Positions 1 through 64,000 of a stretch of DNA of 64,000 bases are shown one piece after another. A program made the position numbers and the translations under genes. The stretch lies in contig BDTW01000052.1 of NCBI GenBank assembly GCA_002897735.1, positions 64,634 to 128,633 of the forward strand, written 5' to 3'. The notes beneath the pieces are model-generated. The model did not search any database, was not told the DNA's origin, and saw only the letters and a list, made by a program, of their open reading frames with translations. Every line of letters begins with the position of its first letter. Position 1 is the first letter of the stretch. This stretch comes from a bacterium BMS3Bbin13. GTDB taxonomy: Bacteria > Pseudomonadota > Gammaproteobacteria > 21-64-14.

Positions 1-816
<816 letters not shown>

Positions 817-951
817 CGGGTCTCCTTGCGCGCCCCGACCGTGCCCGGCGGGGGACGCCCATTGTACCGTGATGGGGCATGGCATCCGCGCCTCGGGACC
901 GTTATCCTTTACGCGCGCGGATCGCGGTGATCCGCGATGGAGGGTGGCGCG

Positions 952-1443
952 ATGAACATTCGGTGCATGGAGACGTTGAGTGCGCGCCGGCGCGGCGCGC
1001 TGGTCGCGATCCTGATGGCCTGCGCGGTCGGTCTCGCCCCGGTCTCGCCCGCCTGGGGTGCGCAACCGGCCGGCTCGGTCGACGACAATACCGGAACACC
1101 GTCGGGCGTGGCGATGCAGGCCGCGGCCTGGCTGGCGTCGGTCCCGTACGGCGCGCTCAAGCTGGCCTATGCGGCTTCAGGGGGTATCATCGGAGGGGTG
1201 ACCTACGTGCTCTCCGGCGGCAATCGCCAGGCCGCCGACGCGGTGTGGGTCCCGAGCGTCTACGGCAACTACGTCCTCAGCCCGGCGCAACTGCGCGGGC
1301 AGGAACCGATCCACTTCGTCGGCACTCGCACCCCGAACCCGCCGCACGCCGCGCAAGCGGCCCCCGCGCCCGGCGGCGCCCGGCAAGATCGGACGGGGGC
1401 CTCTGTCTACCCCTTGCAGCCGCGCGAGCCGCCCGCCCGGTGA
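952..1443 (+). CDS. Small exported protein of unknown function
   Basis: Predicted 163-residue protein with a clear N-terminal signal peptide: a basic stretch followed by a hydrophobic run (ALVAILMACAVGLAPVSPAWG) and a cleavage-like AWGAQ. The middle contains a glycine-rich hydrophobic segment (SGGIIGGVTYVLSGG), and the C-terminus is proline/alanine rich. An in-frame ATG at 937 exists, but the GGAGGG at 938-943 sits 8 bases before the ATG at 952, so 952 is chosen. It is divergent from uvrA. I do not recognise a named family; a periplasmic or envelope protein is the safest statement. Confidence 0.7.
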   Translation: MNIRCMETLSARRRGALVAILMACAVGLAPVSPAWGAQPAGSVDDNTGTPSGVAMQAAAWLASVPYGALKLAYAASGGIIGGVTYVLSGGNRQAADAVWVPSVYGNYVLSPAQLRGQEPIHFVGTRTPNPPHAAQAAPAPGGARQDRTGASVYPLQPREPPAR

Positions 1444-1708
1444 CGCCGTAGCGGGCGGTTCGTACCGCCCTCCGTCGTTTCACGACGCGAGCACGGGCCG
1501 CGCGGGGTGCCGCCGTTCCGCGCCGGCGGGACGAAGCGCGGCGCCGACGCGGAAAGCGCACGGGAGTCCGTTTTGGATGGTTGGGGAACGAGACCGGCTT
1601 CGACACGGATTTACATTCAGGGGCTTGTGCCGCGACAAATCCGGAATCCGTACTTTCCGAATTATTGTAGGCAATCAAATTTGCTCAAGACTTAAGGGAC
1701 GGTATCTC

Positions 1709-2683
1709 ATGAAATCACTAAAAGTCGCGATCATTGCTTCAAGTTTGGTATTCCCGGGTTTGGCGGTTCCCGTATTTGCGTCGACCGCACAATTCCCGAA
1801 GATGCCGAAAATCAATACGAGCAAGTATCCAAAAGGTGAACTCGGCCGGATGGTAAGGCTGGGCGAAAACATTATGAATAATACTTATAAAAACCCCCTT
1901 ACAAAAGACATGGTCGGGAATAAACTCAATTGCAGGAGTTGTCATCTGGCGGGAAGTGATGGAAAACCGGGGACCGCCAAGGGTATCGGAACCTTCATAG
2001 GGACGGCCGCGGCGTTTCCCGCCTATTCGAAAAGAGAAAAGACGGTGCAGACTCTTCAGGATAGGATCAACAACTGTTTCATGAGAAGCATGAACGGCAA
2101 AAGGCCCATAATCGACACCAAGGCAAGTGTCGCCATGGCCGCCTATATCACTTGGTTGTCCCAAGGCCTCCCCATGAAAATGAACGAAAAAAGGCCGTGC
2201 GGACTATACAATTCGAATAGATGGGCGAAAAGCGTCAAGAAATTTGCAAAGATACAAAGGAAAGCGACCCATCAAAATTACCTGGCCGGCAAAGAAATAT
2301 TTGCAAACAAATGCGCCGCGTGTCACGGGGTGAACGGACAAGGGGTGGGGTCATTCCCTCCGCTTTGGGGTAAGACCTCCAAAGGCGAATGGTTGTCGTA
2401 TAACACCGGTTCCGGCATGAGCAAATTGAACAAAGGGGCTGCATGGGCCCAGTCGAATATGCCCCTGGGTCAGGGCGGAACTTTGACAGACCAAGAATCG
2501 GCCGATGTGATGCTCTACGTGGATGCCCAGCCGAGAGCGGACTTCGATCTTCAAAAAGGTCTGTTTCCAAGAGACAAAATGGGATATTACAACTCCAACG
2601 TGTTGAAAGAGCATCATAGCGTTAAAAGCAATTTCAAGGCGTTTGGACTCGACCTGGATAAAATCAGGGGCACCGCAAAATAA
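1709..2683 (+). CDS. tsdA: Periplasmic dihaem cytochrome c, thiosulfate dehydrogenase TsdA type
   Basis: TsdA joins two thiosulfates to tetrathionate (reversibly) in the periplasm using two c-type haems. The 324-residue product has a signal peptide (residues 1-25), haem motifs CRSCH (75-79) and CAACH (202-206), and the TsdA hallmark block RINNCFMRSMNG. Cys123 in that block matches the unusual axial Cys ligand of haem 1. Met251 in SNMPLGQ is a good candidate for the haem 2 ligand. A longer reading frame opens at 1577, but the signal peptide fixes the start at 1709. The gene is visibly AT-richer than everything around it, with many AAA/AAT/ATA codons, which suggests recent acquisition. It is monocistronic. 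A related dihaem cytochrome is the main alternative. Confidence 0.8.
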   Translation: MKSLKVAIIASSLVFPGLAVPVFASTAQFPKMPKINTSKYPKGELGRMVRLGENIMNNTYKNPLTKDMVGNKLNCRSCHLAGSDGKPGTAKGIGTFIGTAAAFPAYSKREKTVQTLQDRINNCFMRSMNGKRPIIDTKASVAMAAYITWLSQGLPMKMNEKRPCGLYNSNRWAKSVKKFAKIQRKATHQNYLAGKEIFANKCAACHGVNGQGVGSFPPLWGKTSKGEWLSYNTGSGMSKLNKGAAWAQSNMPLGQGGTLTDQESADVMLYVDAQPRADFDLQKGLFPRDKMGYYNSNVLKEHHSVKSNFKAFGLDLDKIRGTAK

Positions 2684-3161
2684 CGCCCACGGCCGGGACG
2701 GCCGGGGACATCGGGGTCAGGCTTGACTTCTGGGTATTCGGTCCTATCGACCCCCGTCGATTTGTCGGCGGGCCTCGGCCCGCCGGCGCTCGTGCCAAGC
2801 CGGGCCACCCCGGCGTTGCCGGCGGGGGGAACCCCGCATGCGAGGGCCGGGAGGGGAACGGGGCGGTTCGTGCCGCCCCGCGGTCTCTCATGCCACTGTC
2901 GCGCCGCGTGCCGTTTTCCCGGACGCGTGCTCCGTACCGCGGATCTATCACCCCGCAACGTGCAATTCGTATAATGGGCACGGGGCCGGTCGGAGTTGGA
3001 CCTACTCTGCTGCGGCGGTGGGAGATCGGTCCCTTTTCAAGTGACGACCTGCTATGGGGGGCGGACCCCCCTTCCGGGAATCCACACTCGGTGCCGCCGA
3101 TGTCGTTCGCGTGGTTCCCTGTTTCCTGTCCGGGACGCAAGCCAACGGAGGATGTTCTTCA
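2684..3161. other. Intergenic region with GC palindrome and a lone -10-like box
   Basis: No gene is supported in these 478 bases. They hold a GC-rich palindrome around 2764-2792 (GGCGGGCCTCGGCCCGCC), related to the dispersed intergenic repeats elsewhere in the window. A TATAAT at 2970-2975 could be the -10 of a promoter for the downstream helicase, but no convincing -35 precedes it. The short frames here have no recognisable content. Confidence 0.5.
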
Positions 3162-5984
3162 ATGGCGGTTCGCAAGAGGGTTGCTCGAAAAGGCAAGGAC
3201 GAGACCCGCCCCCGACCGCGCTTTCGGGGCTGGTTGTCGACGGATGCCGAGGAGATCGAGCGGCGACGTCTGCGCGGGCGCGAGGAGGCGATCCACGTCG
3301 AGGCACTGGAGACAGGCCGACCGTTCTTCGGGACCTTCCTCGCCCGCTCGGACAGCGGCCACAGCTATCGGATCGAGATCCGCTCGCTGACCGAACACGT
3401 CAACTCGTGCGAGTGTCCGGACCATCGGGTCAACGGTCTCGGCACCTGCAAGCACATCGAAGCGGTCCTGCACCGGTTGGAGCGGGGGCGCAAGCGCCGC
3501 TTCCGGGCGGCGGCGACCGAGGGCGGCGACCGTATCGAAATCTATCTGGACCGGCGCGACGGCACGGTCCGGATCCGCTGGCCCAAGGGGGCGCACGGGC
3601 GCTCCCGGACACGCGAGCTGCTCGCCCCGTTCTTCCTCGAAGACGGCGAACTGTCGCCGGATGCGCTGGATACCCTCCCGGCGCTCGAACGGGTGATCGC
3701 CGAGGCACCCGCCCGGGTTCGCGCAAGGATTCGGCTCTCGCAGCATCTGACCCCCTGGCTGGAGGAGCGGCGGCACGAGGCCGAGCGACACTTGGCGCGG
3801 CAGGCCTTCGAGGCGGACGTGGCGGCCGGGAGGCAAAGCCCGGACGTCGTCAATCCGCCGCTCTACCCATACCAGCAGCAAGGCATGCTCCACTTGGCCT
3901 TTACCGGCCGGGTGCTGCTGGCCGATGAAATGGGTCTGGGCAAGACGGTGCAGGCGATCGCCGCCTGTGAGTTGCTGCGCCGGCTGTACGGCATCCGCCG
4001 GGTGCTGGTCGTCGCCCCCGCTTCGCTCAAGGGCGAGTGGGAGGAACAGATCGCGAAGTTCACCGGGCTGGCGTCCCTCATCATTCAGGGGCCGCGCCGT
4101 GCCCGCCTGCGCCAGTACAGCGAGGCATCCTTCTTCTACCTCGCCAACTACGAGCAGGTCCGCCCGGACCTGGGTGAGATGAATGAAGTGTTGGCGCCGG
4201 ACGTGATCATTCTCGACGAGGCGCAGCGCATCAAGAACTGGCAGACCCGGACCGCCCGGGCGGTGAAGCGCCTGACCAGCCGCTACGCCTTCGTGCTCAC
4301 CGGAACGCCGCTCGAGAACCGCATCGACGAGTTGTACTCCATCGTGGAGTTCCTGGATCCGGCGATCTTCGGGCCGCTGTTCCGTTTCAACCGCGACTTC
4401 TATCAGTTGGACGAACGCGGCCGGCCCGTGGGTTACCGCAACCTCGACGCGCTGCACCGCCGGGTGCGTCCGATCATGCTGCGCCGGCGCAAAGAGGAGG
4501 TGGAAGGCCAGCTCCCGGGCCGTACGGTCAACACCTACTTCGTCTCCATGCACCCGGAGCAGACCGAGCGCTACGAGCCCTACCAGACCCGCGTCACGCG
4601 CCTTGCCGCGCTGGCGCGGCGCCGTCCCTTGACGAAGGAGGAGATGGAGCGTCTGCAACGCTACCTGGCCTGCATGCGCATGCTGTGCGACACGCCCTAT
4701 ATCCTGGACCAGACCTGCCGTATCTCGCCCAAGGTGCGGGAGTTGGGGCGGGTGCTGCGGGAATTGACCGACGACGGCGACCACAAGATCCTCATCTTCT
4801 CCGAATGGGAGCGGATGCTGCAGCTGGTGCGGGATCTGAGCGGGAAGTTGGGCCTGGCCTACGCGTGGCACACCGGCAAGGTGTCGCAACCCAAGCGCCG
4901 CGCGGAGATCCGGCGTTTCAAGGAGGACCCCGACTGCCGGCTGTTTCTCTCCACGGATTCGGGCAGCCTCGGCCTCAACCTCCAGAACGCCGACGTGGTC
5001 ATCAATCTCGACCTGCCCTGGAACCCGGCGAAGTTGGAGCAGCGCATCGCGCGCGCCTGGCGCAAGCACCAGAAACGCCCGGTGCAGGTCATCAACCTGG
5101 TGTGCGAGCACTCCATCGAGCACCGCATGCTGCCCCTGCTGGAGCAGAAGCGCGGCTTGGCCCAGGCAGTGGTGGACGGTGAGGACGCCGTCAAGGAGAT
5201 GGCCCTGCCCTCCGGACGGGCGGCCTTCCTGGAGCGGATCGAGGCGCTGGTGGGCGAGCCGCCCCGGCCGGCGCGCGGCTCCGCCGAGCCCGCGGGCGAT
5301 CCGTATGCACGCTTCGGAGAGGAGATCGTGGACCGCTGGAAGGACGGCGTCGATCTGCTGGAGGTCCACGGGGACGCCGACCGGCGTACGCTCGTGGTCG
5401 TTGCCGACCGGCCGGACCCGGCGTTGCGCCGGTCCGTCGAACAGCGCCTCACCGAATATTTCCCGGGACAGCCGCACCGGCTGGAGATTCTGGACCGGGA
5501 CACGTTCGAGACCATCCAGCGCCTGCTCGCCGCGGGGATCTTGAGTGTGCCCGCGGACGGGGTCCGGACCCTGCATCGATCGCCTTCCCTGGCGGGGGAA
5601 GACGCGGCTGCGGACAGGAAGCACCTGGAAGCGGCGCGGCGACGCTTCGCACAGGCGCAACGCAAACAACGGATGGCCGCCGTACTGGCCGACGGCGGTT
5701 TCACCGTCGAGGCGCTTGTGCCCCTGGCCGAGGCCGTCGAGATCGCCCTGCAATCCCTGGCCGGTACACTCGGTGAGTCCGGGACGGGGAAAATCCCGAT
5801 CGGTTTCGTCGCGTCCCGGCTCACGGACGAGGGTTTGGTTCCCGGGGACGCACCTGCGCTCGTCGCGCGTCTGCGCGCAGGCACCGACGGCTGCGGGGAG
5901 GATGCGGCCCGCGCCCTGCTCGAACAGGGCCGCATGCTGCTGGCGCACGGCGCTACGGCACTGGAGCCGGAAACCGGTCGGTGA
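3162..5984 (+). CDS. SNF2-family DNA/RNA helicase (translocase) with N-terminal SWIM zinc finger
   Basis: A 940-residue Swi2/Snf2 ATPase, probably remodelling nucleoprotein complexes. A SWIM zinc finger (CECPDHRVNGLGTCKH, about residues 83-98) precedes the ATPase core. The core shows LLADEMGLGKT (Walker A, about 250-260), the Walker B variant DEAQRIKNW (about 351) and LTGTPLENRIDELYS. The helicase C half shows FSEWERML, STDSGSLGLNLQNADVVINLD and QRIARAWR. About 200 C-terminal residues beyond the core are unassigned. Start 3162 follows an ACGGAGG about 10 bases upstream; an earlier in-frame ATG at 3054 lacks a ribosome site. It stands alone between tsdA and a membrane protein. Bacterial SWIM-SNF2 proteins can be housekeeping or linked to defence; nothing here decides. 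Confidence 0.9.
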   Translation: MAVRKRVARKGKDETRPRPRFRGWLSTDAEEIERRRLRGREEAIHVEALETGRPFFGTFLARSDSGHSYRIEIRSLTEHVNSCECPDHRVNGLGTCKHIEAVLHRLERGRKRRFRAAATEGGDRIEIYLDRRDGTVRIRWPKGAHGRSRTRELLAPFFLEDGELSPDALDTLPALERVIAEAPARVRARIRLSQHLTPWLEERRHEAERHLARQAFEADVAAGRQSPDVVNPPLYPYQQQGMLHLAFTGRVLLADEMGLGKTVQAIAACELLRRLYGIRRVLVVAPASLKGEWEEQIAKFTGLASLIIQGPRRARLRQYSEASFFYLANYEQVRPDLGEMNEVLAPDVIILDEAQRIKNWQTRTARAVKRLTSRYAFVLTGTPLENRIDELYSIVEFLDPAIFGPLFRFNRDFYQLDERGRPVGYRNLDALHRRVRPIMLRRRKEEVEGQLPGRTVNTYFVSMHPEQTERYEPYQTRVTRLAALARRRPLTKEEMERLQRYLACMRMLCDTPYILDQTCRISPKVRELGRVLRELTDDGDHKILIFSEWERMLQLVRDLSGKLGLAYAWHTGKVSQPKRRAEIRRFKEDPDCRLFLSTDSGSLGLNLQNADVVINLDLPWNPAKLEQRIARAWRKHQKRPVQVINLVCEHSIEHRMLPLLEQKRGLAQAVVDGEDAVKEMALPSGRAAFLERIEALVGEPPRPARGSAEPAGDPYARFGEEIVDRWKDGVDLLEVHGDADRRTLVVVADRPDPALRRSVEQRLTEYFPGQPHRLEILDRDTFETIQRLLAAGILSVPADGVRTLHRSPSLAGEDAAADRKHLEAARRRFAQAQRKQRMAAVLADGGFTVEALVPLAEAVEIALQSLAGTLGESGTGKIPIGFVASRLTDEGLVPGDAPALVARLRAGTDGCGEDAARALLEQGRMLLAHGATALEPETGR

Positions 5985-6282
5985 CCGATTTCGATTTACC
6001 GGGAGCAGCGGCGGAATCGGTGACAACCGGCGCCTCGGCGACGGGAGTCCCTCCCGGTTCGGCCGCGGAATCGTACGGTATCCAGGAGCGCGGCCGGTAT
6101 CCTTCGGAAAACGTCATGCGGCATCGCCGGTGAAGTGCGCGGTGGCGCCTGATGGGGGTGGATGCCGAGGGGGGGCCATCCCGAGCGGCTGTGCGCGCGG
6201 CCCTCTGCGCCCCGGGCGTTGAGTCTTCGGCGGTGCGCCCCCATATCACCGGCACCGCACAACCGCTTGGGGGGTTTCCGAC

Positions 6283-6528
6283 GTGAACATCGACCGAATC
6301 GTCATCGGCTTTGCCGGCTTCATGGTGTGCCTGAGCCTCGCGCTGGGATATTTCTGGACGCCGTGGTGGTATCTCCTGACCGCCTTCGTGGGCCTGAACC
6401 TCCTGCAGTCGGCCTTCACCGGCTTCTGCCCGCTGGCCACGATACTCAGGACCGCGAAGGTCGTACCGGGGCCGGCCTTCTATTGCCCGACCTCCGAGCA
6501 GGATACCCCCGACACGTCCGCGCGCTGA
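6283..6528 (+). CDS. DUF2892 (YgaP-like transmembrane domain) inner membrane protein
   Basis: A short 81-residue protein beginning MNIDRIVIGFAGFMVCLSLALG, with two hydrophobic spans (about 5-24 and 28-47), then FTGFCPLATILR. This is the standard look of the DUF2892 domain, often paired with rhodanese domains in sulfur metabolism proteins such as YgaP. The start is GTG at 6283 behind a run of G residues. No rhodanese partner is adjacent. The role is unknown; a link to sulfur-compound handling is inference from the family only. Confidence 0.75.
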   Translation: MNIDRIVIGFAGFMVCLSLALGYFWTPWWYLLTAFVGLNLLQSAFTGFCPLATILRTAKVVPGPAFYCPTSEQDTPDTSAR

Positions 6529-6605
6529 GGGGCCACGGGGGCCGGCGTTATTCGAAGCGGTCCGCGCCGACCGCGCACGGCCGTGGTGGAAGCGGGCGGG
6601 GCGGA

Positions 6606-6656
6606 CCCGAATGCGGACCGTTCCCCGGATTTCTTTCTCGGAAAGCCCTCGATTAC
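6606..6656 (-). pseudogene. Relic of a higB-type toxin 5' end
   Basis: The minus-strand reading VIEGFPRKKSGER closely matches the N-terminus of the intact higB toxin at 8265 (VIKGFQKKKTGK), in the same position relative to an almost identical operator. In this copy the GTG start codon has become GTA and homology fades after about 17 codons, so it is not a gene. It marks a second, dead copy of the higBA promoter end. Confidence 0.6.
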
Positions 6657-6665
6657 ACAATTGAC

Positions 6666-6699
6666 ATAACGGATAGCGTTATATGACGCCATCCGTTAT
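6666..6699 (-). promoter_or_regulatory. Orphan tandem operator of HigA type (copy 1)
   Basis: Two abutting 17-bp palindromes with 6-5-6 layout: ATAACG-GATAG-CGTTAT and ATGACG-CCATC-CGTTAT. The same arrangement, with near-identical half-sites, lies upstream of intact higB at 8275-8308. No intact gene follows this copy, so it could act as a decoy or regulatory sink for HigA, or simply be debris. The symmetry is seen directly; binding is inferred. Confidence 0.55.
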
Positions 6700-6740
6700 A
6701 GCGCTTGGAGCGGACCCGGGCATCCAACCACCGCCGCGTA

Positions 6741-7655
6741 GGGCCTCCCGCGCCAAGACGAACGTTGCCCCGGATTCCGCTGCGCTCGATCCGGGCTACA
6801 TCGACGAGCCAGTCCGCTATCGATCCGACGTAGCCCGGATACAGGCCGAAGGCCGAAATCCGGGGCCTCCCGCGCCAAGACGAACGTTGCCCCGGATTCC
6901 GCTACGCTCGATCCGGGCTACACCGACGATCCGACCCGCTATCGATCCGACGTAGCCCGGATACAGGCCGAAGGCCGAAATCCGGGGCCTCCCGTGCCAA
7001 GACGAACATTGCCCCGGATGCCGCTGCGCTCGATCCGGGCTACATCGACGATCCGACCCGCTATCGATCGGACGTAGCCCGGATACAGGCCGAAGGCCGA
7101 AATCCGGGGCTCCCCGTGCCAAGACGAACGTTGCCCCGGATTCCGCTGCGCTCGATCCGGGCTACATCGACGAGCCAGTCCGCTATCGATCCGACGTAGC
7201 CCGGATACAGGCCGAAGGCCGAAATCCGGGGCCTCCCGTGCCAAGACGAACGTTGCCCCGGATTCCGCTGCGCTCGATCCGGGCTACATCGACGATCCGA
7301 CCCGCTATCGATCCGACGTAGCCCGGATACAGGCCGAAGGCCGAAATCCGGGGCCTCCCGTGCCAAGACGAACGTTGCCCCGGATTCCGCTGCGCTCGAT
7401 CCGGGCTACATTGACGATCCGACCCGCTATCGATCCGACGTAGCCCGGATACAGGCCGAAGGCCGAAATCCGGGGCCTCCCGCGCCAAGACGAACGTTGC
7501 CCCGGATGCCGCTGCGCTTGATCCGGGCTACATCGACGATCCGACCCGCTATCGATCCGACGTAGCCCGGATACAGGCCGAAGGCCGAAATCCGGGGCCT
7601 CCCCGCGCCAAGACGAACGTTGCCCCGGATTCCGCTGCGCTCGATCCGGGCTACG
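6741..7655. repeat. 122-bp tandem repeat array, about 7.5 units
   Basis: A regular array of period exactly 122 bases. The landmark TAGCCCGGATACAGGCC recurs at 6831, 6953, 7075, 7197, 7319, 7441 and 7563, and the second landmark CCCCGGATTCCGCT recurs eight times. Units differ at only a few positions. Each unit combines the two arms of a dispersed intergenic repeat that is also found singly at 8432-8523 and 9338-9425, plus a spacer containing CGACCCGCTATCGATC. It is flanked on both sides by higBA-type operator sequence. Near-identical 101-residue frames across the array are by-products of the repeat. Confidence 0.95.
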
Positions 7656-7677
7656 GGATGCGGTACCGGCCGGCCGG

Positions 7678-7971
7678 TCAGGCGGCGTGGCTGCGCACTT
7701 CACGTTCCAGACGCTCTCCCAGATTTTTGCGGGCTTCCTCCAGATCGTAGTCGGCCTGCAGCCCCATCCAGAACACCTCGGAGGTTCCGAAATGGCGCGC
7801 CAGGCGAACGGCGGTATCCGCCGTTACCGCACGCTTGCCGTGCACGATCTCGTTGATACGCCGCGGTGGGACACCGATGTTGCGCGCCAGCCGGTTTTGG
7901 CTGATCTCCATGGGAACCAGAAACTCCTCCAGCAGAACCTCCCCGGGATGAACATTCCGCAGCTTTGCCAT
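7678..7971 (-). CDS. higA: HigA-type antitoxin, XRE-family HTH
   Basis: A 97-residue antitoxin that should neutralise HigB and repress its own operon. It opens MAKLRNVHPGEVLLEEFLVP, followed by a helix-turn-helix (ISQNRLARNIGVPPRRINEIVHGK) and the family signature ADTAVRLARHFGTSEVFWMGLQ. Two in-frame ATGs exist; the one at 7971 is preferred because AGAAGG lies 9 bases upstream, whereas the ATG at 7977 is only 3 bases from it. The gene directly follows the higB stop codon. Tandem palindromes upstream of higB are its likely operator. Confidence 0.88.
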   Translation of the reverse strand: MAKLRNVHPGEVLLEEFLVPMEISQNRLARNIGVPPRRINEIVHGKRAVTADTAVRLARHFGTSEVFWMGLQADYDLEEARKNLGERLEREVRSHAA

Positions 7972-7977
7972 AGCCAT

Positions 7978-8265
7978 TTACCTTCTGTGGGAATCCACTA
8001 TCTCCACGTCGAGGGCGTCGCCCTGTTCCCAGACGAAGCAGATCCACCATTGGTCGTTGACGCGGATGCTGTACCGGCCGGACCGGTCCCCCTCCAAACA
8101 CTCCAGCCGGTTGGCCGGGGGAATCCGCAGGTCGTCCAGAGAACGGGCATTGTTCAGCATGCGGAGCTTGCGGCGCGCAAGTTGCCGGATAGCCTGCGGC
8201 AGTTTTCGGGACCGCTGCCCGGCCCAAATCTTCCCGGTTTTCTTTTTCTGAAAGCCCTTGATCAC
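7978..8265 (-). CDS. higB: HigB-type toxin (RelE/ParE fold mRNA interferase)
   Basis: A 95-residue toxin of the RelE superfamily that would cleave mRNA at the ribosome. It starts with GTG (VIKGFQKKKTGK) and carries the HigB blocks RRKLRMLNNARSLDDLRIPPANRLE, RSGRYSIRVNDQWWICF and the C-terminal DALDVEIVDSHR. The toxin-first order with HigA immediately downstream is typical of HigBA. A second dead copy of its 5' end lies on the far side of the tandem repeat array. Confidence 0.85.
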   Translation of the reverse strand: MIKGFQKKKTGKIWAGQRSRKLPQAIRQLARRKLRMLNNARSLDDLRIPPANRLECLEGDRSGRYSIRVNDQWWICFVWEQGDALDVEIVDSHRR

Positions 8266-8274
8266 ACGATCAAC

Positions 8275-8308
8275 ATAACGGATGGCGTTATATGACGCAA
8301 TACGTCAT
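8275..8308 (-). promoter_or_regulatory. Tandem palindromic operator of higBA (copy 2)
   Basis: Two adjacent 17-bp palindromes, ATAACG-GATGG-CGTTAT and ATGACG-CAATA-CGTCAT, end ten bases before the higB GTG. The position and symmetry fit autorepression by HigA. The copy at 6666-6699 keeps the same layout. Confidence 0.65.
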
Positions 8309-8431
8309 GGTTCTTGGCGGACATTGAGGTCGACGAGCGGATTCAGGCGCCCAACCGGCACCACCCGTAGCCCGTATGCAGGCCGAAGGCCGGGGTCCGG
8401 AGTTCCAGGTGTTGAGGCCGGGCCGTTCCCT

Positions 8432-8523
8432 GTAGCCTGGATGGAGCGTAGCGGAATCCGGGGATCGACCTTCCGTTGCGGCACCATCCCCGGATTTCGG
8501 CCTTCGGCCTGTATCCGGGCTAC
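8432..8523. repeat. Dispersed intergenic repeat, about 90 bp, imperfect palindrome
   Basis: Begins GTAGCCTGGATGGAGCG and ends CCTGTATCCGGGCTAC, with internal AATCCGGGGATCG...CATCCCCGGATT arms. It is a single copy of the element whose arms make up the 122-bp array. A shorter partial copy starts at 8367 (GTAGCCCGTATGCAGGCC). Confidence 0.8.
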
Positions 8524-8590
8524 CACACCGCATCGGTCTTGGATCGGGTTTATGCTAACTCGGACACGGACTATCTACATGGAGGCCAAC

Positions 8591-9178
8591 ATGTCCAGGC
8601 GCAAACCGCGGGTCCCGGTCCGGCTCGATGACCGGGGGATCGGCCGGCTCAGCGATGACGAGATCCGCATTATCCTGCGCGGTGCCGACGACCTCATCAC
8701 GCTCGGCGGACGCACTCTGCTGGCCAAGCTGCTCAAGGGCTCCAAGGAGAAGATGCTGCTCGATCGCGAACTGGACCGCTCGCCTGTGTACGGCGCGTTG
8801 CGCGACCTGAATCTCAGCGAGATCCAGGCACGTATCGACTGGCTGATCCTCAACGGCTTTCTGAGGATCCAGTACGACGGTCGTCTGCCGCTGCTGGTCT
8901 ATACCCCCACGGGCTGGGCCATCGAGCGCGAGACCTATACCACCGAATGGCTGAATAGGATCGATGGTGCCCTCGACCACACGGGGGAACCCGTCGCGCC
9001 GACCGAACTCAATGTGCTCAACCGGGAGGTGATCCTGCAACTGCTGGACCGGATCGAGGCGAGCGGCGACCCGAAGTACCGCGCTTTTCTGAAGACTTGG
9101 TCCCGGGACACGATGAAAAAGGTCCGTCACCGCATCACCAGGGTACTGGCGGCCCTTGGCGGTACCGGATCGAGCTAG
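8591..9178 (+). CDS. RQC-type winged-helix DNA-binding protein (RQC-minor-1-like)
   Basis: A 195-residue protein with blocks RLSDDEIRIILRGADDLI, GGRTLLAKLLKGSKE, RSPVYGALRDLNLSEI, WLILNGFLRIQYDGRLPLLVYTP and GWAIERE. This is the pattern of stand-alone RQC winged-helix domains, related to the domain that binds DNA junctions in RecQ helicases. About 70 C-terminal residues are helical and basic. The start at 8591 is set by GGAGG at 8581-8585; an ATG at 8579 overlaps that site. It sits alone between dispersed repeats. The DNA-binding role follows from the family; the biological role is unknown. Confidence 0.65.
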   Translation: MSRRKPRVPVRLDDRGIGRLSDDEIRIILRGADDLITLGGRTLLAKLLKGSKEKMLLDRELDRSPVYGALRDLNLSEIQARIDWLILNGFLRIQYDGRLPLLVYTPTGWAIERETYTTEWLNRIDGALDHTGEPVAPTELNVLNREVILQLLDRIEASGDPKYRAFLKTWSRDTMKKVRHRITRVLAALGGTGSS

Positions 9179-9337
9179 CGGCCCGTCGATGGGATCACAC
9201 TCGATTGGTTCCGTATTTCTCCGATATTCATAGGCTTTCGGGTAAAAGGGCTGGTGGCCATCGCGTCTCATTCTCACCTATACGCCCCGGTGAGGATGCG
9301 GAAAGCCCGACCCAGCCTCAACACCCGGAGCCCCGGA

Positions 9338-9425
9338 GCCCGGATACAGGCCGAAGGCCGAAATCCGGGGATCGGTCTTCCATTACGGCGCGATCCCCGG
9401 ATTCCGCTGCGCTCCATCCAGGCTA
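9338..9425. repeat. Dispersed intergenic repeat, opposite orientation, ending inside vapC
   Basis: GCCCGGATACAGGCCGAAGG at one end and CCGCTGCGCTCCATCCAGGCTAC at the other make an imperfect palindrome with GGGGATCG/CGATCCCC-type inner arms. It is the same family as 8432-8523 in reverse. Its last bases supply the stop codon of the truncated PIN toxin. Confidence 0.8.
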
Positions 9426-9590
9426 CAGGGAATGGTCCGGCCCGCGCTTGATGACAATCTCCCACAGGCCGGCCGCGCTGGAAAACGGCTCATTCTCCGG
9501 CGCGTCGATCGAGGCGGGGGCGTCCGCCGATAGTCGGCTTGGCAGTCCGGCCGCCCACAGCAGCAGATGCGCGTCCAACAACAGCTTCAT
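9423..9590 (-). pseudogene. vapC: VapC-type PIN toxin, truncated at a dispersed repeat
   Basis: The reading MKLLLDAHLLLWAAGLPSRL with later AAGLWEIVIKRG is a PIN-domain ribonuclease of the Phd-partnered type, with the first acidic residue (D6) and the WEI block present. The frame ends after 55 codons at a TAG contributed by the dispersed repeat, where such toxins normally run about 125-130 residues. The downstream acidic residues of the active site are missing, so it is very probably inactive. Its ATG overlaps the antitoxin stop (ATGA). Confidence 0.75.
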
Positions 9591-9856
9591 GCGCCATCGC
9601 CGAGGAATCGCTCGATCTCGGCGCTACCCATCCGATCGAAGTCATCGGGTACGGTGCTGTGTCCGGCCGTGAAACCCGGCCGCTGCACCTGCCCGGCCTC
9701 CGGCGCGTTCAACGCCATGACCTTGAACATCGGCTTGCCTGCCTTGGCGATCACGAACGGCTCGCCCTTGGCGACTTGTTCGACCAGTCGGGATAAATGC
9801 GTCTTGGCTTCGTGGATGTTGATCGCGGGCCGTGGTGGAACAGTGGTGCAAGCCAC
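9587..9856 (-). CDS. Phd/YefM-family antitoxin
   Basis: An 89-residue antitoxin with the family core INIHEAKTHLSRLVEQVAKGEPFVIAKAGKPMFKVMAL, followed by a C-terminal tail that normally wraps the toxin (DDFDRMGSAEIERFLGD). The likely start is GTG at 9856. It is the first gene of a two-gene unit with the truncated PIN toxin, sharing ATGA. With a dead toxin it may be free to decay or retained as a repressor of its own promoter. Confidence 0.85.
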   Translation of the reverse strand: MACTTVPPRPAINIHEAKTHLSRLVEQVAKGEPFVIAKAGKPMFKVMALNAPEAGQVQRPGFTAGHSTVPDDFDRMGSAEIERFLGDGA

Positions 9857-9944
9857 ATGGACGCGGCCTTCCGGAAGTCCTTCTTTGATCGTATGGGCCT
9901 GGTGTCGCTGCCGGATACGACGCGACGGCTCCGGCGTCTTTCAT

Positions 9945-10018
9945 GAACCGCCGTATGCGGAACCGTACGTACGGATGTGTGAGGGGGCGGCGGGGGTGAC
10001 CCCGTCCCCTTACTCGAT
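9945..10018 (+). mobile_element. Probable group II intron 3' end (domains V-VI), no maturase
   Basis: GAACCGCCGTATGCGG / AACCGTACGTACGG folds into a domain V-like hairpin (CCGTA pairs TACGG, CGG pairs CCG). It is followed by GTGTGAG and a second G/C hairpin (GGGG...GGGGGTGACCCCG...CCCC) like domain VI, ending near TTACTCGAT. This resembles the 3' ends of bacterial group II introns. No reverse transcriptase or upstream intron domain is seen between 9857 and 9944, so it would be a solo remnant. The call is by memory of the motif, hence modest confidence. The rest of 9857-10242 holds nothing else recognisable. Confidence 0.45.
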
Positions 10019-10242
10019 GCCACACGCCGACGATCCGGGCCGGGCTCGCACGGCCGACAACGCGGAATCGTGCACCCGCGGCATCGGGTCATCCGACACC
10101 GTCGGCGGGGCAGGCCCCGCCCCATCGCCGGAACAGCCGGAAGATCGGGGGTCGGCACCATGTTGATGACGGTCGAGGCGGTCGGCGGGAAGCAGGCGCG
10201 GAAGCCGTTCTTCCCGAACACGAAGTCGTTCGGGCGCCGCCG

Positions 10243-10899
10243 TCAGGTCAGGGTGCGCACCCCGTCCGGCGTCCCGAGGATCAGCACGTCCGCCGGGCGC
10301 AGCGCGAAGATCCCGTTGGTGACCACGCCGGGGATGTCGTTGAGGTCCGCTTCGAGTCGGGCCGGCTCCAGGATCTTGAGGCCGCGCACGTCGAGGATCA
10401 CGTTCCCATTGTCGGTCACGAAGCCCTCGCGCAGTACCGGCCAGCCGCCACGCTTGACCAGCTGGCGTGCCACGAAACTGCGCGCCATCGGGATGACCTC
10501 GACCGGCAGCGGGAAGTCACCGAGCACGTCCACCAGCTTGGCCTCATGGGCGATGCACACGAACTTGCGACTCGCCCCGGCGACGATCTTCTCCCGGGTG
10601 AGCGCTCCCCCGCCGCCCTTGATGAGCTGCAGGTGACGGGTGGCCTCGTCGGTCCCGTCCACGTAGAGCGGGAGGTCGCCGACGTCGTTGAGATCCAGGA
10701 CGGGAATCCCGTGCGACCTGAGACGTTCCGCCGAACTCTCGGAACTGGCGACGGCCCCGTCGATCTTCGACTTGATCCGCGCCAGGGCGTCGATGAACCG
10801 GTCGGCGGTGGAGCCGGTCCCGACGCCGATCACGGTGCCGGATTCCACGTATTCCAGCGCCGCCTCCGCCGCTTGCCGTTTCAGATCATCATCGTTCAT
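10243..10899 (-). CDS. rpiA: Ribose-5-phosphate isomerase A
   Basis: Interconverts ribose 5-phosphate and ribulose 5-phosphate, serving the pentose phosphate pathway and, in this probable autotroph, Calvin cycle regeneration. The 218-residue length is standard. Motifs seen: [17 protein letters not shown] (phosphate loop), [36 protein letters not shown] with the catalytic Asp/Glu/Lys, and the terminal [19 protein letters not shown]. It is monocistronic; phosphoribulokinase lies much further along. Confidence 0.96.
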
Positions 10900-11181
10900 G
10901 GCGTCTCCGAAAGTGCTGCGTGACCCGAATGGCGCTTACCCGAGCCGCGACCATTGAAACCAAGCCGAACGGCGTTGAGGCGAGCCACGGAACGCACGGA
11001 AAACTTGCGCCTTCGTCCGTGGGTTTCGTGGCCGTTTCTTGACGATACGCGCACCAAGCGAACGCCATTCCCGTGTACCGCTGATCATACCGCGCGCCGG
11101 TGGCGCTGCAAACCCGGGGCGGTGGTCGTGGGGCGCGCTCCCTTCCTGGCGCGGGTGTCCGGCTCCTGCTAACGTAGGATA

Positions 11182-12711
11182 ATGCCAAAACGCTACCTCG
11201 AAAAGATCCTCACCGCGCGCGTCTACGACGTCGCGGTGGAGACTCCATTGAGTGAAGCGCCGTTGCTCTCCGGCCGGCTTGGGAACCGCGTGCTGCTCAA
11301 GCGCGAGGACCTGCAGCCCGTGTTCTCCTTCAAGCTGCGCGGCGCCTACAACAAGATGGCCGGTCTCTCGCCCGAGGCGGCCGCGCGCGGGGTGGCGGCG
11401 GCGTCGGCCGGCAATCACGCCCAGGGCGTGGCGCTCGCCGCCCAGCACCTGGGGATCCGGGCGCTCATCGTCATGCCCCGGACCACGCCGGCCATCAAGG
11501 TCGATGCGGTGCGCGCTCGCGGCGCCCGCATCGTGTTGCACGGCGATACCTATGACGAGGCCTGTCGTCAGGCGATCCGCCTGACCCGGGAGCGGGGGCT
11601 GACCTTCATCCACCCCTACGACGATCCGGAAGTCATTGCGGGGCAGGGCACCATCGCTATGGAGATCCTGCGTCAGCACCCCGGACCGCTGCATGCCGTC
11701 TTCGTCCCGGTGGGGGGCGGGGGGCTCATCGCCGGGATCGCCGCATATGTGAAGTCTCTGCGTCCGGAGGTCCGGATCGTGGGCGTGGAACCCGACGACG
11801 CCGCCTGCCTGTACCGGGCCCTGGAACGCGGGCGGCGGGTCTCACTGAAGCAGGTCGGCATCTTCGCCGACGGCGTCGCCGTTCGCCAGGTCGGGCGGGA
11901 GCCGTTCCGGATCGCACGGCGCCTGGTCGACGAGGTGGTCCTCACGAGTTCCGATGAGATCTGCGCGGCCATCAAGGACGTGTTCGACGACACCCGTTCG
12001 ATCGTGGAGCCGGCCGGCGCGCTCGCCGTCGCCGGCATCAAGCGTTACGTCGAGCGCACCGGCATTCGCGGCGTGGATCTGGTGGCGATCAACAGCGGTG
12101 CCAATATCAACTTCGACGGTCTGCGTCACGTCGCCGAGCGGGCCGAACTGGGCGAACGCCGCGAGGCCCTGGTGGCGGTGACGATCCCGGAGCGGCCCGG
12201 GAGCTTCCGTGCGTTCTGCCGTGCCATCGGGCACCGCGGCATCACCGAGTTCAACTACCGATACGCCGACCCCGCCGCGGCCCATGTGTTCGCAGGCGTG
12301 AAGCTCGACGATGGGGGCGAGGGACGGGATCGGCTGATTCACGACCTGCGGACCCGGGGCTACCCCGTCACCGATTTGACCGACAACGAGATGGCGAAGC
12401 TGCATGTACGTTACATGGTGGGGGGGCACGCGCCGGAGATCCGCGACGAGCGGCTCTACCGTTTCGAGTTTCCCGAGCGCCCGGGTGCGCTGCTGCGATT
12501 CCTCACGCGCATCGGTCACCGGTGGAACATCAGCATGTTTCACTACCGCAACCACGGCGCCGATTACGGACGTGTTCTGGTCGGCATCCAGGTGCCGCGC
12601 GGCGATCATGCGCGCTTTATCGAATTCCTGGAAGGTTTGGGATATCCGTATCGCGAGGAGACCGGAAACCCCGTGTACGGGTTGTTCCTGGGGCCGCCAA
12701 GTTCTGCATAG
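11182..12711 (+). CDS. ilvA: Threonine ammonia-lyase, biosynthetic (threonine deaminase)
   Basis: PLP enzyme that deaminates L-threonine to 2-oxobutanoate, the committed step to isoleucine. The 509-residue length equals the biosynthetic, allosteric form. PLP lysine is K51 in SFKLRGAYNK; ASAGNHAQGVA and the phosphate loop VGGGGLIAGIAAY (about 176-188) are intact. Two ACT-like regulatory repeats fill the C-terminal third (VTIPERPGSFRAF and FEFPERPGALLRF), so isoleucine feedback control is expected. No ilv operon neighbours are present. Confidence 0.96.
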   Translation: MPKRYLEKILTARVYDVAVETPLSEAPLLSGRLGNRVLLKREDLQPVFSFKLRGAYNKMAGLSPEAAARGVAAASAGNHAQGVALAAQHLGIRALIVMPRTTPAIKVDAVRARGARIVLHGDTYDEACRQAIRLTRERGLTFIHPYDDPEVIAGQGTIAMEILRQHPGPLHAVFVPVGGGGLIAGIAAYVKSLRPEVRIVGVEPDDAACLYRALERGRRVSLKQVGIFADGVAVRQVGREPFRIARRLVDEVVLTSSDEICAAIKDVFDDTRSIVEPAGALAVAGIKRYVERTGIRGVDLVAINSGANINFDGLRHVAERAELGERREALVAVTIPERPGSFRAFCRAIGHRGITEFNYRYADPAAAHVFAGVKLDDGGEGRDRLIHDLRTRGYPVTDLTDNEMAKLHVRYMVGGHAPEIRDERLYRFEFPERPGALLRFLTRIGHRWNISMFHYRNHGADYGRVLVGIQVPRGDHARFIEFLEGLGYPYREETGNPVYGLFLGPPSSA

Positions 12712-12726
12712 CGGATGTTTTTCGGT

Positions 12727-12753
12727 AAAAAAAAGGCCCGCTGAATGCGGGCC
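12727..12753 (-). terminator. Rho-independent terminator for the H1-like gene
   Basis: On the minus strand GGCCCGC-ATTCA-GCGGGCC is followed by an eight-T run. It lies about 70 bases past the H1-like stop. It also falls just past the ilvA stop, but lacks T residues on that strand, so it serves the minus-strand gene. Confidence 0.85.
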
Positions 12754-12826
12754 TCGTGCGTGCTTCGCTGCAAACGGATCACTGCTGTTTTCGAACCTGC
12801 GGTGACCGAACCGCCCGGTGGCGTCG

Positions 12827-13003
12827 CTATCTTTTCTTCTTTGCGGTCTTGCGTTTTACAGTCTTCTTCTTGGCGATCTTCCTCTTGACAGTAGCCTTCT
12901 TCTTTGCGGTCTTGCGCTTTACCGTCTTCTTCGCGACCTTTCTTTTGGTCACGGCCTTCTTCTTCGCCGTCTTCCGTTTCGTGATTGCTTTCTTCTTTGC
13001 CAT
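12827..13003 (-). CDS. Histone H1-like, lysine-rich DNA-binding protein
   Basis: A 58-residue protein composed almost wholly of repeated basic motifs (AKKKAITKRKT, AKKKAVTKRKV and similar), like the C-terminal tail of histone H1 and bacterial Hc1/AlgP-type proteins. It should bind DNA or RNA non-specifically as a nucleoid component. The start at 13003 (MAKKKAITKRK) has a GGGAGG upstream; a longer in-frame start at 13051 is less likely. The gene consists of degenerate 15-30 bp repeats, so copy number may vary between strains. Confidence 0.8.
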   Translation of the reverse strand: MAKKKAITKRKTAKKKAVTKRKVAKKTVKRKTAKKKATVKRKIAKKKTVKRKTAKKKR

Positions 13004-13439
13004 AGTAACCTCCCGAGTTACTATTAGTTGCCCGCTCCCGAGTATATACAACCTGCTTCAAAATGCTAGTGATTTTTGATATAGGAGTGTCCGCCGCCGC
13101 GCGCCGTGGTCGGCCCTGTATCCGACCGACACGCGATCGCGCAATGCGATGCCGGGTGCCGCGTTGCATCGTACCGCTTTCCCTTGATTCGGAACGACTC
13201 GTCGTCGAACGCGTCATCGACGGCGACGACCGGACGTTGCACTGCATGGAACGTTTCGAGGGTGCGTCGTCACCCGTGTATTTCAGGCGCATCGGCCCCA
13301 TCGCCTTTAGCGTCGCGACACGCCCGATGACCGCGTCGGTGCGTTCGTATGCATCCCGCACGGCGAAGGACGCGGTGATCCGGCCGATCGGTGGATTCCG
13401 GATCGAGCATCCCGGGTGCATCTTACCAACCGCCCGGTA
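13004..13439. other. Intergenic region without a supported gene
   Basis: Several short frames cross this stretch but none has recognisable domains, a convincing ribosome site or consistent codon bias. The first 70 bases are AT-rich and probably carry the promoter of the H1-like gene. No 6S RNA-like structure was recognised, although fau often neighbours ssrS. Confidence 0.4.
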
Positions 13440-14027
13440 TTACGCCTCCCAGCGATAGAGCGCGCGCTCGGTGGCGCATCCCTGCAGCCGGATATCCCAG
13501 GGTCGGTGCGGCAGTGCGGCCACCTCCTGGAACCCGTAGGCCATCCCCAGCAGGCGCGGTTTGCGCCAACGGCTGCGCGCGCGCAGGTAGGCGAAGGTGC
13601 GGTCGTAGAATCCCCCGCCCATACCGAGGCGCCCGCCGCCGGCGTCGAAGGCGACCAGCGGTGCGAGCACCAGGTCCAGTGCCCACGGCGCCACCCGCCG
13701 TTCGCCGCCGGCCGCCGGTTCCGGGATACCGAACCGGTTGTGCACCAGTGCATCGCCGGGACGGTAAGGGGCGAACCACAGCCGGTCCTGCAAGGGATCG
13801 AGCACGGGCAGATAGACCGTCTTGTGCAAGGCCCGGGCGCGGTGCAGCAGCGGTGCCGGATCCAGTTCCCCGTCCACCGCCAGGTAGGCGGCCACGCGCC
13901 GGCTGCGCAGGAACCAGTCGCTGCCCGCCAGTCGCCGGGCGATGCGCTCGGCGATCGCGGCGCGCGAGGCGGCGTCGAGCGCTCGGCGCTTGCGCCGCAT
14001 CTCCCTACGCAGCGCCGTCGGATCCAT
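13440..14027 (-). CDS. fau: 5-formyltetrahydrofolate cyclo-ligase
   Basis: ATP-dependent conversion of 5-formyl-THF to 5,10-methenyl-THF. The 195-residue protein shows the N-terminal basic [12 protein letters not shown], the folate/ATP core [18 protein letters not shown], and the diagnostic [19 protein letters not shown] loop. Its first 23 bases overlap the end of nadC, so the two are probably translated together. Often annotated ygfA/fau. Confidence 0.92.
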
Positions 14028-14925
14028 CGGTCCCGCTCGCGTGAAAACGCATGGACAGGTCCACGGCGCGCACGTCCTTGGTCAATGTGCCGATCGAGAT
14101 GTCGTCCACCCCGGTGGCCGCCACCGCGGCGACTTGTTCGTAGCGCACGCCCCCCGAGGCCTCCAGCCGCGCCCGCCCGCCGGTCAGTGTCACGGCGCGG
14201 CGCAGCGATTCGAGATCGAAATTGTCGAGCAGTATGCGCTCGACGCGGGTCTCCAGGGCCTCGCGCAGTTGTTCCAGGTTCTCCACCTCGACCTCCACCG
14301 GCAATTCCGGGCACACGCGGCGCGCGGCGCACACCGCGGCGTCCAGCGAACCGCAGGCGGCGATGTGATTCTCCTTGATGAGCAGCGCGTCGTAGAGGCC
14401 CATCCGGTGATTGTGTCCTCCGCCGCAGCGCACTGCGAACTTCTGCGCGGCGCGCAGGCCGGGCAGGGTCTTACGTGTGTCGAGAATTCGTGCCCGCGTA
14501 CCGGCCGTCGCATCCACGAAGCGCCGCGTGCGCGTCGCAACGCCGGAGAGCAACTGTAGGAAGTTGAGCGCGGTACGCTCGCCGGTGAGCAGTGCCCGGG
14601 CCGGGCCCTCCAGGGTGCAGAGCGTGTGCCCGGCGCACACGCGCTCCCCGTCGTGCACGTACCACGCGATCCGCATGCCGCCGTCCATTTGGGCGAACAC
14701 TTCGTCGAACCAGGGTCGGCCGCCGACGACGCAGTCCTCGCGGCTGAGGACCGTCGCGCACGCGCGTGCGTCCTCCGGCACCAGTTGCGCGGTCCGGTCG
14801 CCGTCCCCGACGTCCTCGCTCAGCGCGCGGCGCACGTCCGCCGCCACCGCCCGTCGATCGGGGGCATCTCCTCCTATACCGGGGGTCTCCCGGGCGGCGT
14901 CGGGGTTTGTTCGAGAACCACTCAT
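14005..14925 (-). CDS. nadC: Nicotinate-nucleotide pyrophosphorylase (quinolinate phosphoribosyltransferase)
   Basis: Makes nicotinate mononucleotide from quinolinate and PRPP in de novo NAD synthesis. The 306-residue protein has [31 protein letters not shown], the catalytic block [41 protein letters not shown], and [13 protein letters not shown] with the C-terminal SIGTLTKDV. The start at 14925 has GGAAGG nearby, and its ATGA overlaps the nhaA stop. The operon nhaA-nadC-fau is therefore tightly coupled. Confidence 0.95.
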
Positions 14926-16316
14926 CCTTCCGTCTCTTGACACGCACCGGGAGGGGCCGCAGGCCGGCGCGTTACCGCCAGCAGCCACAGATAGCCGCCG
15001 AGTCCGGCACACACGGACGCGAGCAGTACCCCCGTCTTGGCCATCATCAGGGCGTTGCCGGAGCCCGGGAAGGCGAGTTCCGCGATGAAGATCGACATCG
15101 TGAAACCGATCCCGCCGATGAGCCCGATACCGACGATGTGGCGCATCCCGGTGCCGGCCGGCAGCCGCCCCAGCCCCAGGCGCACGCCGACCCAGGTGAC
15201 ACCGGCGATGCCGATGAACTTGCCCGCCACCAGGCCCAGGAACACGCCGAGCGTGGCCGGGTGTGTCAGGGCCGCGCGCAGCGCGTGCGCATCGAGCGGG
15301 ATGCCCGCGTTGGCGAGTGCGAACAGCGGCATCACCACCAGCGCCACCGGCAGGTGCAACGTGTGTTCGAGACGTTGCAGCGGCGTCGCGACCCGATGTG
15401 TACCCTGCTCGAGGTTATGCACCAGCGAGGAGCGCCCGATGTTGCCGAGCAGCGTCGACCCGTCGCCGCCGGCCCGGTCGTAGCGCTCCATCAGCTCGCG
15501 CACGTAGTCGCTGAAGCGCCGCGGGTCGTACCGGGCGCGGGCCGGGATGGTCAAGGCCGTCAGCACGCCGGCGATGGTCGCATGGATTCCCGAGTAGAGC
15601 AGCATCAGCCACAAGAGGGTGCCGGTCAGAAAATACGGGAGGGGATGGCGGATCCCGCTGCGGTTGAACACGACCAGCAGCACGAGCAGTGCCGCCGCCC
15701 CCGCCAGCGGCACGGCGGCGATCCGGCTGGTGTAGAACAGGGCGATGACCAGCACCGCGCCGAGATCGTCGACGATCGCCAGGGCCAGCAGGAAGGTGAT
15801 CAGTCCCTTGGGGATGCGCCGCCCCAGCAGCACGAGCACCCCGACCGCGAACGCGATGTCCGTGGCCATGGGCACGCCCCAGCCGTCGAGATACGGCCCG
15901 CCCGGGTTGATCGCCGCATAGATCAGTGCGGGCACCGCCATCCCGCCCACTGCGGCGGCCACGGGCAGGGCCGCCTGGCGCAGACTGGCCAGTTCGCCGA
16001 CCAGGACCTCCCGTTTGATCTCCAACCCCACGACGAAGAAGAACAGCGTCATGAGGCCGTCGTTGATCCAGTGGTGCAGCGACTTCTCCAGTCGCCAGTT
16101 GCCGATCTGGAAACCGATCGGCGTGTTCAGCACGTGATGATAGAGTTCCGCCGCCGGTGAGTTCGCGAGGATCAGCGCGAGCGCCGCGCAGGCCATGAGG
16201 ATCACGCCGCCCGTGGCCTCGTGCCGGATGAACTCCTCCATGGGTGTGAGCAGCCGGCTGAAGGCGTTCTCCCACGGCGCCTTGTGCGTGTGTACCGGCT
16301 CCGGATGTCCGTGCAA
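14922..16316 (-). CDS. nhaA: Na+/H+ antiporter NhaA
   Basis: Inner-membrane antiporter exporting Na+ in exchange for H+. The protein has about 12 hydrophobic spans and NhaA landmarks: [18 protein letters not shown], the ion-binding DIAFAVGVL and [15 protein letters not shown], and [12 protein letters not shown]. The start is unsettled. A TTG at 16316 has AGGAGG at 16324-16329 with 7-base spacing and is preferred; ATGs at 16349 and 16241 are alternatives. The histidine-rich N-terminus ([10 protein letters not shown]) is not usual for E. coli NhaA. First gene of nhaA-nadC-fau. Confidence 0.93.
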
Positions 16317-16586
16317 CGACCGGCCTCCTCTTGCCCCGGGTGCTCGCATGCTCGCGTCGCCGGCCATCATAGCAGCCGCCGGGCGCGGACGCGCCTCGGG
16401 AGCACTTTCCGCGGTGCGGGTCAAGGGGCGGGAGGTGCCGATTTTGCCAAGTCGGTCACACTGAATCCTATCAATGAACGGGCCGTCGCCGTCGCTACCC
16501 TGTCCGCAGATACAGGATGTGTCGATGTTCCAGCGCGGCGTCCCGACCCGCCCCCGTTCCTTAACAGCGCAACGATGGTGAACGCT

Positions 16587-19010
16587 ATGAGCACCGATCA
16601 GAACATCGTCTACTTCGCGGACCCGGACAAGGTACCCGCCAAGGACGAAAATCCCACGACGCGGCGGCCCCTCCAGGAACTGCAGGATCAATTCGTGCGT
16701 CGCGTGACCGAGTTGTTCGCGGCGATGCTCGACAACACCGATGACGCCCTGTTCGCACTCGCCGACAAGGCCGAAAGCAACAGCGTGCAGAGCATGTACT
16801 TCGACTCGATGCGCGAGGTGCGCCTCAAGCGCGGCGAGATGGAGGCCCGCTTTCGCGCCGAGGTGCTGGACGACTTCCGCGCCCTGCGTCGTCAACCCGT
16901 CGGCACCGCGTCGGCGGATGGTAAGCGCGAGGTCGCCGACGGCTCGTGCGAGGAACTCTCGCTGGTCGGGCACGATGACCTGGAGGAGTCACTGGCGATC
17001 GACGGCATGGTCGGCAAGGCGCGTTCCCGCCACGCCCAGGTCCTCGCGCAGTTGCGGGTGCGCCTGGACCATCTTCTGCCCGGGGTCGGGCTCGATGAAG
17101 GGGCCGGCCCCGTGGATCCCCTGCGCCTGTGCGGGGCCTTTCGCCGCGCGGGGCAGGTACTGGATCTCGAGGTCCGCGCCAAGCTGGTGGTCTACAAGCT
17201 CTTCGACAAGTCGGTGATGGAGGCGCTGGGCGAACTCTACACCCAGCTCAATCACCTGCTCATCAACGCCGGTGTGTTGCCGCACATCAAGCTCAAAGCG
17301 CCGGGGGCGCGCGCGTCGGCCGGCGGGTATCGACCGCGCGACGGCGACCCGGACCCGCCTTTCGCAGGGATCGGGGAGGATCCCTGCGTCTATGCCGCCG
17401 GTGAGGACGGCGAGGTCTTCGGCGCGCTGCAGACGCTGCTCGCCGACCGGCGCGGGGCGGTACCGGGCGCCAACCCGCCGGGCGCCGCGATCGGCGCCGG
17501 CATGACAGCGGCCTACGCGCCGGGCGACGTGCTCCGGGCGCTCAGCCTGCTGCAGACCGGCCACCGGCTCCCGCCGCCCGAGGGGGAGGCGCGCGCCCTG
17601 GGGCCGGTGGAATTGCGCACCGCCCTGGGTGGTGCGCTTGCGCAGCTGCCGGGGGGCGGATTCGGCAAGGCGCTCGGGCGGGCCGACGAGGACATCATCG
17701 ACATCGTCGCCATGCTGTTCGACTTCATTCTCGGCGATGGTGCGCTGCCCGATCGTGCCAAGGCGCTGCTGGCGCAGCTCCAGATCCCCATGATCAAGGT
17801 GGCGTTCCTGGACAAGTCGTTCTTCAGCAGTCGCCGGCACCCGGCGCGGCAACTGCTGAACGAACTCGCGCAGGCCGTGGCCGACACCGATGCCCCCGAG
17901 GCCGTGTACCGGTGTACCGCCGAGGCCGTGGACCGGATCCTGCAGGAGTTCGAAAACGACGTTGGCGTCTTCGCGCAGGTGCTGGAGGCGTACCGCCGCG
18001 ACATCGCACCCGAGGCGACGCCCGAACCCGAACCCGGTCCGGACGCGGATCCGGTGGCCGCCGCCCGCGAACGTGCCCGCACGACGATCGCCCGGTGCCT
18101 CGAGGGACGCGATCCGCCGGCGGTGGTCGCGGCGTTGCTGCACGACGCCTGGATGGAAGTGCTCACCGAGATCGCGCTCGACGAGCAGGCCGGCCCCGCC
18201 GACTGGGATGGCGCCGTGGAGGTCGTGGAGCGGGTGCTGTGGAGCGTCGAGCCGAAGGCCGACTACGAGGAGCGCAAGCGACTGATCGGCGCGATTCCCG
18301 GCCTATTGCGCGACCTGCGTCGTGGACTGGCACGCATCTCGATGCCGTCCCGGCAACTCGGCACCTGTTTCCAGGCGCTCCAGGAGTGTCATATCGAGTG
18401 CATCAAGGACACGGCGTTCCCGGCGGGCGGGGCTGCGCATGCGGAACCGGCGGGCGCACAGGCCGAGGCGGAAGTGGAAGTGGAAGTGGAAGCGGAAGCG
18501 GAAGCGGAAGACACCGCTCCCGCGCCCTCGGCGGACGAACCGCAGCCCGAGGATTCCGCACCGGCGCAGACCGCGGCGTCCGAGACCCTGCCGGAACCGG
18601 TGGCCGTTCCCGATCCGCCGGAGGCAGGCGGCGACTGGGACGCGGATCCCGGGGCCGGGGACGTGGAGGAGATCGTCCTGTGCGGGGACCCGGGTCCGGA
18701 GGCGGCCGGTACCGGAGGCACGGAGGAGGACGACGAACACATCCGGCGCCTGCGTGCGATCGCGGTCGGGACCCGGTTCGAGTTCACGGAACCCGGCGGG
18801 GCAAGCGTACATGCCAAGCTCTCGGCACGGATCGAGCGCACGGGCAAGTTCATCTTCGTCAATCGTGCCGGATTCAAGGTCGCCGAGAAGAGTCTGCACG
18901 GCCTGGCCATGGAAATGCGGCGCGGTACCGCGGACATCCTCGACGAAGGGTTACTGTTCGACAAGGCCCTGGAGGCGGTGATCTCCAACCTGCGCAAGGC
19001 GCGCGCCTGA
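16587..19010 (+). CDS. DUF1631 family protein with acidic repeat linker
   Basis: A protein of about 807 residues of a conserved proteobacterial family of unknown function (DUF1631; sometimes mis-annotated as thymidine phosphorylase). Characteristic pieces are LQDQFVRRVTELFAAMLDN, LFDFILGDGALPDRAKALLAQLQIPMIKVAFLDKSFF and HPARQLLNELAQA. The C-terminal region (GTRFEFTEPGG...AKLSARIERTGKFIFVNRAG) has a PilZ-like beta character. Between them is a Glu/Ala/Val low-complexity stretch encoded by short hexanucleotide repeats at 18469-18510. The start is 16587 (MSTDQ) or 16575; neither has a strong ribosome site. Probably cytoplasmic. Confidence 0.85.
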   Translation: MSTDQNIVYFADPDKVPAKDENPTTRRPLQELQDQFVRRVTELFAAMLDNTDDALFALADKAESNSVQSMYFDSMREVRLKRGEMEARFRAEVLDDFRALRRQPVGTASADGKREVADGSCEELSLVGHDDLEESLAIDGMVGKARSRHAQVLAQLRVRLDHLLPGVGLDEGAGPVDPLRLCGAFRRAGQVLDLEVRAKLVVYKLFDKSVMEALGELYTQLNHLLINAGVLPHIKLKAPGARASAGGYRPRDGDPDPPFAGIGEDPCVYAAGEDGEVFGALQTLLADRRGAVPGANPPGAAIGAGMTAAYAPGDVLRALSLLQTGHRLPPPEGEARALGPVELRTALGGALAQLPGGGFGKALGRADEDIIDIVAMLFDFILGDGALPDRAKALLAQLQIPMIKVAFLDKSFFSSRRHPARQLLNELAQAVADTDAPEAVYRCTAEAVDRILQEFENDVGVFAQVLEAYRRDIAPEATPEPEPGPDADPVAAARERARTTIARCLEGRDPPAVVAALLHDAWMEVLTEIALDEQAGPADWDGAVEVVERVLWSVEPKADYEERKRLIGAIPGLLRDLRRGLARISMPSRQLGTCFQALQECHIECIKDTAFPAGGAAHAEPAGAQAEAEVEVEVEAEAEAEDTAPAPSADEPQPEDSAPAQTAASETLPEPVAVPDPPEAGGDWDADPGAGDVEEIVLCGDPGPEAAGTGGTEEDDEHIRRLRAIAVGTRFEFTEPGGASVHAKLSARIERTGKFIFVNRAGFKVAEKSLHGLAMEMRRGTADILDEGLLFDKALEAVISNLRKARA

Positions 19011-19111
19011 GCGGGCGTACCCCGGCGAACGGGCGGCGCGTTCCGGGAAGGTGGAAGTTGCGCAAGCCCGGACGGATCCGGGATCGGGTGTGTGGGCCGC
19101 CGCCCCGGAGA

Positions 19112-19891
19112 TCATAGACTCAACAGTCGCGGGGGCTCGTTCGCGTCCAGGATCAGCAGGTGGTGTTCCGGGACCGGCTGCCAGAAGCCGCCGTCGGTGA
19201 GCGGTTCCGAGGCCGTCACCTGCCCGTCCGGAAACAGGTCGTCGTCGGTCGTGTAGTACAGTGAAGGGCAGGCGTGATTGAATGCGTGCCGCGCCGCGTA
19301 CACGCGGTGCCCGTCGCTCAACGCGACGTTGAGCAACGCGGGCCGCTCGCCCACCCAGTCCTGCAGGAGCGCGAAGAACTCCCCCAGCACCTCCTCCAAC
19401 GGCATGCCGGGATTACTTGCCGCCAAGTGGCGCAACAGTGCGAACAGGTACTCCGAGTCGGTGTTGCCGCGGACGTCGGCCGCGATCTCCGGGGTCAGGT
19501 ACCGGCAGATCAGCGGGCGCAGCCGCGTGCCGAAGTCGCGCACGAAACCGTTATGCGCGTAGAGCAGACGCTCGTCGGCGAACGGCGCCGTGTTCGCCTG
19601 GTTGACCGGGAATCCGGCGGTGGCGCTGCGCACGATGGCCAGCCACAATGGACGGTGCAGGCTGCGCCCGAGGTGCGGAAGGTTGACGTCGGACCAGATC
19701 GGCTGCGGATTGGTGTACACCGCCGGGCGTCCCTGCGGGTCGTGCCAACCGACGCCGTAGCCGTCCGCGTTGGCGGTCCCATATAGCAGTTCGCGGGATT
19801 TCCCCGCCTGCTCCACGAGGCTGTGAGACGGCTCTTCGATGAACCGCCGCAGGCTGATTTCCGGTCCGATGTAGGCGGCGATGCGACACAT
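19112..19891 (-). CDS. egtC: Class II glutamine amidotransferase, EgtC-like
   Basis: In ergothioneine synthesis EgtC removes glutamate from the gamma-glutamyl-cysteine sulfoxide intermediate. The 259-residue protein starts MCRIAAYIGPEISL, exposing Cys2 as the N-terminal nucleophile. It carries the Ntn-fold blocks NADGYGVGWHD, LAIVRSATAGFPVNQANTAPF, LLYAHNGFVRDF and NTDSEYLFALLRHL. The text matches EgtC better than YafJ-type amidotransferases. It is divergent from egtD, about 100 bases apart, which supports the pathway call. An upstream in-frame extension to 20056 is rejected because it would bury Cys2. Confidence 0.82.
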   Translation of the reverse strand: MCRIAAYIGPEISLRRFIEEPSHSLVEQAGKSRELLYGTANADGYGVGWHDPQGRPAVYTNPQPIWSDVNLPHLGRSLHRPLWLAIVRSATAGFPVNQANTAPFADERLLYAHNGFVRDFGTRLRPLICRYLTPEIAADVRGNTDSEYLFALLRHLAASNPGMPLEEVLGEFFALLQDWVGERPALLNVALSDGHRVYAARHAFNHACPSLYYTTDDDLFPDGQVTASEPLTDGGFWQPVPEHHLLILDANEPPRLLSL

Positions 19892-19989
19892 ATCCGCTCC
19901 CCGGCGGGCGCACCACGGTATCCTTCCTGCGCCCCTGGGGGGATGGTAGCCTAATGCACCGGAAAATGGCATCCGAGGGAGGGACGTAG

Positions 19990-20991
19990 ATGGCAACCAG
20001 TAGCAGGGCGGCACCGGATATCGACGCGTTACGCTGTCAGGTGGTGCCGTCGGCACGCCCGGTCGCGGGCTTGGCGGAAGATGCCCGCCGCGGCCTGTTG
20101 CACCGCCCGCGCAGCCTCCCCTCCAAGTATTTCTACGATGAACGCGGCTCGCGCCTGTTCGATGCGATCTGCCGCGTACCCGAGTATTACCCGACGCGGA
20201 CCGAGGGCGTGCTGCTGGCGCGCCACGCCGCGGCGATCATCGCCCAGGCGCGCCCCGAGCACATCCTGGAGCTGGGCAGCGGTGCCTCGCGCAAGACCCG
20301 TCACCTGCTCGCCGCCTGTGAGGGCGGGCGGCGCACGCCCACCTACTGGCCGTTCGACGTCTGCGAAGAGATGTTGCTCGCCGCCGGCGCCGAACTCTCC
20401 GGACGCTATGACTGGTTGACGATCAATCCCCTGCTCGGCGACTACTGCGGCGGACTCCGGCACCTGCCGGCGCCCGACGGGCGCCGCCTGTTCGTGTTTC
20501 TGGGCGGCACGATCGGCAACTTCGAGCGCGCCGAGGCCGTCGCGCTGCTGCGCGAGTTGCACGCGATCATGGCCCCGGGGGATCGCCTGCTGTTGGGCGC
20601 CGATCGCGTCAAGGACCCCGCGGTGCTTCGGGCCGCCTACAACGATGCGCAGGGGGTTACCGCCGAGTTCAACCGCAACCTGCTGCATGTGCTCAATCGG
20701 CGACTGGATGCCGACTTCGTGGTCGAGGCCTTCCGGCACGAGGCCGTATACCGCGAGGATCGCGAGCGGATCGAGATGTATCTCGTCTCGGCGCGCCCCC
20801 AGACGGTGCGGTTGAGGGCGTTGGGCGAGTGCATCGGACTGGCGGAGGGTGAGCGCATCCTGACCGAGATCAGCTGCAAGTTCACCCCGGACTCCCTGGA
20901 ATCGCTCCTGGGCGCGGCGCGGATGCGTGTGGACGCCCACTATGCCCCGCCGGACGGGTATTTCTCGCTGGTGCTGGCGCGCCCGGACTGA
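19990..20991 (+). CDS. egtD: L-histidine N-alpha-methyltransferase EgtD
   Basis: Transfers three methyl groups from SAM to histidine to give hercynine, the first step of ergothioneine synthesis. The 333-residue protein shows LHRPRSLPSKYFYDERGSRLFD, the SAM motif ILELGSGASRKTRHLL, FLGGTIGNFERAEAVALL and FNRNLLHVLNRRL, and ends HYAPPDGYFSLVLARPD. It is preceded by GAGGGA and precedes ampD closely (18-base gap), so the two may be co-transcribed. EgtB, the sulfoxide synthase, is not in the window. Confidence 0.93.
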   Translation: MATSSRAAPDIDALRCQVVPSARPVAGLAEDARRGLLHRPRSLPSKYFYDERGSRLFDAICRVPEYYPTRTEGVLLARHAAAIIAQARPEHILELGSGASRKTRHLLAACEGGRRTPTYWPFDVCEEMLLAAGAELSGRYDWLTINPLLGDYCGGLRHLPAPDGRRLFVFLGGTIGNFERAEAVALLRELHAIMAPGDRLLLGADRVKDPAVLRAAYNDAQGVTAEFNRNLLHVLNRRLDADFVVEAFRHEAVYREDRERIEMYLVSARPQTVRLRALGECIGLAEGERILTEISCKFTPDSLESLLGAARMRVDAHYAPPDGYFSLVLARPD

Positions 20992-21009
20992 GGGCGCCCC
21001 GGAGGCCCC

Positions 21010-21567
21010 GTGAGGGTGGACCCCGACAGCGGCTGGATCGACGATGCGCGGCGCGTGCCCTCGCCCAACTGCGACGCGCGCCCGCCGGGGACGGCGATCG
21101 ACCTGGTCGTCGTCCACGGTATCAGCCTGCCGCCCGGGGAGTTCGGCGGGCCGTGGATCGACGCCTTGTTCCGCAATCGCCTGCCCGCCGATGCCCACCC
21201 CTATTTCCGCGCCATCGCCGGTGCCGCCGTCTCGGCGCATCTGCTGATCCGGCGTGATGGGGAACCGGTGCAGTACGTACCGTTCCACCTGCGCGCCTGG
21301 CACGCCGGCGAGTCCCGCTATGGCGGGCGCACGCGCTGCAACGACTTCTCCGTCGGCGTCGAGCTGGAGGGGGCGGACCACACGCGGTACGAGGCGGCCC
21401 AGTACCATCGTCTCGCGCAAGTCATCGGGGCCTTGATGGAGGCCTATCCCGGCATCCAGCCGGAGCGTATCGTGGGCCACGGTGACATCGCACCCGGGCG
21501 CAAGAGCGATCCGTGGCCGATCTTCGACTGGGCGCGCCTGCGAGGACTGCTGGCGGGGCGCCCCTGA
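21010..21567 (+). CDS. ampD: 1,6-anhydro-N-acetylmuramyl-L-alanine amidase AmpD
   Basis: Cytosolic zinc amidase of peptidoglycan recycling that removes the stem peptide from anhydro-muropeptides. The 185-residue protein has the N-terminal zinc histidine in DLVVVHGISLPPG, AVSAHLLIRRDGEPVQYVPF, RAWHAGES, CNDFSVGVELEG, and the other ligands in IVGHGDIAPGRKSDPWPIFDW. The start is GTG at 21010 behind GGAGG. It is followed by ampE as in enterobacteria and pseudomonads. In AmpR-carrying species this pair tunes beta-lactamase induction; no ampR or ampC is seen here. Confidence 0.95.
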   Translation: MRVDPDSGWIDDARRVPSPNCDARPPGTAIDLVVVHGISLPPGEFGGPWIDALFRNRLPADAHPYFRAIAGAAVSAHLLIRRDGEPVQYVPFHLRAWHAGESRYGGRTRCNDFSVGVELEGADHTRYEAAQYHRLAQVIGALMEAYPGIQPERIVGHGDIAPGRKSDPWPIFDWARLRGLLAGRP

Positions 21568-21717
21568 TCCGGGGCGCCGCGCGGCCGGCGTGGCATTCGC
21601 CGCGCCGAATTGGCATCATGCGCCGATGGATATGCGGCGGCGCGCACCGATGCGGGATCCGGCCGCCGCGGCCGGACCCTTTCCGACCACGACCGAGCGT
21701 GCCGCGAGCCCAGACCC

Positions 21718-22587
21718 ATGAACCTCATCGCCATCCTGATCGTTCTCCTGCTGGAATACTTCCTGGGGCACCTCCAGGAACTGCGCGACCCCGGGTGGTT
21801 CGAGCGCTATGCCGGGTGGCTGCGGGAGCGATTCGGTTCCGAGTGGGAAGGCCCGGCGGCGGTGGCCCTGGTGATCGTGCCCGCGGCCGGCGCGGTCGCG
21901 CTGCTCCAGGGTCTGTTCGGCGCCATTCTGTTCGGGTTGCCGGGTTTCCTGTTCGCCATCGTAGTGTTGTTCTACTGCATCGGGCCGCGCGACCTGGCCG
22001 AGGATCTGAAGCCTTACCTGGAGGCGCACAAAGCGGGCGATGAGGCGCGTGCGCAGCGTATCGCCGTGCGGTTCCTGGGCGAGGCGGCGCCGGACGATCC
22101 GCAGCGGCGTGATCGGGCGGTGCTGGCCGGGGTCCTGGAGCAGGCCGACGAGCGGCTGTTCGGGGTGTTTTTCTGGTTCGTGTTGCTGGGCGCGGTGGGC
22201 GCCGCCCTGTACCGGATGGCGGCGGTCCTCCGGCGCGCCGACGAGGCTCGGTTCGGGGTTGGTTTCGCGTCCGCGGCGCGGTTCTTCTACGAGGTGATGG
22301 AATGGATCCCGGCCCGGTTGCTGGCCCTGGGCTATGCCCTGTCCGGCAGCTTCGACGGGGCCTGGCAGGGGTGGCGCCGCTCCCGGGAGCGGCGCCGCGA
22401 GGGAGTGCTCGATACCTCCCCGGGAGTATTGGTCTATACCGGATTCGGGGCATTGCATCTGGATGCCGAGGAACCCGGCGCGCCGACCGCGGCGCAGCTG
22501 GCCGACGGCCTGCGCCTGGTACATCGCGCGCTGCTGATGTGGCTCACGGTGCTGGCGTTGCTGACGCTCGCCGGCTGGGCGGGATGA
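21718..22587 (+). CDS. ampE: AmpE-type inner membrane regulatory protein
   Basis: A 289-residue membrane protein starting MNLIAILIVLLLEYFLGHLQ, with a hydrophobic span near 62-88, a charged middle (YLEAHKAGDEARAQRIAVRFL), then LFGVFFWFVLLGAVGAALYRM, PARLLALGYALSGSFDGAWQGW and a last membrane helix at the C-terminus. This matches the AmpE/CobD-like family found after ampD. Its function is poorly understood; proposed as a sensor in beta-lactamase induction. A 150-base gap separates it from ampD. Confidence 0.85.
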   Translation: MNLIAILIVLLLEYFLGHLQELRDPGWFERYAGWLRERFGSEWEGPAAVALVIVPAAGAVALLQGLFGAILFGLPGFLFAIVVLFYCIGPRDLAEDLKPYLEAHKAGDEARAQRIAVRFLGEAAPDDPQRRDRAVLAGVLEQADERLFGVFFWFVLLGAVGAALYRMAAVLRRADEARFGVGFASAARFFYEVMEWIPARLLALGYALSGSFDGAWQGWRRSRERRREGVLDTSPGVLVYTGFGALHLDAEEPGAPTAAQLADGLRLVHRALLMWLTVLALLTLAGWAG

Positions 22588-22588
22588 T

Positions 22589-22705
22589 CCGAAAATAGGA
22601 AATAGGGAAATAGGGGACAGACCACGGTTTTCCTGGAGATTGTCCGCGTTAAAAACCGTTGCGATAAAACCGTGGTCTGTCCCCTATTTCCCTATTTCCT
22701 TTCGG
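22589..22705. repeat. Long inverted repeat: two 35-bp perfect arms, 34-bp spacer
   Basis: The left arm (22597-22631) and right arm (22666-22700) are perfect reverse complements, containing GGGGACAGACCACGG and CCGTGGTCTGTCCCC and ending in AGGAAATAGGG-type A/G tracts. Outer CCGAAA/TTTCGG extends the match with a small gap. This is the style of REP-like palindromes mobilised by REP-associated tyrosine transposases. It can form a strong hairpin between ampE and trpG and might also end transcription. Confidence 0.9.
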
Positions 22706-22795
22706 TGTCGTTCGGCGGACAATCGAAGCCCGCGCCGGCCCGTCCCGGCCGGGCGCGGCGCGGAGTCGGGCGCGATCGGGACCCGGTGATGACCC

Positions 22796-23374
22796 ATGCT
22801 CTTGATGATCGACAACTACGATTCGTTCACCTATAACCTCGTGCAGTACTTCGGCGAACTGGGACAGGACGTGCGCGTATCGCGCAACGACCGGATCGAC
22901 CTGGAGGAGGTTGAGGCCCTGGCGCCCGATCACATCGTGATCTCGCCGGGACCCTGCACGCCGGATCAGGCCGGCATCTCGGTGGAACTGATCCGCCGCT
23001 ACGCGGGGCGTACGCCGATCCTCGGGGTCTGCCTCGGCCACCAGTGCATCGGCCGGGCATTCGGCGGGCGCGTCGGTCACGCCCGCGCGATCATGCACGG
23101 CAAGACCTCGCCGGTTCACCATTGCGGCGCGGGCGTGTTCCGCGGGTTGCCGACGCCGTTCGAGGCCACCCGGTACCATTCCCTGGTCGTGGAGCGCGAG
23201 GGCCTTCCCGAGGCACTGGAGGTGACGGCCTGGACCGAGGATGAAGCCGGCGCGCCGGAGGAGATCATGGGCCTGCGTCACCGGGAGTGGCCGGTGCAGG
23301 GAGTGCAGTTCCATCCGGAGTCGATCCTGACCCGGCACGGCCACGATCTCCTTCGCACCTTCCTGGAGGCGTAG
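22796..23374 (+). CDS. trpG: Anthranilate/aminodeoxychorismate synthase glutamine amidotransferase subunit
   Basis: Supplies ammonia from glutamine for anthranilate (tryptophan) and, in many bacteria, for 4-amino-4-deoxychorismate (folate). The 192-residue class I amidotransferase has [31 protein letters not shown], the nucleophile loop [10 protein letters not shown], and the catalytic His-Glu in [11 protein letters not shown]. It is followed by trpD 64 bases on; trpE is not in the window, so the large subunit is encoded elsewhere. Could equally be labelled pabA. Confidence 0.93.
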
Positions 23375-23438
23375 GCCGCGCGCCGCAGGCGTAGGGCCGC
23401 TTCCCTTTTCCGTACGACCCGGCTGGTTCGAGACCCGC

Positions 23439-24458
23439 ATGGACATGCAGCAGGCGATACGCGCGGTCGTGGAGGGTCGCGACCTGAGCGTGGTGGAGAT
23501 GACCGCGGTGATGGGCGCCATCATGTCGGGCGCCGCGACACCGGCGCAGATCGGCGCGTTCCTCGTGGCGCTGCGGGTCAAGGGCGAGAGCGTCGAGGAG
23601 ATCACCGCGGCGGCCGGGGTCATGCGCTCGCTGGCCACCCGCGTCGAGGTCGACGTCCCCCATCTGGTCGATACCTGCGGGACCGGCGGCGACGCCACGG
23701 GTACCTTCAACATCTCCACCGCCAGCGCCCTGGTCGCGGCCGCCGGCGGGGCGCACGTGGCCAAGCACGGCAACCGTTCCGTCTCCAGCCGCTCGGGGAG
23801 CGCCGACGTGCTGGAGGCGGCCGGAGTCGATCTGGAACTGGACGCCGAGGCCGTGGGGCGGTGTATCCGGGAAGTGGGGGTCGGGTTCCTGTTCGCGCCG
23901 CGCCACCACGGCGCCATGCGCCACGCAGTGGGACCGCGCCGCGAGGTGGGGGTGCGTACGCTGTTCAATTTGCTGGGTCCGCTCACCAACCCGGCCGGTG
24001 CGCCCAACCAGGTGGTGGGGGTGTTCGCGCCCGAGTGGGTGGAGCCGCTCGCCCGCGTCCTGGCGCGGATGGGCAGTCGCCACGTGATGGTGGTGCACGC
24101 GGAGGACGGTCTCGATGAGATCGGCATCGGGGCTCCGACCCGCGTGGCGGAGTTGCGCGACGGGCGCATCGAGACCTATCTTCTGAACCCGGAGCGTCTC
24201 GGAATCACGCCGGCGCCGCTGGACGCCCTGGTGGTGCACGATCGCGACGAGAGCCTGATGCGGATCCGCGAGGTGCTGGAGGACCGACCGGGACCGGCCC
24301 GGGATATCGTGGTGCTCAATGCCGGTGCGGCGCTGTACGTGGCCGGAGTGGCCGGCGGTCTGGAGGCGGGGGTCCGGGAGGCCCGCGCGGCGTTGCGCTC
24401 CGGGCGCGCGGCGGCGGTGCTCGATCGTCTGGTGGCCTTCGGGCGGGCGGCCGGGTAG
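23439..24458 (+). CDS. trpD: Anthranilate phosphoribosyltransferase
   Basis: Second step of tryptophan synthesis: anthranilate plus PRPP to phosphoribosylanthranilate. The 339-residue protein has the PRPP loop [56 protein letters not shown], and [24 protein letters not shown]. It is co-directional with trpG and probably co-transcribed. The usual next gene, trpC, is absent; an IS605-like element follows 140 bases on. Confidence 0.95.
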
Positions 24459-24600
24459 TGCGGGGCGAACCGCGGGGATCTTCGCGATCAGACCTGGAAT
24501 CCGGTCGAAATGTCCAATTTAGGTAGCAAAATCCTCGATCATACAATCAGTTCCCGATCGTGTGCCAAGCAGATTTCCGGGTCCGGCAAGTGAATCCGGT

Positions 24601-24840
24601 GCGCGGCGGACCCCGTCGTTCAGGGCGGGGAAGGAAGGATAGCGCGGGCGGCGCAGCCGTCCTATAATGCCCGTGTTGTCCTGGGCGGCCTACGGCAGGA
24701 CATGCTGGAAGTAACGCCTGTGGAGAGAAGTCGCGGTAAGTCGCTCTGTGAAGCAGGAACTCACCGAAGCGGCTTGGGAGCGGCTCGATACCGTGCCCGG
24801 GTGCCGGGAATCCCCCGGCTTCAGGTGGGGGAGGATGTCG
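24601..24840 (+). mobile_element. IS200/IS605-like element without tnpA or tnpB (copy A)
   Basis: About 240 bases bounded by a left hairpin (CCCCGTCGTTCAGGGCGGGG, 24611-24630) and a right hairpin (CCCCCGGCTTCAGGTGGGGG) that runs into GAGGATGTC. This is the usual look of IS200/IS605 right ends carrying TnpB guide-RNA scaffolds. It shares a left block (ATAGCGCGG.CGGCG.AGCCGTCCT), a middle block (AGCAGGAAC.C.CCGAAGCG) and the right end with copy B at 46051-46292. The flank GGTGCGCGGC is also identical at both sites. No transposase or nuclease gene lies inside. The similarity is seen directly; the family assignment is from memory of such ends. Confidence 0.55.
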
Positions 24841-24860
24841 ACTCCTGAGAGGTGTCCCCT
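24669..24860 (+). ncRNA. Candidate omega-RNA-like transcript in element A
   Basis: A perfect TATAAT at 24663-24668 opens onto a structured stretch with hairpin GTCCTG...CAGGAC, then the conserved AGCAGGAACTCACCGAAGCG and the right-end hairpin GGGGGAGGATGTC. In TnpB systems the guide would be the bases just after this scaffold, here GACTCCTGAGAGGTG. No -35 box stands out. Hypothesis only. Confidence 0.3.
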
Positions 24861-25034
24861 AATAATGCGGAATGAAAAAATATGCCCCACCGTTCGTTAG
24901 GTTATGACTGGCTTCGACCGGCCCCCCCGCGGGAGTGGACGCGGGGGGCGGGTTTGCGCTGGTAGGGCAGGCCTGTGGGAGAGAACCGTGCCGAACCGGT
25001 AACCGAGACCAGAACCGAGAAGGAGGAGCACCAC

Positions 25035-25670
25035 ATGTCTACAACCGCAGAGAACGTGCAGACCGATCAGCTCGTGGAGAAGCTGAATGGCCGGCTCGAC
25101 GAGTTGATCAGCAAGCGCCTCGACGAGATGCTCCCGAAGAAGCTCAAGGAGATCGAGTCGAACAAGACATCGTCCATGACCATCATCGCGACCAAGGGCA
25201 CGCTGGATTGGGCCTATCCCCCGTTCATCCTCGCCTCGACGGCGTCGGCGCTGAGCTGGGACGTGGCGATCTTTTTCACGTTCTACGGCCTGAGCCTGCT
25301 GCTCAAGGACTACAACGAGAACATCAGTCCACTCGGCAACCCGGCCATGCCGATGAAGATGCCGTTCGGGCCCAAGTGGTTCCAGCGTATCAACTGGAAC
25401 ATGCCGAACCTGCTCATGGCCAACGTCCCGGGTTTCGAGAAGATGGCCACCAGCTTGATGAAGAAGACGATCAAGAACTGCGGCGTCGCTTCGGTAACCG
25501 AGCTGCGGGATCTGTGCATCGAGGCGGACGTCAAGATGATCGCCTGCCAGATGACCGTGGAATTGTTCGGCTACGATCGTAAGCAGCTCATCCCGGAGGT
25601 CCAGGAGTACGTCGGTGCGGCGTCGTTCCTGCCCATGGCCCAGGAGGCGGACGTCACGCTGTTCATCTGA
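25035..25670 (+). CDS. DsrE2-like membrane-associated sulfur-carrier protein
   Basis: A 211-residue protein of the DsrE/DsrF/DrsH-like family, DsrE2 branch. In sulfur oxidisers these sit with rhodanese and TusA and pass persulfide sulfur in the cytoplasm. Residues 10-44 are a charged, probably coiled-coil extension (LVEKLNGRLDELISKRLDEML). The core follows: MTIIATKGTLDWAYPPFILASTASALSWDVAIFFTFYGLSLLL, with membrane-like hydrophobic stretches. Conserved cysteines are Cys149 and Cys161 (KNCGVASVTELRDLCIEADVK) and Cys171 (MIACQMTVELFG). AGGAGG precedes the ATG at 25035. No tusA or rhodanese gene is adjacent, so its partner must be elsewhere. Confidence 0.85.
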   Translation: MSTTAENVQTDQLVEKLNGRLDELISKRLDEMLPKKLKEIESNKTSSMTIIATKGTLDWAYPPFILASTASALSWDVAIFFTFYGLSLLLKDYNENISPLGNPAMPMKMPFGPKWFQRINWNMPNLLMANVPGFEKMATSLMKKTIKNCGVASVTELRDLCIEADVKMIACQMTVELFGYDRKQLIPEVQEYVGAASFLPMAQEADVTLFI

Positions 25671-25904
25671 GCAGGCGGGGGAACCGGTCCTGCGCAGGCG
25701 GGGCGGTCCCGCGGGGCATCGGTGTGCGAAGATCGCCGGGGCATTCGGGCCCGGCGGTCTTTCTGCGTGGATCGGGGCGGGTTGCCCGGGGCGAGCGGGC
25801 ACGCCGGGGGCGGTGCAGCGACGACCGCCGGGGATCCTCCCGGTTTCGGACAGGGAACACCCCCAAGCCGGTCGATAAAGGCGCGGCTGCGCCCTTCTCT
25901 TCGC

Positions 25905-26087
25905 CCGTAGGCCGGGCTTGCACGGCCGACATCATGTGAATGCCCCAATGCCGCGGCCGGCGGGGCGAGCCCCGCCCTACGGGATCCCGCGGAGCCGGTA
26001 AGGAATGGTAGGGCGGGCCGAGGCCCGCCCTACAAACCCCTATCAATGCCGACGGTCACCCGGTAGGGCCGGGCTCGCCCGGCCGAC
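25905..26087. repeat. Intergenic GC palindromic repeats (GTAGGGC.GGGCTCG type)
   Basis: Several copies of GTAGGG-CCGGGCTCGCCCGG-CCGAC and its partner CGGCGGG-CGAG-CCCGCCCTAC in alternating orientation. The same family occurs at 35458-35594 and 40343-40668. The remaining bases between dsrE2 and polA (25671-25904) hold no supported gene. Confidence 0.8.
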
Positions 26088-26129
26088 ACCGTTGAATCTC
26101 CCGGTGTCGACCCGGCCGCGATCCGTCGC

Positions 26130-28835
26130 TCAATGGGCCTCGTCCCAGTTGTCGCCCACGCCTATGTCCACGACCAGCGGAACCGACAGGCTCGCCGCCC
26201 CCGCCATGTGGTCGCGGATCGCCGCGCCGGCGTGTTCGGCCTGATCGGTGTCGATCTCGAACACCAGCTCGTCGTGCACCTGCATGATCATCCGCGCGCC
26301 CACGCCGCTGTCGATGAGCCATCGGTCCACCGCGATCATGGCGCGCTTGATGATGTCCGCCGCCGTCCCCTGCATCGGCGCGTTGATGGCGGTGCGTTCG
26401 GCCGCACGCCGGCGCTGCGCGTTCCGGGAACGGATCTCGGGGAGGTTCAGGCGCCGTCCGAAGATCGTCTCCACGTAGCCCCGCTCGCGGGCCTCTTCGC
26501 GCGTGCGGTCCATGAAGGCCTTGACGCCCGGGTAGCGGGCGAAATACCGATCCACGTACGCCTGTGCCGCGGTCCGGTCGATGCCGAGCTGGCGCGCCAG
26601 CCCGAACGCCGACATCCCGTAGATCAGCCCGAAATTGATCGCCTTGGCCGAGCGGCGCTGATCGTCGCTGACCTGCCCGGCCGGAACCCCGAAGACCTCC
26701 GCCGCGGTCGCGCGATGAACGTCGGTCCCGGCCGCGAACGCCTGCAACAGCCCCGGGTCGCTCGAGAGGTGGGCCATGATGCGCAGCTCGATCTGCGAGT
26801 AATCCGCGGCCAGGATGCGCCGACCGGGCGGGGCGATGAAGGCCTGGCGGATGCGCCGTCCCTCCGGGGTGCGCGCCGGGATGTTCTGCAGGTTCGGATC
26901 GGAGGAGGACAGCCGCCCGGTGGCGGCCACCGCCTGGTGATAGGAGGTGTGCACCCGCCCGGTCGAGGGGTGGATCTGCTCGGGGAGCCGGTCCGTGTAG
27001 GTCGACTTCAGTTTGCTCAGGCTGCGGTATTCGAGGATCAGCCGCGGCAACGGATAGTCCGCGGCCAGCTCCTGGAGCACGGACTCCGCGGTGGAGGACT
27101 GTCCGCCCGGGGTCTTCCGCAGCACCGGCAGGCCCTGTTTTTCGAACAGGATCGCCTGGAGTTGCTTGGGCGAACCGAGGTTGAACGCTTCTCCGGCGGC
27201 CGCGTGAACCTCCCGCTCCAGGGCTTTCAGGCGTCGTGCCAGCTCGATGCTGTGCCGGCGGAGCATCTCGCGGTCGACCAGCACGCCGGTACGCTCCATG
27301 CGCGAGAGCACCGGCACCAGCGGCATCTCGATCTCCTCGAACAGCGCGCGTAGCGCGGGCTGTTCGCACAGCCTCGGCCACAGGGTCCGGTGCAGGCGTA
27401 GCGTGACGTCCGCGTCCTCCGCGGCGTACGGGGTCGCCTGTTCGACGGGTACCTGCTCGAACCCGATCCGGCGCGCGCCCTTGCCGGCCACGTCCTCGTA
27501 GCGGATCGTCTTGTGCCCGAGCAGCTTGAGGGCGAGGGTGTCGAGGTCGTGGCCGGGATGGGCGCTGTCCAGGAGGTAAGATTCGAGCATGGTGTCGAAG
27601 CGTATGCCGGCCAGCGAGATCCCGTGGCGCGCCAGGACACTCATGTCGTATTTGAGATTCTGGCCGATCTTGGGCCGGTCGGCTGCCTCCAGCAACGGGC
27701 GCAGCCGGTCCAGTACGCGTTCGCGGTCCAGTTGCCCGGGTGCGCCCGGGTAGCGGTGCGCGAGCGGCACGTAGGCCGCCTCGCCCGGCTCGAGCGCAAA
27801 GGACACGCCGACGATCTCCGCGCTCATGTAATCGAGGCCGGTGGTCTCGGTGTCGAATGCGAAGGCCTCGGCGTGTTCCAGCCGCCCGATCCAGGCGTCC
27901 AGGGCGGCGTCCGTCAGCACGGCCTCGTAGCGCCCGTCGTTCGCGGACGCGGCGTTCGCCGCCCGCCCGCCGTCGTCCCCGTCCCCGGCCTCCTCCTCCA
28001 GCCACCGGGTGAACTCCAGGCGCGTGAGCTGCTTGCGTAGCGCCGCCGGGTCGGTTTCACGGCGCGTGAGTTGGGTCGGGCTCAGGTCGAGGGGCAGGTC
28101 GGTGTGGATAGTCGCGAGCCGGCGAGCGAGCGGGAGTCGCTCGCGGTGTTCCCGCAGGCTCTCGCCCACCTTGCCCTTGATCTCGTCGGCGTGCGCCAGC
28201 ACCGCATCCAGGGAACCGTATTCCGAGAGCCACTTCGCGGCGGTCTTGGGCCCGACTTTGGGGATGCCCGGGATGTTGTCCGAGGTATCGCCCATGAGGG
28301 CCAGCAGGTCCACGATCCGCTCCGGCGGGACCCCGAATTTCGCGACCACCCCGGCCGGATCCAGCACGGTCCCGGTCATGGTGTTGATCAGCGAGATCCG
28401 GTCCGAGACGAGCTGCGCCATGTCCTTGTCGCCGGTCGAGATCACCACCGGGATCCCCTTTGCGGCGGCCTGTACCGCGAGCGTTCCGATCACGTCGTCG
28501 GCCTCGACGCCCGGCACGCTGAGCAGCGGCAGCCCCATCGCCTCGACCAGTTCGTGCAGCGGTTCGATCTGCGCCTGCAGTTCCTCCGGCATGGGCGGAC
28601 GGTTGGCCTTGTACTGCTCGTAGAGATCGTCGCGGAAGGTCCGGCCCTTGGCATCGAAGACCACCGCGATGTGCTGCGGCCGGTAGTCGGCGAGCAGCTT
28701 GCGCAGCATATTCGCGACGCCGTACACCGCCCCCGTCGGTTCGCCCCGGGAATTGGTCAGCGGGGGCAGCGCGTGGAAGGCGCGATAGAGATAAGAGGAG
28801 CCGTCGACCAGGATCAGCGGCTGCGGATCTGCCAT
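26130..28835 (-). CDS. polA: DNA polymerase I
   Basis: Removes RNA primers and fills gaps in replication and repair. The 901-residue protein has three domains. The N-terminal 5'-3' exonuclease shows LILVDGSSYLYRAFHALPPL and VPGVEADDVIGTLA. The 3'-5' exonuclease has FDTETTGLDYMSAEIVGVSF, with proofreading acidic residues intact. The family A polymerase shows YSQIELRIMAHLS, RRSAKAINFGLIYGMSAFGLARQL and MQVHDELVFEI. Length is close to E. coli PolA. It is divergent from the LOG-family gene. Confidence 0.97.
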   Translation of the reverse strand: MADPQPLILVDGSSYLYRAFHALPPLTNSRGEPTGAVYGVANMLRKLLADYRPQHIAVVFDAKGRTFRDDLYEQYKANRPPMPEELQAQIEPLHELVEAMGLPLLSVPGVEADDVIGTLAVQAAAKGIPVVISTGDKDMAQLVSDRISLINTMTGTVLDPAGVVAKFGVPPERIVDLLALMGDTSDNIPGIPKVGPKTAAKWLSEYGSLDAVLAHADEIKGKVGESLREHRERLPLARRLATIHTDLPLDLSPTQLTRRETDPAALRKQLTRLEFTRWLEEEAGDGDDGGRAANAASANDGRYEAVLTDAALDAWIGRLEHAEAFAFDTETTGLDYMSAEIVGVSFALEPGEAAYVPLAHRYPGAPGQLDRERVLDRLRPLLEAADRPKIGQNLKYDMSVLARHGISLAGIRFDTMLESYLLDSAHPGHDLDTLALKLLGHKTIRYEDVAGKGARRIGFEQVPVEQATPYAAEDADVTLRLHRTLWPRLCEQPALRALFEEIEMPLVPVLSRMERTGVLVDREMLRRHSIELARRLKALEREVHAAAGEAFNLGSPKQLQAILFEKQGLPVLRKTPGGQSSTAESVLQELAADYPLPRLILEYRSLSKLKSTYTDRLPEQIHPSTGRVHTSYHQAVAATGRLSSSDPNLQNIPARTPEGRRIRQAFIAPPGRRILAADYSQIELRIMAHLSSDPGLLQAFAAGTDVHRATAAEVFGVPAGQVSDDQRRSAKAINFGLIYGMSAFGLARQLGIDRTAAQAYVDRYFARYPGVKAFMDRTREEARERGYVETIFGRRLNLPEIRSRNAQRRRAAERTAINAPMQGTAADIIKRAMIAVDRWLIDSGVGARMIMQVHDELVFEIDTDQAEHAGAAIRDHMAGAASLSVPLVVDIGVGDNWDEAH

Positions 28836-29007
28836 CGGATCAACTCGTCCCGTAGGAGTGCCGAAAACCGATGGCCGGTATCCGACGTTGCAGAAAAAAG
28901 CCGTTCCCGCCCAGGTGTTTCCGGCGCCGGAATGTGGTACAAGAAAGCGTCAACCCGCGACTCGGGACGCGGGTCCAAAGGAGCGCCCCTCGCGCGATAC
29001 ACGGATT

Positions 29008-29733
29008 ATGAACGAATACAGCAAAGCTGCCCACCCCGGGTTGATGCCGATCGACGATACCCTGCTCACCCGGGAGTCCTGGAAAATCTTCCAGATCATG
29101 GCGGAGTTCGTGGAGGGCTTCGAACGGCTGGCCAGGATCAAGCCTTCCGTGAGCATCTTCGGTTCCTCGCGCACGCCGCCGGGCCATCCCTACTACACCC
29201 TGGCGGAGGGCGTCTCGCGGGTCCTGTCCGACGCCGGCTTCTCGGTCGTGAGCGGCGGCGGGCCGGGCGTCATGGAGGCGGCCAACAAGGGGGCGTCTGC
29301 GGGCCGCTCGCTCAGCATCGGGCTCAATATCCAACTTCCCCACGAGCAGAAGTCCAACGGCTATCAGGATATCTCCCTGCATTTTCGCCACTTCTTCTCG
29401 CGCAAGGTGATGTTCGTCAAATACGCCTCCGCCTATGTGGTCCTGCCCGGCGGCTTCGGTACGCTGGACGAACTGGCGGAAATCCTGACGCTGGTGCAGA
29501 CCGGCAAGACCCGGCGGATCCCGATCATCCTCGTGCACCGGCCGTTCTGGTCGGGATTGCTGCGTTGGTTCGAGGATACGCTGGTGCCCGAGAATACCAT
29601 CCGCCCCGACGACCTCAAGCTCTTTCGCGTAGTGGACGAACCGCACGAGGTGGTGGACGCGATCTTCCAGCACTACGAGCACCGCGGCTTTGAACCCTCG
29701 GCGCGGGAGCAGGCAATGCTCCTCGAACTCTAG
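29008..29733 (+). CDS. LOG-family (TIGR00730) nucleotide 5'-monophosphate phosphoribohydrolase-like protein
   Basis: A 241-residue Rossmann-fold protein with SVSIFGSSRTPPGHPYY, the family motifs VVSGGGPGVMEAANKGA and VVLPGGFGTLDELAEILTLVQTG, and RKVMFVKYASAYVV. LOG proteins hydrolyse nucleoside monophosphates to base plus ribose 5-phosphate; the cytokinin role applies to plants and some bacteria. An N-terminal extension of about 40 residues precedes the core. A frame open from 28858 is ignored in favour of the ATG at 29008. It is followed by the DUF2782 gene after 19 bases, as in other gammaproteobacteria near polA. Confidence 0.88.
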   Translation: MNEYSKAAHPGLMPIDDTLLTRESWKIFQIMAEFVEGFERLARIKPSVSIFGSSRTPPGHPYYTLAEGVSRVLSDAGFSVVSGGGPGVMEAANKGASAGRSLSIGLNIQLPHEQKSNGYQDISLHFRHFFSRKVMFVKYASAYVVLPGGFGTLDELAEILTLVQTGKTRRIPIILVHRPFWSGLLRWFEDTLVPENTIRPDDLKLFRVVDEPHEVVDAIFQHYEHRGFEPSAREQAMLLEL

Positions 29734-29752
29734 CGCGTTAATGGGAGACGCC

Positions 29753-30091
29753 ATGCGTATCGCGATCCTTCTGCTGGCCTTGTCGAGCGCCCCGGTGCTG
29801 GCCCAGCCGCCGCCGCTGCCGGCGAAGGTCCCGCCCGCGGCCATGCCGGGCGTGCCCAACCCCAATGCCGAGCGCTCCGCCCTGGAACCGAAGGTCACCA
29901 TCCGTCACGAGAACGGCAAAGAGATCGAGGAGTTCAGCATCCACGGCCAAGTCTACATGGTGAAGGTGACCCCCAAGTACGGCCCCCCGTATTACTTGGT
30001 GGACACCAACGGCGACGGGCGACTCAACGCCCGGATGAGCCGGCTCAATCCCCGGATCATGGTGCCGCAATGGGTCCTGTTCCGTTGGTAG
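29753..30091 (+). CDS. DUF2782 small exported protein
   Basis: A 112-residue protein with signal peptide MRIAILLLALSSAPVLAQ, a proline-rich spacer, and the DUF2782 core VTIRHENGKEIEEFSIHGQVYMVKVTPKYGPPYYLVDTNGDG, ending VPQWVLFRW. GGGAG lies about 8 bases before the ATG at 29753. The family is commonly found beside polA in gammaproteobacteria. The function is unknown; a small periplasmic beta-domain protein is likely. Confidence 0.85.
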   Translation: MRIAILLLALSSAPVLAQPPPLPAKVPPAAMPGVPNPNAERSALEPKVTIRHENGKEIEEFSIHGQVYMVKVTPKYGPPYYLVDTNGDGRLNARMSRLNPRIMVPQWVLFRW

Positions 30092-30334
30092 CCGCGTGAT
30101 ATTGCCTCGGCGGACGGGCCCCGGGGCATGGCGGCGACCTGCCCGGGATGCCGCGCCCTCGGGGCGGGTGCGAATGGACCGGCCGTTCGGTCGCTCGCCC
30201 GGCCCCCGCCGACGACGGCACGGATGATCGGCCGGCAATACCACAGGCTTTTTGCAATTATTGGGCGTAAATGATCGAGTGCCAACCAGTGACGCGGCCC
30301 GCCGGTGCCTCGCCTGTGATCGGGTGCGCGGGCC

Positions 30335-33181
30335 ATGTCCGCTGAGCCGCTGAGCCGTGTGCGCCGCCACCTGCTTCGTGTGATCCTCGCCGCGTTCGTA
30401 CTGGTCCCGATGGCGGGGATCGGCGCCGGCGTGCTGTTCGGCATCACCGGTTCCGGGCGGCTGCGGCGCGCCCTGAGCGATCCCGCCTTTGTCGGTTTTA
30501 TGGTCCTCGTGACGATTTGGGTCGGGGTCCATTTCCACCGCTTCTTCGAGCCGCTGGCGGACTGGTTGCGGCGTTATCCGCAGGGGCGCACGGCCCCGGA
30601 ATCCCTGGATCGGCGCCTGCGTCGATTTTATCGCCATTACTGGGAGTTGCTGCTGGCGTATGCGCTCCTGCTGGTGCCGGTCTATGAACTGGCCGCCTAC
30701 GGCGGCCTGCCGCAGGGCGGTGTGCTGGCCGGGCTGCAGCTTGCGGCGCTGCAGGTCGCCGCTGCGGTCTTGGTCGGATTGCCGGCCTTTCTGCTCGCCC
30801 TGGAACGACTCGACTCCGTGGTGGCCGTTCTGGGGCTCCATCGGGTGCATATCAGCGTCCGCTCCAAGCTCATGCTCGTCTCGGGATTCGTCCCGCTGCT
30901 GTCCTACGCGATCCTGTTCCAGTACCACACGCTGACTATCGGCACACCCTCCGGGGAGGACTTCGCAGTCTGGGGCGGGCTCGCACTGATTACGATCCTG
31001 GTCGCGGCGCTCTTGACCCGCGGGATGAGCCGCGCATTGGCGCCCGTGCGCGAGATGCTGCGCCGTAGCGGTGCCTCTTCGTACGCCGAGCTTGCCGCGG
31101 TGCGTCCGCGCTCCAGCGATGAAATCGGCTATATGACGCAGATGCTCGGAAGCCTGTTTCGGCGCCTGGGCGACCAGGAATCCCACATGCGGGCGGTAGT
31201 GGATACCGCGGCCGAAGGGATCATCGTGGTCGATGCGCACGGGCGGATCGATACCTTCAACGGGGCCGCGGAGCGCCTGTTCGGCTACCGCGCCCAGGAG
31301 GCCCGCGGGCGGCGCCTGGATACGTTGCTGCCGGGCCTGGTCACCGGGCAGGGTGTGCCCCGGGCGAGCGACGCGGAGCAGGAGGTGGAGGGCGTGCACC
31401 GCAACGGCGCTGGGAGCCCCATGTCGGTCCGGGTCAGCCGCATGGTGCTCAGCGGCGCGCCGATGTACACCTGTCTGGTGGCGGACATCTCCAAGCGCAA
31501 GGCCGCCGAACGCGAGCGCATCGCCGCCGAGGCGCGCTATCGCGACCTGGTGGAGACCGCGCACGACCTGGTCTGGAGCATGGATCCCGAGGGCCGCTGG
31601 ACCTACCTGAACGCCGCGGCCCGCATCATCTACGGCTATTCCCCCGGGGAGATGGAGATGCGCCCGGTCCGGGATTTCCAGACTCCGGAACGCGCCGAGC
31701 AGGACGCCGCCGCCTTTCGGGATATCCTGCAGGGCCGGGAGTGGGTGCGCTACGAGACGGTGCACCTGGACCGCAACGCCCGGCCGCATTATCTGAGCTT
31801 CAATGCCAAGCCGTCGTACGATGAGAACGGAAAGGTGACGCGGATCACCGGGACCGCCCGGGATATCACCGAGCAGAAGGCCTTCGAGCGCCGGCTCACC
31901 TATCAGGCCGAGCACGACTCGCTTACGGGCCTGAGCAACCGCTACGCCTTCCAGCAGGAACTGGACCGGCTGGTCGCGCGGGTGACACGCAGCGGGGCGG
32001 TCTGCGCCGTGTTCTATATCGATCTCGACCAGTTCAAGTACATCAACGACACCCTCGGGCACGCCGCCGGGGATCGCCTGCTGGTGGAGATCAGTACGCT
32101 GGTCTCCTCGCGCGTGCGCGAGGGCGACCTGTTCGCCCGTTTCGGCGGCGACGAATTCACGCTGCTCCTGGACAATGTGGATGAGGAACGGGCGATCCGG
32201 GCCGCCGAGAATGTCCGTGCGCTGGTCGGCGAATACCGGTTCCTGGAGGGCGGGAACTCGTTCAACGTCACCTGCAGCGTCGGCGTGGCCATGGTCAACG
32301 AGCAGGTACAGTCCGCCGACGAGGTCCTGTCGCATGCGGATATCGCGTGCAATATCGCCAAGGCGCAAGGGCGCAACCGCGTCAATCTCTACAACCCGGC
32401 CGATCGCGACAAGGCGGGGATGGCCGAGGACATGGGATGGGCGGCACGGGTGCGCGAGATGTTGGAGCAGGACCGCTTCCAGTTGGTGTTCCAACCTATC
32501 GTCGCGATCGCCGACGGGCGCGTGCACGACTACGAGGTCCTGATGCGCATGCCGTGCGACGACGGGCAGGTCATCCTCCCGGGCGGGTTCATGCCGGCCG
32601 CCGAGCGATTCGGCCTGATCCACCGTCTCGACCGCTGGATGGTCCGCCAGGCCATCCAGCGGTTGGCGCAGCTGCGCGCGTCCGGCACGCCCGTGTGTTT
32701 CTCGGTCAATCTCTCCGGCCGCGCCTTCGAGGATGACGGGTTACTGCCGCTGATCCGCAGAATGCTCGAGCAGACGCAGCTCGACCCGGCCTGGCTCACC
32801 TTCGAGATCACCGAGACGGCGGCGATCGCCAATCTCGCCGCGGCGGTGCGTTTCATCCGTGCACTCAAGGAGATCGGTTGTCGCTTCGCGCTGGACGATT
32901 TCGGTGCCGGGTTCTGCTCGTTCACTTACCTGAAGCACCTGCCGGTGGACAAACTGAAGATCGACGGCTCCTTCGTCCAGGGGTTGGCGGGGGCGCCCGT
33001 GGACCAGGCCATGGTCCGTTCCCTCAACCAAGTGGCGCACGCACTCGGCAAGGTCACCATCGCCGAGTACGTCGAGGACGCCCGCACCCTGCGGCTGCTT
33101 CAGGAATACGGCGTCGACTACGCGCAGGGGTTCTACCTGGGCCGTCCGGAGGCGGAGATCGTGCGCCAGGCGACCGCGTAG
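30335..33181 (+). CDS. Membrane-anchored PAS-PAS-GGDEF-EAL cyclic-di-GMP signalling protein
   Basis: A 948-residue bifunctional-type protein. The N-terminal ~230 residues carry several membrane helices, followed by a HAMP-like linker. Two PAS domains follow at about 287-390 and 400-515 (VVDTAAEGIIVVDAHGR; VETAHDLVWSMDPEGRW). The cyclase domain has FYIDLDQFKYINDTLGH and an intact FGGDEF near residue 604, with an RxxD inhibitory site (REGD) five residues before it. The phosphodiesterase domain has EVLMR instead of EALIR, but keeps FSVNLSGRAF, FEITETAA, DDFGAGFCSFTYLKHLPVDKLKIDGSFV and YAQGFYLGRP. It probably makes and may degrade c-di-GMP. Monocistronic; convergent with uvrD. Confidence 0.93.
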   Translation: MSAEPLSRVRRHLLRVILAAFVLVPMAGIGAGVLFGITGSGRLRRALSDPAFVGFMVLVTIWVGVHFHRFFEPLADWLRRYPQGRTAPESLDRRLRRFYRHYWELLLAYALLLVPVYELAAYGGLPQGGVLAGLQLAALQVAAAVLVGLPAFLLALERLDSVVAVLGLHRVHISVRSKLMLVSGFVPLLSYAILFQYHTLTIGTPSGEDFAVWGGLALITILVAALLTRGMSRALAPVREMLRRSGASSYAELAAVRPRSSDEIGYMTQMLGSLFRRLGDQESHMRAVVDTAAEGIIVVDAHGRIDTFNGAAERLFGYRAQEARGRRLDTLLPGLVTGQGVPRASDAEQEVEGVHRNGAGSPMSVRVSRMVLSGAPMYTCLVADISKRKAAERERIAAEARYRDLVETAHDLVWSMDPEGRWTYLNAAARIIYGYSPGEMEMRPVRDFQTPERAEQDAAAFRDILQGREWVRYETVHLDRNARPHYLSFNAKPSYDENGKVTRITGTARDITEQKAFERRLTYQAEHDSLTGLSNRYAFQQELDRLVARVTRSGAVCAVFYIDLDQFKYINDTLGHAAGDRLLVEISTLVSSRVREGDLFARFGGDEFTLLLDNVDEERAIRAAENVRALVGEYRFLEGGNSFNVTCSVGVAMVNEQVQSADEVLSHADIACNIAKAQGRNRVNLYNPADRDKAGMAEDMGWAARVREMLEQDRFQLVFQPIVAIADGRVHDYEVLMRMPCDDGQVILPGGFMPAAERFGLIHRLDRWMVRQAIQRLAQLRASGTPVCFSVNLSGRAFEDDGLLPLIRRMLEQTQLDPAWLTFEITETAAIANLAAAVRFIRALKEIGCRFALDDFGAGFCSFTYLKHLPVDKLKIDGSFVQGLAGAPVDQAMVRSLNQVAHALGKVTIAEYVEDARTLRLLQEYGVDYAQGFYLGRPEAEIVRQATA

Positions 33182-33224
33182 CTTACACACCGCGCGTGCC
33201 GGGCGGCCGTTCCTTTGCGGGGCC

Positions 33225-35420
33225 TCAGAGCAGCTTCAGGTTGGCGTAGGTGAGCACCAGCCACTTGCTGCCGGCACGTTCGAAGTTGACCTGTACGCGT
33301 GCGTGGCCGCCGTCGCCTTCGTATTGCAGGATGACGCCGTCGCCGAACTTCGCATGCCGTACCCGCCGCCCCAGGGTCAGGCCCGGCACCCCCGAGGCCT
33401 TCGGCACTCCCGGCGCGCGGCGCATGCGTGCCGGGGGCCGGGCCATCGGGCGCGGCACCGCGGCCTGGGGTCGCACCTCCTCGATCAGTTCCGGCGGAAG
33501 CTCGCCGATGAACCGGGAGGGAGGCGAGTAGGTGTCCGAGCCGTACAGGCGCCGGCTCTCCGCGTAGGACAGATACAGGCGCCGACGGGCGCGGGTGATC
33601 CCCACGTAGCACAGGCGGCGCTCCTCCTCCAGGCGGCCGGCCTCGGCCACCGAGCGCTGGTGCGGGAACAGTCCCTCCTCCAGCCCGCACAGGAACACCA
33701 CCGGGAACTCCAGGCCCTTGGCCGAGTGCAGCGTCATCAATTGCACGCAGTCCTCGGACGGATCGGCCTGTCCCTCTCCGGCCTCCAGAGCGGCGTGAGA
33801 CAGGAAGGAGGAGAGCGGGTCCGTCTCGCCTGCCTCCTCATCCGCTCCGTCCTCCCGGGGATCGAAGTAGCGCGCGGCGCTGACCAGTTCCTCCAGGTTC
33901 TCCGCCCGGGCGCCGCCCTTGTCGCCCTTGTCGTTGCGGAAGTGCTCCAGGAGTCCGCTGCCGGTGATGGCCCGGTCCACGCACTCGTGCACTTCGAGGC
34001 CCGCGCTCTCGTGGGCCAATCGTTCGATCAGCTTCAGGAAGCCGCCGAGCGCGTTCGACGCGCGCGCGGTGAACGTCCCGGACTCGAGAACGCCGTGCGC
34101 GGCCCGCCACAGGGACACACCGCGCGCGCGCGCCTCCTCGCGCACCGCCGCCAACGTGCGCTCGCCGATCCCGCGGGTGGGCATGTTCACGACCCGCTCG
34201 AAGCCCGCGTCGTCGTCGCGGTTGGCCATCAGGCGCAGGTAGGCGAGGGCGTCCTTGATCTCGGCGCGTTCGAAGAAGCGCAACCCCCCGTAGACGCGGT
34301 AAGGAATGCCGGCGGCGAGCAGGATCTCCTCGAAGGTCCGCGACTGGGCGTTGGAGCGGTAGAGGATCGCCGCGTCGCGTCGCGCATGGCCCCCCTCGAT
34401 CCACTGTCGGATCTGCTCGACCACGAAGCGGGCTTCGTCGACCTCGTTGAAGGCCGCATACAGGAGGATAGGATCGCCCTGCGCCCCGCGGGTCCAGAGG
34501 TTCTTCCCCATCCGGCCCTGGTTGCACGCGATGAGGGTGTTGGCGGCGGTGAGGATCGTCGCGGTCGAGCGGTAGTTCTGCTCGAGACGCACCAGGCGCA
34601 CGTCCGGGAAATCCTTCGGGAAGCGGCGGATGTTCTCCACGCGCGCGCCGCGCCAGCCGTAGATCGATTGGTCGTCGTCGCCGACGATGAACACGTGCGC
34701 GCTGTCGCCGGCCAGGTTGTGCAGCCACTCGTACTGGATACCGTTGGTGTCCTGGAATTCATCGACCAGGATATGCCGGAAGCGGGTCCGGTAGTGTGCC
34801 AGGATCTCGGGGTTGCCCTTGAGCAGCTCGTGCGAGCGCAGCAGCAGTTCGGCGAAGTCCACCAGCCCGCCGCGGTGGCAGTGCTCCTCGTAGGTCTGGT
34901 AGATGCGCAGCATCTGGCCGAGGTGGGGGTCGCCGCGATCCGAGATCTGCGCCGGTCGTTTGCCCTCGTCCTTGCGCGCGTTGATGAACCACTGTGCCTG
35001 CTTGGCGGGCCACTGCGCCTCGTCCAGGGCGAGCGCCTTGAGTACTCGGCGCACCAGCCGGTACTGGTCCTCGGAGTCGAGGATCTGGAAGGCCTGCGGC
35101 AGGCCCGCCTCGCGCCAGTGCGCGCGCAGCAGGCGGTGGGCCAGGCCGTGGAAGGTACCGATCCACATCCCGCCCGTCGGCACGCCGAGCAGATCCGCGG
35201 TACGGGCGCGCATCTCGCCCGCGGCCTTGTTGGTGAAGGTGACGGCGAGGAGGCCGTACGGGGACGCCGATTCCACCTGGATCAGCCAAGCGATCCGGTG
35301 GGTCAGGACGCGGGTTTTCCCGCTGCCGGCCCCGGCCAGCACCAACACATGCCCGGGCGGTGCACTGACCGCCTCGCGTTGTGCCTCGTTCAGGGGATCC
35401 AGGAGGGGGCTCACGTCCAT
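33225..35420 (-). CDS. uvrD: DNA helicase II (UvrD/PcrA/Rep superfamily 1A)
   Basis: ATP-driven 3'-5' helicase for excision and mismatch repair. The 731-residue protein begins MDVSPLLDPLNEAQREAVSAP and contains LVLAGAGSGKTRVLTHRIAWL (Q motif and Walker A), VTFTNKAAGEMR, GTFHGLAHRLLR, VDEFQDTN, IVGDDDQSIYGWRGA, LEQNYRS and VQLMTLHSAKGLEFPVVFLCG. The C-terminal Tudor-like segment LTLGRRVRHAKFGDGVIL marks UvrD/PcrA rather than Rep. The upstream in-frame start at 35516 lies in repeat sequence and is rejected. Confidence 0.95.
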   Translation of the reverse strand: MDVSPLLDPLNEAQREAVSAPPGHVLVLAGAGSGKTRVLTHRIAWLIQVESASPYGLLAVTFTNKAAGEMRARTADLLGVPTGGMWIGTFHGLAHRLLRAHWREAGLPQAFQILDSEDQYRLVRRVLKALALDEAQWPAKQAQWFINARKDEGKRPAQISDRGDPHLGQMLRIYQTYEEHCHRGGLVDFAELLLRSHELLKGNPEILAHYRTRFRHILVDEFQDTNGIQYEWLHNLAGDSAHVFIVGDDDQSIYGWRGARVENIRRFPKDFPDVRLVRLEQNYRSTATILTAANTLIACNQGRMGKNLWTRGAQGDPILLYAAFNEVDEARFVVEQIRQWIEGGHARRDAAILYRSNAQSRTFEEILLAAGIPYRVYGGLRFFERAEIKDALAYLRLMANRDDDAGFERVVNMPTRGIGERTLAAVREEARARGVSLWRAAHGVLESGTFTARASNALGGFLKLIERLAHESAGLEVHECVDRAITGSGLLEHFRNDKGDKGGARAENLEELVSAARYFDPREDGADEEAGETDPLSSFLSHAALEAGEGQADPSEDCVQLMTLHSAKGLEFPVVFLCGLEEGLFPHQRSVAEAGRLEEERRLCYVGITRARRRLYLSYAESRRLYGSDTYSPPSRFIGELPPELIEEVRPQAAVPRPMARPPARMRRAPGVPKASGVPGLTLGRRVRHAKFGDGVILQYEGDGGHARVQVNFERAGSKWLVLTYANLKLL

Positions 35421-35457
35421 GGATCGCGATTCTAGCAGATCCCGGGGTGCCTGCCGG

Positions 35458-35594
35458 GGTAGGGTGTGCCCGGCCGACACCGACGCAACCCGAGACGCCG
35501 GTGGAATTCTCGGCACCGTCGGCGGGCCGAGGCCCGCCCTACCGTCCTTACCGGCCCCGCGGGATCCTGTAGGGCGGGGCTCGCCCCGCCGACG
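35458..35594. repeat. Intergenic GC palindromic repeats upstream of uvrD
   Basis: Three alternating copies of the GTAGGG...CGGCCGAC / CGGCGGGCCGAGGCCCGCCCTAC family, as at 25905-26087 and 40343-40668. It fills the gap between uvrD and the PilZ gene. Confidence 0.8.
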
Positions 35595-35615
35595 ACACTT
35601 GAATTCCTCGGCCGG

Positions 35616-36014
35616 TCAGACCGGGAACGTGGGGCATCCCTTGCGCGCGGGCGCGGCGTTGCGCGGCCGGCGCCGGTGCTCGTGGTCCTTGTAAAAGCGG
35701 ATGTCCTCCACCACGGCGCGTGCGACCAAGTCGCGCTCCGTGAACACCAGCGCCAGCCAGCCCGGCGCGCAGCGCACCACGCGCGCCCGTGCCAGCCGAC
35801 AGATGTGTCCGCTGCCGGTCCAGATTCGGAACGTGAGCATCAGTTCGGTCCCCGGCCCCAGGTTCCCGGCCCCGCCCAGTTCCACATAGGCGCCCTCGTG
35901 ACTGATATTGCGCGCGTAGCCATCGCGGATTACACCCCCCGGAAACGCCACCTCCACCTCGATAGCTACTTCGGTTCTCGGTCGTTCACGTTGCTCGACT
36001 CGTCGTTCGATCAT
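35616..36014 (-). CDS. PilZ-domain protein
   Basis: A 132-residue single-domain protein. The c-di-GMP-binding signature is present: the arginine-rich start (MIERRVEQRERPR, RxxxR type) and NISHEGAYVELGG (the D/NxSxxG element), with beta-strand text between. It probably binds c-di-GMP and acts on a partner, fitting the GGDEF-EAL protein nearby. A C-terminal basic tail (HEHRRRPRNAAPARKG) is unusual. The start at 36014 is chosen because it begins the PilZ domain; the longer frame upstream looks non-coding. Confidence 0.85.
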   Translation of the reverse strand: MIERRVEQRERPRTEVAIEVEVAFPGGVIRDGYARNISHEGAYVELGGAGNLGPGTELMLTFRIWTGSGHICRLARARVVRCAPGWLALVFTERDLVARAVVEDIRFYKDHEHRRRPRNAAPARKGCPTFPV

Positions 36015-36551
36015 GGCGGTGCCGTCCCGGTCAGCCGGAATGTGTGCGCCGGCACGCCCACGCGTGCACCTGGCGCCGTACCGGGGACTTGCGGCGTCGC
36101 CGCCGCGGTCCGCGGGGTCCGTGCATTCCTGTGCGGGTGAGATCCTGACAGAGCGGTAGAGAACGCTGTGGTATTGCTGCACGGGGAGCGCGAATACGCA
36201 GGCTGCAAGACCCCGTGAGCGATCAGCGATCAGGGTGGCGGCCGGTTGCGAAAATTCTTTACGGATCGGGCCCGGGCTCGCCATGCCTCGTAGGTGTGAC
36301 GCCTGCACGCGCCACCCATCCGGGGATTCGACTTGGAATTTTCGAGTACTCTGTCCCCTTGAATTCCTTTTATAATGGGATGGTTAACAGATGGGCCGTG
36401 TCCTCCGGCCCCACGGAGATCGCCATGTCCGGATCCCTGCCCCGCTCCCCGGTCGGTGAGCGGGTCCGCCGCCGGTTGTTCGACTGTCGCGGGGGGCGTT
36501 ACGTCAGACGCCCGCCGGCGCACTGATCGCGTCGTGCCGTCGGGCCAACGG
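36015..36551. other. Intergenic region with a TATAAT box
   Basis: No gene is supported. A TATAAT at 36369-36374 inside an AT-rich patch could be the -10 for the TerB-like gene, but the spacing to any -35 is poor. A GC hairpin, GGGCCGTG...CACGG, lies just after it near 36393-36417. Confidence 0.4.
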
Positions 36552-37022
36552 ATGTTTCACGCGCTGCACAAGTTTTTCGAGAACCGCGTGCGCCCGGCGC
36601 AGGCGGGCGAGGTCGGTGACGACGGCGTGCGCCTGGCCACCGCGGCGCTGCTCATGGAGATGGCGCGTGCCGACTTCACGGTCCAGGAGGTCGAGCGACG
36701 CGAGGTGGCGGAACTGTTACGGCGGACCTTCGGGCTGTCCGGTGAGGAGACCGCCGACTTGGTCGCGCTCGCCGAACAGGCATCGCGCGAGTCGGTCTCG
36801 CTCCAGGAATTCACCCACCTCATCAACTGCCATTTCCCCCCGGAGCGCAAGGAGCAGGTGGTCCGATTGCTGTGGGAGGTGGCCTTCGCCGATGCACGCA
36901 TCGACAAGTACGAGGAATATCTCGTGCGCAAGGTGGCCGATCTGCTCTACGTGTCGCACACGGCGTTCATTCGCGCCAAGCTGGCGGCCCAGGAACGGGC
37001 CATGGGTCCGTCCACCGGGTAG
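36552..37022 (+). CDS. TerB-family (tellurite-resistance-like helical) protein
   Basis: A 156-residue all-helical protein: LHKFFENRVRP, RLATAALLMEMARADFTVQEVERREVAELL, and EVAFADARIDKYEEYLVRKVADLLYVSHTAFIRAK. The ADFT...E and ADARIDKYEE pairs are the acidic, metal-binding positions of TerB-like domains. The start at 36552 begins the domain; the frame remains open further upstream without domain sequence. Family members occur widely outside tellurite loci, so no tellurite role is claimed. Confidence 0.82.
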   Translation: MFHALHKFFENRVRPAQAGEVGDDGVRLATAALLMEMARADFTVQEVERREVAELLRRTFGLSGEETADLVALAEQASRESVSLQEFTHLINCHFPPERKEQVVRLLWEVAFADARIDKYEEYLVRKVADLLYVSHTAFIRAKLAAQERAMGPSTG

Positions 37023-37485
37023 AGAGGGAGACCGGCATCCTGTACCGGGGTGTCGCTACCTCGTGAAAGATTTTGGGACATCCCAGTCCCAAAATCGACT
37101 CGCCTACGCGACAAGCTTTTGGGCCCCGGCCGCCCTGCGTCCGTCGCCGCTCCGGCGACACGCCCGCACCCTACGCCTCTCGGGGACTACCCGCCTCGTG
37201 CTTCGCACTTCCCTGGCGGGCAGCAAGGGGGAGGGCTCTCGCACTTCTCCGCCCGGCACTTCATACGGCCGGCCTTCGAAGCGCGGTTACGGTCCATCGG
37301 CTTCGTGCACGCCGACGCCTTGCCGTGACCGTCGCGGAAGGACCCGTATCCGGTCGGCTATCGACTGCGGGGTACGGAATCCGGGCGGTGGAGTTCAGCC
37401 ACGGCAAAGCGGGCCGTAGCCGCAACGGCCCGCGCGCGCACCCCTGCGTCGCCCGGGGTGCGGCGCCATTGCGGGTCAAGCCGCT
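37023..37485. other. Unexplained intergenic stretch with an 11-bp-arm hairpin
   Basis: Begins with a perfect hairpin GATTTTGGGAC-ATCCCA-GTCCCAAAATC (37069-37096). The following 300 bases keep open frames on several strands but show no domain, repeat or ribosome site I recognise. It could be an element remnant. Confidence 0.35.
37405..37435 (-). terminator. Probable terminator of the HU-like gene
   Basis: Perfect 9-bp stem GCGGGCCGT-TGCGGCT-ACGGCCCGC on the minus strand, followed by TTTGCC, about 50 bases past the HU-like stop. The T tract is short, so termination may be weak. Confidence 0.55.
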
Positions 37486-37839
37486 TTACACCATATCCTT
37501 CAGGTTCTTGAGGGGCTGCACCTTGACCACGTTGCGGGCCGGCTTCGCCTTGAAGACCGTCTCCTCGCCGGTGAACGGATTGATCCCCTTGCGCGCCTTG
37601 GTCGCCGGCTTGCGCACGACCTTGATCTTCATGAGACCGGGCACCGTGAAGACTCCGGGACCTTTCTTCAGATCGCGCTTCATCATGGCGGACATGGCAT
37701 CGAACACGGAGCCCACGTCTTTCTTGGTCAGGCCGGTGTGATCGGAGAGGTAGGAGTAGATTTCGGCTTTGGTGGCGGGCTTCTTCGGGGCCGTGGTCTT
37801 TTTCGTGATTCGCGCGACGGATTTCTTTTTTACGGCCAT
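37486..37839 (-). CDS. HU-family DNA-binding protein with basic N-terminal extension
   Basis: A 117-residue nucleoid protein. The HU/IHF fold starts near residue 20 (KAEIYSYLSDHTGLTKKDVGSVFDAMSAMMKRDLKK), then the beta-arm region GVFTVPGLMKIKVVRKPATKARKGINPFTGEETVFKAKPARNVVKVQPLKNLKDMV, with the DNA-intercalating NP motif as INPFTGEE. The lysine-rich N-terminal tail (MAVKKKSVARITKKTTAPKKP) resembles the H1-like protein elsewhere in this window and is absent from classical HU. Start 37839 is preferred over an upstream open frame. Confidence 0.9.
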   Translation of the reverse strand: MAVKKKSVARITKKTTAPKKPATKAEIYSYLSDHTGLTKKDVGSVFDAMSAMMKRDLKKGPGVFTVPGLMKIKVVRKPATKARKGINPFTGEETVFKAKPARNVVKVQPLKNLKDMV

Positions 37840-38171
37840 TGACACACTCCTTCGTGGATCATGATGGTGTGATCGGGCGCCGTAAAGATAGCACATGTTG
37901 CGTGCGCGTAGAGCCGGAAATACAGTGAATCCGTGCGCCGGACACACTCCGTTCGGTGAGCGGATATCGGTCGGCGACGGTCACCGGCGGGCGCATCTCA
38001 TGCATGGCCGGCGAAGCGGATGTTCCCCACGGCTGTGCACCGCGAGCCGTGCGTCCCGGGGTGCCGGGTGTGGCCCGTGACGGGCACAAGCTGACGCAGC
38101 CGGTCACCCGCAGCCGCCGGTGTACCGCCCCTGATTTTTCAACGTTCTGTTGTTTCTGCGTATCCTGCCGG

Positions 38172-38186
38172 TGGCACGGGAAATGC
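38172..38186 (+). promoter_or_regulatory. Sigma54 (RpoN) -24/-12 promoter candidate
   Basis: TGGCACGGGAAATGC matches the TGGCACG-N4-TTGC consensus with one mismatch. It lies about 190 bases before the Sel1-repeat gene, leaving a long untranslated leader. The 38187-38376 interval and the upstream 37840-38171 stretch contain no gene. Confidence 0.65.
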
Positions 38187-38376
38187 TTCAGTCAGGATGC
38201 GCGCACAAATTGTGAACTGGGACACGAAGTCGGCGTGCGCCGTTCCACAGGGAGCCTCCGGGCAGTGGTGACATCGCGGGGGCGGCAGGGAGTGCCCGAG
38301 ACCGCCAACCGATATTCCGCCGGTGCAGGGCCCTGGAAGCGGCCCCCCCGGGCGGGGAGTCACGGGAGGACCGAGG

Positions 38377-38889
38377 ATGATGCAGACTACGGGATCGCGG
38401 CAGTGGGAAGAGGCGGGCACCCGGGATCGGGCGCAGGCGCACTACCGGGAAGGGCGGCGCTACGAATTGGGCATCGGTGTGTGTGCAGACGCGCACACCG
38501 CCTATCAGCGCTACCGGCGTGCCGCCATGCTCGGCTACCCGGACGCCCAGAATGCGCTGGGTTTTCTCTATGCGACCGGGCACGGTGTGTCGCGCAACGA
38601 GGCACTTGCCGCGTCCTGGTTCCACAGCGCGGCGAAGCAGGGCCACACCGGTGCGCAGGCGAACCTGGGGACGCTCTACGCCGAGGGCCGCGGCCTGCCC
38701 AAGGACGAGGCGGAGGCACTCGAGTGGTACGAGCGCGCCGCCGAAGGCGGCAACCCCGACGCCCAGGAATTTCTCGCCAAGTCCTTGCGGGAAGGTCTGC
38801 TCGGGTTGCGTAAGGACCCGGCCCAAGCGGGTTTCTGGGAGGTCCTGGCGGTCTACTCACGGGCCGCCGTCGAGGGATTCCAACCCTGA
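38377..38889 (+). CDS. Sel1-repeat (TPR-like) protein
   Basis: A 170-residue protein with about three Sel1-like repeats of 36 residues: HTAYQRYRRAAMLGYPDAQNALGFLYATGHGV, EALAASWFHSAAKQGHTGAQANLGTLYAEGRGL, and EALEWYERAAEGGNPDAQEFLAKSL. Such repeats are protein-interaction scaffolds. No signal peptide is seen, so it is cytoplasmic. GGAGG at 38365-38369 sets the start at 38377 (a second ATG follows at 38380). A good sigma54-like promoter lies upstream. Confidence 0.85.
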   Translation: MMQTTGSRQWEEAGTRDRAQAHYREGRRYELGIGVCADAHTAYQRYRRAAMLGYPDAQNALGFLYATGHGVSRNEALAASWFHSAAKQGHTGAQANLGTLYAEGRGLPKDEAEALEWYERAAEGGNPDAQEFLAKSLREGLLGLRKDPAQAGFWEVLAVYSRAAVEGFQP

Positions 38890-38928
38890 CTCCCCGCGCC
38901 CGGTCCCGGCGGATGCCGGGCGCGGCGG

Positions 38929-39249
38929 GTGGGGCCGCCGACCTCGATATCGAGGCGCTCCTCGATTGCCCCCACCGTAGTCTGTCGGCGGGCCGGCGCA
39001 CTCGCGTGGCCCTCCATCTACGTCTTCGAGGGCATGCGCGCCATCGTGCTCGATCATGTCTTCCGCGGCGACCTGCTCGTGCGTGCGGCCTTACTCAACA
39101 TCGCCTACCTGGCGGTCGGAGCGGCGGTCTTTCCGGCGGCGTTCCACACCGCCCGGCGCCGGGGCCTGCCGCTTGCAGGTCTGAATAACGGCGCACCTCA
39201 GCCCGAGGCCAAGCGGTGCGCCCAGCGGGTGGTCTCCGGGAGCCGGTAG
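38929..39249 (+). pseudogene. C-terminal remnant of an ABC-2 type transporter permease
   Basis: From about 38985 the frame reads LAWPSIYVFEGMRAIVLDHVFRGDLLVRAALLNIAYLAVGAAVFPAAFHTARRRG. This is the typical last two helices of an ABC-2 permease (YVFEGMR block). Nothing upstream continues it: the preceding bases do not encode further helices, and no ATPase is present. The frame then runs into the 3' end of nfi on the other strand. It is therefore a decayed gene tail. Confidence 0.65.
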
Positions 39250-39875
39250 CGCGGCGTACACGCGAGCACATATTCGACGGCCGTGGACAGACTCACGCGG
39301 TGCCCGACCGATACATACACCGGCCGCACCCCGCGGCGGGTGCGCAGCACCGCACCGATGACCTCGCCCGCGTCCTCCAGCGGGACCCAGGCGCCGCGGT
39401 GTATGGGCGGTGCGCCGTGCGTGCCCGTCAGCCGCGACTTGGCGACGCCGATCGCGGGCAGGTCGGTGATCACGCCGAGATGGCAGGCGAGTCCGAAACG
39501 GCGTGGATGGGCATAGCCGTGGGCATCGCACAGGATCAGGTCCGGTGTCGAGCGCAGGCGCCCGAGTGCGTCCAGCACCGCCGGGATTTCGCGGAACGAC
39601 AGCAGCCCGGGGACGTAGGGAAAGCTCGTCGGGCGGCGCGCCACCGCACGTTCCCACAGATCCAGCTCCGGGAAACGCAACACCGCCACCGCGGCGCGGG
39701 TCACCGCGCCGCCCCGCTCGAAGCCCACATCGACCCCGGCGACGTACCGGACCTTCCCGAACCGGTCCCGGGCCGAGACGCAATCGCGCAACCGCTGCTG
39801 GATGGCGATCGCTTCCCGCGGGCTTACATCCCAGCGGTGCGCGAGGTCGGCGGATACGCGATGTGTGGCGGGCAT
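39198..39875 (-). CDS. nfi: Endonuclease V (deoxyribonuclease V)
   Basis: Cuts DNA one base 3' of deaminated purines such as hypoxanthine. The 225-residue protein shows [15 protein letters not shown] (first catalytic Asp), [44 protein letters not shown] (second Asp, His) and [12 protein letters not shown]. Length is normal. Start 39875 begins the family sequence; an upstream extension to 39980 is not credited. Its 3' end overlaps the permease remnant on the opposite strand. Confidence 0.95.
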
Positions 39876-39918
39876 TGCACGGATGATCGCATCACGTCCG
39901 GTAGAGCCTGCGCGGCCT

Positions 39919-40206
39919 TCAGTCGATCTCGTCCAGCGGGTTGGCCCATTTGCCGTGGCGGCTGGAGCCGTTGTCCACACCGGAGTCCTCGTGTTCGATG
40001 TCCATCGCGCCGGACCAGTCCTCCGGCGGCTCGATCGCTTCCAGACTCAGCGCCCGCCACGCGTCGAGATCCATTTCCTCCACGGTCCCATCGAAGTACT
40101 GGATCTCTACGGTGCCGTCGTCCTCGTCGACCGCGACGACCTCGAACGCGGCTCCCCCGGGCGTCCGGTACCAGTCTCCGACCCTCGGTTCATAATTCTC
40201 GGACAT
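39919..40206 (-). CDS. DUF6763-type small acidic protein
   Basis: A 95-residue acidic protein: [49 protein letters not shown], ending [11 protein letters not shown]. The Tudor/SH3-like opening and the conserved tail are those of a small gammaproteobacterial family of unknown function (DUF6763 by recollection). Its stop is 43 bases before the nfi start, so the two may be co-transcribed. The start at 40206 begins the conserved sequence. Confidence 0.75.
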
Positions 40207-40342
40207 CTCCGCCGGCTTCCCCTGGTTGGTCCGCCGTGAGCGCCGCCGTCTGCTCAATAGTGCGCCCGCGCCCTCTGTAATCAATTATAGAACCTATACG
40301 GGGCCGGGGCCTGGTCCCCGCGGACGCCCGCCCCGGACCTCC

Positions 40343-40668
40343 CGGTAGGGCCGGGCTCGCCCGGCCGAGGACGCGGACCCATAGGAATCGCGGCGGCGCC
40401 CCGCAACGGCGTCGGCGGGCCGAGGCCCGCCCTACCGGAATTCGCGCATCTCTATCCCCCCGGTAGGGCCGGGCTCGCCCGGCCGACGGCGTTGAAATCC
40501 GGCGTAGTGTCGAAATTCCCAGCGTTGTCGGCGGGCCGAGGCCCGCCCTACGGTGAAACGCGCACGGTCGTCCACCGGTAGGGCCGGGCTTGCCCGGCCG
40601 AGGACGTTGAAACCCGGGGTAGTGTCGAAATTCCCAACGTTGTCGGCGGGCCGAGGCCCGCCCTACGG
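40343..40668. repeat. Intergenic GC palindromic repeat cluster including a ~115-bp tandem duplication
   Basis: At least five alternating copies of the GTAGGGCCGGGCTCGCCCGG / CGGCGGGCCGAGGCCCGCCC family. Two successive ~115-bp units, beginning at 40461 and 40576, share the same spacer (GTTGAAA.CC, TAGTGTCGAAATTCCCA) and the same TACGGTGAAA.GCGCACGG junction, so this part is a tandem duplication. A third partial unit fades near 40690. Confidence 0.88.
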
Positions 40669-40713
40669 TGAAATGCGCACGGTCGTCCATCGGTCGTCCT
40701 TGCCCGACCGACG

Positions 40714-41397
40714 CTACTCGGCACCGGCCTCGGGGGGCGGCGCCGCCCCGGGCCCTTGCGTGGGGTTGGGTGCGGGGGTGCTCGTCGCGCGCGCCCGCTC
40801 GCTGCGGGCGCCCCGTGCGAGCGGTGTGCAGCAGGCAGCGTACTCGGCGCCGCCGAGCAGGCGGTCGAGCAGCCGCGAAGTCCGCGTCGCATCGGCCGAA
40901 TCGTCCCACAGCCAGAACATGAACGTGGTGAGGAAGATCGCCGTGAGCGCGGTCTCCTCCAGCGCCCGCCAGAAATGGCGCGCGTCACGTCGGGTCGCCT
41001 CGCGCAGCCACTGCACGGTGCGGTTTACTCCGAGCAGCGCCCGGCACTGGATATGGACGTGGCCCGGCTCCAGGTGCGTGAGCACCATCTGCCGGGTCGC
41101 CCGCCGGTGCGTCGCGAGGGTGCGCAGCCATGTCATGATGGCGCGGTGCAGGCGCGCCCTGGGCGGCAGTCCCTTGAACTCCGGGCGCGCGGCGTCGGCG
41201 AGCAGTGCGCGGTCGGCGCGTTCGAACCAGGCATCGACCAGGTCCTCCTTCTCGCGGAACCAGTTCGGCAGGTCGGCAAGGGCGACACCGGCGCTGTGCG
41301 CGGCCTCCGCGAGGCGCACCGCCTCCCACCCTCTCGTTTCCGCAATCTCCAGGGCCGCATCGAGGATCCGGTCCCGGGCTTCCCGTCGTTGCGTCAC
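40714..41397 (-). CDS. TetR-family transcriptional regulator
   Basis: A 227-residue regulator with an N-terminal HTH: TQRREARDRILDAALEIAETRGWEAVRLAEAAHSAGVALADLPNWFREKEDLV. The ligand-binding half is helical, and the proline/alanine-rich tail is unusual. The likely start is GTG at 41397, with GGAGG 9 bases upstream; an ATG at 41433 is possible. The sequence at the turn (GVALADLPNWF instead of GVS..TLYRHF) is divergent for TetR, suggesting a distinct subgroup. The target is unknown. Confidence 0.82.
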   Translation of the reverse strand: MTQRREARDRILDAALEIAETRGWEAVRLAEAAHSAGVALADLPNWFREKEDLVDAWFERADRALLADAARPEFKGLPPRARLHRAIMTWLRTLATHRRATRQMVLTHLEPGHVHIQCRALLGVNRTVQWLREATRRDARHFWRALEETALTAIFLTTFMFWLWDDSADATRTSRLLDRLLGGAEYAACCTPLARGARSERARATSTPAPNPTQGPGAAPPPEAGAE

Positions 41398-41615
41398 GGT
41401 GTCATCCCTCCAGTGTCGGCTTCGGCGCTGCATCTGTTCCCGCCCGCTCTTGTTAATAGTAGGACGGTTGGCGCCCGGGTCAAGGCGCGGTGCGGGCGGG
41501 ATCGGCGAGGTCGGTTATCGGGGGAAGGGCGATACGGTGCCGGTTGCGCTGGAGCCGTTGCTGAAAATGCCGGGGTGTACCGGCTGCCCGCGCTGCGGCG
41601 TTCGCCGCCGGGGAG

Positions 41616-42656
41616 TCAGGGACAGGGGTTGGGGTGTTCGCGGTGGATCGCCTCGATACCTTCCAGCACCGCAGGTGGGAGTTCGATCTCGATACCGGCG
41701 ATATCCGCAGCCAACTGTTCCAGATGGGTGGCGCCGATGATGGTGGCGGTGAGAAACCCGCGGGTGTTCACGAAGGCGAGGGCCATTTGCGCCGGATCCA
41801 GCCCGTTGTCGCGCGCCAGCTCGACATAGGCGCGCGTTGCCGCCTCGCCCTGCGGATTGCTATAGCGCTGGAAGCGCTCGAACAGCGTCAGGCGCGCTCC
41901 GGGCGGCTGCGTACCGCCCAAGTATTTCCCGCTCAATACGCCGAACGCCAGGGGCGAGTAGGCGAGCAGGCCGACCGCCTCGCGGTGGGCGATCTCCGCG
42001 AGCCCGATCTCGAAGGTGCGATTCAGCAGGTTGTAGGGGTTCTGCACGCTCACGATCCGCGGCAGGCCCTCGCGTCGTGCGATCTCCAGGTAGCGCATCA
42101 TCCCCCACGGGGTCTCGTTGGATACGCCGATGTGACGCACCTTGCCGGCGCGCACCGCCTCGCCGAGGGCCTCGAGTGTCTCACCGATGGGGGTGGCGTC
42201 CGGATCGGGTTCGGGCGCGTAGCCGAGGCGGCCGAAGAAGTTGGTGTGCCGCGCCGGCCAGTGCACTTGGTAGAGATCCAGGTAATCGGTTCGCAGGCGT
42301 CTCAGGCTGGCGTCGAGGGCCGCCTGGATATTGCGCCGGTCGAGCCGCGGGGTGCCCCCGCGCAGGTAGTGCAGCTCGTCGCCGGGCCCCGCCACCTTGG
42401 AGGCCAGCACCACCCGGTCGCGACAGCGCCGGGCGGCCAGCCAGGTGCCGATATATGCCTCGGTGAGCCCCTGGGTCCCGGCGCGCGGCGGGACCGGGTA
42501 CATCTCCGCGCTATCGATGAAGTTGATTCCGTGCGCGAGCGCGTAGTCGAGCTGCGCGTGGGCCTCGCGCTCGTCATTCTGCTCGCCGAAGGTCATGGTG
42601 CCGAGGCAGAGGGCGCTGACTTTCAGGTCCGTGTCCGCGAGGGTTCGATATTGCAC
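41616..42656 (-). CDS. Aldo/keto reductase, Tas-like
   Basis: A 346-residue NADPH-dependent reductase of the Tas/AKR11-12 type. It shows TLADTDLKVSALCLGTMTFGEQN, the catalytic Tyr region INFIDSAEMYPVPPRAG, VVLASKVAGPG, LDLYQVHWPARHTNFFGRLGY (Tas-specific wording), VRHIGVSNETPWGMMRYLEIA and ATIIGATHLEQLAADI. The start is GTG at 42656 behind GGAG. It lies 80 bases past the prk stop on the same strand, so it may be co-transcribed with prk. The substrate is unknown. Confidence 0.92.
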   Translation of the reverse strand: MQYRTLADTDLKVSALCLGTMTFGEQNDEREAHAQLDYALAHGINFIDSAEMYPVPPRAGTQGLTEAYIGTWLAARRCRDRVVLASKVAGPGDELHYLRGGTPRLDRRNIQAALDASLRRLRTDYLDLYQVHWPARHTNFFGRLGYAPEPDPDATPIGETLEALGEAVRAGKVRHIGVSNETPWGMMRYLEIARREGLPRIVSVQNPYNLLNRTFEIGLAEIAHREAVGLLAYSPLAFGVLSGKYLGGTQPPGARLTLFERFQRYSNPQGEAATRAYVELARDNGLDPAQMALAFVNTRGFLTATIIGATHLEQLAADIAGIEIELPPAVLEGIEAIHREHPNPCP

Positions 42657-42736
42657 GCGCGTCTCCGGATGGCGATGCGACCGGTATCGGAGCCGGGTCC
42701 CGGTACGTTCGGCCGGCGGTGCGGCGCGGGCGGAGT

Positions 42737-43615
42737 TCAGGCCCGGCGGGTCTTGCGCCGGTTCTCCATCAGCCGTTCGATGATCGGCGTCAGGATGACC
42801 TCCATGGCGAACCCCATCTTTCCGGCCGGCGCCACGATCGTGTTGGGCCGCGACATGAAGGAGTCGTGGAGCATACGCAACAGATAGGGGAAATCCGCGG
42901 ACTTGGGGTTGCGGAAACGGATTACCACGAAACTCTCGTCCGGTGCGGGGATCTCCCGGGCGATGAACGGGTTGGAGGTGTCCACCGTGGGTACCCGCTG
43001 AAAGTTGATGTGGGTGCGCGAGAACTGCGGCGTGATGTAGTGCACATAGTCGTACATGCGGCGCAGGATCGTGTCCGTGACCGCCTCGGCGCTGTAGCCG
43101 CGCTCCTTGCAATCGCGGTGGATCTTCTGGATCCACTCGAGGTTGACGATCGGCGCGACCCCCACGAGAGTATCCACGTGGCGCGCGGCGTTGATCTTGT
43201 CGGTCACGACCCCGCCGTGCAGTCCCTCGTAGAAAAGCAGATCGCTGTCCGGCGGAATCGGCTCCCACGGAGTGAAGGTGCCCGGCTCCTGGTTGTACGG
43301 GGCCGCCTCCTCCTCGCTGTGGAGATAGAAGCGACGCTGCCCCCCCCCGCTCTCGCCGTATTCGCGGAACAGGGCTTCGAGGTGATCGAAGAGGTTCCCC
43401 TCGGGGCCGAAGTGGCTGACGTTGCGATGCTCGGCCTGCGCATCGGCGATCGCTTTTTTCATCTCCTGGCGGTCGTAGCGGTGAAAGCTATCGCCCTCCA
43501 CGATCACCGGGTTGCTCCCCATGCGGCGGAAGATGTGCTCGAAGGCGCGTTTGACGGTGCTCGTGCCGGCCCCGGAGGAGCCCGTCACTGCGATGATCGG
43601 GTGTTGTTCCGACAT
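42737..43615 (-). CDS. prkB: Phosphoribulokinase (class I, bacterial)
   Basis: Phosphorylates ribulose 5-phosphate to ribulose 1,5-bisphosphate, the substrate of Rubisco, and so marks a Calvin cycle. The 292-residue protein begins MSEQHPIIAVTGSSGAGTST with the P-loop at residues 12-20. It carries VIVEGDSFHRYDR, HFGPEGNLFDHLEALFREYGESGGG, DLLFYEGLHGGVV, NLEWIQKIHRDCKERGYSAEAVTD and RVPTVDTSNPF. No rbcL, cbbR or other cbb genes are in the window. The start at 43615 has GGAGT close upstream. Confidence 0.96.
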   Translation of the reverse strand: MSEQHPIIAVTGSSGAGTSTVKRAFEHIFRRMGSNPVIVEGDSFHRYDRQEMKKAIADAQAEHRNVSHFGPEGNLFDHLEALFREYGESGGGQRRFYLHSEEEAAPYNQEPGTFTPWEPIPPDSDLLFYEGLHGGVVTDKINAARHVDTLVGVAPIVNLEWIQKIHRDCKERGYSAEAVTDTILRRMYDYVHYITPQFSRTHINFQRVPTVDTSNPFIAREIPAPDESFVVIRFRNPKSADFPYLLRMLHDSFMSRPNTIVAPAGKMGFAMEVILTPIIERLMENRRKTRRA

Positions 43616-44096
43616 GTGCCACTCCTGAATCCAATACGTTCGGCGGCCAACCCGGGATCCGGCGCGGGCGAACGCGCCGGAGGGTACCGGAGGCCGGGCA
43701 ATCCGCAATTCTGCCCTACGACCTGCTTTGCCCACAAGCCTTTGCGTCGGCGAAGCGGCGTGGCGCGAATGGTCCCGGCGCCATTTTAAGGCGGGATACC
43801 GGCCGATGCGGGGTCCCCGCAGCATTCGGTGCGCGGCTAGAGGACCACCCTCCGGCCAATGCGAATAAGACGCATCGGCCGCCAATCCCGCCGGGGAAGT
43901 ACCGGTGGATGGCACGGCCGCCGACCATCGGGCGGCTTGAGCAGGGAAAAATACTATTACTTACAAATGGTTACAAAGCATGGTGTTGTTGTCGTTTCGC
44001 AAATCCTCGCCCGGGGGCGCCGTATCGATGTGATTTCTCGGGGCAGATTTTTTACAATAACCCCTTCAGCGCCAGGGGAACCCGCCGGCCTGGGAA
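43616..44096. other. Intergenic region with an AT-rich island
   Basis: Bases 43945-44065 are much AT-richer than the surroundings, including TACTATTACTTACAAATGGTTACAAAG. No gene with recognisable content is present. It probably carries the prk promoter at its prk-proximal end and the trmB transcript end at the other. Confidence 0.4.
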
Positions 44097-44834
44097 TTAT
44101 TGCCGTCGCACGAACGCCAAGTCCCAGACGCGGTGGCCGAGACGTTCCCCGCGGCGTTCGAAGCGGGTCGGTGGTCGATCGTCGGGACGCGGCGCGTAGC
44201 GCCCGACACCGGCCAGGTTCTCGAAGTCCGCGTTGGCTTCCATCACCTCCCGCATATGGCGGGCGTAGTCCTCCCAGTCGGTGGCCATCTCCAGGCGCCC
44301 GCCCGGTTTGAGCCGGCGGTGCGCCAGCTCGGCGAAGGCCGGTTGTACGATGCGACGCTTATGGTGGCGTTTCTTGGCCCATGGATCCGGGAAGAACAGC
44401 AGCATCCGGTCCAGCGATGCGTCGGGCAGGTGGTGCTCCAACACCTCGGCGGCGTCGGCGCACACCACGCGCACGTTGCCGATCCCCTCGGACTCCAGTT
44501 GCAGGAGCAGGTGCCCGATCCCCGGGCGGTGTACCTCGATCCCCAGGCAGTCGAGTTCCGGGTGTTGGCGGGCGAGGGCGACGAGCGCCTCGCCGTCGCC
44601 GAAACCGATCTCCAGGACGCGCGGGGCGCGGCGTCCGAAACAGGCGTCGAGATCGAGCGCCCCGTCCGGGAGGTCGGTGCCGAACCGGGTCCACAGAGTA
44701 TCGAGTGCGCGGCGTTGGGCGCGGGTCATGCGTCCCTCGCGGCGTACGAAGCTGCGCACGCGACGCCGCAGATTCTCACCGGGCAAGGTGGGGATGGCGT
44801 CCCCCCCGACTCCCGACTCCCGCGTCGCACCCAT
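44097..44834 (-). CDS. trmB: tRNA (guanine-N7-)-methyltransferase TrmB
   Basis: Methylates G46 of tRNAs using SAM. The 245-residue protein shows RVRSFVRREGRMTRAQRRALD, LEIGFGDGEALVALARQHPELDCLGIEVHRPGI, ADAAEVLEHHLPDASLDRMLLFFPDPWAKKRHHKRRIVQPAFAEL (the diagnostic PDPWxKKRHxKRR) and KPGGRLEMATDWEDYARHM. The start at 44834 (MGATRES) is 20 bases after the thiG stop, so it is probably the last gene of thiS-thiG-trmB. Confidence 0.95.
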   Translation of the reverse strand: MGATRESGVGGDAIPTLPGENLRRRVRSFVRREGRMTRAQRRALDTLWTRFGTDLPDGALDLDACFGRRAPRVLEIGFGDGEALVALARQHPELDCLGIEVHRPGIGHLLLQLESEGIGNVRVVCADAAEVLEHHLPDASLDRMLLFFPDPWAKKRHHKRRIVQPAFAELAHRRLKPGGRLEMATDWEDYARHMREVMEANADFENLAGVGRYAPRPDDRPPTRFERRGERLGHRVWDLAFVRRQ

Positions 44835-44854
44835 GGTGCGACGCGCTCGCAGAT

Positions 44855-45679
44855 TCAAAAGAACGTGCCTTTGATCGGCGAAGAGGCGCTCGCGTAACGC
44901 TTGCGCGGAATGCGGCCCGCAAGATACGCCTCGCGCCCCGCCTCCACCGCCTTTCTCATCGCCCCGGCCATGAGCACGGGGTCGCGCGCACCGGCGATGG
45001 CGGTGTTCATGAGCACCCCGTCGCAGCCGAGTTCCATGGCGACCGCCGCGTCCGAGGCGGTCCCCACGCCGGCGTCGACCAGGATCGGCACGTTCGCGTT
45101 CTCGACGATGGTGCGGAGGTTGTAGGGGTTTCGGATTCCGAGGCCCGAGCCGATCGGCGCGGCGAGCGGCATCACCGCGATGCAGCCCATCTCCTCGAAG
45201 CGCCGCGCGGCGATCGGGTCGTCGTTGGTGTAGACCATGACCTTGAAGCCGTCGCGTACCAATTCGCGTGCCGCCTTGATCGTCTGCTCGATGTCGGGGA
45301 ACAGCGTCTTCTCGTCGCCCAGGACCTCGAGCTTCACCAAATCGTGCCCGTCGAGCAGTTCGCGGGCCAGACGGCAGGTGCGCACGGCATCCTCGGCCGT
45401 GTAGCAACCCGCGGTGTTCGGCAGCAACGTGTAGCGTTCCGGCGGCAGGACCTCGAGCAGATTCGGTTCATTCGGATCCTGGCCGATGTTGGTGCGGCGG
45501 ATGGCGACCGTGACGATCTGTGCGCCGCTGGCCTCCACCGCGCGCCGTGTCTCGTCCAGGTCCCGGTACTTGCCGGTACCGACCAGGAGGCGCGAGTGAT
45601 AGGTCGCGCCGGCTACGGCCAGCGGGTCCGTGCGGCCGGTAGGCTCGTCGCGGAGCGGGGTGTGAATGACACTCGACAT
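44855..45679 (-). CDS. thiG: Thiazole synthase ThiG
   Basis: Forms the thiazole phosphate of thiamine from DXP, dehydroglycine and ThiS thiocarboxylate. The 274-residue TIM-barrel protein has [61 protein letters not shown] (the imine-forming Lys), [18 protein letters not shown], and [31 protein letters not shown]. It sits between thiS and trmB on the same strand. Confidence 0.97.
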
Positions 45680-45739
45680 GGCGATCGATGTCCTCGCTGA
45701 GGTTGCAGGGGGCGGCCCCGAAGGCCGGGACCGCGGGAT

Positions 45740-45940
45740 TCAGCCGCCGCCGATGGCGCGGACCACCTCGATCCGGTCGCCGGCGCGCAGGCGGTGCTGC
45801 GCATAGGCGCTGCGTGGCACGATCTCGCAGTTCACTTCCACGGCGACGCGCCGCCCGGCGAGCGCCAGCTCCTCGATGAGCTGCGCGGCGTTGATGCCGT
45901 CGGCGACCTGACGCCGCTCTCCGTTGAGGTAGATTTCCAT
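45740..45940 (-). CDS. thiS: Sulfur carrier protein ThiS
   Basis: A 66-residue ubiquitin-fold protein, MEIYLNGERRQVADGINAAQLIEEL, ending VRAIGGG. The C-terminal Gly-Gly is where the thiocarboxylate forms. It feeds ThiG, 60 bases downstream. The start at 45940 is the family start; the upstream open frame is not coding. No TPP riboswitch was recognised upstream. Confidence 0.95.
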   Translation of the reverse strand: MEIYLNGERRQVADGINAAQLIEELALAGRRVAVEVNCEIVPRSAYAQHRLRAGDRIEVVRAIGGG

Positions 45941-46050
45941 TCCGGCCACTCTGCGCGAATCTTGTATGGCATCGTCCATATTATACCAAGCGCCGCCTCG
46001 CCGGGGTGCCGGCCTCGCGGAGGGGTCGACGTGCGCGCCCTTTGACCCGG

Positions 46051-46292
46051 TGCGCGGCAAGCCCCGCCGTTGAGGGCGGGGAAGGATAGCGCGGACGGCG
46101 TAGCCGTCCTGCGCCGTTTCCCGGAGTTTTCTGCTATGGTGAGTGTTTTAAGGGCGGGACACGCCCGGTTCGCCTGTGAAGTGAGCGATGCAGTAGGGTC
46201 GCCAGCAGCAGGAACCCGCCGAAGCGACTCCGTGTGGCTGCCGCACTGAGCGCCGTAGGAATCTCCGGCATTCATGCCGGGGAGGATGTCAA
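46051..46292 (+). mobile_element. IS200/IS605-like element without tnpA or tnpB (copy B)
   Basis: The left hairpin CCCCGCCGTTGAGGGCGGGG (46062-46081) is followed by GAAGGATAGCGCGGACGGCG. The right hairpin CCGGCATTCATGCCGG (46265-46280) runs into GGAGGATGTCAA. The blocks GCAGGAACCCGCCGAAGCG and the left end match copy A at 24601-24840, and the flank GGTGCGCGGC is identical. An extended -10 (TGCTATGGT, 46132-46140) opens onto a hairpin GGGCG...CGCCC and the conserved scaffold. The bases after the right end (AAGACCTTCTGCG) would be the guide if a TnpB acts in trans. No protein gene is inside. Confidence 0.55.
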
Positions 46293-46381
46293 GACCTTCT
46301 GCGCAACGACAGATGCGCAGGTGCTCGGAACGATACTTGGTGATCGGATTCACCGCGGTCTGAACCGCACCCGACCGGCGC

Positions 46382-47530
46382 CTACGTCCCCCCGGAGACG
46401 GCCCTGGGATAGTCGGCGAGCATCTGCGCGAGTGCGTCCAACCGGTCGCGGGGCGTATAGAAATGCGGGGAGAAGCGCACACCGCCGCCGCGCAGGGCGC
46501 ACTGGACCCCGTGCCCGCGCAGATACGCGGACAGCCCTTCGGCCGTACCCTCGCGCGGCCGGGCGGTCACGATCCCCGCGCGTCGCGAATCGTCCGGCGG
46601 AGAAATCAATTCCAGGTAATGTAATTCTTGAATTATGTCAATTAAGTACCTTGTATTTTCAAGTATTTCCTTCTCTATGTGCGCAATCCCAATGGTCTCG
46701 ATCAGGGCCAGGCTCGCCTCTAATCCATAGATTCCGAGCATGTTCGGACTGCCGCATTCGAAGCGCCGGGCGCTGTGTGCCGGCTCCCAGACCGGTCGAT
46801 CGAAGTCGCCGACGGCCTCCACCATATGCCAACCATACTGACGTAGCCGCAGTCTCTCGCGCAGTTCCGGCCGCACGTAGAATACGGCGAGCCCCTCGGG
46901 GCCGAGCATCCACTTGTGACCATCGGCCGCCACGAAATCCGCCTGTGCCGCCCGCACGTCAAAGGCCACGGCACCGAGCGCCTGGATGGCATCGACGCAG
47001 AACAGTACACCGCGCTTGCGGCAGCCGCGCCCGAGCCGCTCGAGATCGAGCCGCAGCCCGTCACCATACTGGACCGCGCTGATGCTGAGGAGCCGCGTGC
47101 GCCCGTCGATGGCATCGAGCAGCGCACCCTCCGGATCCGGCGCCCTCGAGAGCGGGACCCGGTGCAGCGCGACCCCCTGATCGGCGAGCGACTCCCAGAC
47201 GATACGATTGGAAGGGAATTCCTCGCGCGCGCTCACCACGTTGTCCCCGGACCGCCAATCCAGACCGTAGGCCACCACCGACAGACCCTCGGACGTGCTC
47301 TTGAGGAGCGCAACGTCGTCGCTCGAGGAGGCGCCGAGGAGACGCGCCAGACGCCCGCGCAGGCGAGCCTCGGTCTCGGCCCAACGCAGATAATGTTGCG
47401 AACCGCAGCGGGCATTTTCCTCGGCGAAGGCGGTAACCGCAGCCGCGGTACGGCGCGGCCATGGTGCGACGGCGGCATGGTTCAGGTAGATCACGGTCGG
47501 ATCGAGGATAAATTCGTCGTGGTAGTCCAT
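46382..47530 (-). CDS. Class V aminotransferase (cysteine desulfurase-like PLP enzyme)
   Basis: A PLP enzyme of fold type I, 382 residues from 47530. Motifs: YLNHAAVAPWPRRTAAAV, ALLKSTSEGLSVVAYGL, SAVQYGDGLRLDLERLGR, FCVDAIQALGAVAFDV, and the Schiff-base lysine in VAADGHKWMLGPEGLAVFYV. It is related to NifS/CsdA-type desulfurases and isopenicillin-N epimerase-like proteins; the substrate is not known. Starts at 47530 (CGGAG upstream) or 47572 are possible. A ~110-base patch around 46600-46710 is distinctly AT-rich inside an otherwise GC-rich gene. Confidence 0.85.
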   Translation of the reverse strand: MDYHDEFILDPTVIYLNHAAVAPWPRRTAAAVTAFAEENARCGSQHYLRWAETEARLRGRLARLLGASSSDDVALLKSTSEGLSVVAYGLDWRSGDNVVSAREEFPSNRIVWESLADQGVALHRVPLSRAPDPEGALLDAIDGRTRLLSISAVQYGDGLRLDLERLGRGCRKRGVLFCVDAIQALGAVAFDVRAAQADFVAADGHKWMLGPEGLAVFYVRPELRERLRLRQYGWHMVEAVGDFDRPVWEPAHSARRFECGSPNMLGIYGLEASLALIETIGIAHIEKEILENTRYLIDIIQELHYLELISPPDDSRRAGIVTARPREGTAEGLSAYLRGHGVQCALRGGGVRFSPHFYTPRDRLDALAQMLADYPRAVSGGT

Positions 47531-47854
47531 GGGCCCGGACTCCGTTCCTGCGTGAGGTGAGGATTGAGACATGGTAGCGGTTAGGAAAGCCGAGTGTGGC
47601 CCCGGAGGGCGGGAATCGCCGGGAAAAACCACCCGCAAACTTTAGTTCGCATAATGTATATTATGTCAAATTGAAGATTCAGATGGGCTGAGGCATTGAT
47701 TGCCCAAGCGGGCCCGGCACGGTAACATCGCCCGGCCGTGATGGGCCCCGGTCGTAACCATGCGCCGCGTGCGGTTTACGCGCCCTCGTCTGCACCCCGA
47801 ATGGGGCGGCGCAGCGGGATGCTCCATTCCCACCGTTATCCTGGACGGGATCCG

Positions 47855-48487
47855 ATGACCAAAGACCGCGGTTTCGACCCCGAGACACCGCACACCGGTG
47901 ATGATGACTTCCCGGAACTGGAACTCTCCGATGAAGACATCCTCGATGCCATGCAATATATCCCGGGGTTCCTGGATATCAGTACCGCGGATTTTCGCGA
48001 GATCTACCACTACGCGCATCGCCATGCGCTGGAACGCCTGTTCGGGCGGGTCCGGGCGGGCAGCCTGATGCGCGCCGGCATCGAGCCCCTGCATCCGGAC
48101 ACGATACTCCAGCAGGCGATTGCCGTGATGGCCCGCCAGGGCCTGAAAAGCCTGCCGGTGGTCGACGCCGGGAACCGGGTGGTCGGGATACTGACCGAAA
48201 GCGACTTCCTTCGCCGGCTCCAAGCCGACACCTTTCTCGAGTTGTTGTTGCGGCTGGTAAAGGACATCGGAAGCTTCCGCCATCGCTGTCACGAGACGCC
48301 GGTGAGCGAGGCCATGTGCGCGGCGCCTGTCACCATCGGGGAAGACGCCGGCTTCTTTACGATCATAAAGGCCTTCCATAGACACGATGGGCGCAGCATG
48401 CCGGTGGTCGACGCCGGCGGCCTCCTGCGCGGGCTGCTGCTGCGCAAGGATTTTCTCGATGCCTGTCATCTGGAGAATCTGCTGTGA
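47855..48487 (+). CDS. CBS-domain pair protein, partner of HPP membrane protein
   Basis: A 210-residue protein. After an acidic N-terminus come two CBS domains: RAGSLMRAGIEPLHPDTILQQAIAVMARQGLKSLPVVDAGNRVVGILTESDFLRRL and VSEAMCAAPVTIGEDAGFFTIIKAFHRHDGRSMPVVDAGGLLRGLLLRKDFL. CBS pairs sense adenine nucleotides. It overlaps the HPP membrane gene by four bases (GTGA), and HPP-CBS fusions are known, so it is probably the regulatory subunit. The start at 47855 is preferred to open frame upstream. Confidence 0.87.
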   Translation: MTKDRGFDPETPHTGDDDFPELELSDEDILDAMQYIPGFLDISTADFREIYHYAHRHALERLFGRVRAGSLMRAGIEPLHPDTILQQAIAVMARQGLKSLPVVDAGNRVVGILTESDFLRRLQADTFLELLLRLVKDIGSFRHRCHETPVSEAMCAAPVTIGEDAGFFTIIKAFHRHDGRSMPVVDAGGLLRGLLLRKDFLDACHLENLL

Positions 48488-49044
48488 ACCTGCGGGCATA
48501 TCTGACCAAGATGCGCGGCACGACCCGCGGCAGCCCGCCGCGGGTCAGCAACAGCGAGATCGCCTGGTCCTGGGTGGGCGCCTTCCTCGGCATCGGCGCC
48601 TGCGGCGCGCTGACGCAGCTTTTCCTCAGCGGTCGCGACCTGACCTTGATAATCGGCTCGTTCGGCGCCTCGGCGGTGCTGGCCTACGGCGCGGTGCGCA
48701 GCCCGCTGGCGCAGCCGCGCAACTTGATCGGCGGCCACATCGTTTCCGCCATCGTCGGCGTGACCGTATGGAAGCTGTTTCATTATGCCCCCTGGCATAT
48801 CCCCTGGGCGGCGGAGGCGATCGCGGTGGCCACCGCGATCGCGCTAATGCACGCCACGCGGACGCTGCACCCGCCCGGCGGTGCCACCGCCCTGATCGCG
48901 GTGATCGGCTCCTCGAAGATCCACTGGCTTGGTTATTACTACGTCTTGGTCCCCGCGACCCTGGGACCGCTCATCCTGCTGGCGGTGGCGCTGCTGGTGA
49001 ACAACATTCCCTCGACCCGGCGCTACCCGGAGATCTGGTTCTAG
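48484..49044 (+). CDS. HPP-family integral membrane protein
   Basis: A 186-residue protein with about four membrane helices. It contains the family motif HATRTLHPPGGATALIAVIGS, with the His-Pro-Pro that names the family, and LIIGSFGASAVLAYGAVRSPLAQPRNLIGGHIVSA. The start is GTG at 48484, overlapping the CBS gene stop. Plant chloroplast HPP proteins have been linked to nitrite transport; bacterial function is not established. An anion or nitrogen-oxyanion transport role regulated by the CBS partner is inference. Confidence 0.9.
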   Translation: MNLRAYLTKMRGTTRGSPPRVSNSEIAWSWVGAFLGIGACGALTQLFLSGRDLTLIIGSFGASAVLAYGAVRSPLAQPRNLIGGHIVSAIVGVTVWKLFHYAPWHIPWAAEAIAVATAIALMHATRTLHPPGGATALIAVIGSSKIHWLGYYYVLVPATLGPLILLAVALLVNNIPSTRRYPEIWF

Positions 49045-49054
49045 CTCTAGTTGA

Positions 49055-49083
49055 TTGTCGATCCGGACACGTGGCACTATAGT
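49055..49083 (+). promoter_or_regulatory. Probable sigma70 promoter of the Xre-RES operon
   Basis: TTGTCG (49055-49060), a 17-base spacer, and TATAGT (49078-49083) lie 33 bases before the antitoxin ATG. An imperfect dyad, GTCATATGTCAC, lies between the -10 and the start codon and may be the antitoxin operator. Confidence 0.6.
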
Positions 49084-49115
49084 TAAGGTCATATGTCACG
49101 AAAGGACCAATCGCC

Positions 49116-49556
49116 ATGGCCGAACCTTCCGGAATTCTGGACACCCTCGGAGGCGCACGCTACCTCGGTCGCAAGCGCGGTCCTGTCGACCTGCGCGAGT
49201 TGGTCCGCGCCGGCCTCCCCTACCAGGCCGCCGAATTCCTGCTGCTCGAAAGCCTTGGCTTGGCGCTGGATGAAGCGGCCCGCCTGCTGGCGGTCTCGCG
49301 CCGCACCCTGACGAGGAAGAGACAGAACCCGAAGGAGCGCTTGGGCCCGGCCGAATCGGACCGTCTGTACCGGCTCGCCCGTACACTTACGCTGGCCTCG
49401 GAGGTCTTGGGCGATGATGCGGCAGCCCGGGAATGGCTAAAGACCCCCAACCGGGCTCTGGGTGGTGATCGCCCGCTGGATTTGCTCGACACCGAGCCTG
49501 GCGTGCGTGCCGTGGAGGACGTACTGGACCGCGCCGCGTGGGGCGATGTTGGGTGA
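49116..49556 (+). CDS. Xre/ParS-type antitoxin (DUF2384) of a RES-Xre system
   Basis: A 146-residue antitoxin. The N-terminal Xre-like helical region (LRELVRAGLPYQAAEFLLLESLGLALDEAARLLAVSRRTLTRKRQ) precedes the DUF2384 toxin-binding part (LYRLARTLTLASEVLGDDAAAREWLKTPNRALGGDRPLDLLDTEPGVRAVEDVLDRAAWG). It overlaps the RES toxin start by four bases. It should repress its own promoter and neutralise the toxin. Confidence 0.93.
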   Translation: MAEPSGILDTLGGARYLGRKRGPVDLRELVRAGLPYQAAEFLLLESLGLALDEAARLLAVSRRTLTRKRQNPKERLGPAESDRLYRLARTLTLASEVLGDDAAAREWLKTPNRALGGDRPLDLLDTEPGVRAVEDVLDRAAWGDVG

Positions 49557-50020
49557 GAACGGCGCTCTACCGCCTTGTCCACAAGCGTTACGCAGATCAG
49601 GTACTGACTGGAGAAGGCAGCCGACGCCGGGGCAGTCGCTGGACGCGACCGGGGATAGCGGCAGTCTACGCTGCGGAAACGTTGAGCCTCGCGGTGCTGG
49701 AGCTTTACGTGCAGATCGCACAGCAGCACGCCCGGCACATACCCCTCGTCTACTTCCGCATCGAGCTACCCGAAACCGTCCCCATCGAAGCATTGCGGCC
49801 GCAGGACCTTCCGGAAAGCTGGAACGCCTATCCCTATCCTGAGAGCATGCAGGACCTGGGTACCGGCTGGATCAGGCGGGGCGAGGCCCTTGCCCTGTAT
49901 GTTCCCTCCGCCGTGGTTCCGACGGAGCGCAACGTGATATTAAATCCGGCGCACCGGGAGTTCCACAAGCTGCGTATCTCCACACCACAGCCATTCTCGC
50001 TTGATGAAAGACTGCCCTGA
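49553..50020 (+). CDS. RES-domain toxin (NAD+-degrading)
   Basis: A 155-residue toxin of the RES family, members of which degrade or phosphorolyse NAD+. Its blocks are complete: TALYRLVHKRYAD, GSRRRGSRWTRPGIAAVYAAETLSLAVLELYVQ (Arg and Glu), and ALALYVPSAVVPTERNVILNPAHREF (Ser). The start is GTG at 49553, within the antitoxin stop. The system looks intact. Confidence 0.93.
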   Translation: MRTALYRLVHKRYADQVLTGEGSRRRGSRWTRPGIAAVYAAETLSLAVLELYVQIAQQHARHIPLVYFRIELPETVPIEALRPQDLPESWNAYPYPESMQDLGTGWIRRGEALALYVPSAVVPTERNVILNPAHREFHKLRISTPQPFSLDERLP

Positions 50021-50052
50021 CCGTCCTTGAATGGTTACCACCGATGGGCGGC

Positions 50053-51354
50053 TCACCCCTTCAACCGGTGCTGTGCGCCGATCTCCTGCGCGCGCGCGTT
50101 CGGAACCCCGGCCTCGCGGGCAAACCCGGGCCACCTCGAGACTGTTTCGACGATCTCGTCGAGCACTTCCGCGGGGCGGGCGAGCCCGATCGAACGGCCG
50201 ACCGCCAGCAGGTCCTCGCGGGTGAAACCGTCGCGTTTGCCGTTGATGGTCATCTGGTGCCGGCGCGTCCACACCCCTTGGGGATTGTTTGCATAGACCA
50301 CATCGAAGGCCGGCGCCAGGCGCCAGCGCCCGTCGCGTCCCATAAGGAAGGCGATATTCTTCGTATGATCGTCCTGGTTGCGGGCGACGACGTTGAACAG
50401 CATGCGCCGGTACTGCTGCGCCGCTTCGGCCTTGGTGAGGCGCAGCCTGCGCATGACCTCGAAGGCCTGCTCGTAGCCATACGCGGCGGTCGCGTTGAAG
50501 TCGTAGTGGGCGATGCCGCACAGGGACTGCAAGTGCAGCTTCTCGCCGTTCTCGCGATCGAAGCGCCGGGTCAGAAAGTGGGCCCGCCCGCCCTCCTCCA
50601 GCAGACGGCTCTCGTGCATCGCAATGCCGGCGGCCTTCGCCATGAGGTGGTAGGCGTATTCGATGCGCCCGTAGCCCTTCGGTGCGCCGAGTTCCAGGTC
50701 CGAGACCCCGTCGAATTTCAGGATCCAGTAGTCGTAGCCGGCCGGCGCCGTGGTCTGGCCGGACAGGATCCGGCCCTCGGCGTTCATGGCGATCACCGCC
50801 TTGGGCCGGGCCCCGCCCGCGGACGTGCCCACGCGCAGGATGTCCAGCATCGCGCCGTTCTTCGCCTGCTCGTCCTCGCCCCACCGGATATCGAGCCGGC
50901 CCCGGTGGGCCATGATCTCCCGGGCGAGCGCCACCAGTTCGGACACCTCCACCGGCACGGCGCGATCCAGGGCCGGAATGACCGCGGGCTCGAACTCCAG
51001 CGCCCCCATGCCCCTCGTCCCCGTGTAGCACAGCCGCTCCACCGGGCTGAATCCCGCCGCGTCCCGTCCGCTGCGCGCGAGCCAGGTATCGATGATCGCG
51101 TTGCCGAACTTGTCCGGCAGCGCATCGGCCAGGAGTCCCGGCAGGCCCCGGAAGGTCTCGCGGTTCAGTGTGGGGAACTCGAACACCTGGCCCCGGGCCT
51201 GGTCGAGGGGCATCTGCAGCGGCGCGAGGTCGTAGCCCGAGGCCGGAAAATCCGATGTGAACTCGAACGCCCCGAGATTTCGCTCGGCGTCCCAGGCGAC
51301 CGCGCCCACCTCCCGCCCCCAGAGACGCACCATGGCGGCTACGGGCGTCACCAT
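50053..51354 (-). CDS. hipA: HipA-type serine/threonine kinase toxin
   Basis: A 433-residue kinase of the HipA family; E. coli HipA phosphorylates GltX and induces dormancy. Motifs: FEFPTLNRETFRGLPGLLADALPDKFGN, SAGGARPKAVIAMN (the ejectable P-loop-like SxGGxxPK), GYDYWILKFDG, HFLTRRFDRENGEKLHLQ, and the catalytic FNVVARNQDDHTKNIAFLM with DVVYANN. It overlaps hipB by 7 bases. All catalytic blocks are present, so it should be active. It is convergent with the RES toxin. Confidence 0.93.
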   Translation of the reverse strand: MVTPVAAMVRLWGREVGAVAWDAERNLGAFEFTSDFPASGYDLAPLQMPLDQARGQVFEFPTLNRETFRGLPGLLADALPDKFGNAIIDTWLARSGRDAAGFSPVERLCYTGTRGMGALEFEPAVIPALDRAVPVEVSELVALAREIMAHRGRLDIRWGEDEQAKNGAMLDILRVGTSAGGARPKAVIAMNAEGRILSGQTTAPAGYDYWILKFDGVSDLELGAPKGYGRIEYAYHLMAKAAGIAMHESRLLEEGGRAHFLTRRFDRENGEKLHLQSLCGIAHYDFNATAAYGYEQAFEVMRRLRLTKAEAAQQYRRMLFNVVARNQDDHTKNIAFLMGRDGRWRLAPAFDVVYANNPQGVWTRRHQMTINGKRDGFTREDLLAVGRSIGLARPAEVLDEIVETVSRWPGFAREAGVPNARAQEIGAQHRLKG

Positions 51355-51728
51355 GGCTCATCCTCACCCGTGTCCGATCCCTTGACGGCCTGCCGTTCCG
51401 CAGGGGCGTGCGCCTCGGGATGGGCCCGCCGGCGCCCGGAGGCCCGGCGCCGTTTCCTGCCCCGGCGCTTGGCCAGATCCAGCGGGCTCAATCGCGGCTC
51501 GGGGAGAAGCGCATCGAGCGCCTCCAATGTGCCGAGTTCACGCAGCACCGCGATGAGGCTCTCGAGCTTCCCCTTCCCGGTCTCCAGCGCCTTGAGGGTG
51601 CCGAGGCTGAGCGTGGTCGCCGCGGCGAGTTCCGCCTGGGTACGGTTCCGGCGCAGGCGCAGGGCCCGCAGCCGTTGTCCCAGGATCTGCGCGATGGCTT
51701 GATCCGTCAGCGGATAGTAATCCACCAT
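51348..51728 (-). CDS. hipB: HipB-type antitoxin, XRE-family HTH
   Basis: A 126-residue repressor/antitoxin. The HTH is ILGQRLRALRLRRNRTQAELAAATTLSLGTLKALETGKGKLESLIAVLREL. The C-terminal half is basic and disordered (KRRGRKRRRASGRRRAHPEAHA), longer than E. coli HipB. First gene of hipBA. A 25-bp palindrome upstream and a strong promoter are visible. Confidence 0.9.
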   Translation of the reverse strand: MVDYYPLTDQAIAQILGQRLRALRLRRNRTQAELAAATTLSLGTLKALETGKGKLESLIAVLRELGTLEALDALLPEPRLSPLDLAKRRGRKRRRASGRRRAHPEAHAPAERQAVKGSDTGEDEPW

Positions 51729-51743
51729 AACAGCCGATTTCCT

Positions 51744-51768
51744 ATCTGAAATCCCATGGATTTCAGAT
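51744..51768 (-). promoter_or_regulatory. HipB operator: perfect 11-bp-arm palindrome
   Basis: ATCTGAAATCC-CAT-GGATTTCAGAT lies 16 bases before the hipB start and downstream of the promoter. Its position fits roadblock or occlusion autorepression. Only one such palindrome is present. Confidence 0.75.
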
Positions 51769-51788
51769 TAATCAACAGGGTTATGGCT

Positions 51789-51816
51789 ATTATATCCACC
51801 CAACCGGATCGGTCAA
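51789..51816 (-). promoter_or_regulatory. Sigma70 promoter of hipBA
   Basis: On the minus strand, TTGACC (51816-51811), a 16-base spacer and a perfect TATAAT (51794-51789). It lies in an AT-rich pocket about 60 bases before hipB. Confidence 0.75.
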
Positions 51817-51870
51817 GTAGTTTATTGGTCGTTTTCTTGGCTTTTATGCTGTGATTATAATCGTAATGGC

Positions 51871-52110
51871 TTATTTCGTATCTTTTGTAGCGGATCTGTT
51901 GATGGGCGTGACGTCATCAAGCCTTGGCGCCTTGCCGCCATCGATCCCGGTGCAGCGGCACCGGATCTCATCCAGCCATTCCTGCGAGACCGAAACGTCT
52001 CGGTCGAGATCCGGGCTTTCAAGGAGGGTTTCGGCGATAAAGGCGCGAGTGGTGGGTTCGAGCTGCATCGCCTCGTCGAGGACCTTCGAGGGGGCGGGTT
52101 TGGCGAGCAT
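51871..52110 (-). CDS. Putative addiction-module antitoxin component, orphan
   Basis: A 79-residue protein: VLDEAMQLEPTTRAFIAETLLESPDLDRDVSVSQEWLDEIRCRCTGIDGGKAPRLDDV. This is the pattern of the TIGR02574-type addiction-module component that normally precedes a RelE-type toxin. No toxin follows; the downstream bases run into the hipBA promoter pocket. The last ~12 residues (TPINRSATKDTK) depart from the family, suggesting the 3' end was rebuilt by recombination. Confidence 0.72.
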   Translation of the reverse strand: MLAKPAPSKVLDEAMQLEPTTRAFIAETLLESPDLDRDVSVSQEWLDEIRCRCTGIDGGKAPRLDDVTPINRSATKDTK

Positions 52111-52284
52111 CGCACCCCCCCTCAGGAAACTAAGACCAAGGAAAATAATTTATAATTCGTTATTACATATAGGTGCGCAAGCCTTCTCCAGTAAATTATT
52201 GCTCACCGGATGCCCTCCTCCACTCCGCGCCCACTCTGCTCAAATGCGCGCGCGACGGGACGGGACGCCCTCGACCCGCGCCGC

Positions 52285-52671
52285 TCAGCGCTTCCTGCCG
52301 ATCAGCTCGATCGGGTAGCCGTCCGGGTCTTCTACGAAGGCGATGATGGTGGTGCCGGCGTTCATGGGGCCGGCGTCGCGGAGGATCTTGCCGCCGCGTT
52401 GGCGGATGGCATCGGTGGCTTGGTAGACGTCGTCCACTTCCAGGGCGATGTGGCCGTAACCGTTGCCCAGGTCGTAGCGATCCGTCCCCCAGTTGTAGGT
52501 CAGTTCGATGACGGCCTCGTTCTTCTCATCGCCGTAGCCGACGAAGGCCAGGGTGAACTTTCCCTCCGGGTAGTCCTGGCGGCGCAGCAGGCGCATGCCG
52601 AGGACGTCGGTGTAGAACCGGATGGAGCGGTCCAGGTCGCCGACCCGGAGCATGGTGTGAAGAATGCGCAT
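52285..52671 (-). CDS. gloA: Lactoylglutathione lyase (glyoxalase I)
   Basis: Detoxifies methylglyoxal as its glutathione hemithioacetal. The 128-residue protein keeps all four metal ligands at the E. coli positions: H5 (MRILH), E56 (VIELTY), H74 (GYGHIALEV) and E122 (YPIELI). The Ni/Co-type short form is inferred from length. The start at 52671 begins the fold; longer upstream frames are not supported. Confidence 0.96.
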
Positions 52672-52917
52672 GGGGGCCTCCCGTTGCGGGGTTGGTCTGC
52701 GGGGACAATGCCGGCAGGGTAGCAGGATTGCGCGTGCCGGCGACAGGACGCGGGAGCAAGGCGGCAAGTGGTTTCCGCCATTGGGTCCGGCGTCTCCGCC
52801 CGGCGGCGGGGCCCGGCGGTTCTCGCGCCCCCTCGAGCGTCCCGGCGGCGGACCCGGCACCCCGCCGTGCGCCGGTACGAAACTTGCTGGTCATGTCCCA
52901 AAGCGAGAGGACCTGCC

Positions 52918-53730
52918 ATGCATCGGATTCTGAAGACGCGCCAATCGACGTTGCTGGGCCTGCTCGGCGGGCTGTTCATCCTTACGGTCGCGGCCCTGTT
53001 CTCGCACCAGCACTTGGGGGTGCTGTTCAACCTCCCGGGCCTGCTGATGGTGCTTGGCGGTACGCTCGCGGCCACGTTGGTGAGCCGGCCCGTCGAGGAT
53101 GTGGTGCGCGTGGCGAAATCCCTGCGCACCCTGCTGCGGGACCACGAGGTCAATGCCGACACGCAGATCGAGCAGTTGCTGGAGACGGCGCACTGGTACC
53201 GCAACGGCAACCTGCAAGCGGCGGAACAGACCCTGGAGCAGGTTCGCGACCCGCTCCTGCGCAGCGGTGCGCAGATGGTGATCGACCGGGAACCCCTGGA
53301 CGAGATCATCAAGGTCATGCAATGGCGCGTCGCCGGCGTCCGTAACCGCGAGCAGTCCGACGCGCAGATCCTGCGCACCATGGCGTCGTTCGCCCCCGCA
53401 TTCGGCATGCTCGGCACACTGTTCGGCCTGACCCGGATCCTCGGCAACCTGGGCCACGCGGGGCTCGGTCAGATCGGCGCCGGCATGTCCTTCGCACTCG
53501 TCACGACCCTGTACGGCATCGTCCTCGCCAACATGATCTTCAAGCCGCTGGCCATCAAAATGGACCGATGCGCCCAGCAGCGCGCCATCGTCATGAACGT
53601 CATCCTCGAGGGGATCGTGTTGCTCCACGGACGGCGCCATCCGTTCATCATCCGGGATACGTTGAGCGCCTGCATGGTCCAGCAGCCGGGTACGTCGCAG
53701 AGCGTTCCCCCGTTGCCTCATGCCGCCTGA
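52918..53730 (+). CDS. MotA/PomA-like proton or sodium channel stator subunit
   Basis: A 270-residue inner-membrane protein with four hydrophobic spans. Landmarks: LLGLLGGLFILTVAALFSHQHLGVLFNLPGLLMVLGGTLAATLVS, LRTMASFAPAFGMLGTLFGLTRILGNL (the conserved proline region), and GAGMSFALVTTLYGIVLANMIFKPLAIKM. It overlaps the MotB-like gene by 11 bases. AGAGG sets the start at 52918. No flagellar genes are near; the pair could drive flagella elsewhere or another envelope machine. Confidence 0.87.
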   Translation: MHRILKTRQSTLLGLLGGLFILTVAALFSHQHLGVLFNLPGLLMVLGGTLAATLVSRPVEDVVRVAKSLRTLLRDHEVNADTQIEQLLETAHWYRNGNLQAAEQTLEQVRDPLLRSGAQMVIDREPLDEIIKVMQWRVAGVRNREQSDAQILRTMASFAPAFGMLGTLFGLTRILGNLGHAGLGQIGAGMSFALVTTLYGIVLANMIFKPLAIKMDRCAQQRAIVMNVILEGIVLLHGRRHPFIIRDTLSACMVQQPGTSQSVPPLPHAA

Positions 53731-54745
53731 GTTTCAAGCGGCGATGTACGCCCCCGCGCAGCGGCTTGGCGCGCGCTCGTTTTCCGTGCCGATCGAGCCG
53801 ATCCCCGAGGACGGCGACGCGGGCTGGCTGCTGAGCTTCGCCGACCTCGTCACCCTGCTGCTCACCGTGTTCGTGCTGCTGTTCGCCTACAGCCGGGTCC
53901 CCGCCGGGACGACAGGCCCCCCGACGTCGCCGGTCCGGCCAACGCCGCGCGTAACCACACCGGCCCTTGCACTGCCGATCACCATGTCCCATACCGCAGT
54001 TGCCGCCGTGCGCAAGGACCCGGCGACGCACAAACCGCCCGCGCGCCCGGCCCCGGCGCACGCGCCAAGCCTTTCGGCCAAACCGGCGCCGGAACCGGCG
54101 CACGTACCTACCGCGCGTGTGGCGCCGATACCGGGCCTATCCCGGCATGCCGCTCCGGATGCCCCGCTGATCATGCGCACGGTGCCGGTGATCCAAGTGC
54201 CCTACGCGCCCCGACCCAACACGCCGTCCGGTCGCGCCGCCGCATCCGACACCACCGCCCGGCCCGAGACCCATGCGCCGCGGGTCCGCGCCATATCCAT
54301 CCTCGTCCCGAAGGATCTCCGGGGGAAGGTCGAAGTAATGCGCTCGGCCACCGCGGTCAACCTCATCATCACGGACGACCTGCTCTACCTCGCCGGCGAC
54401 GCCCAACTCAGCGCCGCCGGGCGCGCGCTGCTGGATCGTATCGCCGCAATGCTGGAGCGCAGCCGCTACGCCGTGTCCGTCGAGGGCTACACCGACGACA
54501 CCCCGATCCACACGGCGCGGTTCCCCTCCAACTGGGAACTGTCCACGGCACGCGCCACCACCGTGGCCCGTTACCTGATCCGTCGCGGCGTGGCCCCCGC
54601 CCGCCTGAGCGCGATCGGCTACGGCGACACCCGCCCGCGCGCCGACAACGCCACCGCGTCGGGCCGCGCACTCAACCGCAGGGTGACCCTGGTCCTGCAT
54701 GCGAAGACGCCCCAACCGCAACCCCCACCACGTAGGGCGCAATGA
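53720..54745 (+). CDS. MotB-like stator subunit with OmpA peptidoglycan-binding domain
   Basis: A 341-residue protein. One membrane helix (about 36-57, WLLSFADLVTLLLTVFVLLF) carries the essential ion-binding Asp42. A proline/alanine-rich linker of over 100 residues follows, longer than in usual MotB. The C-terminal OmpA-like domain shows VEGYTDDTPIHTARFPSNWELSTARATTVARYLI and IGYGDTRPRADNATASGRALNRRVTLVL. It is translationally coupled to the MotA-like gene. Its stop abuts a fragment of a type I methylase gene. Confidence 0.87.
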   Translation: MPPEFQAAMYAPAQRLGARSFSVPIEPIPEDGDAGWLLSFADLVTLLLTVFVLLFAYSRVPAGTTGPPTSPVRPTPRVTTPALALPITMSHTAVAAVRKDPATHKPPARPAPAHAPSLSAKPAPEPAHVPTARVAPIPGLSRHAAPDAPLIMRTVPVIQVPYAPRPNTPSGRAAASDTTARPETHAPRVRAISILVPKDLRGKVEVMRSATAVNLIITDDLLYLAGDAQLSAAGRALLDRIAAMLERSRYAVSVEGYTDDTPIHTARFPSNWELSTARATTVARYLIRRGVAPARLSAIGYGDTRPRADNATASGRALNRRVTLVLHAKTPQPQPPPRRAQ

Positions 54746-54760
54746 ACAAAGCGAATTGCG

Positions 54761-54847
54761 TTGATCAAAGCCATTGTGGATGCCATGGCGTCGCAGCCGG
54801 GCGAGACCGTGAGCGACCCGGCCGGCGGCTTCCCGCTCGCGGCGTAA
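54761..54847 (+). pseudogene. hsdM fragment 1 (motif I region)
   Basis: The frame reads LIKAIVDAMASQPGETVSDPA-GGFPLAA and then stops at 54845-54847. This is the SAM-binding motif I of type I N6-adenine methylases (usually ...IVDVMxPxPGExVxDPACGTGGFLLAA), with four residues of the motif lost. The N-terminal ~150 residues are missing; the fragment abuts motB. Confidence 0.65.
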
Positions 54848-54854
54848 AGGTCGG

Positions 54855-54911
54855 TTGACAGGTCCTCGATAACCGTTATTCTACATTCTAGAATCTAGAA
54901 CATAGAATAAC
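54855..54911 (+). promoter_or_regulatory. Promoter with overlapping palindromic operator for the HTH gene
   Basis: TTGACA (54855-54860), a 16-base spacer, and TATTCT (54877-54882). A nested palindrome starts inside the -10: outer arms GTTATTCTA / TAGAATAAC (54875-54883 and 54903-54911) and inner TTCTAGA / TCTAGAA. It ends one base before the ATG, so a bound protein would block transcription. Autoregulation by the HTH protein is inferred. Confidence 0.7.
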
Positions 54912-54912
54912 C

Positions 54913-55434
54913 ATGGTATTGAAACCACAAGACGTTCTGGTTGTGCTCAAGCTCGTTGCCATGGGCCGGAAACCCTGGTCCTATGCGTGGCTCGCCGTGC
55001 AGATTAGGATGAGCCCTTCACAACTGCACTCCGCGGTAAAAAGAGCGCTGGCGGCTCAGCTTGCGGTGCGGAAGGGCGACGTGATTGTTCCCAATATCCG
55101 GAATCTCGAAGAATTTCTAGTCCATGGACTCAAATACGTCTTCGTCCCTGAACAAGGTGAGATGACACGCGGAATTCCAACCGGGCATGCCGCGCCGCCC
55201 TTGAAGAAGCATTTTGCTTCAGCCGAAGAGCCGTCACCCGTTTGGCCCGCCGCACAGGGCGCGGTGAGAGGTTCTGCGTTTTCGCCGTTGTACGGCTTGG
55301 CACCCCGGGCCGCGCTTTCAGACCCGAAACTCTACGAGCTTTTGGTGCTGGTCGACGCTATCCGCGGCGGGCGCGCGCGCGAACGGGGAATCGCGATCAA
55401 GGAGCTGAAAAAGCGCTTGGAGCACTATGCATAG
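54913..55434 (+). CDS. MarR-like winged-HTH protein of unknown function
   Basis: A 173-residue regulator-like protein: VLKPQDVLVVLKLVAMGRKPWSYAWLAVQIRMSPSQLHSAVKRALAAQLAV forms a winged HTH. It continues FLVHGLKYVFVPEQGEMTRGIPTGHAAPPL, VWPAAQGAVRGSAFSPLYGLAPRAA and LYELLVLVDAIRGGRARERGIAIKELKKRLEHYA. I recall this as a widespread family often beside a nucleotidyltransferase (AbiEii-like) gene, but none follows here. It is embedded between two pieces of hsdM with its own promoter and operator. Slightly AT-richer than its neighbours. Confidence 0.8.
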   Translation: MVLKPQDVLVVLKLVAMGRKPWSYAWLAVQIRMSPSQLHSAVKRALAAQLAVRKGDVIVPNIRNLEEFLVHGLKYVFVPEQGEMTRGIPTGHAAPPLKKHFASAEEPSPVWPAAQGAVRGSAFSPLYGLAPRAALSDPKLYELLVLVDAIRGGRARERGIAIKELKKRLEHYA

Positions 55435-55612
55435 GGAGCAGAACCCAAACCTTTTGTCGTTGGGCGGTCGCGGAAGTCGTGATGGACACCATACCGACCC
55501 GGCCCGAGATACTTGGGTTTGGAAATGAGTGTGGTCACCTTCCGGGCGACGCCGCGAGCCAAGCGCGAGTGCCATTGGTTATAGAGCGGATTACCGCAAT
55601 TTCAAAAAGAAA

Positions 55613-55864
55613 ATGAATACCTTCAAGGGTTGGGAGATGGTGCAGGCCACGGCGCAGCTGTACGCCATGAACATGCTGCCGCACGGCATCGGCAGACTGG
55701 ACATCTTCCGGCTGCGCGATCAATCGCTGGAGGACCCCGACAATCTGCCCGATCCGGACGTGCTCGCGCGGGAGATCGTGGAAGACCTGGATGCGGCGTT
55801 GGGATGGTTCCGGGAGATTGCCGAGAATCTCGGAGCGGGCGAATCGAGCGGTCAGAGTGATTGA
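55613..55864 (+). pseudogene. hsdM fragment 2 (internal and C-terminal pieces fused)
   Basis: MNTFKGWEMVQATAQLYAMNMLPHGIG matches the internal methylase block usually read as G.E.v..tarLcaMNl.LHGIG. It is joined directly to the methylase C-terminus (NLPDPDVLAREIVEDLDAALGWFREIAENL). The stretch that should carry the catalytic NPPF motif, roughly 200 residues, is deleted, so no methylase activity is possible. Together with fragment 1 it shows a decayed type I modification gene. Confidence 0.7.
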
Positions 55865-55924
55865 GGATTCATTTCCCGATTCGTGCGCACCCTGTTGTTT
55901 CAAGCTGTTTTTATGAGGACGGTT

Positions 55925-56851
55925 ATGAAGAATTCGCCCGAAGGGCTGGCGGGGTATCGACGCGGTGTGGAGCGGATCCACGGGACGTGGCGGGCATTCC
56001 TCGACAAGCGGGCGGAGCGGCTGGAACAGCAGCGCCGCCATGGGGTCGCGGCGGAACGCGTCGCCGAAAACATTCTCGAGGATCTGTTCACTCAGGTCCT
56101 CGACTGGCCGCTGGCCGATCTCAACAACCAAGTGGGGTACGCCGATCTGTTGCTGTCGAGCTTGGGAATCAAATATCTGATCATCGAGGTCAAGCGACCG
56201 GGGGCGCTGGCCTGGAACCGGCGGGCGGTGGACCGGGCACTCGATCAGGCACTGCGCTATGCAGCGGAGCAGAAGGTCCTCCGTATTGCGGTGAGCGACG
56301 GGTGCATGCTCTACGCTGCGGATATCAAGGGCGGCGGGCTGAGGGATCGGGTATTCGTGTCCCTGGAATCGAAGGAGCCGCCCGAGAGGTTGTGGTGGCT
56401 CAGCCTGCATGGGATCTATCGGATGCGGGTGGATACGCGAGGCGCAGCGCTCGATTTGTTGTCCAGGCGCGAGGGTCCGGTCAGTGCGGAAACGCCGCCG
56501 ACCGATGACGCGCTTCTTCATCCCAAGTACAAGGTTCCCGCACGCTGTTTCGCGCATGTCGGGGATGCCGGAAACACTGCGTCCTGGAAACTGCCCTACC
56601 GCACGGCCGATGACAGCCCCGACGCGAAGCGGCTGCCAAAGGCCATACAAGCTATACTGAGCAACTATCGTGGCACGAAGGTGTCCGGCGTACCCGAGAA
56701 AGACATCCCGGATGTGCTGGTACGTCTGGCGCAGGCGGCGATGAGCCTCGGGCGCATGCCGCATCAGTCGGGCAATACGGCCGCCGTGTACGTGCAGCTC
56801 GAAGCGGTGTTGCGGCAGCTCGGCCGGCTGGATGAGGTGCTGGGTGCATAA
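55925..56851 (+). CDS. HsdR-N-like PD-(D/E)XK nuclease-domain protein
   Basis: A 308-residue protein. The N-terminal half matches HSDR_N-type restriction nuclease domains: VAENILEDLFTQVLDWPLADLNNQVGYADLLLSSLGIKYLIIEVKRPGAL, with D74, E88 and K90 forming the PD-(D/E)XK set. A C-terminal helical part (KAIQAILSNYRGTKVSGVPEKDIPDVLVRLAQAAMSLGRMP) is unassigned. No helicase domain is present, so it is not a full HsdR. GAGGA precedes the ATG at 55925. It follows the hsdM remnant. It may be a surviving piece of a restriction or other defence locus, or a stand-alone nuclease. Confidence 0.72.
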   Translation: MKNSPEGLAGYRRGVERIHGTWRAFLDKRAERLEQQRRHGVAAERVAENILEDLFTQVLDWPLADLNNQVGYADLLLSSLGIKYLIIEVKRPGALAWNRRAVDRALDQALRYAAEQKVLRIAVSDGCMLYAADIKGGGLRDRVFVSLESKEPPERLWWLSLHGIYRMRVDTRGAALDLLSRREGPVSAETPPTDDALLHPKYKVPARCFAHVGDAGNTASWKLPYRTADDSPDAKRLPKAIQAILSNYRGTKVSGVPEKDIPDVLVRLAQAAMSLGRMPHQSGNTAAVYVQLEAVLRQLGRLDEVLGA

Positions 56852-56925
56852 GGTGACACCCTTCCCGCGATTTCGAGTTTTTTGTTCAAGATTTTCGTTT
56901 CCCATCGCTGCCGGGAGATTGGGTC

Positions 56926-57942
56926 ATGGGGAATTTCATGAAGGCCATGGTGTTGGATGCGCCGGGCGGGCGGTTGGTGGAGCGGCGTATGCCTCGGCCC
57001 CGGCCCGGGCCGGGGGAGATCCTGGTTCGGGTCCACGCCTGTGGCGTCTGTCGCACGGACCTGCATATCCTCGATGGAGACTTGGTGCCGCCGTCCTGGC
57101 CGGTGATTCCCGGGCATGAGATCGTGGGGCACGTAGCGGCCTTGGGCGATGGCGTCGAAGGGTTTTCTCTCGGCGACCGGGTGGGTGTGGCCTGGCTCGG
57201 GAGCGCTTGCGGCGAGTGCGAATATTGTCTTCGCGGCGAGGAGAATTTGTGCTCGAAGGCCGAGTTTACCGGCTTCTCCCGCCCCGGCGGATACGCGCAA
57301 TATTTGGCCGCGCGCGCCGATTTCGTCTATCGGTTGCCGCCGGGAGAAGACCTCTCAATGGCGCCGCTTCTGTGCGCCGGCCTGATCGGCTACCGCACTT
57401 GGCGTCTGGCGGGCCGGGCGGAACGGGTGGGTCTCTACGGTTTCGGGGCCGCGGCCCACATACTGGCGCAGATTTTGCGGATAGAGGGCAAACAGGTCTA
57501 TGCCTTCACGCGACCGGGCGATGAACGCACTCAGGCGTTCGCGCGCCGACTCGGCGCAACCTGGGCCGGGGGTTCGGACGAGACACCGCCCGATCCGCTG
57601 GATGCGGCGCTGATATTCGCGCCGGTGGGCGCCCTGGTTCCCGCCGCGCTTGCCGCGGTACGCCCCGGCGGCAGCGTGGTCTGCGGCGGCATCCACATGT
57701 CCGATATCCCCCGGTTCCCCTATTCCCTGCTATGGGGGGAAAGGAGGCTATGCTCGGTGGCGAACCTGACCCGCGCCGACGGCGTGGATTTTTTCCGGGT
57801 TACCCGGAAGTCCCGACTGAATATCGAGACACACCCCTATCCGCTCGGCGCGGCGAATGAGGCGCTGGACGATCTGCGCGCCGGGCGATTCGAGGGCGCC
57901 GCCGTATTGGCGATCGATGAGGATGAGGTCGGACTCGATTGA
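56926..57942 (+). CDS. Zinc-dependent alcohol dehydrogenase family protein
   Basis: A 338-residue MDR-family enzyme. Catalytic zinc: CGVCRTDLH and PGHEIVG. Structural zinc: the four-cysteine lobe ACGECEYCLRGEENLC. Coenzyme-binding YGFGAAAHILAQILRIEGKQVYAF replaces the usual GxGxxG with GFGAAA. The wording (TGFSRPGGYAQYLAARADFVYRLP, GGIHMSDIPRFPYSLLWGERRL) fits the family sometimes called propanol-preferring or AdhP-like. Starts at 56926 and 56938 are both possible. Monocistronic. Confidence 0.9.
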   Translation: MGNFMKAMVLDAPGGRLVERRMPRPRPGPGEILVRVHACGVCRTDLHILDGDLVPPSWPVIPGHEIVGHVAALGDGVEGFSLGDRVGVAWLGSACGECEYCLRGEENLCSKAEFTGFSRPGGYAQYLAARADFVYRLPPGEDLSMAPLLCAGLIGYRTWRLAGRAERVGLYGFGAAAHILAQILRIEGKQVYAFTRPGDERTQAFARRLGATWAGGSDETPPDPLDAALIFAPVGALVPAALAAVRPGGSVVCGGIHMSDIPRFPYSLLWGERRLCSVANLTRADGVDFFRVTRKSRLNIETHPYPLGAANEALDDLRAGRFEGAAVLAIDEDEVGLD

Positions 57943-58000
57943 TCTCTCCCGGATTTTGCTGCGCTGTATGTCGCTGCGCTGTATAGGGGCTACGATTCGT

Positions 58001-59164
58001 TCAGAAGGACGGCAGATCGGGGCGGTGGTCGGCGACGATGCCGACGCCTTCGACCTCGATCAGCCACTCGGGGCGGCAGACCGCGCCGGCGACGATTATG
58101 CGGGGCAGGTTCGGGAGGCGCTCGCGCAGGCGCGCTTCGATGCGGGGATAGTCGGCCGGGTCGCGCAGGTAGACGATCAGGTACATCAGGTCCGCGAGTC
58201 CGGATCCGCCGGCGCGCATCAGGGCATCGACGTTGGCGAGCGCCTGGTCGAGTTGGCGCAGGACGTCGCCGAGGTGCACCACCCGCCCGAGGCGATCGAT
58301 ACTCGCGGTTCCTGAGATGAACAGGTGCGCCCGGTCGGCGTAGGCCACGCGCGTCCCCCGCTCGAAGGTCACGTGGTAGTCCTGGGTCGGGCACAGGTAC
58401 TCGAAGTCGTTGAGATAGGTCACCTGCCCGGGCACCAGCCCCAGGATCGAGTAGGCGTCCATCGACACGAGGTCCGAGCGGTGGGCGCATGCCCCCTCGA
58501 TTCCGGTGCTGGCGAGGTAATGGGTCGCCGGTGTCAGCCCGTGGCGGGTGAAGATCTCGGTCCGGGCATCGACCAGCCCCTGGTAGAAGATGTCGACATT
58601 CTTGATGTATAACCACGTCCGGATGCAATGATCGCGCAGTGTGCCGCCTTGGGCCGTCAATGCGCCGATCAACTCCTCGAACACCTCACGGGTTTGCGCT
58701 TCCACCGGATCGGCGGAGGCATCACAGGCGCCGGCACACAGACGGGTGCTCCACAGATGACCCAGGCCGTCGTGGCGAACGAGCATGTGCTTGACCGACA
58801 GACGTTCCTTGAGCGGCGGTTCCGGACGATCGAGGTGATAGGCCAGCAGGGCGATCTTGGCACCGGACAACGGCGGCTGCTGGATGATCGAGACCGCCAC
58901 CGGGCTGTGCGGAAAATCAGCGGCCAGGCTGCTCTCGCGCACCAGGGCGGCCTGGTTCAACACGTCGCTCAGGAAGACGCGCCGGAACACCGCCGTCTCG
59001 GGGGCGAGTCCGAGCGCGGTGCGGACCTCCTCGTAGCGCCTGCAGACGAATGCGACCTGCTCGGGGAACGCGAGGGCCCCCGGCGCCTCCACGAAGAGGA
59101 AATGCTCCCCCGTCGCGCCCTTCCCCCGAAACGACCGCGCCGGAGTGTCGCCCTCAGCCGGCAT
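58001..59164 (-). CDS. Rid/YjgF-superfamily protein with chorismatase-like layout
   Basis: A 387-residue protein. The C-terminal ~150 residues form a Rid (YjgF) fold: AHLFISGTASIDRLGRVVHLGDVLRQLDQALANVDALMRAGGSGLADLMYLIVYLRD and VAGAVCRPEWLIEVEGVGIVA. The preceding half (IRTWLYIKNVDIFYQGLVDARTEIFTRHGL, HYLASTGIEG) recalls FkbO/Hyg5/XanB2 chorismatases, which convert chorismate to benzoates, but the diagnostic WNYIP wording is altered. It could be a chorismatase relative or a tandem-Rid enzyme with another ketimine/enamine substrate. It is the last gene of a three-gene cluster with two 2OG oxygenases. Confidence 0.7.
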   Translation of the reverse strand: MPAEGDTPARSFRGKGATGEHFLFVEAPGALAFPEQVAFVCRRYEEVRTALGLAPETAVFRRVFLSDVLNQAALVRESSLAADFPHSPVAVSIIQQPPLSGAKIALLAYHLDRPEPPLKERLSVKHMLVRHDGLGHLWSTRLCAGACDASADPVEAQTREVFEELIGALTAQGGTLRDHCIRTWLYIKNVDIFYQGLVDARTEIFTRHGLTPATHYLASTGIEGACAHRSDLVSMDAYSILGLVPGQVTYLNDFEYLCPTQDYHVTFERGTRVAYADRAHLFISGTASIDRLGRVVHLGDVLRQLDQALANVDALMRAGGSGLADLMYLIVYLRDPADYPRIEARLRERLPNLPRIIVAGAVCRPEWLIEVEGVGIVADHRPDLPSF

Positions 59165-59233
59165 GGGCGAGGTCCTTCGCCGCGGCGTATCGATTCGACA
59201 TCCTCGTGACGGGCACCGGGAGGACGGGCCGTC

Positions 59234-59911
59234 TCAGGCGACGACGATCGGACGGTCCGGAAACGCGAGTTGATCCCGGTCCCGCCAGTCCGAACGCACG
59301 TAGTTGACTTCGAGCAGCCGCCGCACGCCGCGGATCGGTCGCGGCTCGAACCCGTGCCAGGTATCGGGACCGGGGACGAAGATCACGGCCGAGTTGAACT
59401 GTGCCGAGGTCCTGCCCACCCGGCGGCGTTCGGAGTCGTAGATATCGGTGCCCCACTCCTTCGCCTCCGGCCCGGTGCACAGGTAGAGGACCATCGAAAA
59501 CAGCTTTTCCGGGATGTCCCGGTGCGGTTCGAGCCAGGCACCGTCGGTGTCCTGGATGTACTCCATGCGCAGATAGCCGCCCGCGACCTCGATCCCGCAC
59601 GTCTCCTGGAAGAGACGCGCGATCTGCGGACGTTGCAGGCCCTCGGCGAACGCGGCACACGTCGGAAACCGCGCCCGCAGTTCGGGCGTGAAAAAGGTGC
59701 GCTTGCGGTTATCGGTATCCCGAACCCCGTGGGAATCCCCGACCATCGGCGGCACGATCGGCAGGACCAGGACGCCCACGGCCAAGTCCTCGGGCAGGAC
59801 GTCGCTCAGGGCCCAATGACGGTACGGTGTGTCGTCGCGTCGCGCCGCGCGCAACGCATGGGCGAAATGCTCGGCGACGGCGGAGGCGTCCGGCACGCGG
59901 GGGAAGGTCAT
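59234..59911 (-). CDS. 2-oxoglutarate/Fe(II)-dependent oxygenase
   Basis: A 225-residue double-stranded beta-helix oxygenase. Iron ligands H130 and D132 (LEPHRDIPEKLFSMVLYL) and H186 (DTWHGFEPRPIRG), with R198 (GVRRLLEVNYV) to hold 2-oxoglutarate. Its start is 37 bases past the stop of a second 2OG oxygenase and it precedes the Rid-like gene. The substrate is unknown. Confidence 0.82.
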   Translation of the reverse strand: MTFPRVPDASAVAEHFAHALRAARRDDTPYRHWALSDVLPEDLAVGVLVLPIVPPMVGDSHGVRDTDNRKRTFFTPELRARFPTCAAFAEGLQRPQIARLFQETCGIEVAGGYLRMEYIQDTDGAWLEPHRDIPEKLFSMVLYLCTGPEAKEWGTDIYDSERRRVGRTSAQFNSAVIFVPGPDTWHGFEPRPIRGVRRLLEVNYVRSDWRDRDQLAFPDRPIVVA

Positions 59912-59948
59912 GGCGGCTGCGATCTCTGTCCGGAAGTTCCTGGTACCG

Positions 59949-60620
59949 CTAGCGCGGCGCCCAGTCGATGATCTTGCGCAGGAGCGGGACCGATTTGGCG
60001 AAGGCGCTCACGCGGTGGCGGAAATACTCGCGCCTGACGTAGGCCTCGGAATCGACGAAGCACAACTGCAGGCTCATGCGCTCGCCCTTCTGGGGCAGGA
60101 AGCCGTGCCAGGAATGATCGCACACGCGGAACAGGAGCATCCGCCCGAATTCGGGCGGGTATTCGAAAGCGACGTCCTCGCGGTCCGAGCTGCGCAGGAT
60201 CCTCAGGTGGCCGCGTTCGTGGGGCCATTCGCGACTGAAACCGACCAGTACCGTGACGATCTTGTGCTTGGAATCCGGGTGTGCGTAGCCTTCGTTGTAG
60301 TGGCCCGTCGTGTTCCCCATCATCACGATCACGGGGGGATAGGCGCTCAGGTCCATATCGAACTTCTGTTCCACCACCCGCCGGAATCGGGGACTGAGCA
60401 GGTCTTTGACGGCGGCCTCGAAGCGCGATCCATAGCGCAGACTCGGCAACCCGTAACTGCCGCGGTCGGGGATGTGCGGCGCATCGGCGAGCACCTCGCC
60501 CTTGAATCGCTCGGGGATGGCATGCTCGACGAAGCTGAAGTCGTAAGGGTCGTGGTGCAGCTCGGCGGCGGTGATGGCCGCTTCGTCGAGCAGCGAAAAC
60601 GGGGCGTCTTGATCCATCAT
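59949..60620 (-). CDS. 2-oxoglutarate/Fe(II)-dependent oxygenase (second)
   Basis: A protein of about 223 residues. Iron ligands H114 and D116 (YAHPDSKHKIVTVLVGF) and H172 (DHSWHGFLPQKGERMSLQLCFV), with R181 as the 2-oxoglutarate anchor. It is not a close copy of its neighbour, so the two oxygenases probably act at different steps. The start is 60620 or 60617, with GAGG unusually close. First gene of the Rid/oxygenase cluster. Confidence 0.8.
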   Translation of the reverse strand: MMDQDAPFSLLDEAAITAAELHHDPYDFSFVEHAIPERFKGEVLADAPHIPDRGSYGLPSLRYGSRFEAAVKDLLSPRFRRVVEQKFDMDLSAYPPVIVMMGNTTGHYNEGYAHPDSKHKIVTVLVGFSREWPHERGHLRILRSSDREDVAFEYPPEFGRMLLFRVCDHSWHGFLPQKGERMSLQLCFVDSEAYVRREYFRHRVSAFAKSVPLLRKIIDWAPR

Positions 60621-60795
60621 CCTCGGGCCTCGTCCCGGGCCGTTTCGCGCGGGTGATAGGTCCATGCTAGGAATGATTCGCAAGGTGCAACTTGATCTGG
60701 ATCAATCCGCGACCTGTTCGGCCGACCCGTGGGTGCGAATAGCGCGAACCCAGCCGCGGGCTCGCGGCCTGAAGCATCGAGCCCGCAGTCGGGCC

Positions 60796-61539
60796 TCACG
60801 CGACGGTGCGCTCGTTCATCCAGGCCGCAAGCGCCTCGGAGTCGCCGATACGCACCCCGTCAGCGAACACCTGCGGGACGGTGTCGACCCCGGTGACCGC
60901 CCGCAGGGCGGCGAGCGACGCGCCCTCCCCCACGACGATCTCCTGATAGGGCAGCGCGGCCTCGGTCAGCAGCGCCTTGGCGCGAGCGCAGTACGGGCAA
61001 CCCGGACGGGTAAACAGGGCGATCTTCGGGAGTGCCGCGGCCTTTGGGTTCAGATGGCGCAGCATCGTGTCGGCATCGGAGACCTCGTAGGGGTCCCCCG
61101 CGCCCTGCGGCTCGATGAACATCTTCTCGATGACGCCGTCGCGCACCAGCATCGAGTAGCGCCACGAGCGCCGGCCGAATCCCAGGTCCTCCTTGTCGAC
61201 GAGCATCCCCATGGCCGCGGTGAACGTACCGTTGCCGTCCGGAAGGAAGCGGATCCGCTCCGCCCCCTGCTCCCTGCGCCAGGCGTCCATGACGAAGGCG
61301 TCGTTGACCGAGATACAGACGATCTCGTCCACGCCGTTCGCGTAGAACACCGGCGCCAGTTCATTGAAGCGGGGCACGTGCGCGGAGGAGCAGGTCGGCG
61401 TGAACGCGCCGGGCAGCGCGAACACCACCACCGTGCGTCCTGCGAACACCTCCTTGCTCGTCACCTCGGCCCAGTCGTCGTCGCGTCGTACGCGAAACGT
61501 CACCTCGGGTACTCGTTGCCCTTCACGGTTTTCCAACAT
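60796..61539 (-). CDS. Hybrid peroxiredoxin-glutaredoxin (Prx5-Grx)
   Basis: A 247-residue peroxidase fusing a Prx5 domain to its reductant. The Prx part has VVVFALPGAFTPTCSSAHVPRF with peroxidatic Cys50. The glutaredoxin part begins near residue 170 (KIALFTRPGCPYCARAKALL) with CPYC, then DTVPQVFADG and IGDSEALAAW. It should reduce H2O2 and organic peroxides using glutathione. Glutathione use agrees with gloA in the same window. Confidence 0.95.
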   Translation of the reverse strand: MLENREGQRVPEVTFRVRRDDDWAEVTSKEVFAGRTVVVFALPGAFTPTCSSAHVPRFNELAPVFYANGVDEIVCISVNDAFVMDAWRREQGAERIRFLPDGNGTFTAAMGMLVDKEDLGFGRRSWRYSMLVRDGVIEKMFIEPQGAGDPYEVSDADTMLRHLNPKAAALPKIALFTRPGCPYCARAKALLTEAALPYQEIVVGEGASLAALRAVTGVDTVPQVFADGVRIGDSEALAAWMNERTVA

Positions 61540-61779
61540 GCGTCGTTCCCCTGTACCGGTTGATCACCGCCGGGTGTCCGCGCCGCTGCGCCGATACCCG
61601 ATCGTCCGAAACCCAACGATAATACGGCGTAACACATTGAAACAGCAAGAGGAACGCAATGGATGTGCCGGGAAACAGGGCGCCAGGGCCGTGGTCTCCG
61701 TCGAACTTCGCCCCTTCGCCACGGGGCGTTGACCGCGCCGGGCGAGGCGCCACGCACCCCATGCCCGGCACCCCCCGAA

Positions 61780-61804
61780 AAAAAGCGGCCCGAAGGCCGC
61801 TTTC
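61780..61804 (-). terminator. Strong rho-independent terminator of the PEP-CTERM gene
   Basis: On the minus strand: stem GCGGCC-TTCG-GGCCGC with a UUCG tetraloop and a seven-T tail, about 30 bases past the stop codon at 61831. Confidence 0.88.
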
Positions 61805-61830
61805 CCCCCCCTTGCAAGGTGGTTCACGAA

Positions 61831-62676
61831 TCAGTGCTGATGCATCCGCCGTCGCGTCCAGGCCAGCAGGAAAGCCCCCAGGCCGAGCAGCGCCAGTGTG
61901 CCGGGCTCGGGTATGGAGGGGGGGTTGCCGCCGCCGGTATCCTCGCGCGCGGCGTAGTCGAAGGAAAGGTCCTCGATGCTCTTTTGCCGGGCGGCTGGGT
62001 CCAGACTGAGCACCCGCAGAAGGCCTCCCGTTGTTCCATCGAAGACGCTGACTGTGTGTTTATAGAGATTCGAGACGTAGAAATCGGTCCCGTCGAAGGC
62101 GATACCCGTGGACGACTCCCCGGTCTTGAGGAAATCAGCGGTCAAGAGATTTCCATTGATATCATAGACGTCGTAGATTCCTCCCGTGCGAGCGTCACCG
62201 CGATTGGCGATGAGCTTGCCGTTGAAGTACTCCAGTCCGTCATAATGCCTGCCGGCGTTCACCAAGCTCACGGTCTTGATGGTGGTGCCGGTCGCCGGAT
62301 CGATCCGGTAGGCGTTTGCGTTGCCCGTATAGTCCGAGGTCCAAAACGCGCTTCCGTCCCAGCCGATCGTCGACATACTCCGGACGGTGGTGGTGATCGG
62401 CGAGCCGAGATTGGAGCCGTCGACCGCACTCATGCGGTAGATGTTCCCATTACCAACCAATGTATAGTAGAGAATGTTTCCTACCTGCACGACACCCCGG
62501 CCGTTGCCGGAGTGCGGTGAGAGGAACTCGTGGACCAGGGCGCCCGTGGCGCTATTGTAGGCCTGAATGTACGGTGCCCCGCTGCTCGCATTATTGGCCC
62601 ATATGAGCCCCGCCTGAGCGGTGCCACCTACCGCCAACAGGGCCACCCCCAGCCAGCCGATCAATTGCTTTCTCAT
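61831..62676 (-). CDS. PEP-CTERM sorted, beta-propeller-like exported protein
   Basis: A 281-residue secreted protein. Signal peptide MRKQLIGWLGVALLAVGGTAQA. The body has repeated strand blocks typical of a propeller (GWDGSAFWTSDYTGNANAYRIDPATG; GIAFDGTDFYVSNLYKHTVSVFDG). The C-terminal sorting signal is PEPGTLALLGLGAFLLAWTRRR, the PEP-CTERM tripartite motif recognised by exosortase. AAGGAGG precedes the ATG. A sigma54-like promoter lies upstream, as expected for PrsK/PrsR-controlled PEP-CTERM genes. No exosortase is in the window. Confidence 0.92.
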   Translation of the reverse strand: MRKQLIGWLGVALLAVGGTAQAGLIWANNASSGAPYIQAYNSATGALVHEFLSPHSGNGRGVVQVGNILYYTLVGNGNIYRMSAVDGSNLGSPITTTVRSMSTIGWDGSAFWTSDYTGNANAYRIDPATGTTIKTVSLVNAGRHYDGLEYFNGKLIANRGDARTGGIYDVYDINGNLLTADFLKTGESSTGIAFDGTDFYVSNLYKHTVSVFDGTTGGLLRVLSLDPAARQKSIEDLSFDYAAREDTGGGNPPSIPEPGTLALLGLGAFLLAWTRRRMHQH

Positions 62677-62769
62677 GACCGTCCCCCCTCCTTAGCGTCT
62701 ACATAAAGCGCTCGCCCATCGACCGCGTCATTTTTGAATCGATGGGAGATCCGGTGTGACGATGATGTT

Positions 62770-62784
62770 GCGAGATTTGTGCCA
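62770..62784 (-). promoter_or_regulatory. Sigma54 (RpoN) promoter candidate for the PEP-CTERM gene
   Basis: The minus strand reads TGGCACAAATCTCGC, with TGGCAC at -24 and GC at -12 in correct register. It lies about 94 bases before the start codon in an AT-rich region. Confidence 0.6.
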
Positions 62785-63095
62785 GAATTTTTAATTGCTG
62801 AAACATCAATAGATTACACAATTTTCCGCGTAGTCATAAAGATGACGTGTAAAAAATCTGGACATAAAATTTCGGTCGAAACAAGGACTGCTTTTCAGAC
62901 CAAACATGCAGAATCGCCTACAGTCTTATGTTATAAATAGCATTATCATTTTTTTGGCTGTGGCCGAGCCGGGTTTTGGGGGTGTAAAATCTATTGACAC
63001 CGGCCGCAGAATCCCCTGATGGGGAAACAAACCCGCCATTTACATCGGCACCCCGTCTCCGGAGAATGCGACGGATCCCGGCCTCGTCACGGATC
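62785..63095. other. AT-rich intergenic region between divergent genes
   Basis: Bases 62785-62995 are strongly AT-rich compared with the window. They probably hold activator sites for the sigma54-like promoter on one side and the glycosyltransferase promoter on the other; TTGACA at 62994-62999 is a possible -35 without a clear -10. No gene is supported. Confidence 0.45.
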
Positions 63096-64000
63096 ATGAC
63101 CGATACCGACACCCCCGCCCTCGTGGCGCCGCTGCGCCGCGCCCTGCTCACCAACGAGTTCATGCCCTCGCCCGGCGGCGTGGAGCGGCTGCTCTACCTG
63201 CGTGCGAGCGAGTTCGAGCCGGCCGGGGTCACGGTCTTCGCCCCGCGCGTGCCGGGCTGTGCGGACTTCGACGCCGGCCGGCCTTACACGACCCGGCGTA
63301 CCGCCGTGCCCGGCGCCGCCATTCCCGGCTGGCGCGACCTGGCGCGCTCGCTCGCCCCGGCCCTGCGCCTGTACCGCGAGCACCGCCGGACCCCCTTCCA
63401 GTTGATCGAGTGCGGCCAAACCTTCCCTACCGCCCTCGTCGCCCTCGCGCTGCGCCGCCTCACCGGCACGCCCTACCTGGTATGGGTGCACGGCAACGAT
63501 CTGCTCGGCCCGGCGCGCTACCGGCTCTTGCGCGGTGCGATCCGCACCGCGTTGTGCCGCGCCGAGGCCGTCGTGACCAACAGCACCTACACCGCCGGGC
63601 TGATCGCCGGTTTCGGGGTGCCCGAGGCGCACATTCGCGTGATCGACCCGGTGGTCGACCTGCACACGTTCCAACCGCAAGCGCCCTCCCCGGCATTGCG
63701 CGAGCGGTACGCGCTCGGCGACGGACCCGTGTTGCTCACCGTATGCCGGCTGGTGCGGCGCAAGGGCGTGGATCTCGTCATCGAGGCCCTTGCGCGTCTC
63801 GTACCGGCCTACCCCGGATTACGCTACCTCGTGGTCGGCGCAGGCCCGGAGCGGCGCAACCTCGAAGCACTCGCGCGCCGGCACGGGGTCGCCGAGCGGG
63901 TGATCTTCGCGGGATCGGTGCCGGAGAAGGAACTGCCCGCGCACTATCACCTCGCCTCGGTGTTCGTGATGCCCAGCCGCTACCTCGGCGACGAGGCGAG
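63096..64000 (+). CDS. Glycosyltransferase family 4 protein, N-terminal part
   Basis: About 300 codons before the window ends. GT-B fold: the start LLTNEFMPSPGGVERLLYLRASEF is the GT4 acceptor-side loop. Then LVWVHGNDLLGPARY, VVTNSTYTAGLIAGFGVPEAHIRVIDPVVDL, and the donor-binding half VLLTVCRLVRRKGVDLVIEALARL, VVGAGPERRNLEALARRHGVAERVIFAGSVPEKELPAHYHLASVFVMPSR. It probably builds exopolysaccharide or lipid-linked glycans, in keeping with the PEP-CTERM neighbour. The start is 63096; an in-frame ATG at 63066 is possible. Confidence 0.88.
   Translation, partial: MTDTDTPALVAPLRRALLTNEFMPSPGGVERLLYLRASEFEPAGVTVFAPRVPGCADFDAGRPYTTRRTAVPGAAIPGWRDLARSLAPALRLYREHRRTPFQLIECGQTFPTALVALALRRLTGTPYLVWVHGNDLLGPARYRLLRGAIRTALCRAEAVVTNSTYTAGLIAGFGVPEAHIRVIDPVVDLHTFQPQAPSPALRERYALGDGPVLLTVCRLVRRKGVDLVIEALARLVPAYPGLRYLVVGAGPERRNLEALARRHGVAERVIFAGSVPEKELPAHYHLASVFVMPSRYLGDEA

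Follow-up and report, generated by a model that had tools for sequence, protein, structure and literature searches.

Element A, at 24596-24841 in the 64,000-nucleotide stretch analysed here (the window), is very probably an old, decayed internal-deletion derivative of an IS200/IS605 element, a MITE-like element of the PATE type, moved by TnpA in trans and containing an omegaRNA scaffold. A preliminary description, made from the sequence, had placed a tnpB-less IS605-like unit at 24601-24860. The element is real, but its limits had to be shifted, based on the homology with sister copies and on the empty site in G001, the only genome of the same genus that was compared. Element A measures 246 bp and lies on the plus strand between trpD (23439-24458) and a DsrE2-family gene (25035-25670), the product of which has a Pfam match to DrsE_2. 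It begins with CCGGTGCGCGG at 24596 and terminates with GGATGTCGA at 24841. Within these limits no tnpA or tnpB reading frame is present, as described before, and the right-end sequence named in the preliminary description, GGGGGAGGATGTC, is located at 24827-24839. As in PATEs, there is no transposase gene, the shared ends are of the IS605 type with near-terminal palindromes, and there are dispersed copies as well as an empty site. The features of the element and of its sister in the window (element B) are listed in Table 1.

Table 1. Features of elements A and B (positions in the window; R1, covariance model of TnpB-linked scaffolds, see text)
Feature	Position	Strand	Evidence
Element A, tnpA/tnpB-less IS200/IS605-family derivative (PATE)	24596..24841	+	End-to-end homology with nine other copies; missing at the orthologous site in G001
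Left flank GCAAGTGAAT	24586..24595	+	TGAC in intact copies (target/would-be TAM), mutated in A; 9/9 other copies TGAC; G001 TTGAC
Imperfect left-end hairpin CCCCGTCGTTCAGGGCGGGG, decayed	24611..24630	+	Alignment; DNA fold of 24596-24660, z +0.31
TATAAT in left end	24663..24668	+	Common to C35, C42 and C15 copies; no -35 found
OmegaRNA scaffold remnant (tnpB 3' end and right end)	24694..24841	+	24716-24841 matches R1 over all 127 positions, 87.3 bits, E 4.1e-21
Scaffold stem, helix 4	24769..24804	+	Every pair still formable
Right-end hairpin TCCCCCG/TGGGGGA	24811..24832	+	R1 match; GCCGGG/CCCGGC outcompetes it in free folding
Right cleavage site TCGA, not TCAA	24838..24841	+	TCAA in 8/9 other full-length copies and nearly all TnpB-linked relatives
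Putative guide position (if transcribed) CTCCTGAGAGGTGTCCCCTA	24842..24861	+	Aligns with the base 3' of TTGAC in the G001 empty site
Hybrid promoter-like site TCGACT-17-AATAAT	24838..24866	+	Promoter scan; upstream of the DsrE2-family gene; G001 has TTGACC-17-TATAAT there
Element B, sister solo element with intact ends	46047..46292	+	TTGAC at 46042-46046 just before; C42 and C30 copies 99% identical
Element B omegaRNA scaffold	46172..46292	+	R1 127.3 bits, E 1.7e-31; 26/28 canonical pairs in its own minimum-energy fold

Copies of the element in the genome

The search for further copies that the preliminary description had proposed was done with 24580-24880 as a query against the window's own genome (2.69 Mb in 62 contigs). 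It yielded 36 matches at E <= 1e-3, with homology to other copies at E 4.5e-36. Besides A and B, about 30 other places matched an end or the scaffold. The relationship previously proposed with a second unit at 46 kb was borne out; element B is 67% identical to A over the ungapped columns, and both match the model of TnpB scaffolds from end to end. The copy nearest to A is C35, with 79% identity over the element. Ten full-length tnpB-less copies, A included, could be aligned. Together with C13, C1:83-209 and the decayed C2:28459, the genome contains at least 13 tnpB-less copies, when a left end and a scaffold within one contig are required for a copy to be counted.

The sister copies have a common left end, CCGGTGCGCGGCAAGCCCCGCCGTT.AGGGCGGGGAAGGATAGCGCGG, and a common right end, GGAATC-hairpin-GAGGATGTCAA. 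With A set aside, TGAC precedes each of the nine full-length copies, and all but one of them end with TCAA after GATGTC, the exception being C59 (GATGGCAA). A left TGAC and a right TCAA are compatible with cleavage sites of the IS200/IS605 type. Copies B, C42, C30 and C35 have intact ends and an intact fold. The 99% identical relatives of element B are present at other sites (C42:20963 and C30:17456), and its scaffold is also found at C60; such near-identical copies at different sites are a sign of recent mobility without tnpB.

In the full-length families aligned, the retained part of tnpB starts just before the scaffold. In one unit, C47, the tnpB start codon and first codons are fused to the scaffold, which shows that it originated by internal deletion. 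In the eight relatives searched, most R1 matches are located at the 3' end of tnpB or of a tnpB fragment (4 out of 4 in Azotobacter vinelandii). The surplus of solo copies in this genome is thus unusual, in a comparison that is small and with an assembly that hides full copies.

Sources of tnpB and tnpA with the same ends

Whether a full IS605 with matching ends occurs in the genome was a question raised by the preliminary description. Fragments of both genes were found. At C52:138378+, at a contig edge about 10 kb to the right of the window, tnpB begins (MQRLQAFKFELRPDG...) after the shared left end. The 3' end of tnpB at C45 (..CGFEENADVVGAINVLRAGHARFACEVSGAV..) leads directly into the shared right end with a related scaffold. 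The 3' end of a Y1 transposase gene adjoins the shared left end, in the opposite orientation, at C2 and C53. Fragments of a tnpB with similar ends are therefore present in the genome; the lack of such a TnpB had been named as a possible refutation. An intact TnpB cannot be read from this assembly. The tnpB and tnpA fragments lie at contig edges, and full IS copies are broken there, as expected of repeats.

A complete copy is present in a relative, G002 (SZUA-21, contig QILK01000192.1), and consists of the left end, a TnpB of 401 aa and the same right end. This TnpB has three Pfam domains of the TnpB type, and the natural proteins of solved structure that match it best are the TnpB chains 8bf8 and 8h1j. 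The scaffold of A is of the subtype ACGE...KQE...EA, as in copies from G008, Nitrincola and Chitinilyticum. In this genome the tnpB fragments belong to another subtype, FACEVSGAVMPPAAG, and a TnpB of the same subtype as A was not found there. Neither was an autonomous parent with exactly this subtype found among 143 genomes of the class, in which the closest TnpB-linked scaffold of the subtype is a fragment in G008.

An omegaRNA scaffold in element A

Among the best 80 of 360 TnpB relatives in named genomes, the zinc ribbon of tnpB is followed by a conserved block, GCCTGTGAAGTGAG...GCAGGAACCCACCGAAGCGACTC...GAGCGCCGTAGGAATC...GAGGATGTCAA, which is partly coding and terminates at the right end. 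The alignment of 57 of these TnpB-linked blocks, none from this genome, gave a consensus of 29 pairs, 20 of which had pair-keeping changes on both sides, and the covariance model R1 was built from it. R1 matched the window in two places, A and B, each time over the whole model, and the genome in 28 places at E <= 1e-3. Since R1 represents the TnpB-linked right ends of other genomes, its match shows that the inner part of A derives from the omegaRNA scaffold of a TnpB. Upstream of the R1 region, at 24694-24706, A contains GGCAGGACATGCT. Its homologue in TnpB-linked copies is the GGGCGGGACACGCCC hairpin, present in some of them as the A-T variant GGGCAGGACATGCCC. Based on this homology and the R1 match, the scaffold of A runs from about 24694 to 24841.

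Across the tnpB-less copies in this genome, 93.5% of the cells were paired and 8 pairs had changed on both sides, against 3.0 in shuffles and at most 4 in slid structures. None of the 24 pairs in helices 1, 3, 4 and 5 is broken in element A, although it differs from C35 in 9 paired columns; only 0.01% of neutral simulations kept as many pairs. This retention speaks against the reading of A as a decayed derivative insofar as it hints at structural constraint, in an alignment that was fitted to the structure, and the constraint may predate the loss of tnpB.

At the gathering score no Rfam family matched the window. Far below the cut-off, HgcC and sot0042 RNAs matched weakly at 24736-24854 (E 0.41 and 6.8), possibly as a distant echo of archaeal RNAs overlapping TnpB, or by chance.

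Decay of element A

The target tetranucleotide and the right cleavage site of A are mutated; it is preceded by GAAT instead of TGAC and its right tip reads TCGA instead of TCAA. IS200/IS605-style end hairpins had been described for A. Its ends do match those of the copies adjoining tnpB and tnpA, but the palindromes have decayed and fold no better than shuffles: as single-stranded DNA the left and right ends had z-scores of +0.31 and -0.67, versus -3.0 and -3.1 for B. The RNA fold of 24669-24860 is also no better than that of shuffles (z -0.47). The evidence for A consequently lies in homology and covariation, and thermodynamic stability was rejected as evidence.

In the scaffold of A, 26 of the 29 consensus pairs can still form, but none of these 26 canonical pairs occurs in the minimum-energy fold. 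The canonical fold is less favourable than the minimum by 10.3 kcal/mol in A and by 0.8 in B; B folds into the canonical omegaRNA structure and A does not. Of the 29 pairs, 27-29 form in the scaffolds of the B/C/D copies, with fold z-scores of about -1.4 to -4.6. The TATAAT box reported before is indeed present in the left end of A, but it has no recognisable -35 and was not reported by the promoter scan. The guide, which had been placed at GACTCC..., would begin two bases later, at 24842 (CTCCTGAGAGGTGTCC). It matches the genome exactly at its own site only, next to two sites with 2 mismatches, and a second genomic target was therefore rejected. Most likely, A no longer works as a transposon or as a guide.

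Insertion site and promoter of the DsrE2-like gene

G001 contains the same gene pair and lacks element A. To the left of A the flank can be aligned with G001 (none of 500 shuffles was as good), and the right flank, from exactly 24842, aligns to the base after TTGAC in G001 (CTCCTGAGAGGTGTCCCCTAATAATGCGGAA versus CTACTGAGAACGGCACCCT-ATAATGCGAAA; 4 of 1000 shuffles were as good). On this alignment, element A sits 3' of an ancestral TTGAC. For element B no empty site was available in G001, where its flanks are on different contigs that stop short of the insertion.

In G001 this TTGAC opens a well-spaced sigma-70-type promoter, TTGACC-17-TATAAT, and forms the -35 box of the DsrE2-like gene promoter. 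The sole promoter-like site that the promoter scan reported in 24400-25100 (TCGACT-17-AATAAT) consists of the right-end tip of A and the -10 of the host. The insertion may thus have displaced the original -35, with the tip of A taking its place.

Origin and possible guide function

The events that led to element A would be as follows. Its ancestor presumably lost the body of tnpB; what remained were the two ends and the terminal part of tnpB, which doubles as scaffold. The element would then have been placed 3' of a TTGAC by a TnpA (Y1 transposase) supplied in trans. The scaffold of intact sister copies stops precisely at the right end, and read-through transcription would thus yield an omegaRNA with flanking host DNA as its guide. 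By the established TnpB model of ISDra2 (PMC8612924), the predicted target of such a guide is the own empty site (TGAC or TTGAC plus flank), which could be cut by a TnpB supplied in trans. The present effect of A is likely local, namely a split promoter of the DsrE2-like gene with the right-end tip as the -35 of a hybrid promoter. Guiding of TnpB in trans is possible for intact copies and unlikely for A.

That element A consists of chance stem-loops in G + C-rich intergenic DNA, or belongs to an unrelated structured RNA as was considered in the preliminary description, would agree with its stability, which by itself does not exceed that of shuffles. However, this explanation is refuted by the homology to other copies, and the match to TnpB-linked scaffolds, the empty site in G001 and the lack of an Rfam match at the gathering score also speak against it; its probability is negligible. 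The preliminary description had also proposed that A makes an omega-RNA-like guide. The scaffold is indeed of the TnpB type. A functional solo omegaRNA, which serves a TnpB in trans and cuts the empty allele, could be argued from the full-length match, from the conservation of most pairs with compensatory change and from the TnpB fragments with a related scaffold. Nevertheless, it is improbable that A still works in this way, given the large energy gap to a canonical fold of which no pair is realised, the subtype for which no TnpB was found in the genome, the TATAAT without a -35 and the guide without a second full match. The alternative offered in the same description, a MITE-like passenger, fits A better in view of its mutated sites, lost fold and unmatched scaffold subtype.

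For the intact sisters (B, C42, C30, C35, C24 and others) the balance is different. They could be transcribed as solo omegaRNAs and be served in trans by one common TnpB, which would help to retain them after excision; in that case they are kept as guides and not merely as substrates of TnpA. The nearly complete pairing of their scaffolds, the covariation in excess of shuffles and slid controls, the tnpB remainder that starts right before the scaffold and the excess of tnpB-less over the few tnpB-linked copies, unlike in the relatives searched, all point in this direction. However, the covariation may come from tnpB-linked ancestors, the recent copies are too similar to reveal selection, and an intact TnpB is not assembled in the genome; we consider this role possible but doubtful. 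Somewhat more tentative still is the extension that the intact tnpB-less copies form a community of predicted solo omegaRNAs, parasitising the TnpB of a few full copies. A shared TnpA would move each of them, the own guide would direct TnpB to cut the own empty site, and A would be an old member.

Comparison with known elements

The DNA anatomy of A has already been published as PATE, and the type is mostly known. In Haloquadratum walsbyi, PATEs such as HqIRS71 are transposase-free IS605 derivatives, some of which arose through core deletion (PMC3119063). These are archaeal and were published before omegaRNA was known (PMC3119063). A PATE-like element of about 271 nt in Halanaerobium hydrogeniformans consists of the left-end hairpin, the last 58 nt of tnpB and the whole right end, without tnpA, and such elements are described as often mobile in trans (PMC7290912). 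That element occurs as one copy and was not examined as an omegaRNA, in contrast to the many copies, several subfamilies and covariation-tested scaffold in this genome (PMC7290912). As far as the papers searched go, the statement that solo guide-RNA loci are little described is true of TnpB guides; the DNA anatomy, in contrast, is already published (PMC3119063, PMC7290912).

For ISDra2, the guide RNA of TnpB derives from the right end, the TAM equals the insertion target and the donor joint is cleaved (PMC8612924). The TAM/target is TTGAT in ISDra2 versus TTGAC or TGAC here, and ISDra2 carries tnpB inside the element, with activity shown, while A and its sisters are tnpB-less and are known here from their sequence (PMC8612924). 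Full IS200/IS605 elements of proteobacteria, for example those of Gammaproteobacteria SZUA-21, Azotobacter vinelandii and Marinobacter lutaoensis, share the scaffold and the right end, which follow a TnpB of about 400 aa. Such full proteobacterial elements carry tnpB and the scaffolds are mostly tnpB-linked, whereas the group of A is tnpB-less. No solo or trans guides of TnpB were found in the literature searched. Stand-alone IscB omegaRNAs were reportedly described in the OMEGA work of 2021; these guide-RNA loci are said to lack a nuclease gene likewise, but serve IscB and not TnpB.

New here is the covariance evidence for a full TnpB scaffold in such elements, in several subfamilies and many copies within one genome. 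Non-autonomous IS605 elements that keep the scaffold offer a direct test of TnpB serving guides in trans, and with its tnpB-less copies outnumbering the few tnpB-linked ones this genome is well suited to such a test. Element A, a fossil of the process, is also a possible case of the right-end tip of an insertion joining a host promoter.

Reduced remnants

Several places in the genome contain smaller derivatives. At C1 (L185 83-230) a separate deletion joined the left-end hairpin to the first hairpin of the scaffold; a G-rich motif common to both apparently served as the junction. Right-end-only or heavily reduced remnants are present at C16:14448, C1:29226 and C3:1259 (L204, L206 and L207), and consist of the end hairpin plus either GGATGTCAA or GGAAGTCAA, the remainder of the scaffold being largely or wholly missing. 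At C15:19684 (L006 1501-1640) a lone left end with TATAAT is located directly upstream of a short lysine-rich ORF (MAKPNYQYEKRQKELAKKRKKEEKQQ...), and may act as its promoter.
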